A DNA stretch of 64,000 nt from the NCBI RefSeq assembly GCF_000161835.1, contig NZ_GG697169.2, forward strand, positions 357,852 through 421,851, given 5' to 3'. Positions within the stretch are counted from its first letter, which is position 1; each line of letters opens with the position of its first letter. Source of the stretch: Thalassobium sp. R2A62. GTDB lineage: Bacteria > Pseudomonadota > Alphaproteobacteria > Rhodobacterales > Rhodobacteraceae. Shown piece after piece: positions 1 to 64,000 of the stretch. Under the pieces are notes generated by a model. It made no database searches. It saw only the letters and a list, made by a program, of their open reading frames with translations, and was not told the origin of the DNA. Both the position numbers and the translations under genes were made by a program.

Positions 1-1139
1 CGCTGAACCATCGCATAGGCGTCTTCGCGGCTGACGCCAGCCTGTGTGAGGGCCAACAGAACTCGTTGGGACATGACCAAACCCGGGAATTTGTTCATGT
101 TGTCCATCATGTTGTCTGGGAAGATCAGCATTTTGTCGATCACACCAGTGAGACGGTGAAGCGCAAAATCGAGTGTGATCGTTGCGTCCGGACCGATTGC
201 GCGCTCGACGCTGGAATGTGAAATGTCCCGCTCGTGCCAAAGTGTGACGTTTTCCATTGCTGGGATAACGGCCATGCGGACAGTCCGCGCCAGACCTGTC
301 AGGTTCTCAGTTAGGACAGGGTTCTTTTTGTGCGGCATTGCCGACGATCCCTTTTGCCCCGCAGAGAAGAACTCGGCACCTTCAAGAACCTCGGTCCGTT
401 GCATGTGACGGACTTCTGTTGCGACGTTCTCAATCGAGCTGGCCACAACACCAAGGGCCGCAAAGAACGCCGCATGGCGATCGCGCGGGATAACCTGCGT
501 GCTGATCGGCTCAGGCGAAAGGCCCAGTTTTCCACACACGTGCTCTTCTACGGCGGGGTCAATGTTGGCGAAGGTTCCGACAGCGCCGGAAATCGCGCCC
601 GTTGCCACCTCGTCACGCGCTGTACGTAGGCGGGTCAGGTTGCGGTCCATTTCGGCGTAGAACCGGGCAAACGTCAGACCCATTGTTGTTGGTTCGGCGT
701 GAATGCCGTGGCTGCGACCAACACGTACGGTGTCTTTGTGCTCGATCGCGCGACGTTTAAGGGCCGCGAGCAGCAGGTCCATATCAGCGATCAAAATGTC
801 AGCGGCGCGGACCAGTTGGACGTTAAAACATGTGTCGAGCACATCCGAGCTGGTCATGCCTTGGTGCACAAAGCGTGCCTCATCGCTGCCGACATGCTCT
901 GCCAAATGGGTCAGGAACGCGATGACGTCGTGTTTGGTGACGGCTTCGATCTCGTCGATGCGTACCACGTCAAATTCGACGTCTTTGGCTTTCCATACAG
1001 CATCGGCATTTTCGCGTGGGATCACACCAATGTCGGCCATGGCGTCGCAGGCGTGTGCTTCGATCTCGTACCAGATGCGGAACTTGCTCTCTGGTGACCA
1101 AATAGCAACCATTTCGGGGCGGGAATAACGAGGGATCAT
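1..1139 (-). CDS. purB: Adenylosuccinate lyase (C-terminus outside window)
   Basis: Cytosolic purine-biosynthesis enzyme. It cleaves SAICAR to AICAR plus fumarate and adenylosuccinate to AMP plus fumarate. Reading leftward from the ATG at 1139, the protein begins MIPRYSRPEM and continues in frame to base 1, about 380 codons, so the last part of a roughly 435-residue protein is missing. The fumarase/aspartase superfamily signature GSSAMPHKKNP is visible around bases 310-345, and the motif HQGMTSSDV lies near 840-870. It is divergent from the small secreted-protein gene at 1223, leaving a short shared promoter region. Identification rests on these motifs; no damage is seen in the part present. 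Confidence 0.95.
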   Translation of the reverse strand, partial: MIPRYSRPEMVAIWSPESKFRIWYEIEAHACDAMADIGVIPRENADAVWKAKDVEFDVVRIDEIEAVTKHDVIAFLTHLAEHVGSDEARFVHQGMTSSDVLDTCFNVQLVRAADILIADMDLLLAALKRRAIEHKDTVRVGRSHGIHAEPTTMGLTFARFYAEMDRNLTRLRTARDEVATGAISGAVGTFANIDPAVEEHVCGKLGLSPEPISTQVIPRDRHAAFFAALGVVASSIENVATEVRHMQRTEVLEGAEFFSAGQKGSSAMPHKKNPVLTENLTGLARTVRMAVIPAMENVTLWHERDISHSSVERAIGPDATITLDFALHRLTGVIDKMLIFPDNMMDNMNKFPGLVMSQRVLLALTQAGVSREDAYAMVQ

Positions 1140-1222
1140 GGCGCACGACCTTTTTACTAGTGAGCAGATGCTGCGCGTCATAAACTCGGGGGGTGCAAAA
1201 AACAACCGGAAGGGGACACGTT

Positions 1223-1558
1223 ATGAAACTGCTTGGCGTATTCACTGTGATTTTGATTGGTGCGACCCCCGCTTGGGCCGCAGATTGGTCCCCTATGACA
1301 GGTGCACAAATAGCTGACGCACTGACGGGCCAAACGGTCGTCTATTCCAATGCGCGTCAAACGTTCTTGGGTTCGGGGCGTACCGAATATACTGAGGATC
1401 GGCCCAGCACAGGGTATTGGCGTGTTGAAGGCGACCAATATTGCAGCCAGTGGCCCCTTAGCGATTTGTGGGAATGCTACGACATGGCCCGCGATGGCGA
1501 CCAAATCCGCTTTATTGCCCGCGATGGCAGCAAAACCGACGGCACATTGCAAAACTGA
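1223..1558 (+). CDS. Small secreted protein, unknown function
   Basis: A protein of 111 residues. I chose the ATG at 1223 because a purine-rich site (ggaaggggac) lies just upstream and because this start gives a clean signal peptide, MKLLGVFTVILIGATPAWA, cleaved before ADWSP. The mature part of about 90 residues contains a WRVEGDQYCSQWP segment with two cysteines (QYC and WECYD) and a basic-acidic C-terminus ending DGTLQN. The pattern resembles small periplasmic proteins of Rhodobacteraceae without assigned function. The next gene starts two bases after its stop, so the two are probably co-transcribed. I cannot name a function. Confidence 0.7.
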   Translation: MKLLGVFTVILIGATPAWAADWSPMTGAQIADALTGQTVVYSNARQTFLGSGRTEYTEDRPSTGYWRVEGDQYCSQWPLSDLWECYDMARDGDQIRFIARDGSKTDGTLQN

Positions 1559-1560
1559 AA

Positions 1561-1977
1561 ATGTTGGGTCCGGATGATTTTCGAGGCACGTGGCAGGTTT
1601 CACGAGTGATCGCAGATGCGGCCTCGGGCACGCAGTCGCTGTTTGCTGGAATTGCTGAGTTCTCAGAGCAGGGGACTGATCAATTGGCCTACCGTGAGCA
1701 GGGGCAAATGACGCTGCCTGATGGGACTACATTGGCGGCAACACGTGGATACCAATGGACTTTTTCCAAAGACCGCGTCTGGGTCGGGTTTGAAGAGGGG
1801 CAGCCGTTCCATGATTTCTCACCTCAAGGTCATGAGGATGGAACCGAACATCTGTGCATCAATGATCTCTACCGTGTCCGGTATGATTTTGCGGCATTTC
1901 CAGTGTGGTCGGCAACTTACCGCGTCACGGGACCACGCAAAGATTACAACCTGCGTTCGCTCTATCATCGCGGCTGA
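1561..1977 (+). CDS. DUF6314-like small protein
   Basis: A protein of 138 residues starting at ATG 1561, immediately after the preceding stop. It begins MLGPDDFRGTW, has QGQMTLPDG and RGYQWTF segments, and ends DYNLRSLYHRG. The regular alternation of short beta-strand-like stretches suggests a lipocalin-like barrel. The overall look matches the DUF6314 family common in Rhodobacteraceae, whose biochemical role I do not know. No signal peptide is visible, so it is probably cytoplasmic. It may be translated together with the secreted-protein gene upstream. The family assignment is from memory of similar sequences. Confidence 0.65.
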   Translation: MLGPDDFRGTWQVSRVIADAASGTQSLFAGIAEFSEQGTDQLAYREQGQMTLPDGTTLAATRGYQWTFSKDRVWVGFEEGQPFHDFSPQGHEDGTEHLCINDLYRVRYDFAAFPVWSATYRVTGPRKDYNLRSLYHRG

Positions 1978-2052
1978 TCAGCCTTTGCGCTTGCAGAAAT
2001 GGGGACGCTGGGGCAATTAAGGTGAAGTTCAACAACTAGCGGAGAGACCGAT

Positions 2053-2658
2053 ATGGCGCTCGCAATGACAGACAAAGTATTGACCGAGGCCGTTGGGCCG
2101 TCCGAGGGCGCAGCCCGCCTTCTCAAGCAGATCGTATTGGTTGTGCTTGGCGTGGCCCTGCTGGCCCTGACTGCAAAAGTGAAATTTGCGATCCCACCAT
2201 CACCCGTTCCCGTCACCCTGACGACGTTCGGCGTGCTGACAATCGGCGCAGCCTACGGCCCACGTTTGGGGTTTGCGACGATCATTGGCTACCTGCTGAT
2301 CGGCGCACTGGGTTGGGACGTGTTCGCAGGGTCGAGCTCGGAACTTAACGGACGTGAGTATATTATGGGCAGCACTGGCGGCTATCTCGTAGGCTACCTG
2401 TTGGCGACAGTTGCGCTTGGCATGGCGGCACGCGCTGGTTGGGACCGTAGCGTTGTGAAAATGGCGCTGGGGATGCTGATCGGCTCGGCGTTGATCTATG
2501 TTCCTGGCCTGCTGTGGCTCGGCACACTCAACGGCTGGGACAAGCCGATCCTCGAGTGGGGCCTGACACCGTTCATCATTGGTGACCTGATGAAGCTCGC
2601 ACTGGCTGCTTTGATCGTGCCTGCACTGTGGAAACTGATTGGCAACGCACGCACATAA
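2053..2658 (+). CDS. bioY: Biotin transporter BioY
   Basis: S-component of an energy-coupling-factor biotin transporter, 201 residues, inner membrane. About six hydrophobic segments are visible (residues roughly 24-42, 56-74, 78-92, 108-124, 134-158 and 172-192). The BioY signature is present: PPSPVPVTLTTFGVL near residues 55-70, GPRLGF, and STGGYLVGYL near residue 108. A ggagag ribosome-binding site lies about 7 bases before the ATG. No bioM or bioN gene lies beside it, so it either works alone, as some BioY proteins do, or shares an energising module encoded elsewhere. A strong rho-independent terminator follows the stop. Confidence 0.93.
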   Translation: MALAMTDKVLTEAVGPSEGAARLLKQIVLVVLGVALLALTAKVKFAIPPSPVPVTLTTFGVLTIGAAYGPRLGFATIIGYLLIGALGWDVFAGSSSELNGREYIMGSTGGYLVGYLLATVALGMAARAGWDRSVVKMALGMLIGSALIYVPGLLWLGTLNGWDKPILEWGLTPFIIGDLMKLALAALIVPALWKLIGNART

Positions 2659-2697
2659 CCTTTTGGACGTAAGTCCCTGATAGGCCTATAAACAGAA

Positions 2698-2728
2698 AGG
2701 TGCGTCCAGAACTGGACGCGCCTTTTTT
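2698..2728 (+). terminator. Rho-independent terminator after bioY
   Basis: A GC-rich stem (GCGTCC/GGACGC with flanking AGG/CCT pairs) and a 4-5 base loop are followed by six T residues on the + strand, 40 bases after the bioY stop. Confidence 0.85.
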
Positions 2729-2825
2729 GTCTTGTGTTAGGGCGGTTGTTGAGACTGCTTTAGGTTGCTTCAGCAAGTCGCGTGATGACGGCCGAGCTGC
2801 GCTCCATGGTTCGGTGAACCGGACA

Positions 2826-3492
2826 TTAGTCGGCGATTTCTACCAAACGCTGACGTTGGTCATCGCTCAGATCTCCGCGCAGATGGATCTCTCTGGTAAA
2901 GTAATCAACCTTTTTGACAGCAGACGTATCCGCGTCCTGCGCGTGCAGGCTGTTGTGGGTCACATCAACCCAAACATGATCAAGCGGCCACCCTTTGCGG
3001 CGGGCGTACATCCGGATCGTCATCGAAGTGCACGCCCCTAATCCCGCGGCTAAAAACCCGTATGGGGTCATGCCCTTGTTCGTGCCGCCATATGCCATCG
3101 GCTCGTCTGCCAAGGCATGGTGAAATGGTCCTGCATTGATGTCTTGGAGAAAGCCATTCTTGTCGGCCTCGGCGACACGAATAACACCCTCGGGAGCGCC
3201 GATCGGGGGTGCTGGGGGGCGCAGTTTGAGATATTTAGCGGACCAAGTTGCGATGACTTCGGCGGCGTATTCTGCATCGTCCGGTCGGGTGATCAGGTGG
3301 TCTGCATCATCCAAAGTGACAAAGCTCTTGCCCGTGCCCCATTCAACATCGAGGCAAATCACCAATGGTTCTTCGACCTTTTCGATGATGTTCGACAGTT
3401 GTGCGCTGGTTTTTTTTGCAGCCAAGGACATCGTTGTCGCCGAACCCTTCCTTATAGAGTTCGATTTTAGGGCGAGGGGGTGTCAGGCGCAT
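2826..3492 (-). pseudogene. Chimeric pseudogene: KAP P-loop NTPase N-terminus joined to hydrolase/OsmC C-terminus
   Basis: The downstream part (about 2826-3325) encodes the end of an alpha/beta-hydrolase domain (SFVTLDDADHLI) followed by an OsmC-like domain (GGTNKGMTPYGFLAAGLGAC, with its peroxidatic-type cysteine). This matches the C-terminal half of the bifunctional hydrolase/OsmC proteins, about 400 residues. The upstream part, from ATG 3492, encodes the start of a KAP-family P-loop ATPase: MRLTPPRPKIELYKEGF, then KTSAQLSNIIEKVEEPLVI, ending in a Walker A-like DVEWGTGKSF. The two join at a shared K-S-F about 3320-3335. Within the KAP part, a run of eight T (3410-3417) shifts the frame; removing one base restores LGCKKTSAQL. 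Neither parent protein can be made whole. An open frame from 3431 exists but begins inside the shifted zone. Confidence 0.8.
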
Positions 3493-3547
3493 GGGTGCTC
3501 AATCAATTGGTGATAAAGCGTTCATGTTAAGTGGATTTTCCCAAAGC

Positions 3548-4888
3548 TCAATGGCCCATCAACGCCCCATCAAGCGGATAGGTTGTGAGGTTTTCATAGC
3601 CGTCTTCGGTGATGATGACTTGGTCCTCGAGTTTGATGGAGAAATCGCCACCGACTTCGCCGACCAGCGCCTCGACGCACAGGGTCATGCCGGGCTTGAG
3701 TTCATAGTCGAAGGCGCCTGCGACGGCCTTGTCGGGGTAGGCGACGAGGGGCCATTCGTCACATAGGCCCACGCCGTGCATCAGGCAGCCATATTTTTGC
3801 GCCATGTATTTGTTGTCGAGCTTGTGACAGTTGGCGGTCAGCTCGGGGATTGTGACGCCCGGTTTGAGCATCTCCATGTTGGTTTGGATGTGCTCGACCG
3901 CGTGTCTCATGGCATAGACCATGTCAGGACGGGGTTTTTGGTCGCCGATCCACCAGCTGCGCGAGATGTCGATGCAGATGCCATAAGCACCAACCAGGTC
4001 GGTATCAAACGAGATGATTTCGTTCGGTTGGGTGATACGCGGGCCGCATTCCTGAAACCATGGGTTCGAGCGGGGACCAGAGGCGAGCAGGCGGGTTTCG
4101 ATCCATTCGCCGCCGCGTTTGATGTTTTCCGCGTGCAGGACGGCCCAGATGTCATCCTCAGAGGTATTGCCGTTGGGGACGTGTTCGCGGGCGTAATCCT
4201 CCATCTTGCGGACAGCGGTTTCGCAGGCGTGGTTTGCGCAGCGCATGGCGAGCAATTCGTCGGGACCTTTGATCGCGCGGGTGTGTTCGGTGACTTCTTC
4301 GCCGGGGTGCACGTCAAAGCCTTGGGCCTCGAGGGCGCGCAGGCCGTGGAGCATGATTTTGTCGACAGCGAGGCGTTTGTTTCTGGGGACGTGTTCGGCC
4401 AGAAGGGTGCGGACTTCGTTTGAGAAGACATCAGCCGCCACATCAATTTTGTCGCCACGGTCAAAGTAAAACAGGTCAGCGCCTGAGCGTTGTTCACGAA
4501 CCAGCGGGTTGAATGTCGATAAGAACGGCGAGTTTTTGTAGTCCCAGATGATCATATAGCCGTCTGCGCAGACCAAAACACATCTGAACGGATTGTGTGT
4601 GTTCCAAAGCTGCATGTTGGTGCTGTCGGTGGCATAGCGGATGTTGAGCGGATCAAAGAGCAAAATACCGGCGAGGTCGCGTTGGTTGATCTGGGCCACA
4701 AGGCGGTCAAGCCGGAACTGGCGCATGTTGGCAAGGTTGGGCAGTTCAAGGCCTGCGGCCTCCCATTCGCGAAAAGCCAGCTGAGTTGGGCCAATTTCGA
4801 TGCGATCTGCGTCGTTAGGGGTGCCGTCGCCTAGGGTTGCGCCGCGCGACGGGTCAATCTTGCGCGTGTCGCGATAATGGGTGTTCAT
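3548..4888 (-). CDS. dddP: DMSP lyase DddP
   Basis: Metallopeptidase-fold (M24 family) enzyme of 446 residues that cleaves dimethylsulfoniopropionate to dimethyl sulfide and acrylate in the cytoplasm. The N-terminus (MNTHYRDTRKIDPSRGATLG) and full length match roseobacter DddP. The metal ligands reported for this enzyme fall at the expected positions when I count residues: Asp295, Asp297, Asp307, His371, Glu406 and Glu421. LMHGVGLCDEWP near 369-380 is also characteristic. It is transcribed divergently from the N-demethylase-like gene at 4996. No DMSP transporter or acrylate-use gene lies beside it. Ordinary M24 aminopeptidases lack this N-terminus, so confidence is high. Confidence 0.94.
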   Translation of the reverse strand: MNTHYRDTRKIDPSRGATLGDGTPNDADRIEIGPTQLAFREWEAAGLELPNLANMRQFRLDRLVAQINQRDLAGILLFDPLNIRYATDSTNMQLWNTHNPFRCVLVCADGYMIIWDYKNSPFLSTFNPLVREQRSGADLFYFDRGDKIDVAADVFSNEVRTLLAEHVPRNKRLAVDKIMLHGLRALEAQGFDVHPGEEVTEHTRAIKGPDELLAMRCANHACETAVRKMEDYAREHVPNGNTSEDDIWAVLHAENIKRGGEWIETRLLASGPRSNPWFQECGPRITQPNEIISFDTDLVGAYGICIDISRSWWIGDQKPRPDMVYAMRHAVEHIQTNMEMLKPGVTIPELTANCHKLDNKYMAQKYGCLMHGVGLCDEWPLVAYPDKAVAGAFDYELKPGMTLCVEALVGEVGGDFSIKLEDQVIITEDGYENLTTYPLDGALMGH

Positions 4889-4995
4889 GGCTGGCCTCCC
4901 TGTGTGTTGTTTGACATGGTGGAGGCGGGAATTGGGCCTGTCCGGTCTGATTGCGACATGCTGAGTGGTCTGTTTGCGGCGCGATTGGGGGGTGG

Positions 4996-5721
4996 ATGAT
5001 CCGAAATATTATTGATCTGCCGTATGATCCTGTCGAGCAGGCCGCCTGTGTCTTGCCCGGAATTGGGCCTGTCGGAGATGAGGGTTGGTTGTGGCGAACG
5101 CCAGACTACGAGGCGCAGATGGCAGAGCGTCGCGCGCGGTTGGATCAGCAAGAAACAGATGTGCTTGCGGTGTTGCCCGAAGGCGTTGCCGCGGCGCAAG
5201 AGCTGTTCGAGGTCGTGATCGACGGGCTGCGAGGGGCTGATGGTTTTCAAGTCGGCGACGACGATGTGCTGTGTCCAGATGGGGTGAGGGTGCCGCTTGG
5301 GGACCCTTTGGGCACGATTGGACGGTTGGTACAGGCAGATATGTGTGTGTTGCAGCGTCCAGATGGATCAGACGAGCATCTGTTAGTTGCGGCTGTTGTT
5401 TGTTTCCCTGCCAATTGGCGGCTGGCAGATAAAATCGGTCGTCCGCTGACCGCAATCCATGACCCGGTTCCCGAGTATGCAGGCGAAATCGCCAAGCGTG
5501 TTCAGCGATTGTTTGATGGTGTCCAAGTGGGCCGCCCACTGTGGCGGGTCAATGGTTTGAGTTATCACGAGCCGCATCTGTTTCAGCCCTCTGGTAAACT
5601 GATCAGCGACGCACCAGCCCCATATTTTCGCAGCGAGCGGCAAGTTGTCATGCGCCTACCCAAGACGCGCGCTGTTGTGTTCTCGATCCATAGTTTTGTG
5701 TTCAACCAGGAGACATCATGA
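4996..5721 (+). CDS. Heme-dependent oxidative N-demethylase family protein (DUF3445)
   Basis: A protein of 241 residues from ATG 4996 (MIRNIIDLPYDP); an earlier in-frame ATG at 4951 is less likely. Motifs of the HODM alpha-subunit-like family (DUF3445) are visible: PEGVAAAQELFEVV, PLGTIGRLVQADMCVL, VVCFPANWRLADKIGRPL, HDPVPEY and the basic C-terminal segment RSERQVVMRLPKTRAVVFSIHSF. The characterised relative oxidises dimethylamine using heme. The substrate here is unknown; a methylated amine is an inference. Its stop overlaps the start of the methyltransferase pseudogene (ATGA), implying one transcript and coupled translation, and it is divergent from dddP. Confidence 0.82.
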   Translation: MIRNIIDLPYDPVEQAACVLPGIGPVGDEGWLWRTPDYEAQMAERRARLDQQETDVLAVLPEGVAAAQELFEVVIDGLRGADGFQVGDDDVLCPDGVRVPLGDPLGTIGRLVQADMCVLQRPDGSDEHLLVAAVVCFPANWRLADKIGRPLTAIHDPVPEYAGEIAKRVQRLFDGVQVGRPLWRVNGLSYHEPHLFQPSGKLISDAPAPYFRSERQVVMRLPKTRAVVFSIHSFVFNQETS

Positions 5722-6934
5722 GCACTGTCAAAGCTCAATATGAGGTTTACCCATATCCTGCTCGCGATCCTGCGGACGAGGCAAAGCGGCTGATTACAGG
5801 ATCACCGTCCGTGTTGATGGAGATGGATCACTATCTGTGGGACGGCGCGCGCGATTGGGCGGCAGGCACTCGGGTCTTGGTGGCCGGCGGCGGCACGGGC
5901 GACGGGTTGATCCAGCTGGCCGTGATGTTGCGCGCGGCTAAGGTGCAACATGACATAACATAACATATATCGATCTGTCTGAGGCGAGCCGCGCCGTGGC
6001 CGAGGCTCGTGCGGCCGAACGCTGGTTAGAGGGGATCACGTTCCTGACCGGATCGCTGCTGGATGCGCCTGATTTGGGGTCGTTCGACTATATTGATTGC
6101 TGTGGTGTGTTGCATCATTTGCCGGACCCATCCGCAGGGTTTGCGGCATTGTCTGGGGCTTTGGCCCCCGGTGGCGGCTTGGGGTTTATGGTCTATGCGC
6201 CATACGGTCGGGCAGGGGTTTATCCGCTTCAGGCCGCATTCGAGACGCTCTATGGCCATTTGCCACCAGCGGTAAAACTGGCTGCCGCCGAAGCGGTGTT
6301 CGAGACGCTGCCTGATGGACATATGTTTGCGCGCAATACCCATGTCGTCGATCACACCAGTGGGGATGCCGGATTTTATGATTTGTTGCTGCATTCCACG
6401 GACCGCCCATATGCAGTGTCCGAACTGCTGGACGAACTGAAAGGCGCAGGGTTGGGATTGGTCGATCTGTTGGCCCCTAGCGCCTATGATCCTGCCCTCT
6501 ACGCTGTGGTTGATCATGGTTTGGACTGGATGACTGCGATGTCTGTTGCGGAACAGTTGTCAGGCTCAATGAAGGTTCATGTGGGCTATGCCGTGCCAGA
6601 CGCACGGGGCGCCGTGTCACGGGCTGTCGCTCGGCCGGATCAGGTTCCCCATCTCGACGGGACGCGCAATGATCCTAAGTTGGCGAACAAGCTGGCACAG
6701 GTGATTGCCAACAGTGGGTCTGTTCCGATTGTACAGGGCGAGGTTACGCTAAAGCTGGCGGTTCCCAAGGGCATTGCGCGGGCGGTGGCAGGGATCAACG
6801 GACGCCGCAGTCTGGCCGAGCTACAGGCAGGGTCGGGTCTGGAACAGGGTTCGTTTGATACGGCTTGGGCGGCGCTGGATGACGCTTTATGTGGCTGGAA
6901 CAAAATGTGGTATTCACGGCTGCTGCGCCGTTAG
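5718..6934 (+). pseudogene. Class I SAM-dependent methyltransferase, frameshifted by a 5-bp duplication
   Basis: The first 80 codons (MSTVKAQYEVYPYPARDP ... VLVAGGGTGDGLIQLA) carry the SAM-binding glycine motif. The frame then meets a TAA at 5961. The rest (YIDLSEASRAVAEARA ... CCGVLHHLPDPSAGF, with motif IV/post-motif regions and a C-terminal extension) continues in another frame to 6934. The break coincides with a direct duplication of ATAAC at 5955-5964; removing one copy restores HDITYIDLSEASR. The intact protein would be about 400 residues. Related proteins often follow DUF3445 genes, which fits the overlap with the gene at 4996. A sequencing error is less likely for a 5-bp duplication than for a homopolymer. 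Confidence 0.85.
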
Positions 6935-7305
6935 AACTGTTGTCCGTAGACAAGCATATTGGTGGCCTGCGAGATCCGATCTATCTCCACCGCAAGGTAG
7001 TACACAACCGCAAGGGATATGATCCCAGTGGTGATCTTGAGCGGTGAGTTGCTGTGGACAAGGGCGCGGGCAATTTCGGAGCGGATTGGCTTGAAGACCT
7101 GTGTGATCACACCGTCGGGTTCGCGCAAAACTTTCTCAGCGGCGGCGTCGCCAGCTGCACGAAGGTCTTGGGCCTTCTCCGCCTCAGAGCGGTGCGCTGC
7201 GTGCGCAGGGGTGCGATCTGCGAGGAAATCCACCAGTTGGACGGGTTTGGATGTGTTTAGTACCGGTGGGTCATAGGGGTTTTCTGTTCGCCGTTTCCAC
7301 AACAA
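6931..7305 (-). CDS. Small membrane-anchored protein, unknown
   Basis: About 124 residues. The only available start is TTG at 7305, directly after the stop of the upstream gene, so it probably depends on translational coupling. The first 90 residues are polar with an Ala/Glu/Lys-rich stretch (HRSEAEKAQDLRAAGDAAAEKVL) likely to be helical. One hydrophobic segment near residues 90-110 (TTGIISLAVVYYLAVEI) would anchor the C-terminus in the membrane. It is paired with a second gene of the same design. The 3' end overlaps the end of the methyltransferase pseudogene by four bases on the opposite strand. I do not recognise the family. Confidence 0.55.
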   Translation of the reverse strand: MLWKRRTENPYDPPVLNTSKPVQLVDFLADRTPAHAAHRSEAEKAQDLRAAGDAAAEKVLREPDGVITQVFKPIRSEIARALVHSNSPLKITTGIISLAVVYYLAVEIDRISQATNMLVYGQQF

Positions 7306-7674
7306 TCAAAACGCCAAGTACTGGAGCACGAAGAACAGTGCCAGAAGACCGCGCCATCCGAAATAGGTGTAGAACCTTTTGGCCGTGTTGATCACGAGGT
7401 CGACCGTAAACGGGTTGCTCTGCTGACTAGGCGCTACTGTGTTGGACATGCGAGATTCAAAATTGTCGGAAAACCTGCTGTCCTGTTTGGCGTCGACCCA
7501 AGGCTGGGTCAGAGTGGCCCGTTTTCCTGCCGTGGTAGGTGGCGTGTCGAAAGCGGGCGCATCAAGGATTGCGTTGTCAAAGCCCGGTGTTGGGGACTTT
7601 GAGAAATTGAACCGTGATTTGCCGGTTTGTGCCTGTGCTTTGTGCCGCACATCTAGGGGATGATATTCTGCCAT
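7306..7674 (-). CDS. Small membrane-anchored protein, unknown
   Basis: A protein of 122 residues beginning MAEYHPLDVRHKAQAQTGK. It has a long polar, probably unstructured N-terminal region and a single C-terminal hydrophobic segment (GWRGLLALFFVLQYLAF). Its stop is immediately followed by the TTG start of the next gene, suggesting a two-gene unit. Both proteins end in or near a membrane helix, so they may act together at the inner membrane, but nothing in the sequence says how. The function is unknown. Confidence 0.6.
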   Translation of the reverse strand: MAEYHPLDVRHKAQAQTGKSRFNFSKSPTPGFDNAILDAPAFDTPPTTAGKRATLTQPWVDAKQDSRFSDNFESRMSNTVAPSQQSNPFTVDLVINTAKRFYTYFGWRGLLALFFVLQYLAF

Positions 7675-7705
7675 GGCGATGTGATAGTCGCAGGTCTGCG
7701 CGAAA

Positions 7706-8809
7706 TTATGACGTGAGATGGCGTGTCAGCGTTGCATGTGCAGCCTCATCGCGTGGCCCAAGATCAAGGTTTTGGATACGGCCTGTCCCCTTCCACATGG
7801 TGCCGATCGCCCTGCAGTGATAAAACCCGACCTCTGGGTTCGGCCTTTGGTGGATCGATAGGCGCGGTAGGCCATTGATGACATGCACGTCCCATTCATG
7901 ACGGCGCAGCCATCCTGAGGGAACGGCGCAATACTTGCTAGGAACTTGTTTGGCGTTTGTCTGGATATAGGTGTGGTCGATATGTGTCGGGTTTTGCGTG
8001 TCGGGATGCACCATGCGCCAAACCCCGGGAATGCGGCGATAGCCCAAAGGGTGAGCAACGGCACGGTCGAAAATGTTTGCGCCTGTCGTCCAAACCAGTT
8101 CGTCCACGTCGATCTGCAAAATGGCGCGCGCACGGGCGAGCATGTCACGTGGTGCGATGTTTAGAATTCCAGCCTGCAAGTATTTGGCAATGTGACACGG
8201 TTTCGTGCGAAATCTTGGGCCGTATGGGTAGGGCGTGCGCACGACGGTCACGTGCTCAAGACCCGTTTGTTCAAGCGAAGTAACAATCTGTTTGGGCGTA
8301 TAGGCCGTACTGGCGTTGTCAAAGAGCAAGAGCGCCTGCGCCCCCTGCGCGCTGACATGATAGCGCGCCCAATCGCTGATCCAGCGTAGATCGTTGTTTT
8401 GGCTAAGCGTCATCAGCGTGTTGCGATCTTCAAACCCGCGCCATTGGTCTGGTGCATGAAGGGGCAGGGTCCAATTGTGGCCGGCACCGCGAATGGTCAG
8501 TTCGATTGGGCGGGTTGGGCAGTCAAACCGCAGGATATCGTGACGGCGATAAGATTTCAGGTGCGGCCGCGGCAATGTTTGGCCATCGGCGGCAAAGGTC
8601 ATATCCCCCAAGAGTTTGGCAAAATTCCGCAGTTTTGGGCAAATACAATAGAGAGCGTCGTCAGCCCAATACGTGTGATAAATCAGTGTCTTGCGGTCAT
8701 ATTTTGCGACGGCCTCTGGGGGTGCATCGCGGTGCGGGCGAGGCAACTCGCGGCTGGGTCCGTCGGTGTCAAAGACTACGCTTGCGAGATCAACAATTTG
8801 GGACTGCAT
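7706..8809 (-). CDS. Glycosyltransferase family 2/92-like protein
   Basis: A protein of 367 residues from ATG 8809 (MQSQIVDLASVVFDTD), preceded by AGGTG; a TTG six codons earlier is possible. The segment DLRWISDWARYHVSAQGAQALLLFDNAS and the later DVDELV motif (a DxD-type metal/nucleotide-sugar site) match glycosyltransferase family 2/92-like proteins of Rhodobacteraceae, which move sugars onto cell-surface glycans or proteins. No transmembrane segment is evident. It is divergent from the Ser-rich protein gene at 9030, which could be an acceptor, but this is inference from position only. Confidence 0.65.
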   Translation of the reverse strand: MQSQIVDLASVVFDTDGPSRELPRPHRDAPPEAVAKYDRKTLIYHTYWADDALYCICPKLRNFAKLLGDMTFAADGQTLPRPHLKSYRRHDILRFDCPTRPIELTIRGAGHNWTLPLHAPDQWRGFEDRNTLMTLSQNNDLRWISDWARYHVSAQGAQALLLFDNASTAYTPKQIVTSLEQTGLEHVTVVRTPYPYGPRFRTKPCHIAKYLQAGILNIAPRDMLARARAILQIDVDELVWTTGANIFDRAVAHPLGYRRIPGVWRMVHPDTQNPTHIDHTYIQTNAKQVPSKYCAVPSGWLRRHEWDVHVINGLPRLSIHQRPNPEVGFYHCRAIGTMWKGTGRIQNLDLGPRDEAAHATLTRHLTS

Positions 8810-9029
8810 CGAGGCACCTAAATCCAACTTTGCCGGAGCTAACCGGCACTTGAGAATACAGAGTTAGAAGGTGTCGCAGAAAAAGGGAAGCAAACAGTGG
8901 CCTATTCATAATAAGGTTTAGTGCATGTTGTCCGCTGGGGGGACTGCCCGCAGGTCCTAGTTTGGCCACAATGAGTGGATAGATAAAAAAACAGAAGAGA
9001 CGAGAAAGTCGCAAAAAATGAATTGAAAT

Positions 9030-9374
9030 ATGAAGAAAAAGAGCGCCCCAATGACCCGCCGCGCTGCATTGTCCCGTTTGGGATTGTTTGCAACAGCGGC
9101 CTATGTCGCCCCCGGATTTTCGACGCTTTCGACCGCAGGTGCGAGCAGTGTGTCTAGCGCCTCGAGTGCGTCAAGCGCATCCAGTGTGTCGAGCGCCTCT
9201 AGCGCATCAAGCGTGTCGAGTGTGTCTAGCGCATCGAGTGCCTCAAGCGGTGCCAGCTTGCCAAGCTTGCCAAGCGATCATTCCTATACGGCCGGTCAGG
9301 TACGGAAATATAATTCCTGCAAAAAGACCAGCACGACAATGGATGATTTCCGCACCTGTTTGGTTACACCCTGA
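9030..9374 (+). CDS. Exported Ser-Ser-X repeat protein
   Basis: A protein of 114 residues. The start (MKKKSAPMTRRAALSRLGLF) has a twin-arginine-like TRRAALSRLGLF followed by a hydrophobic stretch, consistent with Tat or Sec export. Residues about 38-73 are twelve unbroken Ser-Ser-X triplets (X = Ala, Val, once Gly). In the DNA the two serines of almost every triplet use a TCN codon then an AGY codon. A short tail (SLPSLPSDHSYTAGQ) with two cysteines (NSCKK, RTCLV) ends the protein. An alternative start is ATG 9051. It lies just before the HprK-like/PqqD gene. The function is unknown; the repeat could be a substrate for phosphorylation or glycosylation, which is a hypothesis. Confidence 0.65.
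   Translation: MKKKSAPMTRRAALSRLGLFATAAYVAPGFSTLSTAGASSVSSASSASSASSVSSASSASSVSSVSSASSASSGASLPSLPSDHSYTAGQVRKYNSCKKTSTTMDDFRTCLVTP
9144..9251 (+). repeat. 9-bp degenerate tandem repeat encoding (SSX)12
   Basis: Units of the form TCN-AGY-GYN, read as Ser-Ser-Ala/Val, are repeated about twelve times. Third codon positions vary (tct, tcg, tca, tcc; agc, agt) while the amino acids stay constant. Confidence 0.8.
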
Positions 9375-9466
9375 TCTCGGATACCGGATCTATTGTGTTT
9401 GATGCATGGTACTTCTCATGCAACTTTGCAGAAGATGGTTGAACCGGTAGCCTGTTATCAAAACCC

Positions 9467-10670
9467 ATGAATGAGACAGGTATGAATCAGCAAAACTTAA
9501 TGCTCCGGGGTCTCGTGGCCCCGGTTCGTTTGTCTGGCGAAGGTTGGAATGCGGGAGACTTTTCAGAGTTTCTGCCAAACTGGCCATTCGAGATTGTAGA
9601 TGTGACAGACGCAACCCCGTTTGCCACGCGGGAACGCACAGACCACGGGTTTGTGTTTTCGTCTGACTTTGGTGACGGACCCGCCCCGCATGCGTCGCTG
9701 GTCAATATGGTGTGCGATTTAATTGCACATGCCGCACGACAAAGAACGCGTGAACGCCCCGATGATTTGTGCCTGCATGCCTCTGCCGTACAGGTGGGCG
9801 AGGGGTTGGTGGTCATGCCTGCAACGCGACGGGCAGGGAAATCTGTTATGACGGCGGTTTTTGGGCGCGCGAGGACATGGGGTTTTCAGCGACGATGTGT
9901 TGCCGATCAGCGCGCTCTCTGGAGCTCCGATCGTTGGGCGTGCAACCGTTGCTTCGATCCGCTTGCGCCTGCCGCTACCAGAGCAATTGCCACCCGCTGT
10001 ACGCGATCATATCGAGGCGCACGCAGGGTCGCAGAACCGCCAGTATCTCTATGTCCCGTCGCCAGTTATTGCCGACCAAGATGCGTCTGCGCCGCTTTGC
10101 GCCTTTGTCAGCATTGACTATGCGTCAGATGCCGAGACCGAGTTGGTCGAGGTATCACGCGGCAAGATGCTGAAATCATTTTTAAAACAGAATTTTTCTC
10201 GAGATGCGGATGGTGATCAGATATTGGCGGCTTTGTTCCATATGGTTGAGCATTTGCCGTGTTATCTGTTGCGGTATTCCGATGTTGTTGCGGCGGCGCA
10301 GGCGCTTGAAACTGCGTTTGCGAACGGGGACGCGCCGTCCCTTATGATGCCTGTGTTGCCTGCTGTTGAAAACGTAGAGTTGGGATGGGGTGATAGCGAA
10401 CCGGATCAACCGTTGGTTCGGCGTGCGCAGGCGACAGTGGTTGATTTGGAGGGAGAAGCCTTTGGTGTTTCGGCGGATCAACGCAATATCGTTCATTTGG
10501 ATAAGGGGGCGCTGCGGGTGTTAGGACTATTTGACGTGCGCACCCGTGAAAGAGAGGTTGTCGATATTTTGAGTGCCGCATTCCCAACTGTTGATGCCGC
10601 ACAGATAGAGAACGACGTCAGCGGTGCGGTCCGACGGTTTCGACGTGCCGGTCTTTTGGTTGCGACCTAG
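9467..10670 (+). pseudogene. HprK-like kinase fused to PqqD-like domain, frameshifted
   Basis: The first frame (MNETGMNQQNLMLRG ... HASAVQVGEGLVVMPATRRAGKS) ends in the P-loop region of an HPr-kinase-like domain. The continuation (GARGHGVFSDDVLPI, typical of the HprK-like segment after Walker A, then a C-terminal PqqD-like domain with VHLDKGALRVLGLFD and AVRRFRRAGLLV) lies one frame over. The break falls at a run of five T (9858-9862): four T would read TAVLGARGHGVFSDDV. The restored protein would be about 400 residues. In known peptide-modification clusters, PqqD-like domains bind leader peptides, and HprK-like kinases can phosphorylate serine. The Ser-rich gene just upstream makes a modification pair plausible. 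A one-base homopolymer change could also be a sequencing error. Confidence 0.75.
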
Positions 10671-10704
10671 ACCTGCGGCTCGCCTGAAAAACTTAAGATA
10701 CACC

Positions 10705-10736
10705 AACAATAAAGGCGCCCCCCAAAGGGGACGCCT
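10705..10736 (-). terminator. Terminator downstream of glnA
   Basis: On the minus strand, AGGCGTCCCC and GGGGGGCGCCT form a hairpin followed by TTTATTG. It is placed 26 bases after the glnA stop. Confidence 0.8.
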
Positions 10737-10761
10737 ATGGTAATCCTAAGCTGCTGGGAGA

Positions 10762-12168
10762 TTAGCAGCTGTAGTAGAGACCGAATTCAACTGGGTGAGG
10801 CGTGTGCTCGTACAGAGTGACCTCTTCCATCTTCAAGTCGATATAGCCTTCGATCTGGTCTTTGGTGAACACGTCACCTTCGAGCAGGAAGTCCATGTCG
10901 GTCTTGAGTTCGTCCAGTGCTTCGCGAAGTGAGCCACAGACTGTTGGGATTTCTGCCAACTCTTCTGGTGGCAGGTCGTACAGGTCTTTGTCGGACGCCG
11001 CACCTGGATCGATCTTGTTCTTGATGCCGTCTAGGCCAGCCATCAGCAGGGCCGCAAAGCACAGGTATGGGTTCGCAGCTGGGTCGGGGAAGCGTGCCTC
11101 GACGCGCTTGGCCTTGGGCGATTCTGCCCATGGAATACGAACACAACCCGAACGGTTGCGAGCCGAATACGCGCGCAGAACAGGCGCCTCGAAGCCCGGG
11201 ATCAAACGCTTGTAAGAGTTTGTCGCAGGGTTCGTGAACGCGTTGAGCGCCTTGGCGTGCTTGAGAATACCACCGATGAAGTAGAGCGCTTCTTGGCTCA
11301 GGTCGGCGTATTTATCGCCAGCAAAGAGCGGCTTGCCGTCTTTCCAGATCGACATGTTCACGTGCATGCCTGTGCCGTTGTCGCCTGCGATTGGCTTAGG
11401 CATAAAGGTTGCCGATTTGCCGTAAGCGTGCGCCACGTTGTGGATGATGTATTTGTATTTCTGCAGCTCATCCGCCTGTTTGGTCAGCGAGCCGAAGACG
11501 AGACCCAACTCGTGCTGGCAAGAAGCAACCTCGTGGTGGTGCTTGTCGACCTTCATGCCCATGCGCTTCATGGTCGAGAGCATTTCAGAACGGATGTCCT
11601 GTGCGTCGTCGATTGGGTTGACGGGGAAGTAGCCGCCTTTGACGCCTGGGCGGTGGCCCATGTTGCCCATTTCATACTCGGTGTCTGTGTTCCAAGATGC
11701 GTCTTGGGCGTCTACTTCGTAGGATACTTTGTTGATCGAGTTCGAGAAGCGAACGTCGTCGAACAAGAAAAATTCAGCTTCTGGACCAAAGAACGACTGG
11801 TCACCGATGCCGGATGCGATCAGGTACGCTTCGGCTTTTTCGGCAGTGCCGCGCGGGTCACGTGCATATGGCTCCATTGTGTCCGGCTCCACGATCGAGC
11901 AGTGCACACAGATGGTTTTTTCCGCATAGAAGGGGTCGATGTAGGCTGAGGATGCGTCTGGCATCAGCTTCATGTCGGACTCTTCGATCGACTTCCAACC
12001 TGCGATGGACGAGCCGTCAAACATAAAGCCACCTTCGAGGAAGTCTTCGTCGACTTCGTCACAAATCACGGTGACGTGCTGAAGTTTACCGCGCGGATCA
12101 GTGAAACGGATATCGACGTATTCGATTTCCTCATCTTTGATCTTTTGGACGAGTTCTTGGTTGTTCAT
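10762..12168 (-). CDS. glnA: Glutamine synthetase type I
   Basis: A 468-residue cytosolic enzyme making glutamine from glutamate, ammonia and ATP; active as a dodecamer. Motifs visible in order: [10 protein letters not shown] (beta-grasp domain end), [12 protein letters not shown] (metal ligands), [11 protein letters not shown] (catalytic domain), [10 protein letters not shown] (substrate arginine region) and DLPPEE near residue 400. The expected adenylylation-loop region [21 protein letters not shown] contains the tyrosine for GlnE control. It lies 30 bases downstream of glnB, the usual alphaproteobacterial glnBA operon, implying nitrogen control by the NtrB/NtrC system. The length is standard and the gene appears intact. 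Confidence 0.97.
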
Positions 12169-12198
12169 GGGTAGTATCCTCTGATGCAGGGGGATGGA

Positions 12199-12549
<351 letters not shown>

Positions 12550-12795
12550 CTAAGCTGACTGTTGAATGGTTTGGATCACGGATGCTGCGATGGCTCAATT
12601 TCCGCGCACTACCGTTGTTGGCAGGCTGCGCGAAAATGAGGCGCATTGCTGAGATTTAGTGCGGCTTGCACAAAAAGTAATCAGTTTTGAATCTATGATG
12701 CTTTTGAGGGTGTCGGTTGACCTAGGGGGATCGCGAACTTGAAGGCTGCAAGCCAAGCCGCTAGAGGTGGGAAAACCTCGCAAGGAAGGGACACC

Positions 12796-13734
12796 ATGCG
12801 CGCATTCGTTTTTCCGGGCCAAGGGGCTCAAGCCATCGGAATGGGCCATGATTTGGCCACTACCGTGCCCGAAGCACAGGCCGTGTTTCAAGAAGTTGAT
12901 GACGCTCTGGGCGAAAATCTAAGCAAGCTGATTTGGGGAGGCGATATTGCGGAGCTGACGCTAACACAAAACGCACAGCCAGCATTGATGGCGACATCTA
13001 TTGCAGCGATGCGAGCGCTCGAAGCGCGCGGTGTTTCAATCGATGCGGCGTCTTTCGTCGCAGGGCATTCGTTGGGCGAATATTCGGCATTGGCCGCGGC
13101 CGGTGCGATCAGTTTGGCGGACACTGCACGTTTGTTGCGTATTCGCGGCAAGGCTATGCAGGACGCGGTGCCTGTGGGCGTTGGCGCTATGGCAGCGCTG
13201 CTAGGTCTCGACTTTGAGGCGGCCCAAGCGGTGGCAGCCGAGGCGGCCCAAGGCGACGTTTGCCAAGCCGCCAATGATAATGACCCCAGCCAAGTTGTCG
13301 TCTCTGGCCATAAGGCCGCAATTGAACGGGCTGTTGATATTGCCAAAGAGCGCGGCGCCAAGAGGGCGGTTCTGCTGCCTGTTAGCGCACCGTTCCACTG
13401 TGCGCTCATGCAGCCTGCAGCGGATGCGATGGCGACGGCCTTGGCTGAGGTTCAGATTTCGACACCTGCCGTTCCAGTTATTGCAAATGTTCGGGCAGCT
13501 GCAGTTAGCGATCCAGATGAGATCCGCGCGTTGCTGGTTGAGCAGGTCACCGGGTCTGTGCGTTGGCGCGAAAGCGTGCAGCAAATGGATGCTGAAGGTG
13601 TGACCAAGATTTGGGAAATTGGCGCGGGCAAAGCGCTGTCTGGGATGGTCCGTCGGATCAATCGCGACATCACATGCCGCGCTGTCGGCACGTCTGCTGA
13701 TGTGGATGCTGCTGTTGCGTCTCTTGACGCTTAA
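12796..13734 (+). CDS. fabD: Malonyl-CoA:ACP transacylase
   Basis: A 312-residue enzyme that transfers malonate from CoA to acyl carrier protein, opening type II fatty-acid synthesis. ATG 12796 is preceded by AAGGAAGGG. It begins MRAFVFPGQGAQAIGMG, contains the nucleophile elbow AGHSLGEYSAL (Ser near residue 90) and the catalytic His region PVSAPFHCALM (near 200). It is followed 22 bases later by fabG. In related genomes acpP, fabF and mltG come next on the same strand; here that block is found 15 kb away in the opposite orientation. Confidence 0.96.
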   Translation: MRAFVFPGQGAQAIGMGHDLATTVPEAQAVFQEVDDALGENLSKLIWGGDIAELTLTQNAQPALMATSIAAMRALEARGVSIDAASFVAGHSLGEYSALAAAGAISLADTARLLRIRGKAMQDAVPVGVGAMAALLGLDFEAAQAVAAEAAQGDVCQAANDNDPSQVVVSGHKAAIERAVDIAKERGAKRAVLLPVSAPFHCALMQPAADAMATALAEVQISTPAVPVIANVRAAAVSDPDEIRALLVEQVTGSVRWRESVQQMDAEGVTKIWEIGAGKALSGMVRRINRDITCRAVGTSADVDAAVASLDA

Positions 13735-13756
13735 CTGAACAAAGAAAGACAGATAT

Positions 13757-14494
13757 ATGTTTGATCTCAATGGTAAAAACGTTCTCATCACAGGTGCATC
13801 TGGTGGCATCGGTGGTGATATCGCACGGCATTTACATGGTGCAGGCGCGACGGTTAGTTTGTCTGGCACACGGGTTGAGCCGCTCGAAGCTTTGGCTACA
13901 GAGCTTGGCGAGCGGGCGCATGTCTTGCCTTGTAATCTAAGTGATATGGAGGCTGTTGACGCGCTGCCCAAGCAAGCCGCTGAGGCAATGGGATCGGTCG
14001 ATATTCTGGTGAACAACGCAGGCATTACGCGGGACAATCTGTTCATGCGGATGTCGGACGATGAATGGAACAGCGTCATTGACGTGAACCTGACCGCGAC
14101 GTTCAAGCTGTGCAAAGGTGTGCTGCGCGGCATGATGAAGGCCCGTTGGGGCCGGATCATCAACATCAGTTCGGTCGTTGGCGCGACTGGTAACCCTGGA
14201 CAAGGCAACTATGCAGCATCCAAAGCGGGTATGGTTGGGATGTCCAAGTCATTGGCCTACGAGGTTGCAAGCCGTGGGATCACAGTAAATGCCGTGGCTC
14301 CTGGTTTCATCGAAACCGCAATGACGGACAAGCTGACAGATGATCAGAAGACCGGGATCCTGACGCAAATCCCGTCTGGCCGTATGGGGTCGAGCGCAGA
14401 GATCGCAAGTGCGGTGCTCTATCTCGCGAGCCCCGAGGCAGGTTACGTCACAGGTACGACGCTGCACGTCAACGGTGGGATGGCGATGCTCTGA
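13757..14494 (+). CDS. fabG: 3-oxoacyl-ACP reductase
   Basis: A 245-residue NADPH-dependent short-chain dehydrogenase that reduces 3-ketoacyl-ACP. The Rossmann motif TGASGGIGG is at residues 12-20, NNAGITRDN near 87, and the catalytic Ser/Tyr/Lys set is seen in NISSVV and NYAASKAGM (YxxxK). The C-terminus YVTGTTLHVNGGMAML is typical for FabG. It is co-transcribed with fabD. The stop at 14494 marks the left limit of core-genome sequence; the following 15 kb is accessory. The gene is intact. Confidence 0.96.
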   Translation: MFDLNGKNVLITGASGGIGGDIARHLHGAGATVSLSGTRVEPLEALATELGERAHVLPCNLSDMEAVDALPKQAAEAMGSVDILVNNAGITRDNLFMRMSDDEWNSVIDVNLTATFKLCKGVLRGMMKARWGRIINISSVVGATGNPGQGNYAASKAGMVGMSKSLAYEVASRGITVNAVAPGFIETAMTDKLTDDQKTGILTQIPSGRMGSSAEIASAVLYLASPEAGYVTGTTLHVNGGMAML

Positions 14495-14696
14495 TCGGGA
14501 ATCGTGTCAATCTGTAAGTATTGAATTATAAACAAGAATCTGGGTCGCAAAATCTAAAAGCGTTCCCGTGAACGTCCTCGTAAAACCACTGAAAAGAACT
14601 GACCAAACGTCAAAAACGGACCTCCAAAAGTCAGAAACGGACGAACCCTGAACAGTCACTCTGGGCATTGTTTTCGCAACATCCAAAGAGACAGTC
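14495..14696. other. Left junction of the accessory region
   Basis: No gene is seen. The stretch is AT-richer than fabG and holds a short imperfect direct repeat (cgtcaaaaacggac at 14608 and agtcagaaacggac at 14629). The decamer CCTCGTAAAA at 14576 recurs at 29356, near the other end of the island. Confidence 0.5.
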
Positions 14697-14999
14697 TTGG
14701 ACCATACTTTCAGAGAAGAAGACCGTGTTGTGATTGCAGAGGTTCACGGTGTTGGACCGTTCCGAGGAACAGTCATCCAAGCCGATGAGGAACAGGTCGA
14801 GGTGTTGGTCGATGAGGAAGAAGGCAACAAGCACCTATGCACTTTGTACTCCGAGAACTTCCGACTGCTCTCTCACGAAGGGACTGAAGAACTCCAGACA
14901 ATCGAACAAGCTTTCGAAGCAGCGTTTCGTGTAGGTGAGCAACAGGGACGCGATCAAGGGTATGACAGTTTTGCCCCAGTATGGCAAAGCTATCGATAA
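14697..14999 (+). CDS. Orphan acidic protein
   Basis: About 100 residues from a TTG start (no better start was found), beginning M/L-DHTFREEDRVV. A small beta-rich first half (IAEVHGVGPFRGTVIQADEEQVEVLVDEEE) looks like an SH3/KOW-like barrel. The second half is helical (TEELQTIEQAFEAAFRVGEQQGRDQGYD). The base composition and style differ from the flanking core genes and resemble phage or mobile-element orphan proteins. I do not recognise the family and propose no function. Confidence 0.45.
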   Translation: MDHTFREEDRVVIAEVHGVGPFRGTVIQADEEQVEVLVDEEEGNKHLCTLYSENFRLLSHEGTEELQTIEQAFEAAFRVGEQQGRDQGYDSFAPVWQSYR

Positions 15000-15028
15000 G
15001 TCTGCCACCCCGTAGTTCTGATTAGGCG

Positions 15029-16015
15029 TCAGACAGTCTCTTTACCTGCACTGATAAGGTCTTCCACGGACATGTGACTAGCAGAACCGTCTATGAGGTT
15101 TTTGTAGAGGTTCGCAGCCCTGTTCACATCCCAATCAAAGGCAACAGCATTAGAGACAGCTTCTTGTTCTGTGAAAGCACCTCCAAACGCGTCTACAAGC
15201 ATTCTGTGGTTTTCTGGCCGTTCTGTCTCAGCCGTTGGGTCTTCCTCAATCGCTTTGTAGCGCAGTTTAGCGTGAACTTCTGCCATGTATGCGACCTCGT
15301 CTAAGCCAAGCTTTTCAACAAACCCTTCAACCTGTTCTTTGGTGTAGCCGTTTGAGAAAACCTCAACCAAGTACTCAAGGGTCATCGGGTTTGGTACAGG
15401 AGGTGCTGTTTCAGTCATAGTGTAAGGAATACCCACCGCTATTTCGCGACCGATTTGTAGCAGGTCATCCATCCCCATCCCAGTAGCGCAACCGTCAGTG
15501 AAGTCGCGATAGACAGCCTTGGCCTTGTCCAAGTCGCCACTGAAGGCTTCCGAAATCTCGTCAATCTGTGTCGGTGAGAACTCAGCGTTTTCCTAGATAA
15601 CATCCCCAATATTGGAACTAGCGTGCTCGCCAATGATGCTGACCTTGTCGGCCCACTGAGGCATATGAAAACTCAAAGCAGACCACGCACCTTCCCTGTC
15701 GTAAGCAACAGGCCAAGCCACGAGAGACATGAAAGCAATCTTGTCGTTCAGCTCTTGAAGACAGAAGTCTACGAAGTCGTCGCTAGAAGTGTCTGCTCCA
15801 TACGCAGAAACACAATCTTCGTATAAGTCAGAGGTAAAGAGCGACATCAGGTTCGCAGTGTTCTTGACATGAATACCGCGCATCTCGTCAGCCACATGCT
15901 TGGACAGTTGGGCGAGAGAATACTCTTCAAATTCTGCCAGCTTTGGCAGGATAGTCCCTTCGATTTTCGCTCTAACAGCTTGATAGTCAGTTCCAATAGG
16001 GGTCAGTTCGTTCAT
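15029..16015 (-). pseudogene. Orphan protein interrupted by an in-frame TAG
   Basis: From ATG 16015 (AGGAAGCACC precedes it) the frame reads MNELTPIGTDYQAVRAKIEG for 140 codons to a TAG at 15595-15593. It then stays open in the same frame for another 187 codons to 15029. The two halves make one 328-residue protein if the amber codon is read or is a recent mutation. The second half contains an internal duplication: SGDLDKAKAVYRDFTDGCAT...DDLLQIGREI aligns with DWDVNRAANLYKNLIDGSAS...EDLISAGKET (about 11 of 34 identical). A downstream TTG/ATG could restart translation of the second half. The family is unknown; it is probably mobile-element derived. Confidence 0.6.
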
Positions 16016-16143
16016 GGTGCTTCCTTTGACAATTCTGGGTGACGTATACGTCAAGTATCACCAAAAGGATAATCAGTCTACTCTTTCGGATAGGCTTGCT
16101 ATCATTTTGAGACAACGTGGTACGATTTCCTTATTCGCACAGC

Positions 16144-16436
16144 AAGAATAAATACTTGAGCCTTATGAAAACGGCAGAGCAGGTAATAGGGCGGAATAAT
16201 GACCCAAGGCACCTCCGAATAAATAGGAACCCCTTATGAGATACTGCCCGAATAAATAGGGCGGAATAATGATAATGATGTCATCAAACCTCATGGTTTC
16301 ATCAGAAGAATAAATACTTGACCCTTATGAAGACAGCAGTCCGAATAAATAGGGCGGAATAATGATAACACCCCTTTGGCTGTTTCTCACATTCCCCATG
16401 ATTTTATGGGAAGAATAAATACTTGACCCTTATGAA
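16144..16436. repeat. Interspersed AATAAATA repeat array with hairpins
   Basis: Two repeat types alternate. Type A (GAATAAATACTTGACCCTTA-TGAA) occurs near 16144, 16215 (variant), 16306 and 16410. Type B (CCGAATAAATAGGGCGGAATAATGA) occurs near 16181 (degenerate), 16248 and 16341. The octamer AATAAATA is thus present six times in about 280 bases. Two hairpins lie between B and A copies: AAACC-tcat-GGTTT at 16286-16299 and CCCAT-gatttt-ATGGG at 16395-16410. No open reading frame covers it. Confidence 0.85.
16395..16411. repeat. Candidate attachment site, left copy
   Basis: CCCAT-gatttt-ATGGG has the shape of a tyrosine-recombinase core: two inverted arms around a 6-base spacer. The 14-mer ATGATTTTATGGGA (16398-16411) recurs exactly at 29399-29412, next to a broken integrase gene, so the pair may bound a 13-kb element. 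Confidence 0.45.
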
Positions 16437-16577
16437 AGAGCGTAGCGAGATGCTGCGTGTTTTTTACGGGTGAAAATCCGAGAAATCCCACAGTCTCTTC
16501 CAAAGAGAACAAGATAAACCAGACCTTCTAGAAGAGGGTCACCCCCCCTCAAACATCCAATAGAAGGAGCCGTTACA

Positions 16578-16826
16578 ATGGCTTACACCAAAACCCCCCG
16601 CAATGGCCCGAAGGATGTCATAGCCTCCTTTGCGGCGCAGCACCTCCAACGTCTTGAGGCCAGCCGCCGCGGCGACTGGGTTGCCCAGATACAAGCACGA
16701 AACGCTGCTGGGCCAACTGTATCACGAAGACCGAAAGGTGTTCCGATATGCCCGAGGTGTCATCAATCGCAGACGCAGAAAGTGCCTGTTGAAATTAGCC
16801 TGAGATTGGTACCCGACGTCTTGTGA
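16578..16826 (+). CDS. Short orphan ORF, probably 3'-truncated
   Basis: An open frame of 82 residues with a good ribosome-binding site (aagaaggagc) 8 bases before the ATG. The first 50 residues (MAYTKTPRNGPKDVIASFAA, then QHLQRLEASRRGDWVAQIQA) look like a genuine small basic protein. From about base 16722 the frame runs through the 3' end of the opposite-strand AraC gene, so the last third is probably read-through of a junction. It likely represents the start of a gene cut when the AraC-PhyH-AKR cassette was joined here. The function is unknown. Confidence 0.45.
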   Translation: MAYTKTPRNGPKDVIASFAAQHLQRLEASRRGDWVAQIQARNAAGPTVSRRPKGVPICPRCHQSQTQKVPVEISLRLVPDVL

Positions 16827-17603
16827 GATGACGCTGATTGGGGCATCCGTTGCAGCCAAACGCGCACAAGCTTCGCCAATGCGGAGGTTGATGATGTAGT
16901 TGGAAACGGTGACGCCAACATGCTTTTTGAAAAGACGGTGTAGACCCGATTGGCTTAACGCGGCAATCTCCGAAAGGTCGTTCAGGCCAACGGCCTTCTC
17001 ATAATTCTCATGAAGATGGTTCAGTACACGATTGATGCGATCATAGCTTTGGTTGATGCTTTGCACGACACCATGCGAGGCCAAAGGCACGGCGTGCTGA
17101 TCCTGTGCCAAAAGCCGCAGCAACTCTAGTAGTGACGTGATCCCATCTCGGTGTGGGATTTCGAAGAGCCTCAGAATGATGGGTCGTGCCTTTTGCTTTG
17201 TTGCGTAGGAAAAACTTAACCCGCGCTGCGCCCGTTCACAAAAGCCTTCGAGCGGCAAGAATTCAGGAGTACTTTGCGCGATACTGTCTAGCCATTCTTT
17301 GTCAAACCAGATCACTTTTGCTTTGAACGGGTGACCTTTGTTCATGCGTTCGCTCGACACCCAAGTGTGCGGTAGGTTTGACCCAACTATTGCAAGGTCG
17401 CCATCACTGAACTCGGCAACATGGTCACCTATGAAGCGCTGCCCCTTGCAGTTCAGCGTCAGCGTTAACTCCATCTCGGGATGATGGTGCCAAATGAACG
17501 GTATTTCCTCTTCAAGACGCCGGTCCAATCGTTGCCAGGAAAGATCGTCGCACCGTGCTATAATTTCACGATTTGAAGTTTTTTTAGATTCATCTGCCGT
17601 CAT
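16722..17603 (-). CDS. AraC-family transcriptional regulator
   Basis: A protein of 293 residues from ATG 17603 (MTADESKKTSNREIIARCDD); a longer in-frame start exists upstream but runs through the divergent promoter. An N-terminal cupin-like sensor region (IPFIWHHHPEMELTLTLNCK, VGSNLPHTWVS) precedes a C-terminal double helix-turn-helix (LNDLSEIAALSQSGLHRLFK, then ISVISQDVGYQSQANFNRHF). It is divergent from the phytanoyl-CoA dioxygenase gene and probably controls it together with the aldo/keto reductase. The effector is unknown. Confidence 0.88.
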   Translation of the reverse strand: MTADESKKTSNREIIARCDDLSWQRLDRRLEEEIPFIWHHHPEMELTLTLNCKGQRFIGDHVAEFSDGDLAIVGSNLPHTWVSSERMNKGHPFKAKVIWFDKEWLDSIAQSTPEFLPLEGFCERAQRGLSFSYATKQKARPIILRLFEIPHRDGITSLLELLRLLAQDQHAVPLASHGVVQSINQSYDRINRVLNHLHENYEKAVGLNDLSEIAALSQSGLHRLFKKHVGVTVSNYIINLRIGEACARLAATDAPISVISQDVGYQSQANFNRHFLRLRLMTPRAYRNTFRSS

Positions 17604-17672
17604 GACGCCAAGATAGTACTGGAATTGGATCGATGTCGACCACTTTGGCGCGTAGCATCGTGTAAGATATTT

Positions 17673-17678
17673 TATAAT
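17673..17678 (+). promoter_or_regulatory. Probable -10 box of the PhyH gene
   Basis: A perfect TATAAT sits 26 bases before ATG 17704. It places the transcript start near 17685, downstream of the earlier ATG at 17677, and therefore supports the 17704 start. Confidence 0.5.
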
Positions 17679-17703
17679 GTACACTGACCAAGAGGAGCCT
17701 GAA

Positions 17704-18636
17704 ATGCCGGAACCTGCAGTACTTGACCACCACCCCACAACATCCAGCACCACGCCACTGCACCTGATCCAAAAGCGGCTTCCACTACGGGTGTTGTCGC
17801 AGGCAGACTGGGATCAGTGGACCACAAAGGGCTATGTGATCGTGCGCCAAGCCGTCCTGCAGGAAAACGTTGAACGCTTGACCGAAGTACTTTGGCAGTT
17901 CGACGAAAAGGATCCACACGATCAATCCACTTGGTACGCGCCACAGCGCCGCGATCATAAGATGACAGAGCTTAACAACACCGGAATGCTGGAAATCTAC
18001 AATCATCAGTGCCTTTGGGATAATCGTACGGAACAGCGGGTCTATGATATTTTCGTCGATATCTGGGATCGCGAAGATCTTTGGGTCACGATCGACCGTG
18101 CCAATCTCAACCCCCCCAAGAAAGTCAAAGGAAACCTGGATGGGTTCATTCATTGGGATGTGGATACATCGCTTGATCCACTACCAATTGGTGTCCAGGG
18201 CGTTCTGAGTCTGATGCCTCAGGATGAGGAAACAGGTGGCTTTCAGTGCGTTCCGTACTTATTTGAGCACTTTGAGGAATGGAAGGCGACGCAACCAGCA
18301 GATCGAGATCCCATGCACCCTGATATGGCAGGAATGTTGCGAGAAAACATCGAAATGGATCCAGGGGATTTGCTGGTTTTCAATACACTTTTGGCGCATG
18401 GTGTGCGACCCAATCACTCTGGAAATCGGCCGAGAATGGCGCAGTATATTTCGATGCATCCCGCAGAAGCCGATAACGAGGTTGAGCGTGAGGAACGTGT
18501 TCGACTTTGGCGAGAGCAAGACCACCCCAAAAGAGACGCCTTCCCGGGCGATCCTCGCGAATGGGAAAAGAACAATGCGGAGGTCGCAAAGCTGACCGAT
18601 CTGGGACAAAAGCTGCTTGGGCTTGCTCCATGGTAG
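17704..18636 (+). CDS. Phytanoyl-CoA dioxygenase (PhyH) family protein
   Basis: A 310-residue non-heme Fe(II)/2-oxoglutarate-dependent oxygenase. ATG 17704 is preceded by AAGAGGAGCC. The iron-binding H-x-D is seen in FIHWDVDTSLDP and the distal His in NTLLAHGVRPNHSGNRPRMAQY, where the following Arg binds 2-oxoglutarate. YVIVRQAVLQENVERL near the N-terminus is typical. The enzyme hydroxylates a small molecule, but I cannot tell which. The AraC regulator on one side and the aldo/keto reductase on the other suggest a short catabolic or modification pathway acquired as a cassette. Confidence 0.82.
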   Translation: MPEPAVLDHHPTTSSTTPLHLIQKRLPLRVLSQADWDQWTTKGYVIVRQAVLQENVERLTEVLWQFDEKDPHDQSTWYAPQRRDHKMTELNNTGMLEIYNHQCLWDNRTEQRVYDIFVDIWDREDLWVTIDRANLNPPKKVKGNLDGFIHWDVDTSLDPLPIGVQGVLSLMPQDEETGGFQCVPYLFEHFEEWKATQPADRDPMHPDMAGMLRENIEMDPGDLLVFNTLLAHGVRPNHSGNRPRMAQYISMHPAEADNEVEREERVRLWREQDHPKRDAFPGDPREWEKNNAEVAKLTDLGQKLLGLAPW

Positions 18637-18702
18637 CTCGAACAAGAGTGCAGTGGTCGGGAACTAATAAAGTGACTAGTTTGCTGACGCTGAAATAAAG
18701 CA

Positions 18703-19521
18703 ATGGGAATTTTTCAGCAAAGAACCTTCCAAAGAGGATTTGGAACATTTCCATTGGCCGGAAGCGAAGCGCGGAAAGCGATCGCGACAGCTGTTGAAGT
18801 TGGCTATCGCGCATTTGACACAGCGCAATGGTACGGAAACGAAGTTGAAACAGGTTTGGCAATTGCTGAGGCCGGAATTCCGCTTTCGGATTTCCTCATA
18901 ACCACCAAAGTTCATCCTGAAAGAATGAACGCTAAATCCTTCATTCCATCGGTAAGACAAAGCCTGTCCAACCTTGGCGTTGACTGCGTTGACGTCCTTT
19001 TGCTGCACTGGCCGCCGATTGATGGCGATGTTGTTCCTTCTTTGAAGCTGCTACTGGAGGCCAAAGAACTGGGTTTGGCCCGGCACATCGGTGTCTCAAA
19101 CTATACTGTTGCGATGCTCAAAACCGCAATCGACGTACTTGGTGAACCACCCGTTACAAACCAAGTCGAATTTCACCCGCTTTTAGATCAATCTCGGCTT
19201 CTAAATGGTGCAAGCGATCTCGGTGTACCTGTTTCTTCGTATTGCTCGGTCGCCCGTGGCCGCGTCTTCGAATTCCCGGAGATCTCAGAAATTGGTGTCA
19301 AGTACGGAAAATTAGCGGCCCAAGTCGTGCTAAAGTGGATTTTGCAGAAAGGTGTGAGCCTAAACACGATGTCGACAAAGTCCAAAAACATCCGTGCAAA
19401 CTTCGACATCATGAATTTCGAATTATCCAACGTCGATGTCGCGAGGATCGATGCGTTGAACGCAACCAATTATCGGATCGTAGGCAAAACCGATAACGCT
19501 TTCGTGCCTGAGTGGGACTAG
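18703..19521 (+). CDS. Aldo/keto reductase
   Basis: A 272-residue NAD(P)H-dependent reductase with the (beta/alpha)8 fold. Catalytic residues are visible: Asp and Tyr in GYRAFDTAQWYGNE (residues about 37-50), Lys in FLITTKVHPE and His in VLLLHWPP. NQVEFHPLLDQ and the C-terminal cofactor region (VSLNTMSTKS, where IP(K/R) is usual) follow. It starts 66 bases after PhyH and is probably in the same operon. The substrate is unknown; likely an aldehyde or ketone produced or consumed with the PhyH reaction. It is similar to 2,5-diketo-D-gluconate reductases (DkgB-like) in general design. Confidence 0.88.
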   Translation: MGIFQQRTFQRGFGTFPLAGSEARKAIATAVEVGYRAFDTAQWYGNEVETGLAIAEAGIPLSDFLITTKVHPERMNAKSFIPSVRQSLSNLGVDCVDVLLLHWPPIDGDVVPSLKLLLEAKELGLARHIGVSNYTVAMLKTAIDVLGEPPVTNQVEFHPLLDQSRLLNGASDLGVPVSSYCSVARGRVFEFPEISEIGVKYGKLAAQVVLKWILQKGVSLNTMSTKSKNIRANFDIMNFELSNVDVARIDALNATNYRIVGKTDNAFVPEWD

Positions 19522-20142
19522 CTCGCACGAATCTCTGTCACCAAAACATCAGCCCGACACGCGCGGCTTTGCAACCCATCGCTGCATGACACAGCAGCAA
19601 CAGACGCCGCACGAATTGCGTATCATCTGACTTTGAGTGTAGCCTAGCCGAGCTTTTGAGACAATTGCGTTGCTACTATAGCTTGTCTCGGAGAACCCCG
19701 TAAGGGGTCTGGCCGTTGTGCGCATTTTGCTTAATTGTCACTCCATCAAGCTAGAGACATATTGGTGAAGGTCGACTGTTATCACCGTCGCTATGTCCCG
19801 CAAAGCAGACATCGGGGCAGAATGTAGCAAAGGGCTGCTTCCCACCGTTTCCACCTTGGGCGGAGTGGTTAGCAACTATGGTTCGGGGTATGCGCTGGAG
19901 GTCATGCAGGAGCACATATTGCAGGTATGGGTGGAGTGATGGCGAAGTGGACAAGTGACAGGTCTGAGCAGACTTTCAACCAAAGCGCAGCGAATGGCAG
20001 AAATGAGCCCAGAGCCACCGATGCTGCATGGTGCACGAATAACGGCTTTGATCGAGTAGAACCCATGAGTTTTAAAGCTTAGACCTCGCTGAACAAAAAG
20101 AAAAGTTCTCTGTTTGCCAACGCAGATCGGTCAGATCCTTGA
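19522..20142. other. Gene-free stretch
   Basis: I find no convincing coding frame on either strand. A small inverted element ACCCCGTAAGGGGT lies at about 19694-19707. The rest reads like eroded sequence between two acquired cassettes, with no complete insertion-sequence ends seen. Confidence 0.5.
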
Positions 20143-20865
20143 TTAATCTGACACCAGGATAGCCACTAAATCATCTTGGGGTTGCTGGCGCACGTCCATA
20201 TCGAGGCCGTTCTGAATGTGGTTCAAGTGAGATATGAGAAGCTGTTCAGCATTTTCTGGGTCCTGTGACTGGATCGCCTTTAGAATGTTGCTGTGTTCGT
20301 CATCCGGGCAGCTTGCATTTTGTGATGATCCAAAGAGGCCAACAATCAGCGATGTCCGCGTTACCAGTTCGCGCATCATTCGAAAGATAAATTTATTGCT
20401 CGTTGCTTGGGCGAGTTTGGTGTGAAATTCGCCAGATAACCGGATGATTTCTGTGCGCTCGTTTCGCGCGCGGGCGGCCTCTTCTAACGCAATATGATCG
20501 ACAAGAACGGTCAGATCAAGATCACTTGCGTTCTGCGCCAGCAATCGAACGAGCGGTGGTTCGATCAACAACCTTGCGGCGAAGACGTCGGTCGCTTCGG
20601 ACTTGTCGGGACAGGCGACATAGGCCCCACGGTTTGACTGCAACTCTACGATGCCTTGACTTGAGAGCAGCAAAAGGGCGCGCCGAATGCGCATCCGACC
20701 AACGCCAAACGTCTCGCACAGGCGCGCTTCGCTCAGTTTGGTGTTTGGTGCCAAACGTTGTTCCATCACCGCTTTGTAGATGCGCTCAACAATAAAATTT
20801 TCATCTGATCCCGGATTAGTCTCCGTCTTACCGATGCTGTTTTGATGATGAGTAGAGGACACCAT
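20143..20865 (-). CDS. GntR-family (FCD/FadR-type) regulator
   Basis: A 240-residue repressor. The N-terminal winged helix-turn-helix is typical: IYKAVMEQRLAPNTKLSEAR, then LCETFGVGRMRIRRALLLLS, and NRGAYVACP. The C-terminal all-helical FCD ligand domain includes FHTKLAQATSNKFIFRMMRE and DDEHSNILKAIQSQDPENA, with His residues likely to bind a metal. It is divergent from the transporter-racemase operon, which it most likely represses; a 12-base palindrome lies between them. The ligand is probably the transported compound, perhaps a hydantoin or allantoin derivative. Confidence 0.9.
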   Translation of the reverse strand: MVSSTHHQNSIGKTETNPGSDENFIVERIYKAVMEQRLAPNTKLSEARLCETFGVGRMRIRRALLLLSSQGIVELQSNRGAYVACPDKSEATDVFAARLLIEPPLVRLLAQNASDLDLTVLVDHIALEEAARARNERTEIIRLSGEFHTKLAQATSNKFIFRMMRELVTRTSLIVGLFGSSQNASCPDDEHSNILKAIQSQDPENAEQLLISHLNHIQNGLDMDVRQQPQDDLVAILVSD

Positions 20866-20982
20866 GTCACTTTCAAAGTTGAATAATTCTGCGGCCTCGT
20901 TGGCTTTACATGCTTAAACTTTAATCTGTCTAAGGCCAAGCGTTAGGCTTTGTCGACGAAAATGCTAACTGTGTTGACAAAA

Positions 20983-20994
20983 ATTGTTAACAAT
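20983..20994. promoter_or_regulatory. Candidate GntR operator
   Basis: A perfect 12-base palindrome, ATTGTTAACAAT, immediately follows a TTGACA-like -35 element (20973-20979) between the divergent regulator and transporter genes. Confidence 0.55.
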
Positions 20995-21091
20995 CGTGAA
21001 CTGATGGCGCGGCAGACATGGGGATTCCATCTAACTGCCGGTCAATAATAGCGCGAAACGCGTCGAAAATGAACTCAACGGGAGTTAAGAC

Positions 21092-22279
21092 ATGCAAAGA
21101 CGATTACTTATGAAGGCGGTTCTTACCGCTGCAACATTGACTGCATTTGGGTCGACTGCTGCCCTCGCAGAAAACCCTGTCCTGAAAATTGGATTTGTTG
21201 GCGTGACCAGCGGTCCGGCTGCGGCTTGGGGTATCTCAAACCAGCGCTCCATGGAAGCGCGTGCGGCTTGGATCAATGAGACCGGCGGCTACACCATCGG
21301 CAGTACAACCTACAACATTGAAATCGTTTCCTTTGATGACCAGAAAGACCCCAAGCGCGCCATCGCGGGCATGGAGAAAATGGCACAAGAAGGCATCCAC
21401 TATGTTGTCGGACCAAACGTTGACGACGGGGCAGCAGCTGTGCGTCCGGTCGCCGAAGCCAACGACATCATGTACTTCCCTTATGCGTTCCCGAAAGAGC
21501 TTTATTCAGCGCCTGCGTCGAACGCTGTGCTGGGCATGATTGCCAACTACCAGTCAGGCCCCGCGATTTATAAGCACTTGATGGAAAACGAAGGTGTCAA
21601 AACGGTTGCCTTCATTGCCGCAAACGAATCCGATCCGCTCAGCCAGCGTGACGGCGGGGTGGCCGCAGCCAAGGAACTGGGTCTGGAAGTTGTGTCCGAC
21701 AGCGTCACGTATCAAGTCGATACAACGGACTTCACGCCTGTGCTGACACCAATCCTGCGCACGCGCCCTGATCTGCTGGTGCTCTCCGGTGTTTCACCTG
21801 CCAACGCTCCACAGCTTATCCGCTCCGCGCGTGAGTTGGGCTTTGAGGGTCTGATCTCCACTGAAACCGCACAGGATGCAGGCGTTCTGGCGGAAGGTGC
21901 CGGTGATTTGGCCAATGGCTTTATCTCCGTTGGTGGCGCGTCCACACCGGAACTGGCCTCGCCGATGATGAATGAATTCGTAGAGCGGTACACATCCATG
22001 TTTGGGGAGTATAATGACGAATCCAACACCAAGGTCTACGCGCTCGAGTATATCCTTGAGACGATCAAAGCCACGCCCGAAGCCATCGAAAACGTGGCGG
22101 CCTTCCAAGCGTCCATGGACAGCTTTGAAGCACCAAACCCCTATATGAACGGTGATGAAAAGCTGCGCTACGTGGGTATGAGCTCTTTTGGTCAAAAGCG
22201 TCAGATCGCGGTGCCACTGGTCGTCAACGTCTACCAGGATGGTGCGTTCGAGACGATGTTCATCGCGCGCGTCGACTAA
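21092..22279 (+). CDS. ABC transporter substrate-binding protein (LIV type)
   Basis: A 395-residue periplasmic type I binding protein. The signal peptide (MQRRLLMKAVLTAATLTAFG ... ALAEN) is cleaved after about residue 27. The mature start LKIGFVGVTSGPAAAWGISN matches the branched-chain amino-acid/amide family. FDDQKDPKRAIAGMEKMA and VGPNVDDGAAAVRPVAEAND are the usual early motifs. ATG 21092 has GGGAG upstream. The operon continues with two permeases, two ATPases and a racemase. The family binds amino acids, urea, amides and aromatics; the racemase and the regulator suggest a hydantoin- or ureide-type ligand here, by inference. Confidence 0.9.
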   Translation: MQRRLLMKAVLTAATLTAFGSTAALAENPVLKIGFVGVTSGPAAAWGISNQRSMEARAAWINETGGYTIGSTTYNIEIVSFDDQKDPKRAIAGMEKMAQEGIHYVVGPNVDDGAAAVRPVAEANDIMYFPYAFPKELYSAPASNAVLGMIANYQSGPAIYKHLMENEGVKTVAFIAANESDPLSQRDGGVAAAKELGLEVVSDSVTYQVDTTDFTPVLTPILRTRPDLLVLSGVSPANAPQLIRSARELGFEGLISTETAQDAGVLAEGAGDLANGFISVGGASTPELASPMMNEFVERYTSMFGEYNDESNTKVYALEYILETIKATPEAIENVAAFQASMDSFEAPNPYMNGDEKLRYVGMSSFGQKRQIAVPLVVNVYQDGAFETMFIARVD

Positions 22280-22303
22280 ACCACGTTCTATGACACACTG
22301 CTT

Positions 22304-22350
22304 CCGGCTTCGGCCGGGATCAGTCCCTATCTGCCGGCAAGGCCGGTTTT
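22304..22350 (+). repeat. Paired stem-loops between binding protein and permease genes
   Basis: Two GC-rich hairpins, CCGGC-ttcg-GCCGG (22304-22317) and CCGGC-aag-GCCGG followed by TTTT (22334-22350). They may act as a partial terminator or mRNA-stability element that keeps binding-protein levels above permease levels. Confidence 0.65.
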
Positions 22351-22371
22351 AATCACAGAAAGAAAGTGCTC

Positions 22372-23241
22372 ATGGAACAGGTAATGGCCAATGGAGTCTA
22401 TCTGGGTTCCCAGTATGCGATGATCGCACTGGGATTGACCCTGATTTTCGCCTTGATGAATGTTCTCAACTTTGCCCATGGGCAGATGTATGTCATTGGC
22501 GGATTTGTGACATATACGTTCTACGGACAATGGGGCGTGCCATTTGTATTGGCGCTTTTCATGTCATGCATCACCTTGGCTATTGTCGGCGCGCTGATTG
22601 AACGATACCTGTTCGCTCCAGTGATCAAAGGGTCTGCACGCGAAGAGAGCACGATGCTTCTTGCGGCGGGTATCGCCTTTTTGCTGGATGCCCTGATCCT
22701 TTTGATCTTCGGCGAAAAGCAGCGTGGCGTTCCCAAGATCGTTGACGGGGTTTTCAACTGGGATTTCCGTCTGATCATGCCTTACGACCGCATATTGATC
22801 TGTATTCTGGCCATTCTCTCTATCGTCGCTTTCATCGCCTTGATGCAATATTCTAAGACGGGCCGCGCGCTGCGTGCGTTGGCACAAGACAGGACAGCCG
22901 CACAACTTATGGGCGTCAACGTGGACCGCTATTCGATGATCGGCTTCGCGCTTGGCGCCATGCTAGCGGGTCTTGTTGGTGGCTTGCTCGTCACCATTAC
23001 AGGCATCAACCTTGGCATGGGCGGCCCGACGTCGATCAAGGCCTTTATGATGGTGATGATCGGGGGCGCAGGGGTCATCTCGGGCGCCATCTGGGGCGGC
23101 TTCATTCTGGGCTTTATGGAAGCGTTTGGCCTCGCCTATCTGTCGCAATATGGCGATATCACATATCTGCTGATTTTCGTATCACTGATGATTTTCCTCG
23201 CTATCCGGCCTCAGGGTCTGATGGGTAAACCTTGGGGTTGA
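22372..23241 (+). CDS. LivH-type ABC permease
   Basis: A 289-residue inner-membrane permease from ATG 22372 (MEQVMANGVYLGSQYAM); a GTG two codons earlier is possible. Multiple hydrophobic helices and the conserved motifs LTLIFALMNVLNFAHGQMYV and GRALRALAQDRTAAQLMGVN (the cytoplasmic coupling loop) identify LivH. FGLAYLSQYGDITYLLIFV and IRPQGLMGKPWG close the protein. It is co-transcribed with LivM, 4 bases downstream, and works as a heterodimer with it. Confidence 0.92.
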   Translation: MEQVMANGVYLGSQYAMIALGLTLIFALMNVLNFAHGQMYVIGGFVTYTFYGQWGVPFVLALFMSCITLAIVGALIERYLFAPVIKGSAREESTMLLAAGIAFLLDALILLIFGEKQRGVPKIVDGVFNWDFRLIMPYDRILICILAILSIVAFIALMQYSKTGRALRALAQDRTAAQLMGVNVDRYSMIGFALGAMLAGLVGGLLVTITGINLGMGGPTSIKAFMMVMIGGAGVISGAIWGGFILGFMEAFGLAYLSQYGDITYLLIFVSLMIFLAIRPQGLMGKPWG

Positions 23242-23245
23242 TCGC

Positions 23246-24226
23246 ATGCTGAACTTCTCAAAAACTCAAATAATGGGCGTTGTTGCCTTTCTGGCTATCT
23301 TCTTCGTAGGCGTCCCTGTCCTGATCGCGGCGACTGGCCGGTGGGACTTTTACTTTACCCTGACTTCCGTGGCGCTTCTGGCGATTGCGAGTGCGGGGGT
23401 CTGGCTGACGTTTTATATCGGCCGCATCAACATCGGACAGGGTGCGTTTGCCCTTGTCGGGGCCTATGTCTCGGCCATCCTGGTGGTAAAGACGGGGTGG
23501 TCTTTCTGGCTCTCTTTGCCTGCGGCAGGATTGTTCGCGGCTCTTGTTGCCGTTCTCATTGGCTTGCCCATCTTGCGGCTGCGTGGGGTCTATTTTGCGA
23601 TGATCACACTGGTGCTGACCCAAGTGGCCACATTGACCGCGCTGGCCTTGCCAATCACGAACGGCGCCAAGGGCATTACCAGTATTCCACTGCCCGGTGC
23701 GATCTCGATCTTTAGTATGCCGCTAGTTCCTGATTTCTCCACTTTGGAAAACGCGCGGATGGCCTTCTACTTTACGGCCATTATCTTGATGATCATCACC
23801 TATGCCGCGCTCTACCGATTGGTGAACTCGCGCCTTGGTCACTTATGCCGCTCCATGCAGCAAAATGAGGAACTCGCCAGCTCGATTGGGGTGAACATCA
23901 CCTATATCCGGATTTTGATTTTCGCGATCTCCAGCTTTTTCGGTGGCATCGGTGGCGCGATGTTCGGGTCGATCTCACAGTCTGTCTACCCTGCCACCTT
24001 CGTGGTGAAAGACAGCGTAGATTTCATGCTGAACTGCTTCCTTGGTGGCCTTGGCTATGTATTTGGCCCGATGCTTGGCACGCTGGCGCTCTACTTTGGC
24101 TGGGACCTACTGTTCGAATTCGGCAAATACCAGATGCTGATCTATGCAACACTCCTGATAATTATCATCCGCTTCCTGCCCAACGGCTTGCTGAGTATCC
24201 GTCTCGGCAAAGGAGGTGTCAAATGA
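23246..24226 (+). CDS. LivM-type ABC permease
   Basis: A 326-residue inner-membrane permease with about nine hydrophobic segments. The LivM signature is visible as YIGRINIGQGAFALVGAYVS and LRGVYFAMITLVLTQV, and the coupling loop as HLCRSMQQNEELASSIGVNI. The C-terminus RFLPNGLLSIRLGKGG is standard. It overlaps the following ATPase gene by four bases (ATGA), indicating coupled translation. It pairs with LivH to form the translocation channel for the same ligand. Confidence 0.92.
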   Translation: MLNFSKTQIMGVVAFLAIFFVGVPVLIAATGRWDFYFTLTSVALLAIASAGVWLTFYIGRINIGQGAFALVGAYVSAILVVKTGWSFWLSLPAAGLFAALVAVLIGLPILRLRGVYFAMITLVLTQVATLTALALPITNGAKGITSIPLPGAISIFSMPLVPDFSTLENARMAFYFTAIILMIITYAALYRLVNSRLGHLCRSMQQNEELASSIGVNITYIRILIFAISSFFGGIGGAMFGSISQSVYPATFVVKDSVDFMLNCFLGGLGYVFGPMLGTLALYFGWDLLFEFGKYQMLIYATLLIIIIRFLPNGLLSIRLGKGGVK

Positions 24227-25005
24227 GTGCGCTTCTTCAGGTCAAGAATGTCACCAAGCGTTACGGTGGTCTGACGGCGAATAATGATATCAGCTTTGAT
24301 GTGGCAGAGAACGAAATTCTGTCCGTCATCGGACCGAACGGCGCGGGGAAATCCACGCTGTTCAAGATGATCACCTCCTTCACGCCGACATCCAGCGGAG
24401 AGGTAATCTATCGCGGTGAGCGTATCTCCAACCTCAAACCACATATCGTGGCGCGCAAGGGGGTCGTTCGCACGTTTCAGGAAACCACCATTTTCAAAAG
24501 CATGACCGTGCGCGAAAGCGTAGTGGTGGCTCAGCATCTGCGCGCCAAGGCCTCGCTCGCGGGTTACTTCTGGGGGTCCAAGACGGCCAGAGACGATGTC
24601 ACCACGTTTGAAAAATATGCGGATGAGTTGCTGGAGTTTCTCGGTATGTCGCCGATCAGTGGTGAACAGGCCAGCAATCTGCCGCAGGGTAGCCTGCGCG
24701 CGCTTGGCATTGCGATCGGCCTTGCGACAGACCCAAAGGTGCTGCTGCTGGATGAACCCTTTGCCGGCATGAACCACGACGAGACCATGAATATGGTCAA
24801 TTTGGTACGTTCGGTGCGCAACGAACGCGGGGTGACGGTCATGCTGGTTGAACACGACATGCCCGCGGTTATGAAAATCTCGGACCGGATTGTTGTGCTG
24901 AACTTTGGCGAAAAGATCGCCGAAGGCACGCCTTCGGAAATCCAGAACAATGAAAAAGTCATCGAGGCCTATCTGGGCAGCGTCGACGACGAGATCGGAA
25001 TGTAG
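24223..25005 (+). CDS. LivG-type ABC ATPase
   Basis: A 260-residue ATPase peripheral to the inner membrane. Walker A is GPNGAGKST (residues about 38-46), the Q-loop FQETTIF follows, the signature motif is degenerate (LPQGSLRALGIAIGLAT where LSGGQ is usual), Walker B is VLLLDEPFAGM, and the switch His is in LVEHDM. The C-terminal EGTPSEIQNNEKVIEAYLG is typical of LivG. The degenerate signature (QGSLR) is common in this subfamily. Confidence 0.92.
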   Translation: MSALLQVKNVTKRYGGLTANNDISFDVAENEILSVIGPNGAGKSTLFKMITSFTPTSSGEVIYRGERISNLKPHIVARKGVVRTFQETTIFKSMTVRESVVVAQHLRAKASLAGYFWGSKTARDDVTTFEKYADELLEFLGMSPISGEQASNLPQGSLRALGIAIGLATDPKVLLLDEPFAGMNHDETMNMVNLVRSVRNERGVTVMLVEHDMPAVMKISDRIVVLNFGEKIAEGTPSEIQNNEKVIEAYLGSVDDEIGM

Positions 25006-25008
25006 ATC

Positions 25009-25731
25009 ATGACAGCCATGTTAGATTTCAAAGACGTCGAACTTTATTACGATCATGTCTATGCACTCAAAGGTGTTTCCCTGAATGTGAACCAAGGTGA
25101 GACGGTTGCGTTGATCGGAGCCAATGGGGCGGGCAAATCATCAATCCTGCGCGCCATCACCGGTTTGGCGAAGCCTGCCAAGGGATCCGTGACTTTCGAA
25201 GGAGACCGCGTGGACGGCACTGACCCCTCCGACATCGTCAAACGGGGTATCGCAATGGTGCCGGAAGGCCGCCGTGTGTTCCCGTTTATGTCCGTCAAAG
25301 ACAACCTGATGATGGGGGCCTTCACCCGCGCAGACAAGGCCGACATCCAGAACACATTGGACAGCATTCTGACCCGCTTTCCCCGCCTCAAGGAACGATA
25401 TTCTCAGGCGGCGGGCACGCTTTCTGGTGGCGAACAACAGATGATGGTGATTGGCCGCGCGTTGATGGCCAAGCCGAAGCTGTTGTTGCTGGACGAACCG
25501 AGCCTCGGGATCGCGCCCAAATTGGTTCAGGACATCGCGCGCTCGATCGTTGCCATCAACCGCGATGAGGGTGTGTCCGTACTATTGGTGGAGCAAAATT
25601 CACGTATGGCGCTCAGCATTTCGCGCCGCGCCTATGCTATGGCGACCGGAAATGTTGTCATCGAAGGGAACTCCAGGGAATTGCTGCATGATGACCGGAT
25701 CAAGGCTGCCTACCTTGGCGGAGAGGTTTGA
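25009..25731 (+). CDS. LivF-type ABC ATPase
   Basis: A 240-residue ATPase. Walker A GANGAGKSS, then MVPEGRRVFPFMSVKDNL (a LivF hallmark), signature LSGGEQQMM, Walker B LLLLDEPSLGIAP and the switch LVEQNS. It heterodimerises with the LivG-type subunit. Spacing of 3 bases before and 6 after shows one operon running into the racemase gene. All motifs are intact. Confidence 0.93.
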   Translation: MTAMLDFKDVELYYDHVYALKGVSLNVNQGETVALIGANGAGKSSILRAITGLAKPAKGSVTFEGDRVDGTDPSDIVKRGIAMVPEGRRVFPFMSVKDNLMMGAFTRADKADIQNTLDSILTRFPRLKERYSQAAGTLSGGEQQMMVIGRALMAKPKLLLLDEPSLGIAPKLVQDIARSIVAINRDEGVSVLLVEQNSRMALSISRRAYAMATGNVVIEGNSRELLHDDRIKAAYLGGEV

Positions 25732-25737
25732 TTTGAC

Positions 25738-26421
25738 ATGAAAATCCTTGTGATCAACCCCAATACAACCGCATCCATGACAGACAAAATCGCGATTGCA
25801 GCCCGCGCCATCGCCCGTCCTGATACACAAATCGTGACCGCGAACTCGCAAGATGGACCGGCCAGTATTCAAGGCTTTCTGGACGTCGCAACCTGCATTC
25901 CTGGCTTGCTGGCCGAGGTGGCAAAGCATCCGGACGTAGATGCCATCGTCATTGCCTGCTTTGATGATACCGGTGTGGACGCGGTGCGCACGCTAGTGGA
26001 TGTGCCTGTCTTGGGCATTGGCGAGGCCGCCTATCACGCGGCCAGTATGATCGCGAACAAGTTTAGCGTGATCACGACCCTCTCACGCTCCGTGCCCGGC
26101 CTGGAGAATAACTTGATGCTCTACGGGCTTGCCCAAAAATGCGCCCGCGTTCGGGCCACAGATATTCCGGTGTTGAAACTGGAAGAAGGCGATCCGGCGA
26201 CACTGTTCAAAATCAAGTCTGAAATCCGCGAATCCATCGCGCAAGACAACACAGAAGCAATCGTTCTGGGATGTGCGGGGATGACCGATCTGATGGCGCA
26301 GCTCAGCAAGGAATTCGGGCTTCCTGTTATCGATGGCATTGCGGCAGGCGTAACCTTTGCAGAAGCGCTTGTGAACAATCGGTTGCGGACCTCAAAAATC
26401 GGAGCCTATTCGCAGAATTGA
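25738..26421 (+). CDS. Asp/Glu/hydantoin racemase family protein
   Basis: A 227-residue cofactor-independent racemase. The start MKILVINPNTTASMTDKI is the hydantoin-racemase signature. The two catalytic cysteines are visible in AIVIACFDDTGVDAVR (near residue 80) and AIVLGCAGMTDLMAQL (near 180). The family includes hydantoin and allantoin racemases. As the last gene of the transporter operon it suggests uptake and isomerisation of a hydantoin-like ring; no hydantoinase or carbamoylase gene lies nearby, so the downstream pathway must be elsewhere or absent. Confidence 0.85.
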   Translation: MKILVINPNTTASMTDKIAIAARAIARPDTQIVTANSQDGPASIQGFLDVATCIPGLLAEVAKHPDVDAIVIACFDDTGVDAVRTLVDVPVLGIGEAAYHAASMIANKFSVITTLSRSVPGLENNLMLYGLAQKCARVRATDIPVLKLEEGDPATLFKIKSEIRESIAQDNTEAIVLGCAGMTDLMAQLSKEFGLPVIDGIAAGVTFAEALVNNRLRTSKIGAYSQN

Positions 26422-26960
26422 TGACGCGTTTAGCGGCATTCCACTGCATCTTGACGCACATATACTTGGAACTTGTCTGAGCATGCGTGCTCCGAAGCGG
26501 ACCTTGGCACAAGCGCAGCGAAATTGCCCGTCGATCCTTCCTCCATAAACCCGAGACCAGTTCGGGGTACTGAACGACAATCGCGCTCGGCTTGCCCACG
26601 GACAAGTGATCCAGTTCCTGAAGAAGAACCCCCTATACCCCAAGACGAGTAAAATTGGTGCCTCGACCAGCAAGAATTATATCAACCTCTCAGCTACAAA
26701 GGCGACGTCAATCTCGAAGCCAGATTGGGCGAATGGGAAGCCTCCTACAACTTCCACAGACCGAATGGGGCGCACAATGGAAAGGCACCTTACTAAGCGC
26801 TTAGAGAAAAGCTGTAGTGGGCCCTGAAGCGCCCAGCCAGTAACCGCACCTGAGACTGAAACCATCGTAAAGATGGACCAAAGGCAAATCATACACTAAC
26901 TTTAAATACGAACCACTCAAGTGGAGCTGCTCAGAACATTCCTCGGACAGGATAACAAAC
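26422..26960. other. Mobile-element debris
   Basis: No intact gene is seen. The only recognisable piece is the IS481-like transposase end listed separately at 26665-26817. The remaining sequence has frequent stops in all frames. Confidence 0.5.
26665..26817 (+). pseudogene. IS481-like transposase C-terminal remnant
   Basis: Fifty codons of the DDE integrase end remain: DQQELYQPLSYKGDVNLEAR, then LGEWEASYNFHRPNGAHNGK, then APY, a TAA (26794) where Glu is expected, and ALREKL before the natural stop. The YNFHRPHGA(x)NGKTPYEAL(R)E pattern is the hallmark of IS481-family transposases. No upstream catalytic region or terminal inverted repeat was found, so it is a fossil. Confidence 0.75.
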
Positions 26961-27356
26961 ATGCGGATATTTTTATTTGTCCTTTTGCTCGCTTCACAAG
27001 CCGCAGCCGACAGTTGCTGGAACCACAATGGCTCGGTTATGCGGCTTACAGCAAGCGACAATGACCGCTGGTTTTGGTACGAGTCCACTCCACACAGCTG
27101 GCAAAGCCCGGCTGGCGTATATCCGGGTACGCTGCTATTCAACGGGCGGAAGTCTGGCGAATGGTATGGCGGTACGGCCCGCGTTTTCTCAAATGCCTGT
27201 CCGGCTAGTCCATCGGAATATTATGTTGAAGGCCCCGTGCTGCGGAACCCACTTCGCATTCAGCTATCGGGTCAGAAGCAGGTCTACCAGAACTGTCGGC
27301 CGACGGGGCAGTGGAGCACGGACACGCTGGTCTTTACGTACATGTACAATTGCTAA
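26961..27356 (+). CDS. Small secreted cysteine-containing protein
   Basis: A 131-residue protein with a clean signal peptide (MRIFLFVLLLASQAAADS, cleaved near residue 17). The mature part has four cysteines (SCWNHNG, NACPAS, QNCRPT and the C-terminal YNC) and many aromatic residues (DNDRWFWYESTPHSWQ). Two disulfides in the periplasm are plausible. A repeated idea of short beta strands is seen, but I do not recognise the family. It sits between two pieces of mobile-element debris, suggesting it came in with the island. No function is proposed. Confidence 0.55.
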   Translation: MRIFLFVLLLASQAAADSCWNHNGSVMRLTASDNDRWFWYESTPHSWQSPAGVYPGTLLFNGRKSGEWYGGTARVFSNACPASPSEYYVEGPVLRNPLRIQLSGQKQVYQNCRPTGQWSTDTLVFTYMYNC

Positions 27357-27357
27357 A

Positions 27358-27468
27358 TCCGTGTTGCGTGATACCGGCGCGAGGGTCTCCGAAGTACCGG
27401 CCATGAGGGTCAAAGACTGTGACCTAGGGCAACAATGTCTCCACCTGACAGCCACCCTTTGGAGAAGT
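27358..27468 (+). pseudogene. Tyrosine recombinase fragment
   Basis: The segment SVLRDTGARVSEVPAMRV followed by KDCDLGQQCLHL matches the box I region of phage-type integrases (TGxRxSE with the first catalytic Arg). It is cut by the IS3 element at 27469 and has no upstream part in frame. It is too short to tell whether it came from the same integrase as the minus-strand piece right of the IS. Confidence 0.65.
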
Positions 27469-27516
27469 TCAACCGCCCCTTGTTTGCCGGAGACCCAGAA
27501 GTAAGGATACTGGGTT

Positions 27517-27849
27517 ATGGAAAAGAACAAATGTGGAAACAGATGTTCGCCAGAGGTACGCGAACGTGCTGTACGGATGGTGTTTGAGCATCAGGGCGAA
27601 TTTGACAGTCAGTCTGCAGTGATCAAATCGATCGCGCCTAAGATTGGTTGTGGGCCTGATACGCTTCGGGCGTGGGTTCGACGAGCTGAGGCGGACAGCG
27701 GTCGACGTGATGGTGTGACGACGGCTGAACGTGACCGGATCAAAGCCCTGGAGCGCGAGAACCGCCAGCTTCGGCAAGCCAATGAGATACTGAAGAAAGC
27801 ATCAGCGTATTCCGCTCAGGCGGAGCTCGACCGCCCGTTTCGGAAGTGA
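27517..27849 (+). CDS. IS3-family transposase OrfA
   Basis: A 110-residue DNA-binding subunit. The helix-turn-helix is in [20 protein letters not shown] and [20 protein letters not shown], and a leucine-zipper-like helix follows ([20 protein letters not shown]). It ends [17 protein letters not shown] and overlaps OrfB by four bases. In this group OrfA alone limits transposition, and an OrfAB fusion made by programmed -1 frameshifting is the active transposase. Both frames are intact, so the element may still be active. Confidence 0.9.
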
Positions 27850-28745
27850 TCAGCTTTATCAAAGAACATCGTGATGTCTGCGGGGTCGAGCCGATTTGTC
27901 GCGTTTTGCAGATTGCCCCTTCGACGTTCTACGCGCATCTGGCCGTCGAGGATGATCCAGACAAAGCGTCGGATCGCGCCAAACGTGATGCTGAATTGCG
28001 CGCTGAGATGAAGCGGATTTGGGACGATAACCAGTCTGTCTATGGTGCCCGTAAACTGTGGCATGCCATGCGCCGCGAAGGCTATGATTTGGCGCGCTGT
28101 ACGGTTGAGCGGCTCATGCGTGACATCGGTATCGAAGGTGTCCGTCGCGGCAAGAAGGTCAAAACGACTTGGGCAGACAAGGCTTTGCCGTGCCCGATGG
28201 ACCGAGTGAACAGGCAGTTCCGCGCAATAATGCCCAACCAACTCTGGGTGTCAGATTTTACCTACGTCTCGACCTGGCAAGGGTTTGTCTATGTGGCATT
28301 CGTCATCGATACCTTCGCCAACAAGATCGTCGGTTGGAAGGCCTCCAGATCGCAGCAGACACAGTTTGTCTTGGACGCGCTTGAACAGGCCCTTTACGAA
28401 AGACGGCCTTCAGAGAGCCTGATCCATCACAGCGATCGGGGCAGCCAGTATCTGTCGATCAAATATACCGAACGCCTCGCTGATGCGGGCTTGGAGCCGT
28501 CTGTTGGAACAGTCGGTGACAGCTATGATAACGCGCTGGCCGAGACGATGTTTGGCCTGTTCAAAGCCGAAGTCATCCACAGATTGGGGCCATGGAAATC
28601 CGCTGACGCGGTCGAGTGGGAAACGCTCAATTGGGTCGACTGGTTCAACAATCGCCGACTGCTCGAACCCATCGGATACATCACACCAACTGAGGCAGAG
28701 GAGGCCTTCTATGCAAACATGAACACACTCGATAAAGTCGCTTGA
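27846..28745 (+). CDS. IS3-family transposase OrfB (DDE integrase)
   Basis: A 299-residue catalytic subunit starting at GTG 27846. Domains in order: helical HTH_21 region ([20 protein letters not shown]), the rve core with the first Asp in [20 protein letters not shown], the second Asp in [13 protein letters not shown], and the Glu in [20 protein letters not shown]. The end [20 protein letters not shown] is typical. All three DDE residues are present. It is translated by frameshift from OrfA or by coupling at the overlap. Confidence 0.93.
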
Positions 28746-28784
28746 GAAGAACTAAACAGTCTCCGGTAAAACCGGGGCGGTTCA

Positions 28785-29170
28785 GAATGTATCACTGCCT
28801 GAACTTCCTTGGAGACCACCCCCTCAACCTTGTCGGACAAATCCATCAAGGCAAAGTCGAGGTTTTCATCAACATCACCACGAGCCAACTGTAGCATTGC
28901 CTCTTCACCGTACTCGGAAGAAACAATCGCAAGGGCGGCGTCACGAACAGGAGCTTCATTCCGATAGGTGGCAACAAAGCGATCAAACTCCAGCAAGGCT
29001 GTCGAGTAAGTACGCATCGCATCTTTGAAATCGTTGCCTAGCACCTTTTACCAGAGCTTGCGACCTGACACTTCCACAATGTCTTTCGGGACATTCCTAC
29101 GCAGACGGTAGACCCCAAAAGGCGTCCGATAAACTTACTGTGGAAGCTTGTCTTGGATTGTCTTGGACAT
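28785..29170 (-). pseudogene. Integrase N-terminus (DUF6538-type) with two stops, cut by the IS3 element
   Basis: Reading leftward from ATG 29170: MSKTIQDKLPQ, TAA (29137-29135), VYRTPFGVYRLRRNVPKDIV, EVSGRKLW, TAA (29050-29048), KVLGNDFKDAMRTYSTALLE, FDRFVATYRNEAP and so on, to the IS end at 28785. All pieces are in one frame. The RRNVPKDIVEVSGRKLW and ALLEFDRFVA pattern matches the N-terminal DUF6538/SAM-like region of site-specific recombinases of Rhodobacteraceae. The catalytic C-terminal domain is missing. It probably once moved the island and is now dead. Confidence 0.7.
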
Positions 29171-29398
29171 TGATGACCCCATTGGTTGACTTTGATGTAA
29201 ACCAAAAGAGGTTGTTTTGCGAGGAACCGTACTTCCATTTCTGACGAACCGTGGTCTGTTTGTGTCGTTGCTGTCAAAAAATGACGAGGTAGCTTCCAAC
29301 CGAAGCAGTGCCGAGTGAGTATCTCCAGAATTATGCAAAACAACCCCGTAAACAACCTCGTAAAATAGCCCCGTATCGGTGATTATAACTGATAATCT

Positions 29399-29412
29399 AT
29401 GATTTTATGGGA
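29399..29412. repeat. Candidate attachment site, right copy
   Basis: ATGATTTTATGGGA is identical to 16398-16411. It lies 229 bases beyond the start of the broken integrase gene, as expected for an element boundary. Confidence 0.45.
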
Positions 29413-29513
29413 GTTTTGGGTGTGATACGATGCCCTGATCGAGCGTCGTTGTTCACGAAAATTTGGGGAATGACCACTCGGTCGTTGGAGCAATGGCCCC
29501 TTGCGCGGCAGAG

Positions 29514-29541
29514 CCCCGCTCCCCGCTCCCCGCTCCCCGCT
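29514..29541. repeat. (CCCCGCT)4 tandem repeat
   Basis: Four exact head-to-tail copies of CCCCGCT lie in non-coding DNA near the right end of the island. Confidence 0.9.
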
Positions 29542-29664
29542 CGCCGTAGGCGCTGATCGTGAGATCATGATCCCTATGACACAGTAGCTGTCAAAGACGT
29601 CGCCAACGCAGATTGGTGCTGCGTATCTTCAACCAGTAGACATGTCTCAGAAAAAGGCCCGAGC

Positions 29665-30819
29665 CTATTGATTGGCGCGTTCGGCTTCGATCCGGCGCCA
29701 AACAGCGACGTTGCTGTTGTGGTCGTCGAGGTTTGTTGCAAATGCGTGCCCACCCGTGCCGTCCGCCACAAAGAAGATATATTCGGTGGTGTCTGGGTTC
29801 AGCGCCGCTTCGATCGCCGCGCGCCCTGGATTTGCGATTGGGGTGGGGGGCAGTCCGGCGATCACATAGGTGTTCCACGGTGTTTCGCGGCGCAGTTCGG
29901 ATTGACGCAGTCCACGACCCAAGATGCCTTCGCCCTTGGTAATGCCATAGATGACTGTCGGGTCGGTTTGCAGCTTCATCCCGCGGTTTAGGCGGTTGGT
30001 AAAGACGCTGGCGACTTGGAACCGTTCGTCTGCCACGCCAGTCTCTTTTTCAACGATAGAGGCGAGCACGAGGGCCTCTTCTGGAGAGGCAAGAGGGAGG
30101 TCTGATGCGCGCTTGGACCATGCGTCTGCAAGGATGCGCTCTTGGGCTGACGTCATGCGCGTGATCACGTGTGAAACGGCCATCTCGGGGGTCAGTTCGT
30201 AGCTGTCTGGCGCGAGGGAACCTTCGGGTGGTGTGTCAGAGAATTCTTCCCCCATCACTTCTAACCCATTGAGGGCATTGACAACTTGCCAGCTGGTTAC
30301 GCCTTCGGCCACAGCGACACGGTAGCGTGTGTCGGATAGGTCGCGGACGCGAGTGTAGTCTTCGGGGGTTTCGTCAACTTCGGGATTGAACGATGCCTTT
30401 TCAACAAAGCGGTTGGTTGCAGGGTCCAGTTGACGGACTTGGGTTGTGACGCTGTTGATGCCAACACGGTAGACGACTTCTGTGCCGCAAGTAGATTGGC
30501 CGCCGCGTGTCACGATGTCGATGATTTCTTCCATCGTGCTGGCCTCTGGGACCAGAAAGCTGCCTGCCTTCAGTTGGCTGGTTTTGTCAGTGTAGTCGGC
30601 GCCCATGCGGAACAGCGCGCGCGAACCGATGGCGCCTTGTTCGACTAGGTCTTCGGACACACGGGTCATGTTTGAGCCGCTTTCAACACGCAGACAGATC
30701 GCTTGGTCCAGCGGACCCTCAGCGCGGAACTGTTGCTGGCCCCAAACAATGACACCCGCCACTAAGAAGGCTGCGACAACGAGAAATGTCAGTGCGTTCG
30801 AGGCGATGTGGCGCCACAT
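29665..30819 (-). CDS. mltG: Endolytic murein transglycosylase MltG
   Basis: A 384-residue inner-membrane lytic transglycosylase that cuts nascent glycan strands and limits their length. There is an N-terminal anchor (ASNALTFLVVAAFLVAGVIV, residues 7-26), a LysM-like region, and then the YceG/MltG catalytic domain with LASIVEKETGV (the catalytic Glu), LQTDPTVIYG, YNTYVIAGLPPTPIANPG-like WNTYVIAGLPPTPIANPG, and the end FVADGTGGHAFATNLDDHN. It overlaps the fabF stop by one base. In relatives it follows fabF on the fabD-fabG strand; here the whole block is inverted. Confidence 0.95.
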   Translation of the reverse strand: MWRHIASNALTFLVVAAFLVAGVIVWGQQQFRAEGPLDQAICLRVESGSNMTRVSEDLVEQGAIGSRALFRMGADYTDKTSQLKAGSFLVPEASTMEEIIDIVTRGGQSTCGTEVVYRVGINSVTTQVRQLDPATNRFVEKASFNPEVDETPEDYTRVRDLSDTRYRVAVAEGVTSWQVVNALNGLEVMGEEFSDTPPEGSLAPDSYELTPEMAVSHVITRMTSAQERILADAWSKRASDLPLASPEEALVLASIVEKETGVADERFQVASVFTNRLNRGMKLQTDPTVIYGITKGEGILGRGLRQSELRRETPWNTYVIAGLPPTPIANPGRAAIEAALNPDTTEYIFFVADGTGGHAFATNLDDHNSNVAVWRRIEAERANQ

Positions 30820-32081
30820 TAGCCAGTCACCTTGCCAAAGACGACGGACGCATTGGTGCCACCAAAGCCAAAGGAGTTCGACAAGGCGATGTTGATTTCT
30901 CGCTCGACTTTCTTGTTGGGGGCAAGGTCAACGGAGGTCTCGATCGCTGGGGTGTCGAGGTTGATGGTGGGCGGGGCCACCTGATCGCGGATCGCGAGGA
31001 TCGAGAACACAGCTTCGATTGCGCCTGCAGCGCCCAAAAGGTGGCCTGTCGCAGATTTGGTTGACGACATGGTCACCGAGCCTGCTGCGTCGCCCATCAT
31101 CCGTTCGACAGCGCCCAATTCAATGACGTCTGCCATGGTCGATGTGCCGTGGGCGTTGATATAATCGACATCCGCAGGTTCGATACCGGCGTGCTTGAGC
31201 GCGGCGCGCATGGAGCGTTCACCGCCTTCGCCGTCTTCGGACGGGGCTGTGATATGGTAGGCGTCGCCAGAAAGGCCGTAACCCAGCACTTCTGCATAGA
31301 TTTTGGCGCCGCGTGCTTTGGCGTGTTCGTATTCTTCGAGAACGACGACACCGGCACCTTCGCCCATCACAAATCCGTCGCGGTCTGCGTCGTAGGGACG
31401 GGACGCTTTGGTTGGATCGTCGGCGCGTTTGGTCGACAACGCCTTGCATGCGTTGAAACCTGCAATACCGATTTCACAAATGGATGCTTCGGCACCACCA
31501 GCGATCATCACGTCAGCATCGCCGTATTTGATCAGGCGAGATGCATCACCAATCGCGTGCGCGCCGGTTGAGCACGCTGTGACCACAGCATGGTTAGGGC
31601 CTTTGAACCCGTATTTGATGCCGACCTGGCCCGAAACCAGGTTGCTCAGCGCACCAGGGATAAAGAAGGGGCTGACGCGGCGTGGGCCGCGCTCTTTGAT
31701 CATCACTGCTGTTTCTGCGATGGATTTCAGGCCACCGATGCCAGAGCCGATCATGACGCCAGTCCGCTCGAGGCTCTCTTGATCCTCGGGCATCCAGCCA
31801 GCGTCTTCTACAGCTTGCTGGGCTGCTGCGACACCAAAGAGGATAAAGTCATCAACTTTGCGCTGTTCTTTGGGGGCCATATAGGTGTCGGCATTGAATG
31901 TGGCGTCTGTGCCGTCCCCCAAGGGAACTTCGCATGCATACCCAGTGCCAAGGTGAGAGGCATCAAATTGCTTGATTGTGCCCGCGCCAGACTGTCCGCC
32001 TAAAAGACGCGACCATGTAGGCTCGACGCCGTCTGCCAAAGGGGTGACGAGACCCAAGCCTGTTACAACTACTCGACGCAT
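30819..32081 (-). CDS. fabF: 3-oxoacyl-ACP synthase II (FabF)
   Basis: A 420-residue condensing enzyme for fatty-acid elongation, from ATG 32081 (MRRVVVTGLGLVTPLADGVE). The active-site Cys is in AVVTACSTGAHAIGDA (near residue 168), and the two His are in NAHGTSTMADVIE and TKSATGHLLGAAGAIEA. The C-terminal NSFGFGGTNASVVF is standard. It lies downstream of acpP, separated by a terminator-like hairpin, and is coupled to mltG. It is intact despite the rearrangement. Confidence 0.96.
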   Translation of the reverse strand: MRRVVVTGLGLVTPLADGVEPTWSRLLGGQSGAGTIKQFDASHLGTGYACEVPLGDGTDATFNADTYMAPKEQRKVDDFILFGVAAAQQAVEDAGWMPEDQESLERTGVMIGSGIGGLKSIAETAVMIKERGPRRVSPFFIPGALSNLVSGQVGIKYGFKGPNHAVVTACSTGAHAIGDASRLIKYGDADVMIAGGAEASICEIGIAGFNACKALSTKRADDPTKASRPYDADRDGFVMGEGAGVVVLEEYEHAKARGAKIYAEVLGYGLSGDAYHITAPSEDGEGGERSMRAALKHAGIEPADVDYINAHGTSTMADVIELGAVERMMGDAAGSVTMSSTKSATGHLLGAAGAIEAVFSILAIRDQVAPPTINLDTPAIETSVDLAPNKKVEREINIALSNSFGFGGTNASVVFGKVTG

Positions 32082-32381
32082 ATTCTGCCCTCGCTTTTGA
32101 TCACATGTGGGCATCTATTTATGCGCGATCCCCACATCGTTTCGCGCTGGATACAACGGCAAGCCCCTATGGGGCAAGAGCAACGGTCAATGAAAGAACT
32201 GCGTGCACTTTTGAGACCTTGGAATCGGCAAAGGCCCGCGCAGATTTTGTTGCGCTTTGTCTTGCTTTGGTGTGGAGGGACAGGGCCATGTCGAGGGCAA
32301 AGAAACCCAAGCAGGATTCGGATTCGGTGCGAAAGAAAGGGCCGTCGGGTGATGGTCATATGAATGAAGTGTCAGCCAAAG

Positions 32382-32417
32382 AAAAACGCGCCCAAGCTGT
32401 GTGCTGAGCGCGTTTTT
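32382..32417 (-). terminator. Terminator between acpP and fabF
   Basis: AAAAACGCGC and GCGCGTTTTT flank a 16-base loop and give U-tracts in either direction. It lies 54 bases after the acpP stop, so many acpP transcripts probably end here, giving the high acpP:fabF ratio known for this locus. Confidence 0.7.
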
Positions 32418-32470
32418 AAATGTCGTGGGACGGATCCGTCCATGTCCGCCGCGATGGCGGTTCGGGCGTC

Positions 32471-32704
32471 TTAGGAAGCGGCCGAGATGAACTTTACGGC
32501 GTCGCCGAAAGTCTGAATGGTTTCAGCAGCGTCGTCTGGGATTTCGATGCCGAATTCCTCTTCGAACGCCATAACCAGTTCAACGGTGTCCAGGCTGTCT
32601 GCGCCCAGGTCGTCGATAAAGGACGCGGCTTCCGTCACTTTGTCTTCTTCTACACCAAGGTGCTCTACTACGATCTTACGAACGCGATCTGCGACGTCGC
32701 TCAT
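32471..32704 (-). CDS. acpP: Acyl carrier protein
   Basis: A 77-residue acidic protein from ATG 32704 ([20 protein letters not shown]). The phosphopantetheine serine is in [20 protein letters not shown] (Ser37). The four-helix layout and length are canonical. A longer in-frame start (32761) adds residues not found in ACPs. It is the first gene of the inverted acpP-fabF-mltG block. Confidence 0.97.
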
Positions 32705-33161
32705 GTGCAAGTCCTCATCTTTTGGGGGCCGAGGCCCATAGGGTGCATGCGAGAGTTGCATGCTGTGTTGCCCATATGGGCGGCTTAGTGAACCTTAGGT
32801 AAGGTCCGATCAGCCGTGGCGCAAGGTCCACAGCCTTTTGGTTGTGCGCCGCCTATAGCATAGGTGCGACAAGGTGCAAATGGTTTCGCAAGCACACAGT
32901 TTTGGCCGGTTACAGCGCGTTGACGAGCGCCGCGGCACAAGGTGAAACACCTGCTTGGGGCGCTTGAGAGGTTAAGTAAGTCCTATCATTGCGAACGGTG
33001 GTTGAAACCTAAGTTACTGGTAAGGCTTGACTTTATGGGGTTTTGTGGGTTGGTTCTCAGTTTGTAGCTAGAGGCCAATTTGTCAGTCTGGGCAGCGTGG
33101 ACGACAGGCCTGATGTGGCTTTCCCTTTGTGGCGGTTTCCCCCCAATACAGGCAGTTCATT
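32705..33161. other. Intergenic region between acpP and the GTA remnant
   Basis: About 450 bases without a convincing gene. It should hold the acpP promoter (minus strand) and any surviving GTA promoter (plus strand). It is also one breakpoint of the inversion: on the standard gene order mltG, not acpP, would face the GTA genes here. No repeat was recognised at the breakpoint. Confidence 0.55.
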
Positions 33162-33530
33162 ATGAAAATGGATCAAAAACAGACCCCCGAGCAGGGTGGC
33201 GTGCGAGGTGAAGTGGGTGAGGCTTTGCCAATGGAACGGCTAGGCGACAGTTTGGTTTTGTTCCGCCGCATTAGTGCCGATTTGACTGAAATGCTCCGGC
33301 GAATGGACGCCGGAGAGGACGGTTCAGCCACTGAAATGACGAAACGACAAAAGGAACTCGAGGCGGCTTTGCGGCTGTCTTTGGAACTGGAGAAACGGCT
33401 TGATGAACGATCAGACAAGGAAAACGGGCTCCTTGGGGAGGTCATCGACTTTGACGCAACACGGCGTTCGATCAGGTGCAAGCTTGGTCGCTTGCGCAGA
33501 TGTAGCAGATCAGGCCGCGTTTCTGAGTGA
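33162..33530 (+). CDS. GTA small terminase-like protein (orfg1)
   Basis: A 122-residue protein from ATG 33162 (MKMDQKQTPEQGGVRGEVGE); ATG 33168 or GTG 33129 are alternatives. It is helical: RLGDSLVLFRRISADLTEML and MTKRQKELEAALRLSLELEK, a coiled-coil-like stretch, then an Arg-rich tail (DFDATRRSIRCKLGRLRRC). Position just before the terminase gene, length and helix pattern match orfg1 of Rhodobacter-type gene transfer agents. With the structural genes gone it can have no packaging role unless it acts with another GTA or phage. Confidence 0.6.
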   Translation: MKMDQKQTPEQGGVRGEVGEALPMERLGDSLVLFRRISADLTEMLRRMDAGEDGSATEMTKRQKELEAALRLSLELEKRLDERSDKENGLLGEVIDFDATRRSIRCKLGRLRRCSRSGRVSE

Positions 33531-35127
33531 ACTTGATGAGGCAGAGCTTCGTGCTCTGCCTTTTCTTTTTGAGTTCTGAGCGTTCGAGCATCAGTTGCCG
33601 CCCGAGGGGCACTGGCGCACATGGGTAATTTTGGGCGGTCGCGGTGCTGGCAAAACGCGCGCAGGCGCAGAATGGGTGCGTGCGCAGGTCGAGGGATCAG
33701 GGCCGCTGGATGTGGGGCCAGCGACCCGTGTTGCATTGGTCGGTGAGACAATTGAACAAGCCCGCGAGGTGATGGTCTTTGGTGAGAGTGGGATTTTGGC
33801 CTGTTCGCCCGATGACCGTCGTCCGGTTTGGAGCACTACGCGTCGCCAACTGTGTTGGCCGAACGGCGCAGTCGCTCAGCTGTTTTCGGCCAGTGATCCT
33901 GAGCGGCTGCGTGGACCGCAGTTTGATGCGGCATGGGTGGATGAGCTGGCCAAATGGAAAAAGGGCCAAGAGGCGTGGGATATGCTGCAGTTTGGTATGC
34001 GGCTAGGCGATGATCCGCGTGTCTGTGTGACGACAACGCCGCGCAATGTGGGTGTGCTACGAAGTTTATTGGCACGATCGTCGACGGTGACGGCTCATGG
34101 CACAACCGAAGCGAATGCGGCGCATTTGGCGGACGCGTTTCTGGATGAGGTGCGCACAAGATACGCTGGCACGCGATTGGGGCGCCAGGAATTGGATGGT
34201 GTGTTGCTTGCGGATGCTGAGGGCGCGTTGTGGACGTCGAAGGGGTTAGAGGCCAGTCATGTAGAAGTCGTGCCGCAGTGCGATCGCGTGTTGGTATCGG
34301 TGGATCCGCCGGTCACAGGGCACATGGGATCGGATGATTGCGGAATTATCGTAGTAGGCGTGACGATGGACGGGCCACCACAAGATTGGCGGGCATATGT
34401 GATCGAGGATGCAACAGTTGCGGCTGCGTCACCGCTTGAGTGGGCCGAGGCCGCGGTTGCGGCATACCACCGCCATGGGGCAGAATGTTTGGTGGCTGAG
34501 GTGAACCAAGGCGGATCACTGGTAGAAGCCGTCGTCCGACAGGTCGATCCGCTGGTGTCATATACATCTGTCCGCGCGAGCAAGGGCAAGGTGGCCCGGG
34601 CAGAGCCAGTGGCCGCGCTGTATGAACAAGGGCGGGTGCATCATGTCGGTTCGCGGGTTGTCTTGCTTGATGGCGTGCCTGAGCAAATTGGCTTGGCGGC
34701 GAGTGCGCGCGATGTGGCGCGGCACTTCCGATATGGTCCTGCTCTGCGGCCCAATGACGATCCGTCCTACCAATACGAGGTGCAGGCGTTCCAAGGGATC
34801 GGCCTGCGGCCATACGCGCCATGTCACATCAACGTGGTTCAAGACGGAGGAGACACGGCCGTCTCATGGATCCGCCGAACGCGAATTGATGGGAACGCTT
34901 GGGTCGGGTTGGACGTGCCATTGGGCGAGGCCAGTGAGCAATATCTGGTACGTGTCATTGTTGAAGGGGCGATTGTCCGTGAAACCGTCGTGACCTCGAC
35001 AACCTGGACCTATTTTACAGGCCTGCGATCTGCGGATACTGGTGGGGCGAATTACCAGCTTGCGGTCGCGCAAGTGTCTGAAAAGTTTGGACCAGGTCCA
35101 TTCAGATCGGTGGATGTCGCAGCCTGA
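33403..35127 (+). pseudogene. GTA large terminase fused to tail-tip/host-specificity protein, with nonsense codon
   Basis: The gene starts at ATG 33403 inside orfg1 and runs 58 codons (ending ELRALPFLFEF) to a TGA at 33577, where relatives have Trp (FEFWA..HQLPPEG). The same frame then continues HQLPPEGHWRTWVILGGRGA with Walker A GGRGAGKT and Walker B-like AAWVDEL, and nuclease motifs (VLVSVDPP, YEQGRVHHVGS). Near base 34650 the sequence changes to RVVLLDGVPEQIGLAASARD, ARHFRYGPALRP and RIDGNAWVGLDVPLGE, which is the C-terminal part of the GTA host-specificity (orfg15) protein. Everything between, normally portal, capsid, protease and tail genes, is missing. A downstream start (33595) would leave a 510-residue chimera. 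Confidence 0.85.
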
Positions 35128-35429
35128 TGCGGGGGCTGTTGGTCGAAGATATCATCATGGCGGCACGGGCGGCGATGTCCGTGCCGCCAGAGGCGCAGGA
35201 CCAGTTGGTTGCGGATATGCTGCGGGACCCGCATCTCGCAGATTGTGCCCGCAAACGGCTAGGTCGCGGTTTGGCCGGACGTGGGGAAGGGGCGCTGATG
35301 TCAGCCGCAACGGCGCGACCGTTGGCGCCTTTGCCGGGCAGATGCATCGTGGAATTCCTCGCGGCGATGCGGATCGTCATTGATGGGATAACCTGTTGGA
35401 AAGCGAGAATTGCCGATCAAAATCAGTGA
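35127..35429 (+). CDS. DUF7742-like small protein of the GTA locus
   Basis: About 100 residues. Its ATG overlaps the stop of the terminase/tail-tip chimera by one base. It contains VEDIIMAARAAMSVPPEAQD and RGEGALMSAATARPLAPLPG, followed by a short helical end. This kind of protein usually sits between orfg15 and cysE in Rhodobacteraceae and matches the DUF7742 family as I recall it. It has no known activity. It survived the GTA deletion because it lies outside the lost segment. Confidence 0.55.
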   Translation: MRGLLVEDIIMAARAAMSVPPEAQDQLVADMLRDPHLADCARKRLGRGLAGRGEGALMSAATARPLAPLPGRCIVEFLAAMRIVIDGITCWKARIADQNQ

Positions 35430-35507
35430 TTGAGAGCATCACGGGTTTGTTCTTGGCCTCGGGTGCCTATCTAGGGTAGGACAAGGGCCTGATACGAGGA
35501 TATCCCC

Positions 35508-36317
35508 ATGGGTAAGCTGAATACAAATGTGACATCTGTCGATCCGGTCTGGGATCGGATCAAGTCAGAGGCAACCGAGGCCGTCGCAGGAGAGCCGCTG
35601 TTGGGCGGTCTCGTGCATTCTAGCATTTTGCATCACGACACGCTTGAGGCAGCTTTGGCATTTCGCATGTCGATGAAGCTTGCATCCGGTGAAATGTCTG
35701 AACAGATTTTGCGCGAGATCGCAGATGAGGCATATGCCGCGGCACCGGAGCTGTCGGCCGCTGCGCGTGCAGATCTGGTGGCCGTGTTCGAACGCGACCC
35801 AGCTTGTCACCGGTTTATTCAGCCGTTGCTGTATTTCAAAGGGTTCCAAGCGATCCAAGCTTACCGTATGGGGCATTGGCTGTGGGAACAGGGCCGCAAA
35901 GATTTATCCTATTTCATTCAAATGCGCGTGTCCGAAGTTTTTGGCATCGACGTGCATCCAGCCGCTAAGATTGGGCAGGGGATCATGATCGATCACGCCC
36001 ATTCGATCGTCATTGGTGAAACGGCTGTGGTCGGCGACAATGTATCGATGCTGCATTCCGTCACATTGGGTGGTACAGGCAAAGAAGACGACGACCGTCA
36101 TCCCAAGATCGGCGATGGTGTTTTGATCGGTGCCGGCGCCAAGGTTCTAGGGAACATCGAGATTGGCCATTGCAGCAGGATTGCAGCGGGTTCAGTCGTT
36201 CTGGAAACTGTCCCTCCGATGAAGACCGTTGCGGGTGTGCCTGCGCGGATCGTGGGCGAGGCGGGCTGTTCACAGCCGTCCCTAACGATGGATCAGTTGC
36301 TGAACGACGGCGCTTAA
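35508..36317 (+). CDS. cysE: Serine O-acetyltransferase
   Basis: A 269-residue cytosolic enzyme that acetylates L-serine for cysteine synthesis. The N-terminal helical domain (DPVWDRIKSEATEAVAGEPL) precedes the left-handed beta-helix. The catalytic and CoA motifs are GIDVHPAAKIGQGIMIDHAH, GETAVVGDNVSMLHSVTLGG, KIGDGVLIGAGAKVLGNIEI and AAGSVVLETVPP. It directly follows the GTA locus, its usual place in this family. A bidirectional terminator follows the stop. Confidence 0.96.
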   Translation: MGKLNTNVTSVDPVWDRIKSEATEAVAGEPLLGGLVHSSILHHDTLEAALAFRMSMKLASGEMSEQILREIADEAYAAAPELSAAARADLVAVFERDPACHRFIQPLLYFKGFQAIQAYRMGHWLWEQGRKDLSYFIQMRVSEVFGIDVHPAAKIGQGIMIDHAHSIVIGETAVVGDNVSMLHSVTLGGTGKEDDDRHPKIGDGVLIGAGAKVLGNIEIGHCSRIAAGSVVLETVPPMKTVAGVPARIVGEAGCSQPSLTMDQLLNDGA

Positions 36318-36335
36318 TTCTAGCCAAGACATGCG

Positions 36336-36371
36336 AAAAAGGCCCCACTGAATATCAGTGGGGCCTTTTTT
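36336..36371. terminator. Bidirectional terminator between cysE and pdhC
   Basis: A long perfect hairpin (AAGGCCCCACTG-aatat-CAGTGGGGCCTT) has A5 on one side and T6 on the other. It serves the convergent cysE and pdhC transcripts. Confidence 0.93.
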
Positions 36372-36423
36372 GTGTGTGACTGGCGCGTAGCACCAGACAC
36401 CAGAGTTTTGTTTCCCAGAGCTG

Positions 36424-37719
36424 TTAGGCCAGCATACCCATCGGGTTTTCGAGATTGTCGACGATGGATTGCAATAATTCAGCGCCCAAAGCGCCGTCAA
36501 TCACACGGTGGTCGACGGACAAGGTACACGACATGATTGTCGCAACGCCAAGCTCGCCATCCGCGCCAACATGTGGGCGTTTCTTGCCAGCACCAACCGC
36601 AAGGATTGCGCCATGCGGCGGATTGATCACCGCGTCAAAGTTGTCGATGCCAAACATACCGAGGTTTGAAATGGCAAAGCTGCCGCCCTGATATTCGTGA
36701 GGTGCCAGTTTGCGGTCACGGGCGCGGGACGCGAGATCCTTCATTTCAGCCGAGAGGGCCGAGAGAGATCTGTTTTCTGCATCTTGAAGAACAGGTGTAA
36801 ACAGGCCGCCTTCGATCGCCACGGCCACGGCAACATCAGATGCTTCCATTTTGAGTGTGCGATCACCCGCCCAAACGGCGTTTGCCTCGGGGTTTGATTG
36901 AAGGGCCAATGCACAGGCCTTGATGATAAAGTCATTGACGCTGAGTTTGACGCCGCGGGCCTCAAGCTGTTTGTTCAGCTGCGCGCGGAAGGACAACAGG
37001 TTGTCGATCTGGATGTCACGACGCAGATAGAAGTGCGGAATGGTTTGTTTGGCCTCGGTCAAACGTGTCGCAACCACCTTGCGCATACCGCTGAGCGGTA
37101 CTTCTTCGAAACTGCGACCTTCGTACATCTTGATGACAGCATCTGACGACGGACCCGACGCCATAGGGGCCGTCGTGGCTGCTGGAGCGCTTGCCGCAGG
37201 TTTCGCGGGTTGGGCTGCGGCACCTTGGACGTCCGCCTTGACGATGCGACCCTTTGGACCGGAACCAGCCATTTGGCTCAGGTCAAGCCCTTTGTCTGCT
37301 GCGATGCGACGGGCAAGTGGTGACGCAAAGATGCGCGTTCCGTTGTTGGCAACTGGTGCCGCTGCTGGTGCTGAAGGCGCAGCTGCTACAGGTGCTCCTG
37401 GCGCATCGTCGGATTTTGCTGCCGGAGCAGGGGCCGCGGCCGCTGCTGGGGCGGACCCGATGTCGTCTGCGCTTTCGCCGTCTTCAAGAAGAACAGCGAT
37501 TGCTGTGTTCACAGCCACACCTTCGGTGCCTTCGGCGATCAGGATCTTGCCGATCGTACCTTCGTCGACGGCTTCGAATTCCATCGTGGCTTTGTCGGTT
37601 TCAATCTCGGCCAAAAGATCGCCAGACGAAACTGTGTCGCCTTCTTTGACGAGCCATTTGGCCAGTGTGCCTTCTTCCATCGTAGGCGAGAGGGCGGGCA
37701 TGAGGATTTCTGTTGGCAT
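36424..37719 (-). CDS. pdhC: Pyruvate dehydrogenase E2, dihydrolipoamide acetyltransferase
   Basis: A 431-residue core subunit. The N-terminal lipoyl domain ([20 protein letters not shown], lipoylated Lys in [15 protein letters not shown]) is followed by an Ala/Pro-rich linker, a peripheral subunit-binding domain ([20 protein letters not shown]), a second linker, and the catalytic domain with the terminal [20 protein letters not shown] (His/Asp active site). It transfers acetyl groups to CoA. It is the last gene of pdhABC, starting 12 bases after pdhB. The lipoyl-coding DNA is nearly identical to that in pdhB. Confidence 0.96.
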
Positions 37720-37731
37720 CTGCGCGCTCCC

Positions 37732-39102
37732 TTAGCGGTATGTGACGGATTTGACGGCTTCGACCACTTCATCAGCGGTGATCAGCGCGTGCTTTTCGAG
37801 ATTGGCGGCATAAGGCATTGGAACATCCTTGCCGGTGCAATTTACAACCGGCGCGTCGAGGTAATCGAACGCCTGCTGCATGATAACCGAACTGATGTAG
37901 TTGCCGACGCTGCCCTGAGGCCAGCCTTCTTCAACTGTGACACAACGGTTTGTCTTGCGCACAGACGCGAGGACCGTCTCGGTGTCCATTGGGCGCAGGG
38001 TCCGCAGGTTGATCACTTCGGGGTTGATACCGTCAGCTGCCAATTTCTCGGCGGCTTCAAGCGCATAGGTCATACCGATGCCAAACGACACGATGGTGAC
38101 ATCGTCGCCCGAGCGTTCGATCTTGGCCTTGCCAAACGGAATGGTGAAATCATCCATGACCGGCACATCAAAGGATTTGCCGTACATGATTTCGTTTTCG
38201 AGGAAGATCACTGGGTTGGGGTCACGGATCGCAGTCTTCATTAGACCTTTTGCATCCGCTGCTGAGTAGGGCATCACAACCTTGAGGCCCGGCACCTGCA
38301 TATACCATGCAGCGTAGTCCTGAGAGTGTTGTGCACCAACACGTGCAGCAGCACCGTTTGGACCACGGAACACCATAGGAGCCCCCATCTGACCACCCGA
38401 CATATAGAGTGTCTTGGCGGCAGAGTTAATAATGTGATCAATGCCTTGCATGGCAAAGTTAAATGTCATGAACTCGACGATCGGGCGCAAACCGCCAAAG
38501 GCCGCACCTGTGGCGATACCCGCAAATCCGTGCTCGGTGATCGGCGTATCGATAACCCGTTTGGCGCCGAATTCATCCAGCATACCCTGGGAAATCTTAT
38601 AGGCACCTTGGTATTCGGCGACTTCTTCACCCATCAAGAAAACGCTGTCGTCGCGGCGCATCTCTTCGGCCATCGCGTCACGCAATGCTTCGCGAACAGT
38701 GGTTGATTTGACCTCGGTTCCCTCGGCCCAATCGGGTGTCGCGTCGACGACAACGGGCGCAGGTGCTGCGGCTGCTGAAGGTGCCACCGGTGCGGCGGGT
38801 TCTGCGCTTGCAACTGGGGCAGGGGCTGAAGCAAGGCTGTCAATCGCTGACGCGTCGTCGCCTTCTTCGAGAAGAACTGCGATTGCTGTGTTCACAGCCA
38901 CACCTTCGGTGCCTTCGGCGATCAGGATTTTACCGATCGTACCTTCGTCGACGGCTTCGAATTCCATGGTGGCTTTGTCGGTTTCGATTTCAGCTAGGAT
39001 GTCCCCGGACGAAACTGTGTCGCCTTCTTTGACCATCCATTTAGCGAGCGTGCCTTCTTCCATCGTGGGCGAGAGGGCGGGCATGAGAATTTCTGTTGCC
39101 AT
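37732..39102 (-). CDS. pdhB: Pyruvate dehydrogenase E1 beta with N-terminal lipoyl domain
   Basis: A 456-residue protein, longer than ordinary E1 beta because residues 1-80 are a lipoyl domain ([35 protein letters not shown]). After an Ala/Pro linker the transketolase-like domain starts at about residue 135 ([20 protein letters not shown]), with [40 protein letters not shown] and the C-terminal [15 protein letters not shown]. With E1 alpha it decarboxylates pyruvate using thiamine diphosphate. E1 beta subunits with a lipoyl domain are known in alphaproteobacteria. It is co-transcribed with pdhA. Confidence 0.96.
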
Positions 39103-39105
39103 GAT

Positions 39106-40107
39106 TTATACGTCCTCTTGCGCGTAGATGTCTGTCCAAAGCTCTTCGAGTGCGAGCTCGGGGCTCTCTTTCGAGAATTCCGCGGCCTCGTTCACGATCG
39201 CTTTGATCTCTTTGTCGATGGATTTGAGGTCGTCCTCGGACGCGTGCTTGCCGGTCAGCAAGAGATCGCGAACCTGTTCGATCGGATCACGCTCGTCGCG
39301 CATCTTTTGAACTTCTTCGCGGGTCCGGTATTTCGCAGGATCCGACATAGAGTGGCCGCGATAGCGATAGGTTTTGACCTCTAGGATGTAGGGTCCTTTG
39401 CCAGCGCGGCAGTGGGCGACAGCCTTTTCACCGGCTTCTTTGACAGCGAGAACATCCATGCCGTCAACTTCTTCGCCTTCGATGCCGTAAGCTGCACCGC
39501 GTTCCCACAAGGACGGGGATTTGGTCGAGCGTTGAACGCTTGTACCCATGGCGTACTGGTTGTTTTCAATTACAAAAACCACCGGAAGGTCCCAAAGTTC
39601 TGCCATGTTGTAGGTCTCGTAGACTTGACCTTGGTTGGCCGCACCATCACCGAAATAGGCGAATGTCACGCGGTCGTTGCCTTTGTACTTGTCCGAGAAT
39701 GCAAGGCCAGCCCCCAGTGGAACCTGAGCCGCAACAATGCCGTGGCCGCCGTAGAAATGCTTTTCCTTGGAAAACATGTGCATCGAGCCGCCTTTACCCT
39801 TGGAAAAGCCGCCTTCGCGTCCGGTCAATTCGGCCATGATACCCTTGGGGTCCATTCCGCAGGCCAGCATGTGGCCGTGATCTCGGTAGGATGTGACGCG
39901 CTTGTCGCCTTCGTCGGCGGCAGCTTCGAGACCGACAACAACGGCCTCTTGTCCAATGTAGAGGTGGCAGAAGCCGCCAATCAGTCCCATGCCGTAAAGC
40001 TGGCCAGCCTTTTCTTCAAAGCGCCGGATCAACAGCATCTCGCGATAATGGCCCAGCAATTCGTCTGCTGAGACATTCGGTTTCTTGGTGGATTTCTTGG
40101 CTGCCAT
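39106..40107 (-). CDS. pdhA: Pyruvate dehydrogenase E1 alpha
   Basis: A 333-residue thiamine-diphosphate-dependent subunit. Motifs: MLLIRRFEEKAGQLYGMGLI, GGFCHLYIGQEAV, the ThDP motif GDGAANQGQVYETYNMAELW ... NNQYAMGT, and the phosphorylation-loop-like region YRYRGHSMSDPAKYRTREEV. It heads the pdhABC operon and starts after a 150-base intergenic region containing an 18-base palindrome. It is complete. Confidence 0.97.
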   Translation of the reverse strand: MAAKKSTKKPNVSADELLGHYREMLLIRRFEEKAGQLYGMGLIGGFCHLYIGQEAVVVGLEAAADEGDKRVTSYRDHGHMLACGMDPKGIMAELTGREGGFSKGKGGSMHMFSKEKHFYGGHGIVAAQVPLGAGLAFSDKYKGNDRVTFAYFGDGAANQGQVYETYNMAELWDLPVVFVIENNQYAMGTSVQRSTKSPSLWERGAAYGIEGEEVDGMDVLAVKEAGEKAVAHCRAGKGPYILEVKTYRYRGHSMSDPAKYRTREEVQKMRDERDPIEQVRDLLLTGKHASEDDLKSIDKEIKAIVNEAAEFSKESPELALEELWTDIYAQEDV

Positions 40108-40137
40108 CTTGGGCCGTCCTCCCCGACGTTATGAAAG

Positions 40138-40155
40138 TAGTTTAGTGTTAAACTA
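40138..40155 (-). promoter_or_regulatory. Palindromic operator candidate upstream of pdhA
   Basis: TAGTTTA-gtgt-TAAACTA is a perfect 7+7 inverted repeat 31 bases before the pdhA start. Its position suggests a repressor site; the regulator is unknown. Confidence 0.5.
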
Positions 40156-40254
40156 TCTCATAGCCTAAATGGATCGGAAATACAAAACCGGAATAGTCGC
40201 AGCAGGTCTGCGCCCAGTGCATAGCGGTTTTTAAGTGTAAAATAGGGGATATAG

Positions 40255-40554
40255 TTAGCGAATGACGATTTCGTCTGCGCGGATCATGCCAAGTACATCG
40301 CGGGCTTGGGTGTCCAAGAGGTCAAGGTCGAGATATTTGTCCGACAAACGTTGGGTCAGGTTTTCCATGGTGTCAACCTGTGCCTGAACTTCGGCCAGCT
40401 CAACAGCCAAGGTATCTGCCTCGGCGTCGACCTGGGCCCGTTTAAAGACGCCAAAGTCGCCCTGCACAGCCGCAAACGTGAAATATAGCCCCAGCATGAA
40501 AATGCAGGAGAAATACATCAAGGCGCCAAAAGCGGGGCGTTTTCTTAGGGTCAT
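40255..40554 (-). CDS. Septum formation initiator FtsB-like
   Basis: A 99-residue bitopic membrane protein from ATG 40554 (MTLRKRPAFGALMYFSCIFM); a longer frame from 40617 is less likely. One transmembrane helix (residues 10-30) is followed by a coiled coil (AEADTLAVELAEVQAQVDTM, ENLTQRLSDKYLDLDLLDTQ) and the conserved end ARDVLGMIRADEIVIR. In the divisome it bridges FtsL and FtsQ. Its place next to the pdh operon is usual for alphaproteobacteria. Confidence 0.85.
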   Translation of the reverse strand: MTLRKRPAFGALMYFSCIFMLGLYFTFAAVQGDFGVFKRAQVDAEADTLAVELAEVQAQVDTMENLTQRLSDKYLDLDLLDTQARDVLGMIRADEIVIR

Positions 40555-40729
40555 CTGGTCTGCCTCAGTCCAGTTATCAAACAGCTCTTGTTGGCTGGTT
40601 CGGGCAGAATCGCACATCTGATTCGTTTTGGGAATCCCCTTTATGTGGGGGGGATGTCCTTGGCGTGGGCAGATGTTGCGTTTTTAGAAAAGGGTGGGGG
40701 CACGCCGATTGTGCAGCGTGCCCTAGGTT

Positions 40730-41659
40730 TTAGGCTTTGCCGCGGTAGATATCGACGATCTTGCCCAGCATATTGAGCGCGTCGGCACGCGAGCGCTGGA
40801 AGGAGTTGCGTCCAATGATCGAGCCGTTGCCGCCGCCATCGCGGATTGCGCGGGCGTCGTCATAAATGGCGTCGGCACCTTTTTTCGACCCGCCCGAGAA
40901 CACCATGATGCGGCGTCCGGCAAAGGCGCTGTCGACGCAGTTTTTGACGCGCGCTGCTTGGGTTGCGATGTCGATCGCTTCATCTTGGTAGACAGATTTG
41001 GCTTCTTTCAGCGACAGATGGTCCGTCGACAGCTTGATCTTGATGATATGTGCACCAAGCAGTGCCGCGATTTGTGCGGCATAGGCTGCGATGTCGATGG
41101 CTGTTTCGCCGTCCTTGTCCAACGCTTCGCCGCGCGGGTAAGACCAGATCACTGTGGCGATGCCAACGGCCGCTGCCTCGCGGCGCATTTCAGCGATTTC
41201 TTCAAACATGCCCAGACCAGCGGATGATCCTGGATAAATCGTAAAGCCGATGGCCGACGCGCCCAGGCGTAACGCGTCATCCACGCTGCCAGTGATAGCT
41301 TGGGTTTTGGGCTGTTCGTCTGGCATCAACGAATTTGCTGAGTTCACTTTGAGGATCGTTGGAATTTGACCCGCAAATGTGTCAGCGCCGGCCTCTAGCA
41401 TACCCAAAGGGGCCGCATAGGCATTCAGGCCGGCATCAATCGCCAGTTTGTAGTGATAGTGCGGGTCGTATGCGTCTGGATTCGGTGCAAAGGACCGTGC
41501 CGGGCCATGCTCAAATCCTTGGTCGACGGGCAGAATAACCATCTTGCCCGTGCCACCCAGTTTGCCCGTCATCAATATCCGGTTGAGGTTCGCTTTGACA
41601 CCAGGCGTCTCGCCTTCGTAGTTCTTGAGAATTTGGGAAACGGCGCGTGTAGCTTTCAT
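40730..41659 (-). CDS. Class I fructose-bisphosphate aldolase
   Basis: A 309-residue Schiff-base aldolase of the FbaB/DhnA type, cleaving fructose 1,6-bisphosphate. Motifs: MVILPVDQGFEHGPARSFAP near residue 40, SAIGFTIYPGSSAG near 135, IWSYPRGEAL, HIIKIKLSTDHLSLKEAKSV with the Lys in KIKLS, and MVFSGGSKKGADAIYD near 255. It lies downstream of pgk on the same strand, with a palindromic LacI-type site between them. It appears intact. Confidence 0.9.
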   Translation of the reverse strand: MKATRAVSQILKNYEGETPGVKANLNRILMTGKLGGTGKMVILPVDQGFEHGPARSFAPNPDAYDPHYHYKLAIDAGLNAYAAPLGMLEAGADTFAGQIPTILKVNSANSLMPDEQPKTQAITGSVDDALRLGASAIGFTIYPGSSAGLGMFEEIAEMRREAAAVGIATVIWSYPRGEALDKDGETAIDIAAYAAQIAALLGAHIIKIKLSTDHLSLKEAKSVYQDEAIDIATQAARVKNCVDSAFAGRRIMVFSGGSKKGADAIYDDARAIRDGGGNGSIIGRNSFQRSRADALNMLGKIVDIYRGKA

Positions 41660-41723
41660 GGCAGACCTCTGAATTAACGTTCTGAGGACGCCATAAGGGG
41701 CAGCAAAAAATGTTGCAAATGTA

Positions 41724-41756
41724 TTAGCGCTAACGTTTCGTGTGTTTGCGCTAGCA
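41724..41756 (-). promoter_or_regulatory. LacI-type operator(s) between pgk and aldolase genes
   Basis: A perfect palindrome TTAGCGCTAA (41724-41733) is followed by the related half TTGCGCTAGC (41746-41755). LacI-family sites have this CG-centred form; a central-carbon regulator such as CceR of Rhodobacter is a candidate, by inference. The sites lie 65-95 bases before the aldolase start. Confidence 0.55.
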
Positions 41757-41785
41757 TCAGGTTTTGTCGCCGGATATTCCGGCGT

Positions 41786-42973
41786 TTAGCCTCCTAAAGC
41801 CGCGACGCCGGGCAATTTTTTGCCTTCCATCCATTCAAGAAACGCACCACCGGCGGTCGAGATGTATGTGAAATCAGCTGCAGCACCGGCTTGGTTCAAT
41901 GCAGCAATCGTATCACCGCCACCTGCCACGGAAACGAGTGATCCATCGCGTGTGTGCTGTGCTGCGATCTGCGCACAGGCGATTGTGGCTGTGTCGAATG
42001 GCTCGATCTCGAATGCGCCCAGTGGACCATTCCAGATCAACGTGTTGAGGTCGCCAATTTGTAAAATTACTGCAGCCACGCTTGCGGGACCTGCATCAAG
42101 TACCATTTGGTCGGCGTCGAGTACGGTCTCGGCGGTCAGTTCGATCTCTTCAAAGTTCGCACCAGCAGCGAAGGCACGTGAGACAAGACCGTCAGTTGGC
42201 AGAACCAGAGCGCATCCAGTTGTATGTGCCTTGGCCATGATTTCACGGGCGGTGTCCAGCAGGTCAGCTTCTACCAGAGATGCGCCCAATTGTGCGCCTT
42301 GGGCCATCAGGAACGTATTTGCCATGCCGCCCCCAATGATAAGCACGTCCAGTTTTTCAACAAGGTTGTTTAACAGGTCGAGCTTGGTCGAGACTTTGGC
42401 CCCGCCAACCACCGCCCCGACAGGACGTTGTGGGTCGCCAAGTGCTTTTTCTAGAGCGGCAAGCTCTTCGGCCATCAAACGTCCGGCACAGTTTGGCAAG
42501 AGTTCGGCCACACCAGTGGTCGATGCGTGCGCGCGGTGCGCCGCTGAGAACGCATCATTGCAATAGATGTCACCGAGGGTCGCAAGAAAACCGGCCATTT
42601 TGGGGTCGTTTGCTTCTTCCATCGCGGAAAAGCGGGTGTTTTCGATCAGGACAACAGCGTCTTGGGGGAGAGCATCGAATGCCTCGCGGCTGGGTCGTTC
42701 GATGAATGTGACCGCGGTGCAAAAGGCCGCCTCGAGCGCTGGAACAAGCGGTTTGAGGGACATCTCGGGGACAACTTGACCTTTTGGACGGCCAAAGTGG
42801 GCCAAGAGAACCGGCTTGCCGCCTGAGGCTAGAATATCGCGAATGGTTGGGACGATCCGGTCAATGCGGGTCGTGTCAGTGACAGCGCCATTTTCGACGG
42901 GAACGTTGATATCAACGCGCGTCAGCACTGTTTTGCCATCCAATTCCATGTCGTCGAGTGTTTTCCAGCCCAT
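41786..42973 (-). CDS. pgk: Phosphoglycerate kinase
   Basis: A 395-residue glycolytic enzyme that phosphorylates ADP from 1,3-bisphosphoglycerate. Motifs: [20 protein letters not shown] (the PGK signature, RVDxNVP), [58 protein letters not shown], and the nucleotide region [17 protein letters not shown] with [17 protein letters not shown]. The substrate-binding NTRF segment has Ser/Ala where Phe-x-x-Glu is usual, a normal variation. The sequence is complete. Confidence 0.96.
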
Positions 42974-43107
42974 CTCAAACCCCTTCTGGTTGGTAATTTG
43001 GGGTCTACCTCTTACGTATGCGCGATGAGGTCAACTGGCGACCTTGGCATTCTGCGCATGGGACACTAGGGTCCGGCGCGAAACAATACACTCTGAGGAG
43101 CAGGCAA

Positions 43108-43614
43108 ATGGCCGATATTAAAGATCCCGAAAACACAATCCTGATGGAACTCAAAGACGGCACAGTAACCATCGAGTTGCTGCCAGATGTAGCACCCAAG
43201 CACGTCGAGCGGATGAAAGAGCTGGCTCGTTCCGGTGCATATGACAATGTCGCCTTTCACCGTGTGATCGACGGCTTTATGGCCCAGACTGGTGACGTCG
43301 CAAACGGCAACATGGAAAACGACTTTAACATCCGCATGGCCGGTACGGGCGGTTCTGACATGGCTGACCTGCCAGCAGAATTCTCCAAAGTTCCGCACGC
43401 GCGTGGATCGCTAGGCGCAGCCCGTTCGCAAAACCCAGACAGCGCAAACAGCCAGTTCTTTATCAACTTTGGCGACAACAACTTCTTGAACGGTCAATAC
43501 ACTGTCTACGGACAGGTGACATCTGGAATGGAGCATGTTGATGCGATCGCACGTGGCGAGCCGCCAATGAATCCGGACCGCATGATTTCGGTCAAGGTAG
43601 CCGCAGATGCGTAA
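43108..43614 (+). CDS. Peptidyl-prolyl cis-trans isomerase, cytoplasmic cyclophilin
   Basis: A 168-residue cyclophilin from ATG 43108, preceded by GAGGAGCAGG. No signal peptide. Motifs: AYDNVAFHRVIDGFMAQTGD (active-site Arg), ARSQNPDSANSQFFINFGDN (Gln/Phe) and FLNGQYTVYGQVTSGMEHVD. It catalyses proline isomerisation during folding. The next gene, an exported paralogue, starts 8 bases before its stop, so the pair forms one unit serving cytoplasm and periplasm. Confidence 0.93.
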   Translation: MADIKDPENTILMELKDGTVTIELLPDVAPKHVERMKELARSGAYDNVAFHRVIDGFMAQTGDVANGNMENDFNIRMAGTGGSDMADLPAEFSKVPHARGSLGAARSQNPDSANSQFFINFGDNNFLNGQYTVYGQVTSGMEHVDAIARGEPPMNPDRMISVKVAADA

Positions 43615-44161
43615 GGCGCTGGCGGCACTTGCGATTGTTGCTGCACCGGGTGGTGTCCAGGCCGCTGGCCTCGACATCACTGTTGCGGGCGAAGCAAACG
43701 GCACCATCTCTGTTGATCTGTTCGAAGAAGTCGCACCTTTGCACGTCGAGCGGATCACGGCACTGGCGGGTGAGGGTGCCTATGATGGCGTGGTCTTTCA
43801 CCGCGTGATCGAAGGCTTCATGGCGCAAACAGGCGATGTGCAGTTCGGTAAGGCGGGTGAAGACACCAGCCGTGCTGGTATGGGCGGATCAGATTTGCCC
43901 GACCTGCCAGCCGAGTTTTCGAACGAGTTGTCGTTCGAGCGTGGCGTGATTGGCATGGCGCGGTCGCAGAACCCGAACTCGGCCAACAGCCAGTTCTTTA
44001 TCATGTTTGAGTCCAGTGCATTTCTGGACGGACAATACACCATCGTCGGCCAAGTCACGGCTGGTATGGAAACCGTCGACGCGATCAAATTGGGCCAAGG
44101 CCCGAACGGGTCGGTTCTGGGCGAGCCTGACCGAATGGTCACCGTGGCCGTCACCGAATAA
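43607..44161 (+). CDS. Peptidyl-prolyl cis-trans isomerase, exported cyclophilin
   Basis: A 184-residue paralogue with a signal peptide (MRKALAALAIVAAPGGVQAA, cleaved near residue 19). Active-site motifs are intact: GVVFHRVIEGFMAQTGDVQF, ARSQNPNSANSQFFIMFESS and DGQYTIVGQVTAGMETVDAI. The periplasmic location is inferred from the signal. It overlaps the cytoplasmic cyclophilin gene. Confidence 0.92.
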   Translation: MRKALAALAIVAAPGGVQAAGLDITVAGEANGTISVDLFEEVAPLHVERITALAGEGAYDGVVFHRVIEGFMAQTGDVQFGKAGEDTSRAGMGGSDLPDLPAEFSNELSFERGVIGMARSQNPNSANSQFFIMFESSAFLDGQYTIVGQVTAGMETVDAIKLGQGPNGSVLGEPDRMVTVAVTE

Positions 44162-44250
44162 GAACAACCTCGCGCAGCATCACAGTTGCGCGAGAGACCT
44201 ATCACTGGGCGTGGTTCCTTGGCACAGTTTGGCCAAAAGGAGCCGCGCCC

Positions 44251-45222
44251 ATGTTTTTTAGAACCCTCGCATCTGCTGCTGTGATTGCCCTGTCTGGCAG
44301 TCTGGCCAACGCCTCGCCTGAATTTTGGTCATTCGAATGGCCCGACACGGACTTTGAAAAAACGACCGTAGAAAACTGGGTTGAGATTCTATCGGGTGGG
44401 CCCCCCAAGGACGGTATTCCTGCATTAACGGATCCCCAATTCATTCGCGTCGCGGACGAGATGGACATTGGCGGCCGCGAGCCGGTGATCGCTGTTGAAA
44501 TCGACGGTGCTGAACCACGTGCCTATCCGGTGCGGTATCTGACGTGGCATGAGATTGTGAATGATACTGTGGCAGGGGTCCCGATTGCGGTGACGTTTTG
44601 CCCATTGTGCAATTCAGGCATCACATTTGATCGGCGCACCGAAGCCGGGGTTCTGAATTTTGGCGTATCGGGCAAGTTGCGCAATTCGGATATGGTGATG
44701 TTTGACCGCGAAACTCAAAGCTGGTGGCAGCAGGCCATCGGCACTGGCATTGTGGGCGAGCTGACAGGTGTCGAACTGTTTCAATTGCCGACTTGGATGG
44801 AAAGCTGGGACCAATTCCGCGCGCGCAATCCCGACGGGATCGTGATGGCCGAACCGACAGGTCACAATCGCCCCTATGGATCAAACCCTTATGTTGGCTA
44901 CGACGGGTCACACCGACCGTTCCTATATTCCGGCGAATTGCCGCCCCATGATATCCCCGCGCTGGTCCGTGTGGTCCGTGTGGGTGAACAGGCTTGGCCT
45001 GTTTCCCGCCTGCGCGCTGGCACCGTATCAGAGAACGGTTTGACGCTGTCTTGGGAAGAGGGGCAAGTCTCGGCCTTGGACGCGCGCGACATTGCAGAGG
45101 CCAAAGAAGTCGGCACTGTGCGTGTGCGCGATGCATCTGGCGCGGATGTGGCCCATGACGTGATGTTCGCCTTCGCCTTCCATGCGTTTTTCCCAGATGG
45201 CGAATGGATGCTAGGTAGCTAG
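44251..45222 (+). CDS. DUF3179 domain-containing exported protein
   Basis: A 323-residue protein with a signal peptide (MFFRTLASAAVIALSGSLAN, cleaved before SPEFW). DUF3179 features are present: YPVRYLTWHEIVNDTVAGVP, the VTFCPLCNSGITFDRRT motif with two cysteines, and FGVSGKLRNSDMVMFDRETQ followed by SWWQQ. The CPLCN pair suggests metal or disulfide chemistry, but the role of the family is not known to me. Its stop overlaps the end of the convergent acetyltransferase gene by four bases. Confidence 0.85.
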   Translation: MFFRTLASAAVIALSGSLANASPEFWSFEWPDTDFEKTTVENWVEILSGGPPKDGIPALTDPQFIRVADEMDIGGREPVIAVEIDGAEPRAYPVRYLTWHEIVNDTVAGVPIAVTFCPLCNSGITFDRRTEAGVLNFGVSGKLRNSDMVMFDRETQSWWQQAIGTGIVGELTGVELFQLPTWMESWDQFRARNPDGIVMAEPTGHNRPYGSNPYVGYDGSHRPFLYSGELPPHDIPALVRVVRVGEQAWPVSRLRAGTVSENGLTLSWEEGQVSALDARDIAEAKEVGTVRVRDASGADVAHDVMFAFAFHAFFPDGEWMLGS

Positions 45223-46076
45223 GACGCGAGCGGGGTTCTCATGGCGATACGCCGGACCCCGCGTGAAAGAAAGCCGGTTGGCGCCGTATAAACCCACGTC
45301 CCCCCTAGGGCGCGTGGGACGGCGCCGGTCCCCAGTTTGAAACGCGCCAAACCGGGCGCATGCTGTGTTTCGATCCCCCCCAAATCCAACAGGCTGTGCC
45401 CTTGGGCTGCGAGCCAACGACTGGCACGCCAGATCAACGCACAATGCGCGTGAACGTTCCGGCCTGCGTCACTGCTCCAGCCAATGTGATAGGTGGCCAC
45501 GGCGCCGTGGCGCAACATCATGATCGCTGCAATGGGTTTGCTTTGGGCGTAGGCAGTCCAGACATGGGTGCTTGTTGGGTTGGTGGATGCAAAGGCATGG
45601 GTTAGGGCAGGTGGCCATCCACGAAACCCTTTGCGCCGCTGTTGGTCTTGGTCCGATTGCAGAAGCCAGCCGTGACCATCAGGATCAAAGGAACGGCGAT
45701 CTACACAAAGATTGGCCCGTTCTGCTGCGACCAACCGATTGCGCCATTTACCGTGCATGAGGTTGCGTTGATCCGCTTCAGATTGCGTCAACGCAAGTTC
45801 GGCGATTGACCGTGGGGTTACAATTTGAACGGCCCCAAACGCACGAAGCCGAGCCGCCTGTTCCGCGGTCTCGGCATTGATCAGAACGATGCGGGCTTGT
45901 TGGGCTAAGACGTCGATTGGAACCTCGGCGGCTCTTGAAACAAGAGCAACCTGACCCAACATGGGCAACCGCCGCCGAAGAACCATCGTGCCATCAACAT
46001 AGTCTGCATCGGCCCCAATGAGGGTCAATGCGCGATGATATGTAGGATGCTGTTGCAGCGGGATTATCGAGGTCAT
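45219..46076 (-). CDS. FemAB/BioF2-like GNAT acetyltransferase
   Basis: A 285-residue protein. The C-terminal half has a GNAT-like pattern: KPIAAIMMLRHGAVATYHIG and GRNVHAHCALIWRASRWLAA, then HSLLDLGGIETQHAPGLARF and KLGTGAVPRALGGTWVY, as in the FemAB-related (BioF2-like) acyltransferases. The N-terminal half (MTSIIPLQQHPTYHRALTLI) is a degenerate second GNAT-like lobe. The substrate is unknown; relatives act on peptidoglycan or polysaccharide precursors. Confidence 0.7.
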   Translation of the reverse strand: MTSIIPLQQHPTYHRALTLIGADADYVDGTMVLRRRLPMLGQVALVSRAAEVPIDVLAQQARIVLINAETAEQAARLRAFGAVQIVTPRSIAELALTQSEADQRNLMHGKWRNRLVAAERANLCVDRRSFDPDGHGWLLQSDQDQQRRKGFRGWPPALTHAFASTNPTSTHVWTAYAQSKPIAAIMMLRHGAVATYHIGWSSDAGRNVHAHCALIWRASRWLAAQGHSLLDLGGIETQHAPGLARFKLGTGAVPRALGGTWVYTAPTGFLSRGVRRIAMRTPLAS

Positions 46077-46122
46077 CCCGCGATTAACCGGCTATTTACC
46101 TAAAATGTGATTAATCGCGGAC

Positions 46123-46254
46123 ATGAAAAACAAATCCGTCATGGGTCACGTAATTCCGCCGCCAACGTCGACAGTGTTATTGCGCCTGTTTCTGGGCATC
46201 GCGGTTGCTATCTCCGCGATGTGCCTTGTGGCTGTGGTGCAGGCGATTATTTAG
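46123..46254 (+). CDS. Small single-helix membrane protein
   Basis: A 43-residue frame, [20 protein letters not shown] followed by [20 protein letters not shown] and AII, with one hydrophobic helix near the C-terminus. It occupies the space between the divergent acetyltransferase and the tyrS stop, overlapping the latter by four bases. No strong ribosome-binding site is seen. It could be a genuine small membrane protein or a chance frame. Confidence 0.4.
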
Positions 46255-47504
46255 CCCAGCTGGACCAATGCATGACGTTTCTTGCCAGCGGACAGCTTGA
46301 TTGGTGTAACCAAATCCGCGGCTTGCAAGACCATGCCAGCGTCGGTCAGGGCTTCGTCATTCATCTTGGCCCCGTTGTCAGCGATCAAGCGTTTGGCCTC
46401 TTTGCCTGATCCGGCAAGGCCGGACCGCACGATCAGCTGCACAACCGAAATGCCATCGGACACGTCGTCAGCGGTCAAAGTCAACGTTGGCAGATCATCG
46501 CCCACGCCGCCCTTTTCAAACACTTCGCGCGCAGTTGCCTCGGCGGCAGCGGCGGCATCTTTGCCGTGCAACAATTTGGTGACTTCGTTGGCGAGCACGA
46601 TCTTGGCCTCGTTGATGTCGGACCCTTCGAGCGCGCCGAGACGATCACATTCGGCGATCGGCAGGTCGGTGTAGAGCTTGAGGAACCGACCAACGTCATC
46701 GTCGTTGGTGTTGCGCCAGAACTGCCAGAATTCGTAGGGCGCGCACATCTCGGCATTCAGCCAAATGGCACCATCCTGCGATTTGCCCATCTTCTTGCCA
46801 TCGCTGGTTGTCAAAAGAGGAGAGGTCAGGCCATAGATTTCATGATCCAAAACCCGGCGCGTCAGGTCGATGCCGTTAACGATATTGCCCCACTGGTCGC
46901 TGCCGCCCAACTGTAACAGACAGCCGTACCGACGGTTCAATTCAAGGAAATCATACGCCTGTAGGATCATGTAATTGAATTCGAGGAACGACAGGCTTTG
47001 CTCGCGATCCAGTCGCGATTTGACGCTTTCGAATGCCAACATGCGGTTCACACTGAAATGGCGACCAATGTCGCGCAGGAAATCGAGGTAATTCAGGTCT
47101 TCGAGCCATTCAGCGTTGTTCAGCATCAACGCCTGAGTGTCGTCACCGGACTCGTAGTCAATATAGGCGGCAAAGACCTGCTTGATCCCAGCGATGTTTG
47201 CATTGATCTGTTTGGTGGTCAGCAACGGACGCTCGTCCGCGCGGAACGACGGGTCACCGACCTTGGTCGTGCCGCCACCCATCAAGGTGATCGGCTTGCC
47301 GCCACATTTTTGCAGCCAGCGCAGCATCATGATTTGGATCAGTGATCCAACATGCAACGACTGGGCAGTTGCATCAAAACCGATGTACGCCGGCACAACG
47401 CCCGCGGCAAACGCATCATCCAAACCTTGATAGTCGGTACAGTCGGCCAAAAAGCCACGTTCGATCATCACGGTGATAAAGTCGGATTTTGGATGGTAGG
47501 TCAT
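46251..47504 (-). CDS. tyrS: Tyrosyl-tRNA synthetase
   Basis: A 417-residue class I synthetase from ATG 47504 ([20 protein letters not shown]); a longer open frame overlaps anmK and is rejected. Motifs: the HIGH-like [40 protein letters not shown], and [13 protein letters not shown] (KMSKS-like loop with Gly). The C-terminal S4-type RNA-binding domain is seen in [20 protein letters not shown]. It charges tRNA-Tyr. It is divergent from anmK, 61 bases away. Confidence 0.95.
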
Positions 47505-47565
47505 CGATCGGTCCCTTAGAATTACTCCGAACTCTATAGGCGCGCCACGCGCAAAGGGGAAGCGT

Positions 47566-48660
47566 ATGTTGAATTCAGGACCAGTGACAGCCCTAGGCGC
47601 GATGTCCGGGACATCGTTGGACGGTGTGGATGCCGCCGTGGTGGTCACGGATGGCGTGACAATCAGCAGCTTTGGACCGACTGCATACCGTGCATATTCG
47701 GATGCCGAACGAGGGGTCTTGCGCGGTGTTTTAGGCCGTTGGCATGACGACGATGTGGCGCAAGCCGCCGAAGTGATTGAAACGGTCCACGCCCAGGTTT
47801 TGTCTGGCTTTGAGAACATCGATGTCGTGGGCTTTCATGGTCAAACACTGGCCCATGATCCGCAGGATCGTGGAACCCATCAGGCGGGGTCAGGTGATGT
47901 CTTGGCGGCGGTTCTGGATGTTCCTGTGGTCTGGGACTTTCGCAGCGCTGATGTGCAGCTAGGCGGGCAAGGGGCCCCTCTGGCACCGTTTTTCCACTTT
48001 GCCTGCGGTCGCTTTATCGGGGCGTCCGAGCCCATCGCGTTTTTGAACCTCGGTGGGGTCGGGAATGTGACCTACGTTGATCCCAGCTATGATCAACCCG
48101 AAGAAGACGGCGCGCTGTTGGCGTTCGATACTGGTCCTGCCAATGCCCCATTGAATGACCTGATGCGCGCGCGATGTGGTGTCGAGATCGACAAAGGCGG
48201 CGCATTGGCATTGTCGGGCACAGCGGACCAATCAATTGTCGATGCGTTCTTGTCGGATCGTTATTTTGCAAAGATGCCGCCCAAGTCGCTGGACCGCGAT
48301 AGTTTCTCCCAGCTGTCTGAGGCTGTTGCTGAGTTAAGCGACGCAGATGCAGCGGCTACTTTGACCGCATGTGTGGCGCAGTCTGTTTCCCAAGGGTGTT
48401 CCTATTTCTCGACGGCAGTTGCCCAGATCCTCGTGTGCGGCGGGGGGCGGCATAATGCGGCCCTGATGCAGGCATTGGCACAGGCCGTACCGGCGCGTGT
48501 CGTGCCTGTCGAAGAGGTGGGGCTAGATGGGGATATGTTAGAGGCCCAAGCTTTTGCTCATTTAGCGGTTCGCGTCATGCGCGGCTTGCCCACGTCGGGG
48601 CCCAGCACGACCGGTGTCCGCGGTGCCGTTGCTGGTGGCACCCTAAGTCAGCCGAGCTAG
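47566..48660 (+). CDS. anmK: Anhydro-N-acetylmuramic acid kinase
   Basis: A 364-residue sugar kinase of the hexokinase/actin-like fold that converts anhydroMurNAc to MurNAc-6-phosphate in cell-wall recycling. Motifs: [95 protein letters not shown] and [17 protein letters not shown]. It is divergent from tyrS, as is common in alphaproteobacteria. Intact. Confidence 0.95.
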
Positions 48661-48866
48661 ACGCGGCCGGCCGCTCGCAGTCGCTTAAACAGCGCATCCT
48701 GATCGGGGTGGTTCAGTTCCAACGCAAAGACATACGCATGGGTTAGATAGAAACATGCGGCATCTATGTCGGCTGCTTGATCCGCCGCTTGGGTATAGAG
48801 CGCGACCAACGCCCATTGATCACCCTGCGCATGTGCCGCCAACAGCCGTGTGTCGAGCTCGTTCAT
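48657..48866 (-). CDS. Small helical protein, unknown
   Basis: A 69-residue protein from ATG 48866, which overlaps the stop of the Rieske oxygenase gene (ATGA). The sequence [20 protein letters not shown] followed by [20 protein letters not shown] looks like one or two TPR-like helical hairpins ([18 protein letters not shown]). It is probably translated together with the oxygenase. Small genes of this type often accompany it in Rhodobacteraceae, but I know no function. Convergent with anmK by four bases. Confidence 0.6.
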
Positions 48867-50017
48867 TCGGCAGCGCGATGCGTCTCGATTTTGGTTGCAA
48901 CCCAATCATGAAAACAATGCGTTGGGCCGTCCATCGCAGGTGAAAAACGCCCACCATTAAAATGCGGTGCATGGCGGCCCTTTTGCATGCCTTCGACAAC
49001 AAAAATATCTTCTTCGAAAACCTCTTTCCAAAGGGTGGCATTCTTGATCCGCAAACCTTGGTCAATCGTCGCGGATGCATAGTAGAGATGAACGTGTTCA
49101 ATCGTCTGCTGCGTCGATTTCGGCTCGAGAATAATCGCAAAAGCATGGTCGCGTTGCGCGCCCATCAGCACGTTTGGAAAGACGGTGATATACTCAGCGC
49201 CTTCGTTCCAGAACTCGGAGAGTTCGGTAAAATCAGGCAATGTTTGACCAGCATCGTCGGTCAGTTGGCGATACACCAAAGTGCCTTGGCCCGAAAACTT
49301 GCCTTTTTCGTCAATGTGATAGTGGTCTTCTAGCCGTGAATAACTGTTGAGACCCGGATGGACCCACGGCAGGTGGTAGCTTTCAGAATAGTTTTCGACG
49401 GCGAGCTTCCAGTTGGTCTGGACATCTAGATCAAACCGGCTGTCTTCACCGCCATGATGGTGGGGTTGGTCAAACTCTTTCCACCGGTCCATCAGGTCGG
49501 CATTCACCACCTCAAAGGGCTCGGCTGTGCCCGAGATGTTCACAAATACGATGTCGCGCCAGATGTAGCTGGCGATTTCGGTTAATCCGAGGTCGTCCTT
49601 CTTGATCGCCTCATGCGTATTGTGGCCTGGGCCGCCGACATGGGGTGTCGACACCAGCTTGCCTGCCGTCGAATAGCACCAGCTGTGATAGGGGCAGCGG
49701 ATCGCCCCCTCAATCTTGCGAGGCGCATCTACTAAAATCATGCCGCGGTGACGGCAGATGTTTTGAAACACCCGCACTTCGCCCTCGCGGGACCTGATCA
49801 GTAATAGTGGAACGCCGAGAAATTCAATCGGCTTGGCATCTCTGGCCTCGGGAACGTCTGATGCGACGGCTAGTCCTGTCCAGCTGTCAAAGAGGATGGC
49901 GTGTTTCTCTTCTTGGAACACCGCATCGTCAATATAATGCGCGTTGGGCAACCCGTTCGCAGTTTCCAGAGGCTGGCGGACAGGGGCGAGGTCGGTCGTG
50001 TCGAGGTCTTTTGCCAT
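48863..50017 (-). CDS. Rieske aromatic ring-hydroxylating-type oxygenase, alpha subunit
   Basis: A 384-residue protein from ATG 50017 (MAKDLDTTDLAPVRQPLETA). The Rieske [2Fe-2S] ligands are in NICRHRGMILVDAPRKIEGA and IRCPYHSW (CxH...CxxH, residues about 87-110). The mononuclear iron site is in NWKLAVENYSESYHLPWVHP (His, His) with the distal Asp/Glu near the C-terminus. The family includes aromatic dioxygenases and N-demethylases such as glycine-betaine and choline monooxygenases. The substrate cannot be told. No reductase gene is adjacent, so electrons must come from a partner elsewhere. Confidence 0.85.
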   Translation of the reverse strand: MAKDLDTTDLAPVRQPLETANGLPNAHYIDDAVFQEEKHAILFDSWTGLAVASDVPEARDAKPIEFLGVPLLLIRSREGEVRVFQNICRHRGMILVDAPRKIEGAIRCPYHSWCYSTAGKLVSTPHVGGPGHNTHEAIKKDDLGLTEIASYIWRDIVFVNISGTAEPFEVVNADLMDRWKEFDQPHHHGGEDSRFDLDVQTNWKLAVENYSESYHLPWVHPGLNSYSRLEDHYHIDEKGKFSGQGTLVYRQLTDDAGQTLPDFTELSEFWNEGAEYITVFPNVLMGAQRDHAFAIILEPKSTQQTIEHVHLYYASATIDQGLRIKNATLWKEVFEEDIFVVEGMQKGRHAPHFNGGRFSPAMDGPTHCFHDWVATKIETHRAAE

Positions 50018-50366
50018 GATGCGATTCCCTAAAGATACAACACAAAAGGTACCGCATTTCTGAGCGCAGACTTTTATCACCGCGACCTGCGTTTTTCTCA
50101 CAGCGACATGTTCACAGCTCAACAAGTGAGAAAGCGCCCAAATCCGATGTGTGGGTCGGACATCCTCTGCCGATCGCATCATCGTTCGCGAAAATGCGCG
50201 GAGGATTGCAGGCAATTCCCGCTAAACGGGCAGGAAGCCGCGCGAAAATGGATGATTGGATACTGGTTCTAGCGTGACGAAAGCGTATTGGGGCAAACCC
50301 TGTGACGAGCCGCCAATCACGGCGCTCGTTCTCACCACTCACGAGACTACAAACAGGAGACGACCC
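50018..50366. other. Divergent intergenic region
   Basis: About 350 bases between the Rieske oxygenase (minus) and the EF-hand gene (plus). I see no additional gene. It should hold both promoters; no operator was recognised. Confidence 0.5.
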
Positions 50367-50621
50367 ATGACCAAGACCGTTTTTGCCCTGAGCCTCGCTG
50401 GTACCACGCTGATTGCGACCACTGCATTCGCAATGGAAATTGATCCGGCGGTCGATACGGATGGCGATGGCCTCTACAGCTTTCCCGAGTTGACCGAGGC
50501 CTATGCCGAAATGAACGAAGAACTCTTTGTTGCGATCGATGCCAATGCAGACGGCGCGATCGACGCAGAAGAGATGGTCGCAGCACAAGACGCGGCCCTG
50601 TTGCCTGTGACAGACGGATAA
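50367..50621 (+). CDS. Exported EF-hand protein
   Basis: An 84-residue protein from ATG 50367, preceded by AGGAGACGACC. The signal peptide MTKTVFALSLAGTTLIATTA (cleaved before MEIDP) leads to two EF-hand loops, DTDGDGLYSFPEL and DANADGAIDAEEM, both with the expected acidic positions and a Gly at position 6. It should bind calcium in the periplasm; the partner is unknown. A hairpin follows the stop. Confidence 0.85.
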   Translation: MTKTVFALSLAGTTLIATTAFAMEIDPAVDTDGDGLYSFPELTEAYAEMNEELFVAIDANADGAIDAEEMVAAQDAALLPVTDG

Positions 50622-50650
50622 ACCCCAGATCCGCACGTCTGTCTTAAGTG

Positions 50651-50680
50651 CTCCTTCCCGTGCCTGTGCGTGGGAAGGAG
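50651..50680. terminator. Hairpin between the EF-hand and ilvH genes
   Basis: CTCCTTCCC and GGGAAGGAG pair around a 12-base loop between the convergent genes. The T-tract is weak, so termination may be only partial. Confidence 0.55.
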
Positions 50681-50701
50681 TTAAGCTAATATAACAGTGC
50701 T

Positions 50702-51265
50702 TTAGTCTGCGCCGCGCGACAGTGCTGCTACACCCGTCCGTGCCTGTTCTTGCAAACCAAGCGGGCGCATCAGATCGGCAAAGGCATCGATTTTCTCAGA
50801 CGTTCCAGTGACCTCAAAGACAAACGACCCCAAGGTACTATCAACCACATTGGCGCGAAAAATATCGGCGAGGCGCAAGGCTTCGACCCGCTTTTCCCCG
50901 TCGCCCGCGACCTTGAACAATGCAAGCTCGCGCTCGACACTTGGGCCTTCGGATGTGAGGTCGTGAACTTCGTGAACCGGAATGATCCGTCCAAGCTGTG
51001 CGTGTATCTGGTCAATCACTTGGGGTGTCCCAGCGGTCACAACAGTGATCCGGCTACGGCGGCTTTCGTGATCAATTTCCGAAACTGTCAGGCTTTCGAT
51101 ATTGTAGCCACGACCGGAAAACAGACCAATTACACGAGCCAAAACACCCGGTTCATTTTCCACGATGACCGCGAGCGTGTGGCGTTCAACCTCGTCTCCG
51201 TAATTCGATCTTAGGTTGTATGCAGAGTGGCTCGTCGCGCCTTTTTTGATATGTAGTGCGGACAT
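50702..51265 (-). CDS. ilvH: Acetolactate synthase small subunit
   Basis: A 187-residue regulatory subunit that binds valine and activates the large subunit. The ACT domain is seen at RHTLAVIVENEPGVLARVIG, LFSGRGYNIESLTVSEIDHE and RITVVTAGTPQVIDQIHAQL. The C-terminal half follows (HEVHDLTSEGPSVERELALF). It lies 92 bases after the large-subunit gene and shares its attenuated promoter. Length and motifs are standard. Confidence 0.96.
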   Translation of the reverse strand: MSALHIKKGATSHSAYNLRSNYGDEVERHTLAVIVENEPGVLARVIGLFSGRGYNIESLTVSEIDHESRRSRITVVTAGTPQVIDQIHAQLGRIIPVHEVHDLTSEGPSVERELALFKVAGDGEKRVEALRLADIFRANVVDSTLGSFVFEVTGTSEKIDAFADLMRPLGLQEQARTGVAALSRGAD

Positions 51266-51357
51266 TTATAGGGTCCTTTTGGTCTGTTGCGCCGCAACGA
51301 CGAGACGTGCAGGGCGCAGAGTGAGCGTGTTTTGCAAAAATGTAAGGGGCAGGGCGA

Positions 51358-53109
51358 TCATACGAATGTCTGTCCTGCGCCAGTGATGGCGCCTTTGGTG
51401 GACTCTTCGCCCAACAACATTTCATTGTGCGGCTTGCCCGATGGGATCATCGGGAAACAGTTCTCGTGTTTTTCGACCAAACAATCGAACAAGACGGGAC
51501 CGTCGTGATTGAGCATTTCCATGATCGCATCATCCAGATCATCAGGGTCCGAGCATAAAATGCCCTTGGCCCCAAACGCGTCGGCGAGTTTTACAAAGTC
51601 GGGCAGGGCCTCGGACCATGATTGGGAATACCTTTCGCCGTGCAGCAACTCCTGCCACTGGCGTACCATCCCAAGCCGTTCGTTGTTCAGAATGAACTGC
51701 TTCACTGGCAAGTTGTATTGCGTCGCGGTCCCAAGCTCTTGCATGTTCATAAGCCAAGACGCTTCGCCCGCGACGTTGATGACGCAGGCGTCGGGGTGTG
51801 CAAGCTGCACGCCGATCGACGCTGGGAAGCCATAACCCATCGTGCCCAATCCACCAGACGTCATCCAGCGGTTTGGATCTTCAAACCCGAGGTATTGCGC
51901 CGCCCACATCTGGTGCTGGCCAACTTCGGTAGTGATATAGCGATCTTTGCCTTTGGTCAGAGCCTCAAGACGCGAAAGAGCGTGCTGGGGTTTGATCACC
52001 TTGCCTTCTTGTTTGTAGCTCAGGCAGTTGATCGCGCGCCATTCGTTGATCTGGCCCCACCAGTTCTTCAATGCGCTGGCGTTTGTCTTGCGACCACGCG
52101 ACTTCCAAATCTTGAGAAGATCCTCGAGCACATGTCCAACGTCGCCCAAAATTGGAACATCAACGTGGATCACCTTGTTGATTGAGGACGCATCAATATC
52201 GATGTGCACCTTTTTCGAATCTGGGCTGAATTTGTCGACAAGACCGGTGATGCGGTCATCAAATCGCGCGCCAATATTGATCATCAGATCGCAATCGTGC
52301 ATCGCCATGTTCGCCTCGTAGAGACCGTGCATGCCCAACATTCCGAGCCAATTTTCGCCGGACGCCGGATAGCATCCGAGCCCCATGAGGGTCGATGTGA
52401 TTGGAAAGTTCGTTGCAGCGACAAGCTCGCGCAGCAACTGGCTGGCATGGGGGCCAGAGTTGATGACGCCGCCGCCAGTGTAGAACACGGGCCGTTCTGC
52501 GGATTCAATCATCTCGGCCAACTTGGTGATCGCGTCGATGTCGCCCTTAACCTGTGGTTTATAGTGGCTCTTAAGCGATTTCTTGTCTGTATAGGTGCCG
52601 GTGGCGAACTGAACGTCCTTTGGGATGTCTATCAGGACAGGACCCGGGCGACCGTTTGTCGCCACATGGAATGCTGTGTGCAGGGTCTCGGCCAGCTGAT
52701 CGGTCTCCTTTACCAACCAGTTGTGTTTGGTGCAGGGGCGGGTGATGCCAACGGTGTCGGCCTCTTGAAACGCGTCCGAACCGATCATGAATGTTGGAAC
52801 CTGACCGGTCAAAACGATGATCGGGATGCTATCCATCAAGGCGTCAGTCAAGCCGGTAACGGCATTGGTCGCACCGGGGCCGGATGTCACAAGTGCCACG
52901 CCGGGTTTGCCGGTCGAACGAGCATAGCCTTCGGCCGCATGAACAGCGCCTTGTTCGTGACGCACCAGAATGTGTTTGATGCTGTTTTGTTGGAACACTT
53001 CGTCGTAAATCGGTAGCACAGCGCCACCGGGATATCCGAATACAGTGTCCACACCTTGGTCGATCAAGGCCTGGACGATCATTTTCGCTCCGGTCATTTG
53101 ACGTGTCAT
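51358..53109 (-). CDS. ilvI: Acetolactate synthase large subunit
   Basis: A 583-residue thiamine-diphosphate enzyme, first committed step of branched-chain amino-acid synthesis. From ATG 53109 (MTRQMTGAKMIVQALIDQGV); a longer frame runs through the attenuator and is rejected. Motifs: VFGYPGGAVLPIYDEV, LVRHEQGAVHAAEGYARSTG (catalytic Glu), RFDDRITG and the ThDP-Mg site NVAGEASWLMNMQELGTATQ with LNNERLGMVRQWQ. In the ThDP loop the usual Gly-Asp-Gly is read as GEA, common in this clade. Control is by valine-codon attenuation, see the leader peptide. Confidence 0.95.
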   Translation of the reverse strand: MTRQMTGAKMIVQALIDQGVDTVFGYPGGAVLPIYDEVFQQNSIKHILVRHEQGAVHAAEGYARSTGKPGVALVTSGPGATNAVTGLTDALMDSIPIIVLTGQVPTFMIGSDAFQEADTVGITRPCTKHNWLVKETDQLAETLHTAFHVATNGRPGPVLIDIPKDVQFATGTYTDKKSLKSHYKPQVKGDIDAITKLAEMIESAERPVFYTGGGVINSGPHASQLLRELVAATNFPITSTLMGLGCYPASGENWLGMLGMHGLYEANMAMHDCDLMINIGARFDDRITGLVDKFSPDSKKVHIDIDASSINKVIHVDVPILGDVGHVLEDLLKIWKSRGRKTNASALKNWWGQINEWRAINCLSYKQEGKVIKPQHALSRLEALTKGKDRYITTEVGQHQMWAAQYLGFEDPNRWMTSGGLGTMGYGFPASIGVQLAHPDACVINVAGEASWLMNMQELGTATQYNLPVKQFILNNERLGMVRQWQELLHGERYSQSWSEALPDFVKLADAFGAKGILCSDPDDLDDAIMEMLNHDGPVLFDCLVEKHENCFPMIPSGKPHNEMLLGEESTKGAITGAGQTFV

Positions 53110-53162
53110 AGTGTGCTCCGTTTTGACAGTCTGAGGCGCAGGGTGCGCTGGTTGTTGGTCAC

Positions 53163-53190
53163 AAAAAAACCCCCGATGGAATGTCGGGGG
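53163..53190 (-). terminator. ilv attenuator terminator
   Basis: On the minus strand, CCCCCGACATTCCATCGGGGG is followed by seven T. It lies between the leader peptide and ilvI and is the terminator arm of a classical attenuator. Confidence 0.9.
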
Positions 53191-53217
53191 GCGCATGGGG
53201 TTTCCGTTAGGATGCCG

Positions 53218-53265
53218 TTACCGGCCCATGCGCCTATTTCCTAGAACGACGACGACGTCTTTCAT
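53218..53265 (-). CDS. ilv operon leader peptide (Val-rich)
   Basis: A 15-residue frame: MKDVVVVLGNRRMGR. Four consecutive Val codons and a Leu codon make it a sensor of charged tRNA-Val and tRNA-Leu. When these are scarce, the ribosome stalls, an antiterminator forms, and ilvIH is transcribed. It starts at ATG 53265 behind AGGACCTCATC and ends 27 bases before the terminator stem. This is too short for standard gene finders. Confidence 0.88.
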   Translation of the reverse strand: MKDVVVVLGNRRMGR

Positions 53266-53604
53266 GATGAGGTCCTTTCTGCGTGTGCAAACACTATTCA
53301 CCCAGAATTGGGGCGTCAACAGCGATAATGCGGAATAATGTGTCTCTGAGTGATTATTTTTAGATATTTTATGTCGCCAGACGGCTTTTGTGCGACATCA
53401 TTCCAATATCCATGCCATCAAAGTGGTGCCGAGGCCCTCGCAATTTTTTCCAAATCTAGAACAATCTGCCTGATTTTGCAAAATTGTATCACGCGTTAAC
53501 CCATCTTTAACTATGTTCCTTGCGTCCTGCGGCGCGTCGGTATGTAGCAGAGGCTAGATCTCGCTACGCTGCCAGAGATCGATATCCAAAATGGGGATTT
53601 AGGT
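53266..53604. other. Intergenic region between ilv and RTX genes
   Basis: About 340 bases with no gene seen. It contains the ilv promoter (minus) and probably the RTX gene promoter (plus) and is AT-rich relative to its flanks. Confidence 0.5.
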
Positions 53605-55536
53605 ATGACATTGACAACAGAGGTGCGCGCCGCGCTCGATAGCGCGCTGGCCGAAGTTGCTGTAGACACAACCAGCGTAGTCGGAATTTACGAAACAGAC
53701 GTTGAGGATTTGAATGCAGTGGTGTTGCTGTCTGTCGCGGCTGGCGATGGCGAGGCGTCGCCTGCGGATCTGTTGGTATGGCAAGTTAATTACGACGGCA
53801 CGTTGCTCGGATCAGTGAATACAGTAGAGAGTGGCGTCGATGCGACGAGCGGTGTGACCGCTGGTTTCGCAGGGGCGTTGTTCAACCTGAATTTCACAAC
53901 CACGGACGGCGATGTCGATTTGGTTATCGAATTTGATGAAGGTGTCGCGGTCGAATTATCGCGGGATATCTTGATCGAAGAGCCGACGATAACCGACGAG
54001 CCTGTCGAGGCTGACGAATTTCTGTCCGGGACGGGACGTTCCGACACAATTTACGGGCGCGATGGGGACGATCGGATCTATGGACGGCAAAGCGACGATA
54101 CGCTGTTCGGTGGAGCAGGCGACGACTTTATCTCTGGAGGCGGTGGCGCGGATTTGGTCGCAGGCGGTTCGGGCGATGATGTGCTCAAAGGTAATAACGG
54201 TAACGACACCCTTATGGGTAACGCGGGCGACGACAGCCTTTTTGGCGGTGACGGCAATGATTTGCTCTGCGCTGGTGAGGGGGACGATACGGTGTCGGGC
54301 GGCAAAGGAGCCGACCGGATTTATGCCGACAACGGCAATGATCTGGTGCACGGCGGCGACGGCGAAGACGAAATTCATGGTGGCAATGGCGATGATGAAC
54401 TGTATGGCGACAGTGGACATGACGAGTTGCACGGCAATAGCGGTGATGACAGCCTGATCGGTGGGCAAGGCAACGACAAATTGCGCGGCGATGACGGTGA
54501 TGACCGGTTGTTTGGCGGACGCGGCAAGGACCTGTTGATCGGTCGGGCGGGTGACGACGCGCTGATGGGCGGGAATGATGCCGACCGCTTGTATGGCGGA
54601 GAGGGCGATGACGCGCTATATGGCTGTGACGGGTCTGACTTTCTCTGTGGTGGCACCGGCAATGATGAACTGCGCGGCGGCGGTGGTGCCGACCGCATCA
54701 TTGGCGGGCTGGGGAATGACCTCGTTGATGGTGGGCGCGGCAACGACATCATTTCAACGGGCCATGTGATTGAAACGGATGCTGACGGAACCGTTGGTAT
54801 TCCAAACCTTGGGTTCCCCGGTATTTTGCCGGATGATACCGATCCAAACGATGACAAAGACACCGTTTATGCTGGTGCCGGTCATGATCGGATCACAACC
54901 GGTGATGATGACGACATTATCTATGCGGGTCATGGCAACGATATTGTCGACGCGGGTTTCGATGATGATTTTGTGTCGGGTGGACGCGGTGCTGACTTTA
55001 TTATCGCGGGCGAAGGTTCGGACTTTGTCAAAGGCGGAACCGGCAATGACACGATCTACGGCGGACTTGGCCCTGATCGTCCTGACAGCCTGAACGTACC
55101 CGATGACGAAGGGGACCCAATCCCTAACAACGGATTGGATATTCTCTACGGAAACGCAGGCAATGACACTATCTATGGCGCCGATGACAACGACGAGATT
55201 TATGGCGACAGCGGAAACGATACGTTGGACGGTGGTATCGATGACGACTTGGTCAATGGTGGTCGTGGTGATGATTTGATCATTGGCGGGCAGGGCGATG
55301 ACACGCTCTTTGGTGGCAAAGGTGCTGATACCTTTGGTTTTGCAGCTGGAGACGGATCAGACGTCATCACAGACTTTGCTGTGGGTACAGATGCGATTGC
55401 GCTGACCGGATTGACCACTGACGATCTGTTCCTCAGCCAAGAAGAAAGCGCGGTCTTGATTTCAGCCGAAGGGTTGCGGATCACGCTCGAAGACACAGAT
55501 TTGGCCGAACTCGAAGACGCCGGTTTCCTCGTATAA
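53605..55536 (+). CDS. RTX calcium-binding repeat protein
   Basis: A 643-residue acidic protein. Residues 1-130 are a non-repeat domain (MTLTTEVRAALDSALAEVAV), then about 45 nonapeptide repeats of the GGxGxDxUx type run to residue 600, broken by two linkers (near 390-425 and 490-520). The end has GADTFGFAAGDGSDVITDFA and a hydrophobic C-terminal tail (LAELEDAGFLV), typical of type I secretion signals. It is probably secreted in a calcium-bound form. No catalytic domain (protease, lipase) is visible, and no type I secretion genes lie beside it. The repeats could be adhesive or part of an extracellular matrix. Confidence 0.88.
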   Translation: MTLTTEVRAALDSALAEVAVDTTSVVGIYETDVEDLNAVVLLSVAAGDGEASPADLLVWQVNYDGTLLGSVNTVESGVDATSGVTAGFAGALFNLNFTTTDGDVDLVIEFDEGVAVELSRDILIEEPTITDEPVEADEFLSGTGRSDTIYGRDGDDRIYGRQSDDTLFGGAGDDFISGGGGADLVAGGSGDDVLKGNNGNDTLMGNAGDDSLFGGDGNDLLCAGEGDDTVSGGKGADRIYADNGNDLVHGGDGEDEIHGGNGDDELYGDSGHDELHGNSGDDSLIGGQGNDKLRGDDGDDRLFGGRGKDLLIGRAGDDALMGGNDADRLYGGEGDDALYGCDGSDFLCGGTGNDELRGGGGADRIIGGLGNDLVDGGRGNDIISTGHVIETDADGTVGIPNLGFPGILPDDTDPNDDKDTVYAGAGHDRITTGDDDDIIYAGHGNDIVDAGFDDDFVSGGRGADFIIAGEGSDFVKGGTGNDTIYGGLGPDRPDSLNVPDDEGDPIPNNGLDILYGNAGNDTIYGADDNDEIYGDSGNDTLDGGIDDDLVNGGRGDDLIIGGQGDDTLFGGKGADTFGFAAGDGSDVITDFAVGTDAIALTGLTTDDLFLSQEESAVLISAEGLRITLEDTDLAELEDAGFLV

Positions 55537-55550
55537 CCAGGTGGAGGCGC

Positions 55551-56258
55551 TTAGTTCAGATTGAGCGCTTCAACCTCATCACCTGCATCCTGAGTGGCGG
55601 ATTCTATTTGTTCAGAAAGTGAACGGATTTCTTCTGCAATGACAGAAAACCCGCGTCCGGCGGCTACTGCATGGCTGGCCTCGACCGCTGCGTTGAGTGA
55701 AATCAATCGGACCGACTGGCTGATTTCATTGATCCGTTCAATTGCGGTCTGAACCACCTTTTGGCTGCGCCGTGCTTCTGAAAATGCGGCGGTGCGATTT
55801 CGATTGGTTTCATTCCAAATTGAATTGACCATCAAGTCCGTCATGGGTTCCAGCGCGTCCTGCGTGAAGGCGACGAATTCCTCGATCAGACTGTTATCAG
55901 GTGTTTCGTAACCGCCAAAGGCAGACAGAATACCGTGCACCATTTCATCCGCCTGACGCAGGGTTTGCACCCAATCCGCACGGCCCACGACGACGCCTCG
56001 TATCGATGCCAATCTACGGGTTGATAACCCGTTTATTGGCGCCGTCCCAAATGCGACAAGCATCGAGTAGTCCCAATTTTCTATGGCAGTTGTCAGGCTG
56101 GTGCGCAGGGCGTCTCGGCCAGATGAGCCGGCGCTATGCATCATTGATCCAATCAATTCGATGCGCAGCGCCTTGGGACGAAAGAGAGTGATCTCGTTCG
56201 CGGTTTCGGCAAATCGGTCAATGCTGTCGCTCGAGTGCGATCCAAAAGAATGCGGCAT
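55551..56258 (-). CDS. Chemotaxis-receptor-like signalling protein (short, soluble)
   Basis: A 235-residue protein. The C-terminal third has the methyl-accepting chemotaxis signalling core: IERINEISQSVRLISLNAAV followed by EASHAVAAGRGFSVIAEEIR and SLSEQIESATQDAG. The N-terminal part is helical with no transmembrane segment (SDSIDRFAETANEITLFRPK). Only one side of the usual hairpin is present, so it is an atypical, truncated-looking receptor. It may sense a cytoplasmic signal. It lies just upstream of the two-component genes on the same strand. Confidence 0.75.
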   Translation of the reverse strand: MPHSFGSHSSDSIDRFAETANEITLFRPKALRIELIGSMMHSAGSSGRDALRTSLTTAIENWDYSMLVAFGTAPINGLSTRRLASIRGVVVGRADWVQTLRQADEMVHGILSAFGGYETPDNSLIEEFVAFTQDALEPMTDLMVNSIWNETNRNRTAAFSEARRSQKVVQTAIERINEISQSVRLISLNAAVEASHAVAAGRGFSVIAEEIRSLSEQIESATQDAGDEVEALNLN

Positions 56259-56300
56259 GACATTTGCATATCCGGCATCCGTAAGGAATTCGTAAGTGTT

Positions 56301-56945
56301 CTAGAGCCGGCTGCCGGTTCCCTGCAAAACACCATTCTCCATCGCATATCGTGTCAGACCTGCGGTCGTTGAAATACCTAGTTTGCGTTTGATGTTTTTG
56401 CGGTGGGTCTCGACGGTGCGAACCGAAATTTCCAAATCGATGGCGACTTCTTTGTTCGATTTACCTTGGGCCAGTTGCAGCAAAATCGACTGTTCGCGGT
56501 TGGTCAGCGCGCTTGCGTTCTGCGCACCCGGTTGGATCGCGCCTTCGGCGCCGGTGCACAGGTATTGCCCACCTGACATGACCGTATCGATGGCCAATTT
56601 AATCTCGTCCGTGGGCACGTCCTTGAGCAAGTAGCCCAGAGCGCCGTGCCCCAGCGCGGTCGAGATATATTCGGCACTGTCGTGCATGGACAAAATCAAG
56701 ATACGCGTCGAGGGGCGGCGTTCAAGAACCATCTCAGTCGTCGAAAGGCCGTTGACCGCCGGCATGTTCAGATCAAGCAAGATAACATCAGGAGCCAATG
56801 TTTCGACAGCATCAATGATCGCCTGACCGTTGTTAAAGGTCGCAACAACGTCGATGTCGTCATAAGTTTCTAGAATGGATTCAATGCCTTGAGCGACCAT
56901 TGGGTGATCGTCAACAATCGCGACACGCGTTGCAGTTTGGGTCAT
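56301..56945 (-). CDS. LuxR/NarL-family response regulator
   Basis: A 214-residue DNA-binding regulator. The receiver domain starts VAIVDDHPMVAQGIESILET with the phosphorylated Asp in PDVILLDLNMPAVNG (about residue 58), and the C-terminal LuxR helix-turn-helix is seen in LTNREQSILLQLAQGKSNKE, VAIDLEISVRTVETHRKNIK and RKLGISTTAGLTRYA. Its start overlaps the kinase stop by four bases. Together with the kinase it probably controls the neighbouring TRAP transporter, by location. Confidence 0.93.
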   Translation of the reverse strand: MTQTATRVAIVDDHPMVAQGIESILETYDDIDVVATFNNGQAIIDAVETLAPDVILLDLNMPAVNGLSTTEMVLERRPSTRILILSMHDSAEYISTALGHGALGYLLKDVPTDEIKLAIDTVMSGGQYLCTGAEGAIQPGAQNASALTNREQSILLQLAQGKSNKEVAIDLEISVRTVETHRKNIKRKLGISTTAGLTRYAMENGVLQGTGSRL

Positions 56946-58405
56946 GAAGCAGTCTTTCTATCGGCGGGCCGAGAGGCCTGAGGGTGAAGCATATGGGTAA
57001 GGGGGACGGTCGCCTCGATCACGGTGCCGTGCTCGATATCAGCACCTGTGTTGCGGCTTTGTCGGTGCGACACCAGTCGCAAAGTGCCGTCCAATTGGTC
57101 GATGCGTTCTTGCATGTTGCGCAGGCCAAGACCGCTGCTTGGGTCCGTTCTGATCCGTGCGGGTAGTCCGATACCATTGTCAGAGATCCGCAAGATCGCG
57201 CCGCTGCGACCGCCGAACAACGAGATCGAAACAGTGTTCGCTTCGGAATGCCGTTCGATGTTGGTCAACGCCTCTTGGGCAATGCGGTAGAGCGCAATCT
57301 TTGCGTCTTTGTCCAACCGGTTGCGAAACACAGCCGTCTCGAGGTCGGTCTTGATGTTGGTGCGTTGGGCAAAATCATCTGCCAGTGCCTTAAGCGCTGG
57401 ACCCAGACCCAGATCGTCTAGCACGCCGGGGCGCAAATCGCGCGAAATACGGCGCACTTCTTGGATCGCACCGCCTAAACTATCGATCCCGCTGTCTAGG
57501 TTTTCGGCGGCACGCGTGTCCCCCTTTTGGATACGGCGTCGCGCCAGTTCGAGAGCGTAGCGAACACCAACCAGAATTTGGCTGATGCTGTCATGCAATT
57601 CACGGGCAACGCGGCCGCGTTCTTCTTCTTGGGTGTCGATGATCCGTTGCGTCAAATTTTTGAGCTTGGCATCTGCCAGCCGTCTTTCACGCAGGTTCAG
57701 GATCATGCCGGACAAAAACACGCCTAGAACCGCAAGCACGGAAATCAGAATGACGAGGAAAAAGGTGCGTTGAATGCGCTCTTCTACATCTGCCCGAGCC
57801 ATCGCAACCGTGTCGAGCACGTCATCAATGAAAATGCCGGTCCCCATGACCCATTTCCAATCCTGTAGTCCGATCACATAGGCCGCCATACGTCCCGGCT
57901 CGCCATTGGACGGCTTGGACCACGTAAATGCATGATAGCCGCCGCCATTGCGCGCAATGCGGATGAGTTCGTCCGTGATCGCAACGCCGTTGTCATCTGT
58001 TAGGCCGGACCAGTTTTTGCCGATGAGATAGGTTTGGCGGGGGCTGACCAGCGCGTTGCCGTCATAATCGTAGACAAAGAAATACCCGTCCTGACCATAA
58101 AGCAGGGACGATAAAATTTGAGTGACCTCTAGTTTGGCGGCCTCATCATCAGGGGCGGCGCGCCCGTAAATGTTCACAATCGCGGTGCGCGCAATCGACA
58201 AATAATTCAGCAATTCTTCGCGTTTGGCATCGATCAATTGTGTCTCGAGCGCTTCAATTTCGCGCTCTGCTAATTGGCGGGATTGCGTCAAAACGAGGAA
58301 GGAAACCGCAGAGACCGCAAGGACCAAAGGCACGGTTGCCAAAAGGAAAACCTTTTGACTGTAGCTTAGGCGAAAGACGCCACGCAGAGAATCCATCCAT
58401 GCCAT
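56942..58405 (-). CDS. Sensor histidine kinase with Cache domain (NarL type)
   Basis: A 487-residue membrane kinase from ATG 58405 (MAWMDSLRGVFRLSYSQKVF). A first transmembrane segment (residues about 20-40), an extracytoplasmic Cache-like domain (ILSSLLYGQDGYFFVYDYDG, NGGGYHAFTWSKPSNGEPGR), a second transmembrane segment (near 220-240), then a HisKA_3 dimerisation region with ERGRVARELHDSISQILVGV and an ATPase domain (NGIGLP, GLGLRNMQERIDQLDG). Cache domains bind small organic acids; the adjacent TRAP genes suggest a carboxylate signal. Confidence 0.9.
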   Translation of the reverse strand: MAWMDSLRGVFRLSYSQKVFLLATVPLVLAVSAVSFLVLTQSRQLAEREIEALETQLIDAKREELLNYLSIARTAIVNIYGRAAPDDEAAKLEVTQILSSLLYGQDGYFFVYDYDGNALVSPRQTYLIGKNWSGLTDDNGVAITDELIRIARNGGGYHAFTWSKPSNGEPGRMAAYVIGLQDWKWVMGTGIFIDDVLDTVAMARADVEERIQRTFFLVILISVLAVLGVFLSGMILNLRERRLADAKLKNLTQRIIDTQEEERGRVARELHDSISQILVGVRYALELARRRIQKGDTRAAENLDSGIDSLGGAIQEVRRISRDLRPGVLDDLGLGPALKALADDFAQRTNIKTDLETAVFRNRLDKDAKIALYRIAQEALTNIERHSEANTVSISLFGGRSGAILRISDNGIGLPARIRTDPSSGLGLRNMQERIDQLDGTLRLVSHRQSRNTGADIEHGTVIEATVPLTHMLHPQASRPADRKTAS

Positions 58406-58657
58406 GGAGCGATTCGATACGCGGGAATCACTTCGAATCAAAGGGGGCAAAGGCAGGGACGTTTTGCTACTCTGACCTTTTAGCGCTGTCAAAGCGCCAA
58501 TAATCACGGCTCAAAATGTAAATTTGACTGATTTCTACGCATTACTACGTATTTCACCCAGAGCTTGCTCTGAGTAGTCTCTTCACACTTGCAACGATCA
58601 ATCCTTTTGCCCCGTGGAGGGGGAAGAGGTTCCGAATTTAATGGGAGGAAAACCAAT

Positions 58658-59740
58658 ATGGATCGTCGTTCTTTTCTAAAAACGTCTGCACTGGGTGGCT
58701 CGGCTGCTGCTGCGTCCACACTCGCCGCACCTGTCTACGCACAGGGCAAGCGTACGCTGACTATGGTTACATCGTGGGGCCGCGGCCTTGCTGGTGTTTT
58801 TGACGCAGCTGTGAAAACTGCTGAAAACATCACAGCGATCACAGATGGTCAGATCACTGTCGACGTAAAAGCAGCCGGCGAGCTGGTTGGTGCGTTCGAA
58901 GTATTTGACGCTGTTACATCCGGTCAGGCTGACATGTATCATGCTGCTGACTACTACTTCGTCAACCAGCACCCTGGTTTTGCATTCTTCACTGGTGTGC
59001 CATTCGGCATGACAGCGACAGAGCTGAACAACTGGTACTACCACGGCAACGGCATGGCGATGCACGACAAGCTGGGCGAAATCTTTGGCCTCAAGTCGTT
59101 CCTCGCTGGTAACACTGGTACACAGGCTGGCGGTTGGTTCCGCAAAGAGGTGACTGGTCCAGAAGACTTTAACGGTCTGAAGTTCCGTATGCCTGGCCTC
59201 GGCGGCAAAGCTCTGGGTTACATGGGCGCGTCGGTACAGAACCTTCCAGGTGCAGAAGTGTATCAGGCGCTTGCGTCTGGCGCTCTCGACGGCACCGAGT
59301 GGATCGGCCCATGGGCTGACGAAAAGGCTGGTTTCCAAGAAATCACCAAGTTCTACTACACCGCGGGCTTCCACGAGCCAGCAGCTGGTCTGTCGGTTGC
59401 GACAAACCGCGAAGTATTCGAAGGCCTCACACCTGCTCAGCAGGCGGCGATCGAAGTCTCTGCAGGTCACGCAAACGTTTGGAACTTGTCTCAGTACCTC
59501 AACAACAACGGTGCGGCGCTCGAGCGTCTCAAGGCCGGTGGCGTTAAGGTTCTGGAATTCCCTGACAGCGTTTGGGATGCGTTTGGCGCAGCCAGCGAGC
59601 AGGTCTATGCAGAATTTGCAGACGACGAGCTGTTTGCAGAAATCTTTGCTGACTACCGTGCATCGATGGCTGCGTCTTCGGGCTGGATCACAGACTCGAT
59701 CAGCGCCTACCGCACACAGCGCGACCGCGTTCTGGGCTAA
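58658..59740 (+). CDS. TRAP transporter substrate-binding protein (DctP family)
   Basis: A 360-residue periplasmic protein with a twin-arginine-type signal (MDRRSFLKTSALGGSAAAAS ... VYAQG). Motifs of the DctP/TakP type: MVTSWGRGLAGVFDAAVKTA, FDAVTSGQADMYHAADYYFV, the substrate-Arg region GLKFRMPGLGGKALGYMGAS, and EVYQALASGALDGTEWIGPW. The ALDGTEWIGPW segment matches monocarboxylate/2-oxoacid binders of this family rather than C4-dicarboxylate types. ATG 58658 has a GGAGGAA site. It is followed by the two membrane subunits. Confidence 0.9.
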   Translation: MDRRSFLKTSALGGSAAAASTLAAPVYAQGKRTLTMVTSWGRGLAGVFDAAVKTAENITAITDGQITVDVKAAGELVGAFEVFDAVTSGQADMYHAADYYFVNQHPGFAFFTGVPFGMTATELNNWYYHGNGMAMHDKLGEIFGLKSFLAGNTGTQAGGWFRKEVTGPEDFNGLKFRMPGLGGKALGYMGASVQNLPGAEVYQALASGALDGTEWIGPWADEKAGFQEITKFYYTAGFHEPAAGLSVATNREVFEGLTPAQQAAIEVSAGHANVWNLSQYLNNNGAALERLKAGGVKVLEFPDSVWDAFGAASEQVYAEFADDELFAEIFADYRASMAASSGWITDSISAYRTQRDRVLG

Positions 59741-59786
59741 GGCCGGATTGGGGGGCGCACGCGCCCTCTATCCAACAAGAAATGCC

Positions 59787-59814
59787 GGTCCATCCTCAGC
59801 AATGAGGGTGGGCC
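59787..59814 (+). repeat. Stem-loop between TRAP binding-protein and permease genes
   Basis: GGTCCATCCTCA and TGAGGGTGGGCC pair (two G-U pairs in RNA) around a 4-base loop, 47 bases after the binding-protein stop. It may stabilise or partly terminate the message, giving more binding protein than permease. Confidence 0.6.
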
Positions 59815-59917
59815 AGCACTTCGAAAACTCTGTCTAGAGTTCTGAAACAATACAGATTTTCGCGACTCTCCACCGTGTGGGTGGGTTGATGTTGCGCACG
59901 ACCAAACGGGGAACATC

Positions 59918-60985
59918 ATGGAAGAAAAAGCAGGCTTTTGGCCCAACTGGGACACCGGCTTTTCGCGGTGGTTCGAAGCTCTACAAGGTGTCCAAACCAA
60001 GGACCAAATCACAGAGGCCAAGGCCGCTGCCGCTGAGGCGGGTGTCGAATACGTCGAACCCGCAATGGGCTTTTTCGGTGGGATCGGTTGGATCGTCGGA
60101 AACCTGATCGAAGCTTTCTACAACGTGATCTTTGTCATCACCCACCCCACAAGCTGGGCGGATTGGCTGACATGGGCCAACACAACCGAGGACAAAACCG
60201 CCCTGATGCGGTTTATTTACTACGGTGGGTCGGTCGAGTTCTTCTTTGTCGTGTTCACAAGCTTCCTCGTCATTGCCGCCATCGGCTTTTGGAAAAATGG
60301 CTTTATGTGGGGCGTCGTTCGCGGCCTCGAAGGGTTCGCCAATGTGGTCGGACGGATCGCCGCTTGGGCAGGCCTGGTTATGGTGCTGCAACAGATCGTC
60401 ATCATCTTTATGCAGCGGATTTTCACATCCGCCGACATCACCATCGGTTTTGGCAAAGGGTTCACCCGCGACATCAGCTGGTGGGCCGAGGCGCTCAAAT
60501 TTGAGAACGCCCTGATCGTCACTCTTTGCGCAGCTTATACATTTGTCCAAGGCGGCCACGTGCGCGTGGATTTGGTCTACTCGGCAGTCTCGTTCCGCAC
60601 CAAGCGCATGATCGACATGTTTGGTAGCATCTTCTTTATGCTTCCTGCGGCTGTGCTGACATGGATGTACGGTTGGTACTTCTTGTGGCGGCACCTGATT
60701 GTGCCAAAGCCATCCGCGTCTGACGCATTGGAAAAACTGATCCTCAAGGCGCGCGCGCTGCGGTGGAATGTTGAAACCATCGGCTTTAGCCCGAACGGCT
60801 TTGACTACTACTGGCTGTTCAAGCTGTTGCTCATCACTTTTGCTGGCATGGTCTTTATTCATGCATGGGCATTCTTCTTCCGTTCGTACCTCGAATGGAA
60901 AGAGGGCCCTGAGAGCGAAGGTAAATTCATTGATAAAGACAGGTTGGGCGATCCAGATGCCGAACTTGCTGCAGAAATCCACTAA
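59918..60985 (+). CDS. TRAP transporter small permease subunit, extended
   Basis: A 355-residue inner-membrane protein, about twice the usual length of DctQ subunits. An N-terminal stretch of roughly 110 residues (ending in helices IGWIVGNLIEAFYNVIFVIT and FFFVVFTSFLVIAAIGFWKN) precedes the DctQ core, in which ITVTLCAAYTF-like LIVTLCAAYTFVQGGHVRVD and VSFRTKRMIDMFGSIFFMLP are recognisable. The last helix is LLLITFAGMVFIHAWAFFF. It presumably forms the small subunit with DctM, 12 bases downstream. Confidence 0.85.
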   Translation: MEEKAGFWPNWDTGFSRWFEALQGVQTKDQITEAKAAAAEAGVEYVEPAMGFFGGIGWIVGNLIEAFYNVIFVITHPTSWADWLTWANTTEDKTALMRFIYYGGSVEFFFVVFTSFLVIAAIGFWKNGFMWGVVRGLEGFANVVGRIAAWAGLVMVLQQIVIIFMQRIFTSADITIGFGKGFTRDISWWAEALKFENALIVTLCAAYTFVQGGHVRVDLVYSAVSFRTKRMIDMFGSIFFMLPAAVLTWMYGWYFLWRHLIVPKPSASDALEKLILKARALRWNVETIGFSPNGFDYYWLFKLLLITFAGMVFIHAWAFFFRSYLEWKEGPESEGKFIDKDRLGDPDAELAAEIH

Positions 60986-60997
60986 GGGACGATTAAT

Positions 60998-63352
60998 ATG
61001 TTGTTTGGATTAGATGGCGTAGAAATCGGCCTGATCATCGTTTTCCTTTCGCTCTTTGCGGGGATCTTGTCGGGCTTTCCAGTGGCGTTCGCCATTGGTG
61101 GATCGGCAGTTATTTCATTTGCAATCATCGCAGTGCTCGACAGTGCGGGATTGCTCATTCACCAAGCGATCGACAAGGGATCCGCTGAATATGCGGGACT
61201 GATTGCCGAAGGCGTAAGAGCCGACGCAATCTCGATCTTCCGCTTTCCTGATTTACCGCGATTTTCTGAACCTGTATTCGTCAGCGGTTGGGAGACGGCA
61301 CTGGACCGGAACGTTTCCTTTATTGTGAACCGCATGAACGAACGTGTTCTTGCTGGTCAGTCGATTGAAACACTGCTTGCTGTTGTGATGTTCGTCCTGA
61401 TGGGGATCACATTAGAGCGGTCCAAGATTGCGGACGATCTGCTTCGCACGATGGCACGTGTCTTTGGCCCGCTTCCTGGTGGTTTGGCCGTGTCGGTTGT
61501 TGTTGTGGGCGCATTCCTTGCGGCGTCGACAGGTATCGTTGGTGCGACGGTTGTAACCATGGGACTGTTGTCGCTGCCTACCATGTTAAAGAACGGCTAC
61601 TCACCAGAGCTTTCAACTGGTGTCATCGCGGCATCTGGCACATTGGGCCAGATCATTCCGCCGTCGATTGTGATCGTTTTATTGGGGACGTTGGCAGGTG
61701 ACCTTTATTCCGCAGCCCAAGAACAACGCGCGTCATTGGTAGGCTGTTCAGATGCGCTGACGTATCTGGGTGAACCCGCTGTTGTGTCGGTCGGAACCTT
61801 GTTCCAAGCCGCGCTTTTGCCGGGTATCTTGCTTGCGGTTCTTTATGCAGCATACGCCTTTGGCTATGCGCTGTTGAACCCGTCCAAAGCGCCGGCAGTT
61901 GAAATGACGGCTTCTGGTGGCGATGTAATCACCCGCAACGAAGGTCTGACTTGGTTCCTCGCGATCCCAGTTGTTCTGATCTTTGGTACGATCACGCTGT
62001 CAAACGTCAACATTGTCGGCAACCAGTCGGTCATCGTGGACAGCTTTAGCGATGCTGGTCAAACAGCGTCGTTGCGCACAAACGTCTCTGAGGATTGCGC
62101 GGCCGCGATGATTGACCTGCACGGTCAAGATGCGTGGGACACAGCAATTGCTGAACAGGCTGCGATCAACGAGGCAGGTGGTGTTACCGAGGCACGCGCA
62201 TTGAGCGACGAAGAACGCGCAGCTCTGGTCGAGCAAAAGATCGAAGACGCAGCACCCGTTGGCACAGGCATTGCAGTCACTGTGCTGCTGTTCGCTCTGA
62301 TGTTTGCAGTTGCGCGCGGTATCGCACCGTCGGCCAACCGTGCTCCGGTCTTGGTCGGTTGCGTGGGGCTGTGTCTGATCCTACTGATCGACATCTTGCT
62401 GATCAAACCTGTGACGTCACCAGGGGGCACGACACTGCTGTTGGCCTTGCCGATGTTGTTGGTGCTCTACGGCGCACGAGCGGCGGCTGGAATGCTGGGT
62501 CAGAACGAACTGTTGCGTGTGGTGTTCCCACCGCTGGTTCTGATCATCGCGGTGCTTGGATCCATCTTGGGTGGTATCACTAACCCAACGCCTGCTGCGG
62601 CGCTGGGGGCAGGGGGCGCGATCCTCTTGGCCGCGTACCGCAAGCTGAACGATCAGGGCAAGTCTGGCTGGATCGTCATCTATGGTACCTTTGCCATCGT
62701 TGTGCTGATCCTTGTCGGGACAAACTTTGACCTACGGGTCAATCAAGAAACGGTAGCCTTTGAGAACCGCATTGCGTTCCTCGTCGCCTTCCTATCGTTC
62801 CTCTTTGCGATGTTCTCGATCCTCTACGGCTGTGCCGTCTTGTGGCTGGGGGCGGTTTTGTCGCCTGTTGTTCGCGAAACGGCCAAGGTCACGTCGATGG
62901 TGTTCACCATTTTGATCGGATCGCAGTTGTTGAACCTTGTGGTCATCTCTTTTGGTGGCGAGCACTACATCCAGCAATTCTTGCGGAGCTTTGACAATGA
63001 ATGGACTGTGTTCCTGATTGTGATGCTCGTGCTTTTTGTGCTGGGCTTTGTGCTCGACTTCCTCGAGATCATCTACATCGTGATCCCGATCGTTGGGCCC
63101 GTGATTTACGGCGGCACAATGGACCCCAAGTGGGTGACAATTATGATTGCTGTAAACCTTCAGACATCGTTCCTGACACCGCCCTTTGGCTTTGCCCTGT
63201 TCTATCTGCGCGGCGTTGCTCCCAAAGAGGTTACAACGGGCCACATCTACCGCGGTGTTGCACCCTTTGTTCTGATCCAAGTTTTGGGTCTGGGGTTGCT
63301 GGCATTGTTCCCAGCTGTGGTCACGATTGTTCCGAACTTGATCGGCAACTAA
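60998..63352 (+). CDS. TRAP transporter large permease subunit, extended
   Basis: A 784-residue membrane protein against a usual 430 for DctM. Core TRAP motifs are present: LFAGILSGFPVAFAIGGSAV, VVVGAFLAASTGIVGATVVT, SGTLGQIIPPSIVIVLLGTL and near the end VPIVGPVIYGGTMDPKWVTI with NLQTSFLTPPFGFALFYLRG. Polar insertions lie near residues 50-110 and 340-430, and extra membrane segments fill 420-600. It forms the channel with DctQ, driven by the Na+ or H+ gradient. Proteins of this size are known in Rhodobacteraceae. A terminator follows. Confidence 0.9.
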   Translation: MLFGLDGVEIGLIIVFLSLFAGILSGFPVAFAIGGSAVISFAIIAVLDSAGLLIHQAIDKGSAEYAGLIAEGVRADAISIFRFPDLPRFSEPVFVSGWETALDRNVSFIVNRMNERVLAGQSIETLLAVVMFVLMGITLERSKIADDLLRTMARVFGPLPGGLAVSVVVVGAFLAASTGIVGATVVTMGLLSLPTMLKNGYSPELSTGVIAASGTLGQIIPPSIVIVLLGTLAGDLYSAAQEQRASLVGCSDALTYLGEPAVVSVGTLFQAALLPGILLAVLYAAYAFGYALLNPSKAPAVEMTASGGDVITRNEGLTWFLAIPVVLIFGTITLSNVNIVGNQSVIVDSFSDAGQTASLRTNVSEDCAAAMIDLHGQDAWDTAIAEQAAINEAGGVTEARALSDEERAALVEQKIEDAAPVGTGIAVTVLLFALMFAVARGIAPSANRAPVLVGCVGLCLILLIDILLIKPVTSPGGTTLLLALPMLLVLYGARAAAGMLGQNELLRVVFPPLVLIIAVLGSILGGITNPTPAAALGAGGAILLAAYRKLNDQGKSGWIVIYGTFAIVVLILVGTNFDLRVNQETVAFENRIAFLVAFLSFLFAMFSILYGCAVLWLGAVLSPVVRETAKVTSMVFTILIGSQLLNLVVISFGGEHYIQQFLRSFDNEWTVFLIVMLVLFVLGFVLDFLEIIYIVIPIVGPVIYGGTMDPKWVTIMIAVNLQTSFLTPPFGFALFYLRGVAPKEVTTGHIYRGVAPFVLIQVLGLGLLALFPAVVTIVPNLIGN

Positions 63353-63372
63353 GTCGGAGATCATAACTACAC

Positions 63373-63405
63373 GCGGGGGCCTTTCGAGGCCCCCGTTTTC
63401 GTTTC
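63373..63405 (+). terminator. Rho-independent terminator after the TRAP operon
   Basis: CGGGGGCC-tttcga-GGCCCCCG followed by TTTTCGTTT, 21 bases after the large-permease stop. Confidence 0.92.
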
Positions 63406-63409
63406 ACCG

Positions 63410-63797
63410 CTAGGCTTTGAGCTGTAGCAGGTCCCAACGGTTGCCAAAGGGATCAGACCAAACCACAACCGAGCCATAGACTTCGTGACGTGGCTCTTCG
63501 TGGAATGTCACACCGGCGTCGCGCATCGCTGCATAGTCGGTCTGAAAGTCATCGGTGTGCAAAAAAACCCACACGCCCACCGGTTTGATTGCCGATAGTC
63601 GCATCTTGATCGGGACCATCAGCCCGCGCCAATAGGATATGGGTCGCTGCTCCTTTCGGAGTGACCAAGACCCAGCGTTTTCCGCCGCCCAAATCAATGT
63701 CAGATGTCAGTGTGAACCCGAGCGTTTCCACGTAAAAGGCAAGCCCTGCGTCATAGTCGGGCACCACGATCGTGAACGCGTGGATGTGTTGTGCCAT
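63410..63797 (-). pseudogene. VOC (glyoxalase-like) protein, frameshifted
   Basis: From ATG 63797: [40 protein letters not shown] and on to QTGGRVGFFAHR, then a stop. The missing end is found one frame over: LHTDDFQTDYAAMRDAGVTF, HEEPRHEVYGSVVVWSDPFG, NRWDLLQLKA. The break is at a run of seven A (63561-63567); six would read GFFLHTDDF and give a 128-residue VOC protein. The family includes glyoxalases and dioxygenases. A sequencing error is a real alternative. Its start overlaps the bpt stop by one base. Confidence 0.85.
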
Positions 63798-64000
63798 TAT
63801 CCTGTTGGGCGCCCGTCAGGCAAATTGATCCGCGCGACCTGTTCTGCAATCGGATCGACCGATAGCGGGTGGGTGTTGTCGGCATATTCTTCTGGGTTGC
63901 CAATCGGCTGCCAGACACCGCCGCGATAGATCTCGAGACCAGAGAATTTGGCCTTGTATCCCATCTTGGGTGAGCCGGGGACCCAATAGCCCAGATAGAC
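63797..64000 (-). CDS. bpt: Aspartate/glutamate leucyltransferase, C-terminus only
   Basis: The last 67 codons of a gene whose start lies beyond base 64000. The segment [20 protein letters not shown] and [15 protein letters not shown] matches the end of arginyl/leucyl-tRNA--protein transferases of the Bpt type, which add leucine to N-terminal Asp or Glu of proteins for degradation by the N-degron pathway. The stop TAA overlaps the start of the VOC gene (TAATG), so the two are in one transcript. Confidence 0.88.

Follow-up and report, generated by a model that had tools for sequence, protein, structure and literature searches.

The closest known counterpart of the locus reported here is RcGTA, the gene transfer agent (GTA) of Rhodobacter capsulatus. 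Its cluster, genes g1 to g15, has yceG upstream and g16 and cysE1 downstream (PMC9552610). A standing question is what maintains GTAs when their production is lethal to the producing cell (PMC6209664, PMC10883770). GTA loss itself is already known. Pseudogenisation and complete loss have been described in several alphaproteobacterial lineages, and cheaters have been proposed (Kogay et al. 2024, PMC10883770); roseobacters of the RCA cluster also live without complete GTAs (PMC10675870). In the literature that we searched, neither an in-frame terminase/tail-tip chimera nor a recurrent identical junction is described.

We describe the GTA locus of Thalassobium sp. R2A62, located in a stretch of 64,000 nucleotides that we analysed as a whole and call the window. 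The source genome (G000) is a single contig of 3,487,925 bases and is 99.99% complete. The locus shares with RcGTA the gene order at both ends, the neighbouring genes, and homologous g2 and g15 parts. In contrast to RcGTA, the window is devoid of g3-g14 and most of g15, g2 and g15 are fused, and the activator gafA is broken; no particle would be possible. This resembles the pseudogenised and lost GTAs of the proposed cheater lineages (PMC10883770), where individual lineages likewise lost production through deletion and pseudogene formation, and the RCA cluster, where a complete GTA is also absent. We interpret the locus as an RcGTA-like GTA that was inactivated recently, the in-frame fusion being a by-product, a reading to which we assign a probability of about 0.88. 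A complete genome seen just after cluster loss, with its lysis cassette intact, may help to place the steps of GTA loss in time and in sequence. The surprising part is a terminase/g15 junction that recurs, identical, in other genera.

A terminase joined in frame to the end of g15

The locus reads acpP-fabF-mltG, g1, chimera, DUF7742 (g16), cysE, the usual address of GTA clusters (Table 1). The preliminary description had placed orfg1-like sequence on the left and a DUF7742-like gene and cysE on the right, and all three were recovered. The g1 homologue, which overlaps the 5' start of the g2 frame, gives weak matches to the g1 region of four relatives (G081, G056, G132, G390).

Table 1. Features of the GTA remnant, its neighbours and associated genes in Thalassobium sp. 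R2A62 (window positions unless a contig is named).
Feature	Position	Strand	Basis and remarks
IS3-type transposase ORF	27846-28745		By eye from translation; ~5 kb left of the GTA remnant
mltG/yceG	29665-30819	-	ORF; same neighbour in relatives; left-hand block overall 29665-32761
fabF	30819-32114	-	ORF; same neighbour in relatives
acpP	32471-32761	-	ORF; same neighbour in relatives
g1 homologue (rcc01682-like, GTA small terminase)	33162-33530	+	Open ORF; GTG 33129 or ATG 33162
g2, N-terminal 58 codons	33403-33579	+	Alignment with relatives; terminated by TGA 33577-33579
Chimera, 510 aa	33595-35127	+	Single open frame; TTG start
Large terminase g2, main part	33595-34644	+	Pfam Terminase_6N/6C; alignment
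Deletion junction HHV/GSR	34643-34654	+	Terminase residue ~425 / g15 residue ~1162 (G009 numbering)
g15 end (Rcc01698, tail-tip "megatron", fibre-binding end), last ~159 residues	34648-35127	+	tblastn to g15 of relatives
g16 (rcc01699-like, DUF7742)	35127-35429	+	Pfam PF24891, E = 6.7e-17
cysE (cysE1-like serine acetyltransferase)	35508-36317	+	Pfam; same position in relatives; conserved right-hand GTA neighbour
gafA (DUF6456, GTA activator)	G000:C1:682171-682569 (L078)		Frameshifted
Holin (PF11351)	G000:C1:951719-952048 (L066)		2.8e-28; open

The first part of the chimera is recognised by Terminase_6N (residues 12-214, 3.7e-29) and by Terminase_6C (residues 235-353), the latter over profile positions 2-114 of 155 only. 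In this terminase half, GRGAGKT (Walker A) and VDE (Walker B) mark the ATPase domain, and an initial portion of the RNaseH-like nuclease is present; alignment with relatives shows that it has lost the C-terminal ~50 residues, including the motif SPDRVDALVW. In the family sample, residues 1-350/359 match the terminase of relatives with up to 76% identity, and residues 348/352-510 align, at up to 59%, with the C-terminal end of a tail-tip ORF of ~1300 aa. In 40 relatives the two halves usually give separate matches, with the tail tip 12-14 kb downstream. Against G009, a relative with a complete structural cluster, the second half aligns with g15 residues 1162-1321 at 46.9% identity (E = 1e-39), and the lost stretch, judged by the G009 spacing, measures ~12.0 kb. 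The proposed resemblance of the 3' part to orfg15 thus holds, and the join, previously put near base 34650, lies near 34645.

The g2 frame carries a second lesion. As the preliminary description had noted, a TGA stands in place of the Trp of LFE-x-W / LFEFW that aligned Rhodobacterales terminases keep, at codon 59 counted from the ATG at 33403. The 510 codons are open as claimed, but because the TGA interrupts the frame from 33403 they are left without a good start codon, the only candidate being the TTG downstream of the stop. With this stop and with SPDRVDALVW deleted, the large terminase is not intact. What remains is RcGTA-like: g2 and g15 homology at the conserved mltG-cysE address. Phage terminases also match the first 70% of the chimera, at up to 51% identity, as they might if the remnant came from an ordinary prophage and not from a GTA; the GTA clusters of relatives, however, match at up to 76% and lie at the same place on the chromosome, with mltG on one side and cysE on the other. 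Address and identity refute the prophage reading, which has a negligible chance of being correct.

The end of g2, the genes g3-g14 and the first ~88% of g15 were probably lost in a single internal deletion of ~12 kb. That the join is in frame may be accidental, with odds of one in three, or may owe something to a few shared bases. The join is known from one genome record, and one may ask whether a fault of assembly or collection falsely joined two ends of an intact cluster. This is very unlikely, given that the genome is a single contig, that no long repeat lies at the two ends of the join, and that independent lesions, the TGA and the gafA frameshift, point to GTA loss too.

The rest of the GTA system and the age of its loss

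Across the whole genome, the terminase family search and the chimera search each returned 1 place. A concatenated query of g3, g4 and g5 (portal, protease, capsid) with g6, g9, g12 and g13 matched 0 places in G000 and retrieved all parts from the control, G009. By this query, the portal, capsid, protease and tail genes reported as missing from the locus have no match elsewhere in the genome, which lacks a complete head-tail cluster, from terminase and portal through protease and capsid to tail and tail tip, and has no second or intact GTA cluster. An ordinary split locus with an intact cluster elsewhere is refuted in this one-contig, 99.99% complete genome, and the GTA is most probably dead. 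DUF2793, a head-spike marker, is absent from G000; it is also absent from G020, which has an apparently complete cluster, and its absence is thus uninformative.

Two observations go beyond the preliminary description. The activator gafA is broken too, its N-terminal HTH and C-terminal DUF6456 halves lying in different frames, and fusions of this terminase/g15 kind are found in other members of the family, joined there at a single identical codon. The gafA frameshift alone is no proof of GTA loss, because G009 has one as well (L077) despite its complete structural cluster. The lysis cassette appears to persist: the holin is open and adjoined by an open endolysin-like ORF of 203 aa, recognised by eye and not by family search, such that a GTA-type holin has survived the loss of the particle genes. 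The nonsense mutation in g2 and the frameshift in the distant gafA would complete the inactivation. The cell would no longer build particles and would be a GTA non-producer, a "cheater" in the published terminology, left with an apparently intact lysis cassette. Such losses may spread through freedom from lytic GTA production.

Little has decayed since. Of positions unchanged across relatives, here called invariant, 2 of 109 in the terminase and 1 of 28 in the tail tip are changed in the window; other sequences have 0-4 changes of either. A rough Poisson bound, using about 300 nonsynonymous sites at invariant positions, limits the neutral divergence accumulated after the loss to less than about 2%. 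The small number of changed invariant residues implies that the loss is recent or that the fusion is under selection, and the stop, the missing start and the broken gafA favour a recent loss. This agrees with the earlier proposal of a GTA being lost and, of its two options, recent or tolerated, favours the former. Purifying selection on the fusion would, from sequence alone, also be compatible with its protein-level state, where no decay beyond one stop is visible.

In-frame terminase/g15 chimeras in other genera

A junction-peptide search revealed another in-frame terminase/g15 chimera, of ~830-900 aa, in 17 of 398 family genomes, each from a different genus. In this canonical form, the terminase runs to the W-x-D-E of Walker B (g2 192) and continues as x-G-C-x-A-x-D-K-G of the g15 TIM barrel (~668). 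By Pfam, one protein combines Terminase_6N (2-105), GTA_TIM (204-299), Phage-tail_3 and Rcc01698_C. Examples are L089 (G135) at 2232-4742, L091 (G056) at 2356-4893, L099-L101 and L135-L143. Full-length open frames (827-904 aa) are found in 13 of the 17; 1 runs off its contig, and 3 are broken, by frameshift in G068 and G370 and by a stop in G300. The query used detected no GTA-like structural genes elsewhere in these genomes, only distant (22-41%) prophage-like matches, and on these grounds a split locus was rejected for them. An intein was also considered, as matches to the terminase of other genomes stop at aa 119 within ORFs of 827-878 aa; the remainder is g15.

The window chimera and the canonical chimera are alike in construction, an N-terminal terminase part and a C-terminal g15 part joined in frame at the address of GTA clusters. 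They differ in junction (g2 ~425 / g15 ~1162 in the window), and the canonical junction peptide W-x-D-E/x-G-C has no match in G000. They differ also in their activator: gafA is uninterrupted in 15 of the 17 canonical-chimera genomes, unlike in G000, G003 and G013.

The canonical chimera appears to have originated repeatedly. Trees of the shared parts were built with FastTree and by a quick search with IQ-TREE for 16 of the 17, G134 being too short; on them the chimera label needs 10 changes, or 8 on well-supported branches alone, and G056 carries the chimera while its congener G390 is intact. The junction residues follow lineage in the two cases checked: G081 has ATG (the rare TEMGC) like G009 and G065, and G068 has TAT (TEYGC) like G129. 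Recurrent origin is well supported by these trees and junction codons. Spread of one junction by introgression was rejected on the same lineage-specific residues and on 90-nt junction-side windows, which are no less similar to the nearest intact relatives than to other chimeras. A repeat-mediated hotspot was rejected as well, since in every intact genome tested g2 and g15 share direct repeats better than the canonical junction. Local matches that surpass it number 53-345 in one comparison of intact genomes, and a comparison by 20-nt windows in 32 intact genomes gave 26 to ~5000 better diagonals. In IMG/VR and PLSDB, the strict canonical junction pattern gave 0 matches; among the best 80 matches, the peptide search found only g15, and plasmids gave only g15 or terminase separately. 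A locus without a capsid would scarcely be expected in viral collections, and this outcome is therefore uninformative.

These chimeras bear on whether the fusion in the window is a by-product. In-frame terminase/g15 fusions recur in related genera more often than expected if frame were irrelevant. Pairwise omega of the canonical chimeras is 0.13-0.32, like that of intact pairs, and broken invariants are in no clear excess once K3 and P4, which overlap the terminase side, are set aside. The window chimera could have been kept for a new function, for instance as an ATPase/tail-fibre-docking protein with other phages or GTAs as its targets, translated from a start downstream of the TGA. Its open 510 codons, the conservation of its catalytic and invariant residues at the level of intact genes, and the canonical chimeras, mostly open and with omega like that of intact pairs, all fit such a role. 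On the other side stand the TGA with only a TTG start after it, the broken gafA, a junction found in no other genome examined, and three canonical chimeras that have already been disrupted. The TGA and the gafA frameshift make a functional product unlikely, and retention for a new function is improbable overall; recent inactivation remains our reading of the window locus.

As to the canonical junction, the breakage of 3 of the 16 chimeras that could be judged argues against strong selection, and one identical junction among many possible ones, with gafA kept, argues against pure neutrality. A mutational hotspot, selection for the product and an unrecognised collection artefact all stay in contention as its cause. 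A tentative view, held with well under even confidence, is that separate ~11 kb deletions in different genera repeatedly make one in-frame gene while gafA is kept, through site-specific breakage and joining or through repeated selection of the chimera, for example because it interferes with GTAs or phages; the window would then hold an off-site case of this collapse. Should the recurrent junction hold in reads and cultures, it would point to a programmed-like deletion or to repeated selection for one chimeric protein.

Other collapsed or damaged GTA loci

In a sample of 170 family genomes with a completeness of 95% or more, 15 have no match at all, and several carry collapsed loci. Individual breakpoints among collapsed loci are mostly unique. 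In G018, g2 74 is joined to g15 813 in frame. In G003 (L058), a single-contig genome, g2 381 meets g15 317 out of frame, and gafA has a stop; a further group of g9-, g12- and g13-like genes, divergent in sequence, lies near C1:2472775-2475168. G058 keeps a frameshifted g2, a fragment of g3, and g15 from 939 (the last ~380 residues); its breakpoints differ from those of the window, and it is not in frame. G013 combines frameshifted g2 and gafA with a large internal loss, and G088 and G115 are also among the collapsed loci with individual breakpoints.

Two damaged loci break close to the canonical site. G177 (L102, ~7829) is a g2/g9 case whose terminase breaks at QFDAA, three codons before that site, and continues out of frame into g9, with g10-g15 remaining. 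G045 (L273, ~1980-2050) has an internal in-frame g2 deletion (AAWV/AEVNQGG); its 5' end is again at Walker B, with a partner other than the canonical one. Farther afield, a Hyphomicrobiales MAG (L047) encodes, within 2.3 kb, a terminase together with a short C-terminal ORF resembling g15, and may hold a further collapsed GTA. In G121 (C6:1475706-1476788, L093), the open frame containing a GTA terminase extends to 906 aa, far over the usual length, possibly through fusion to the following portal gene.
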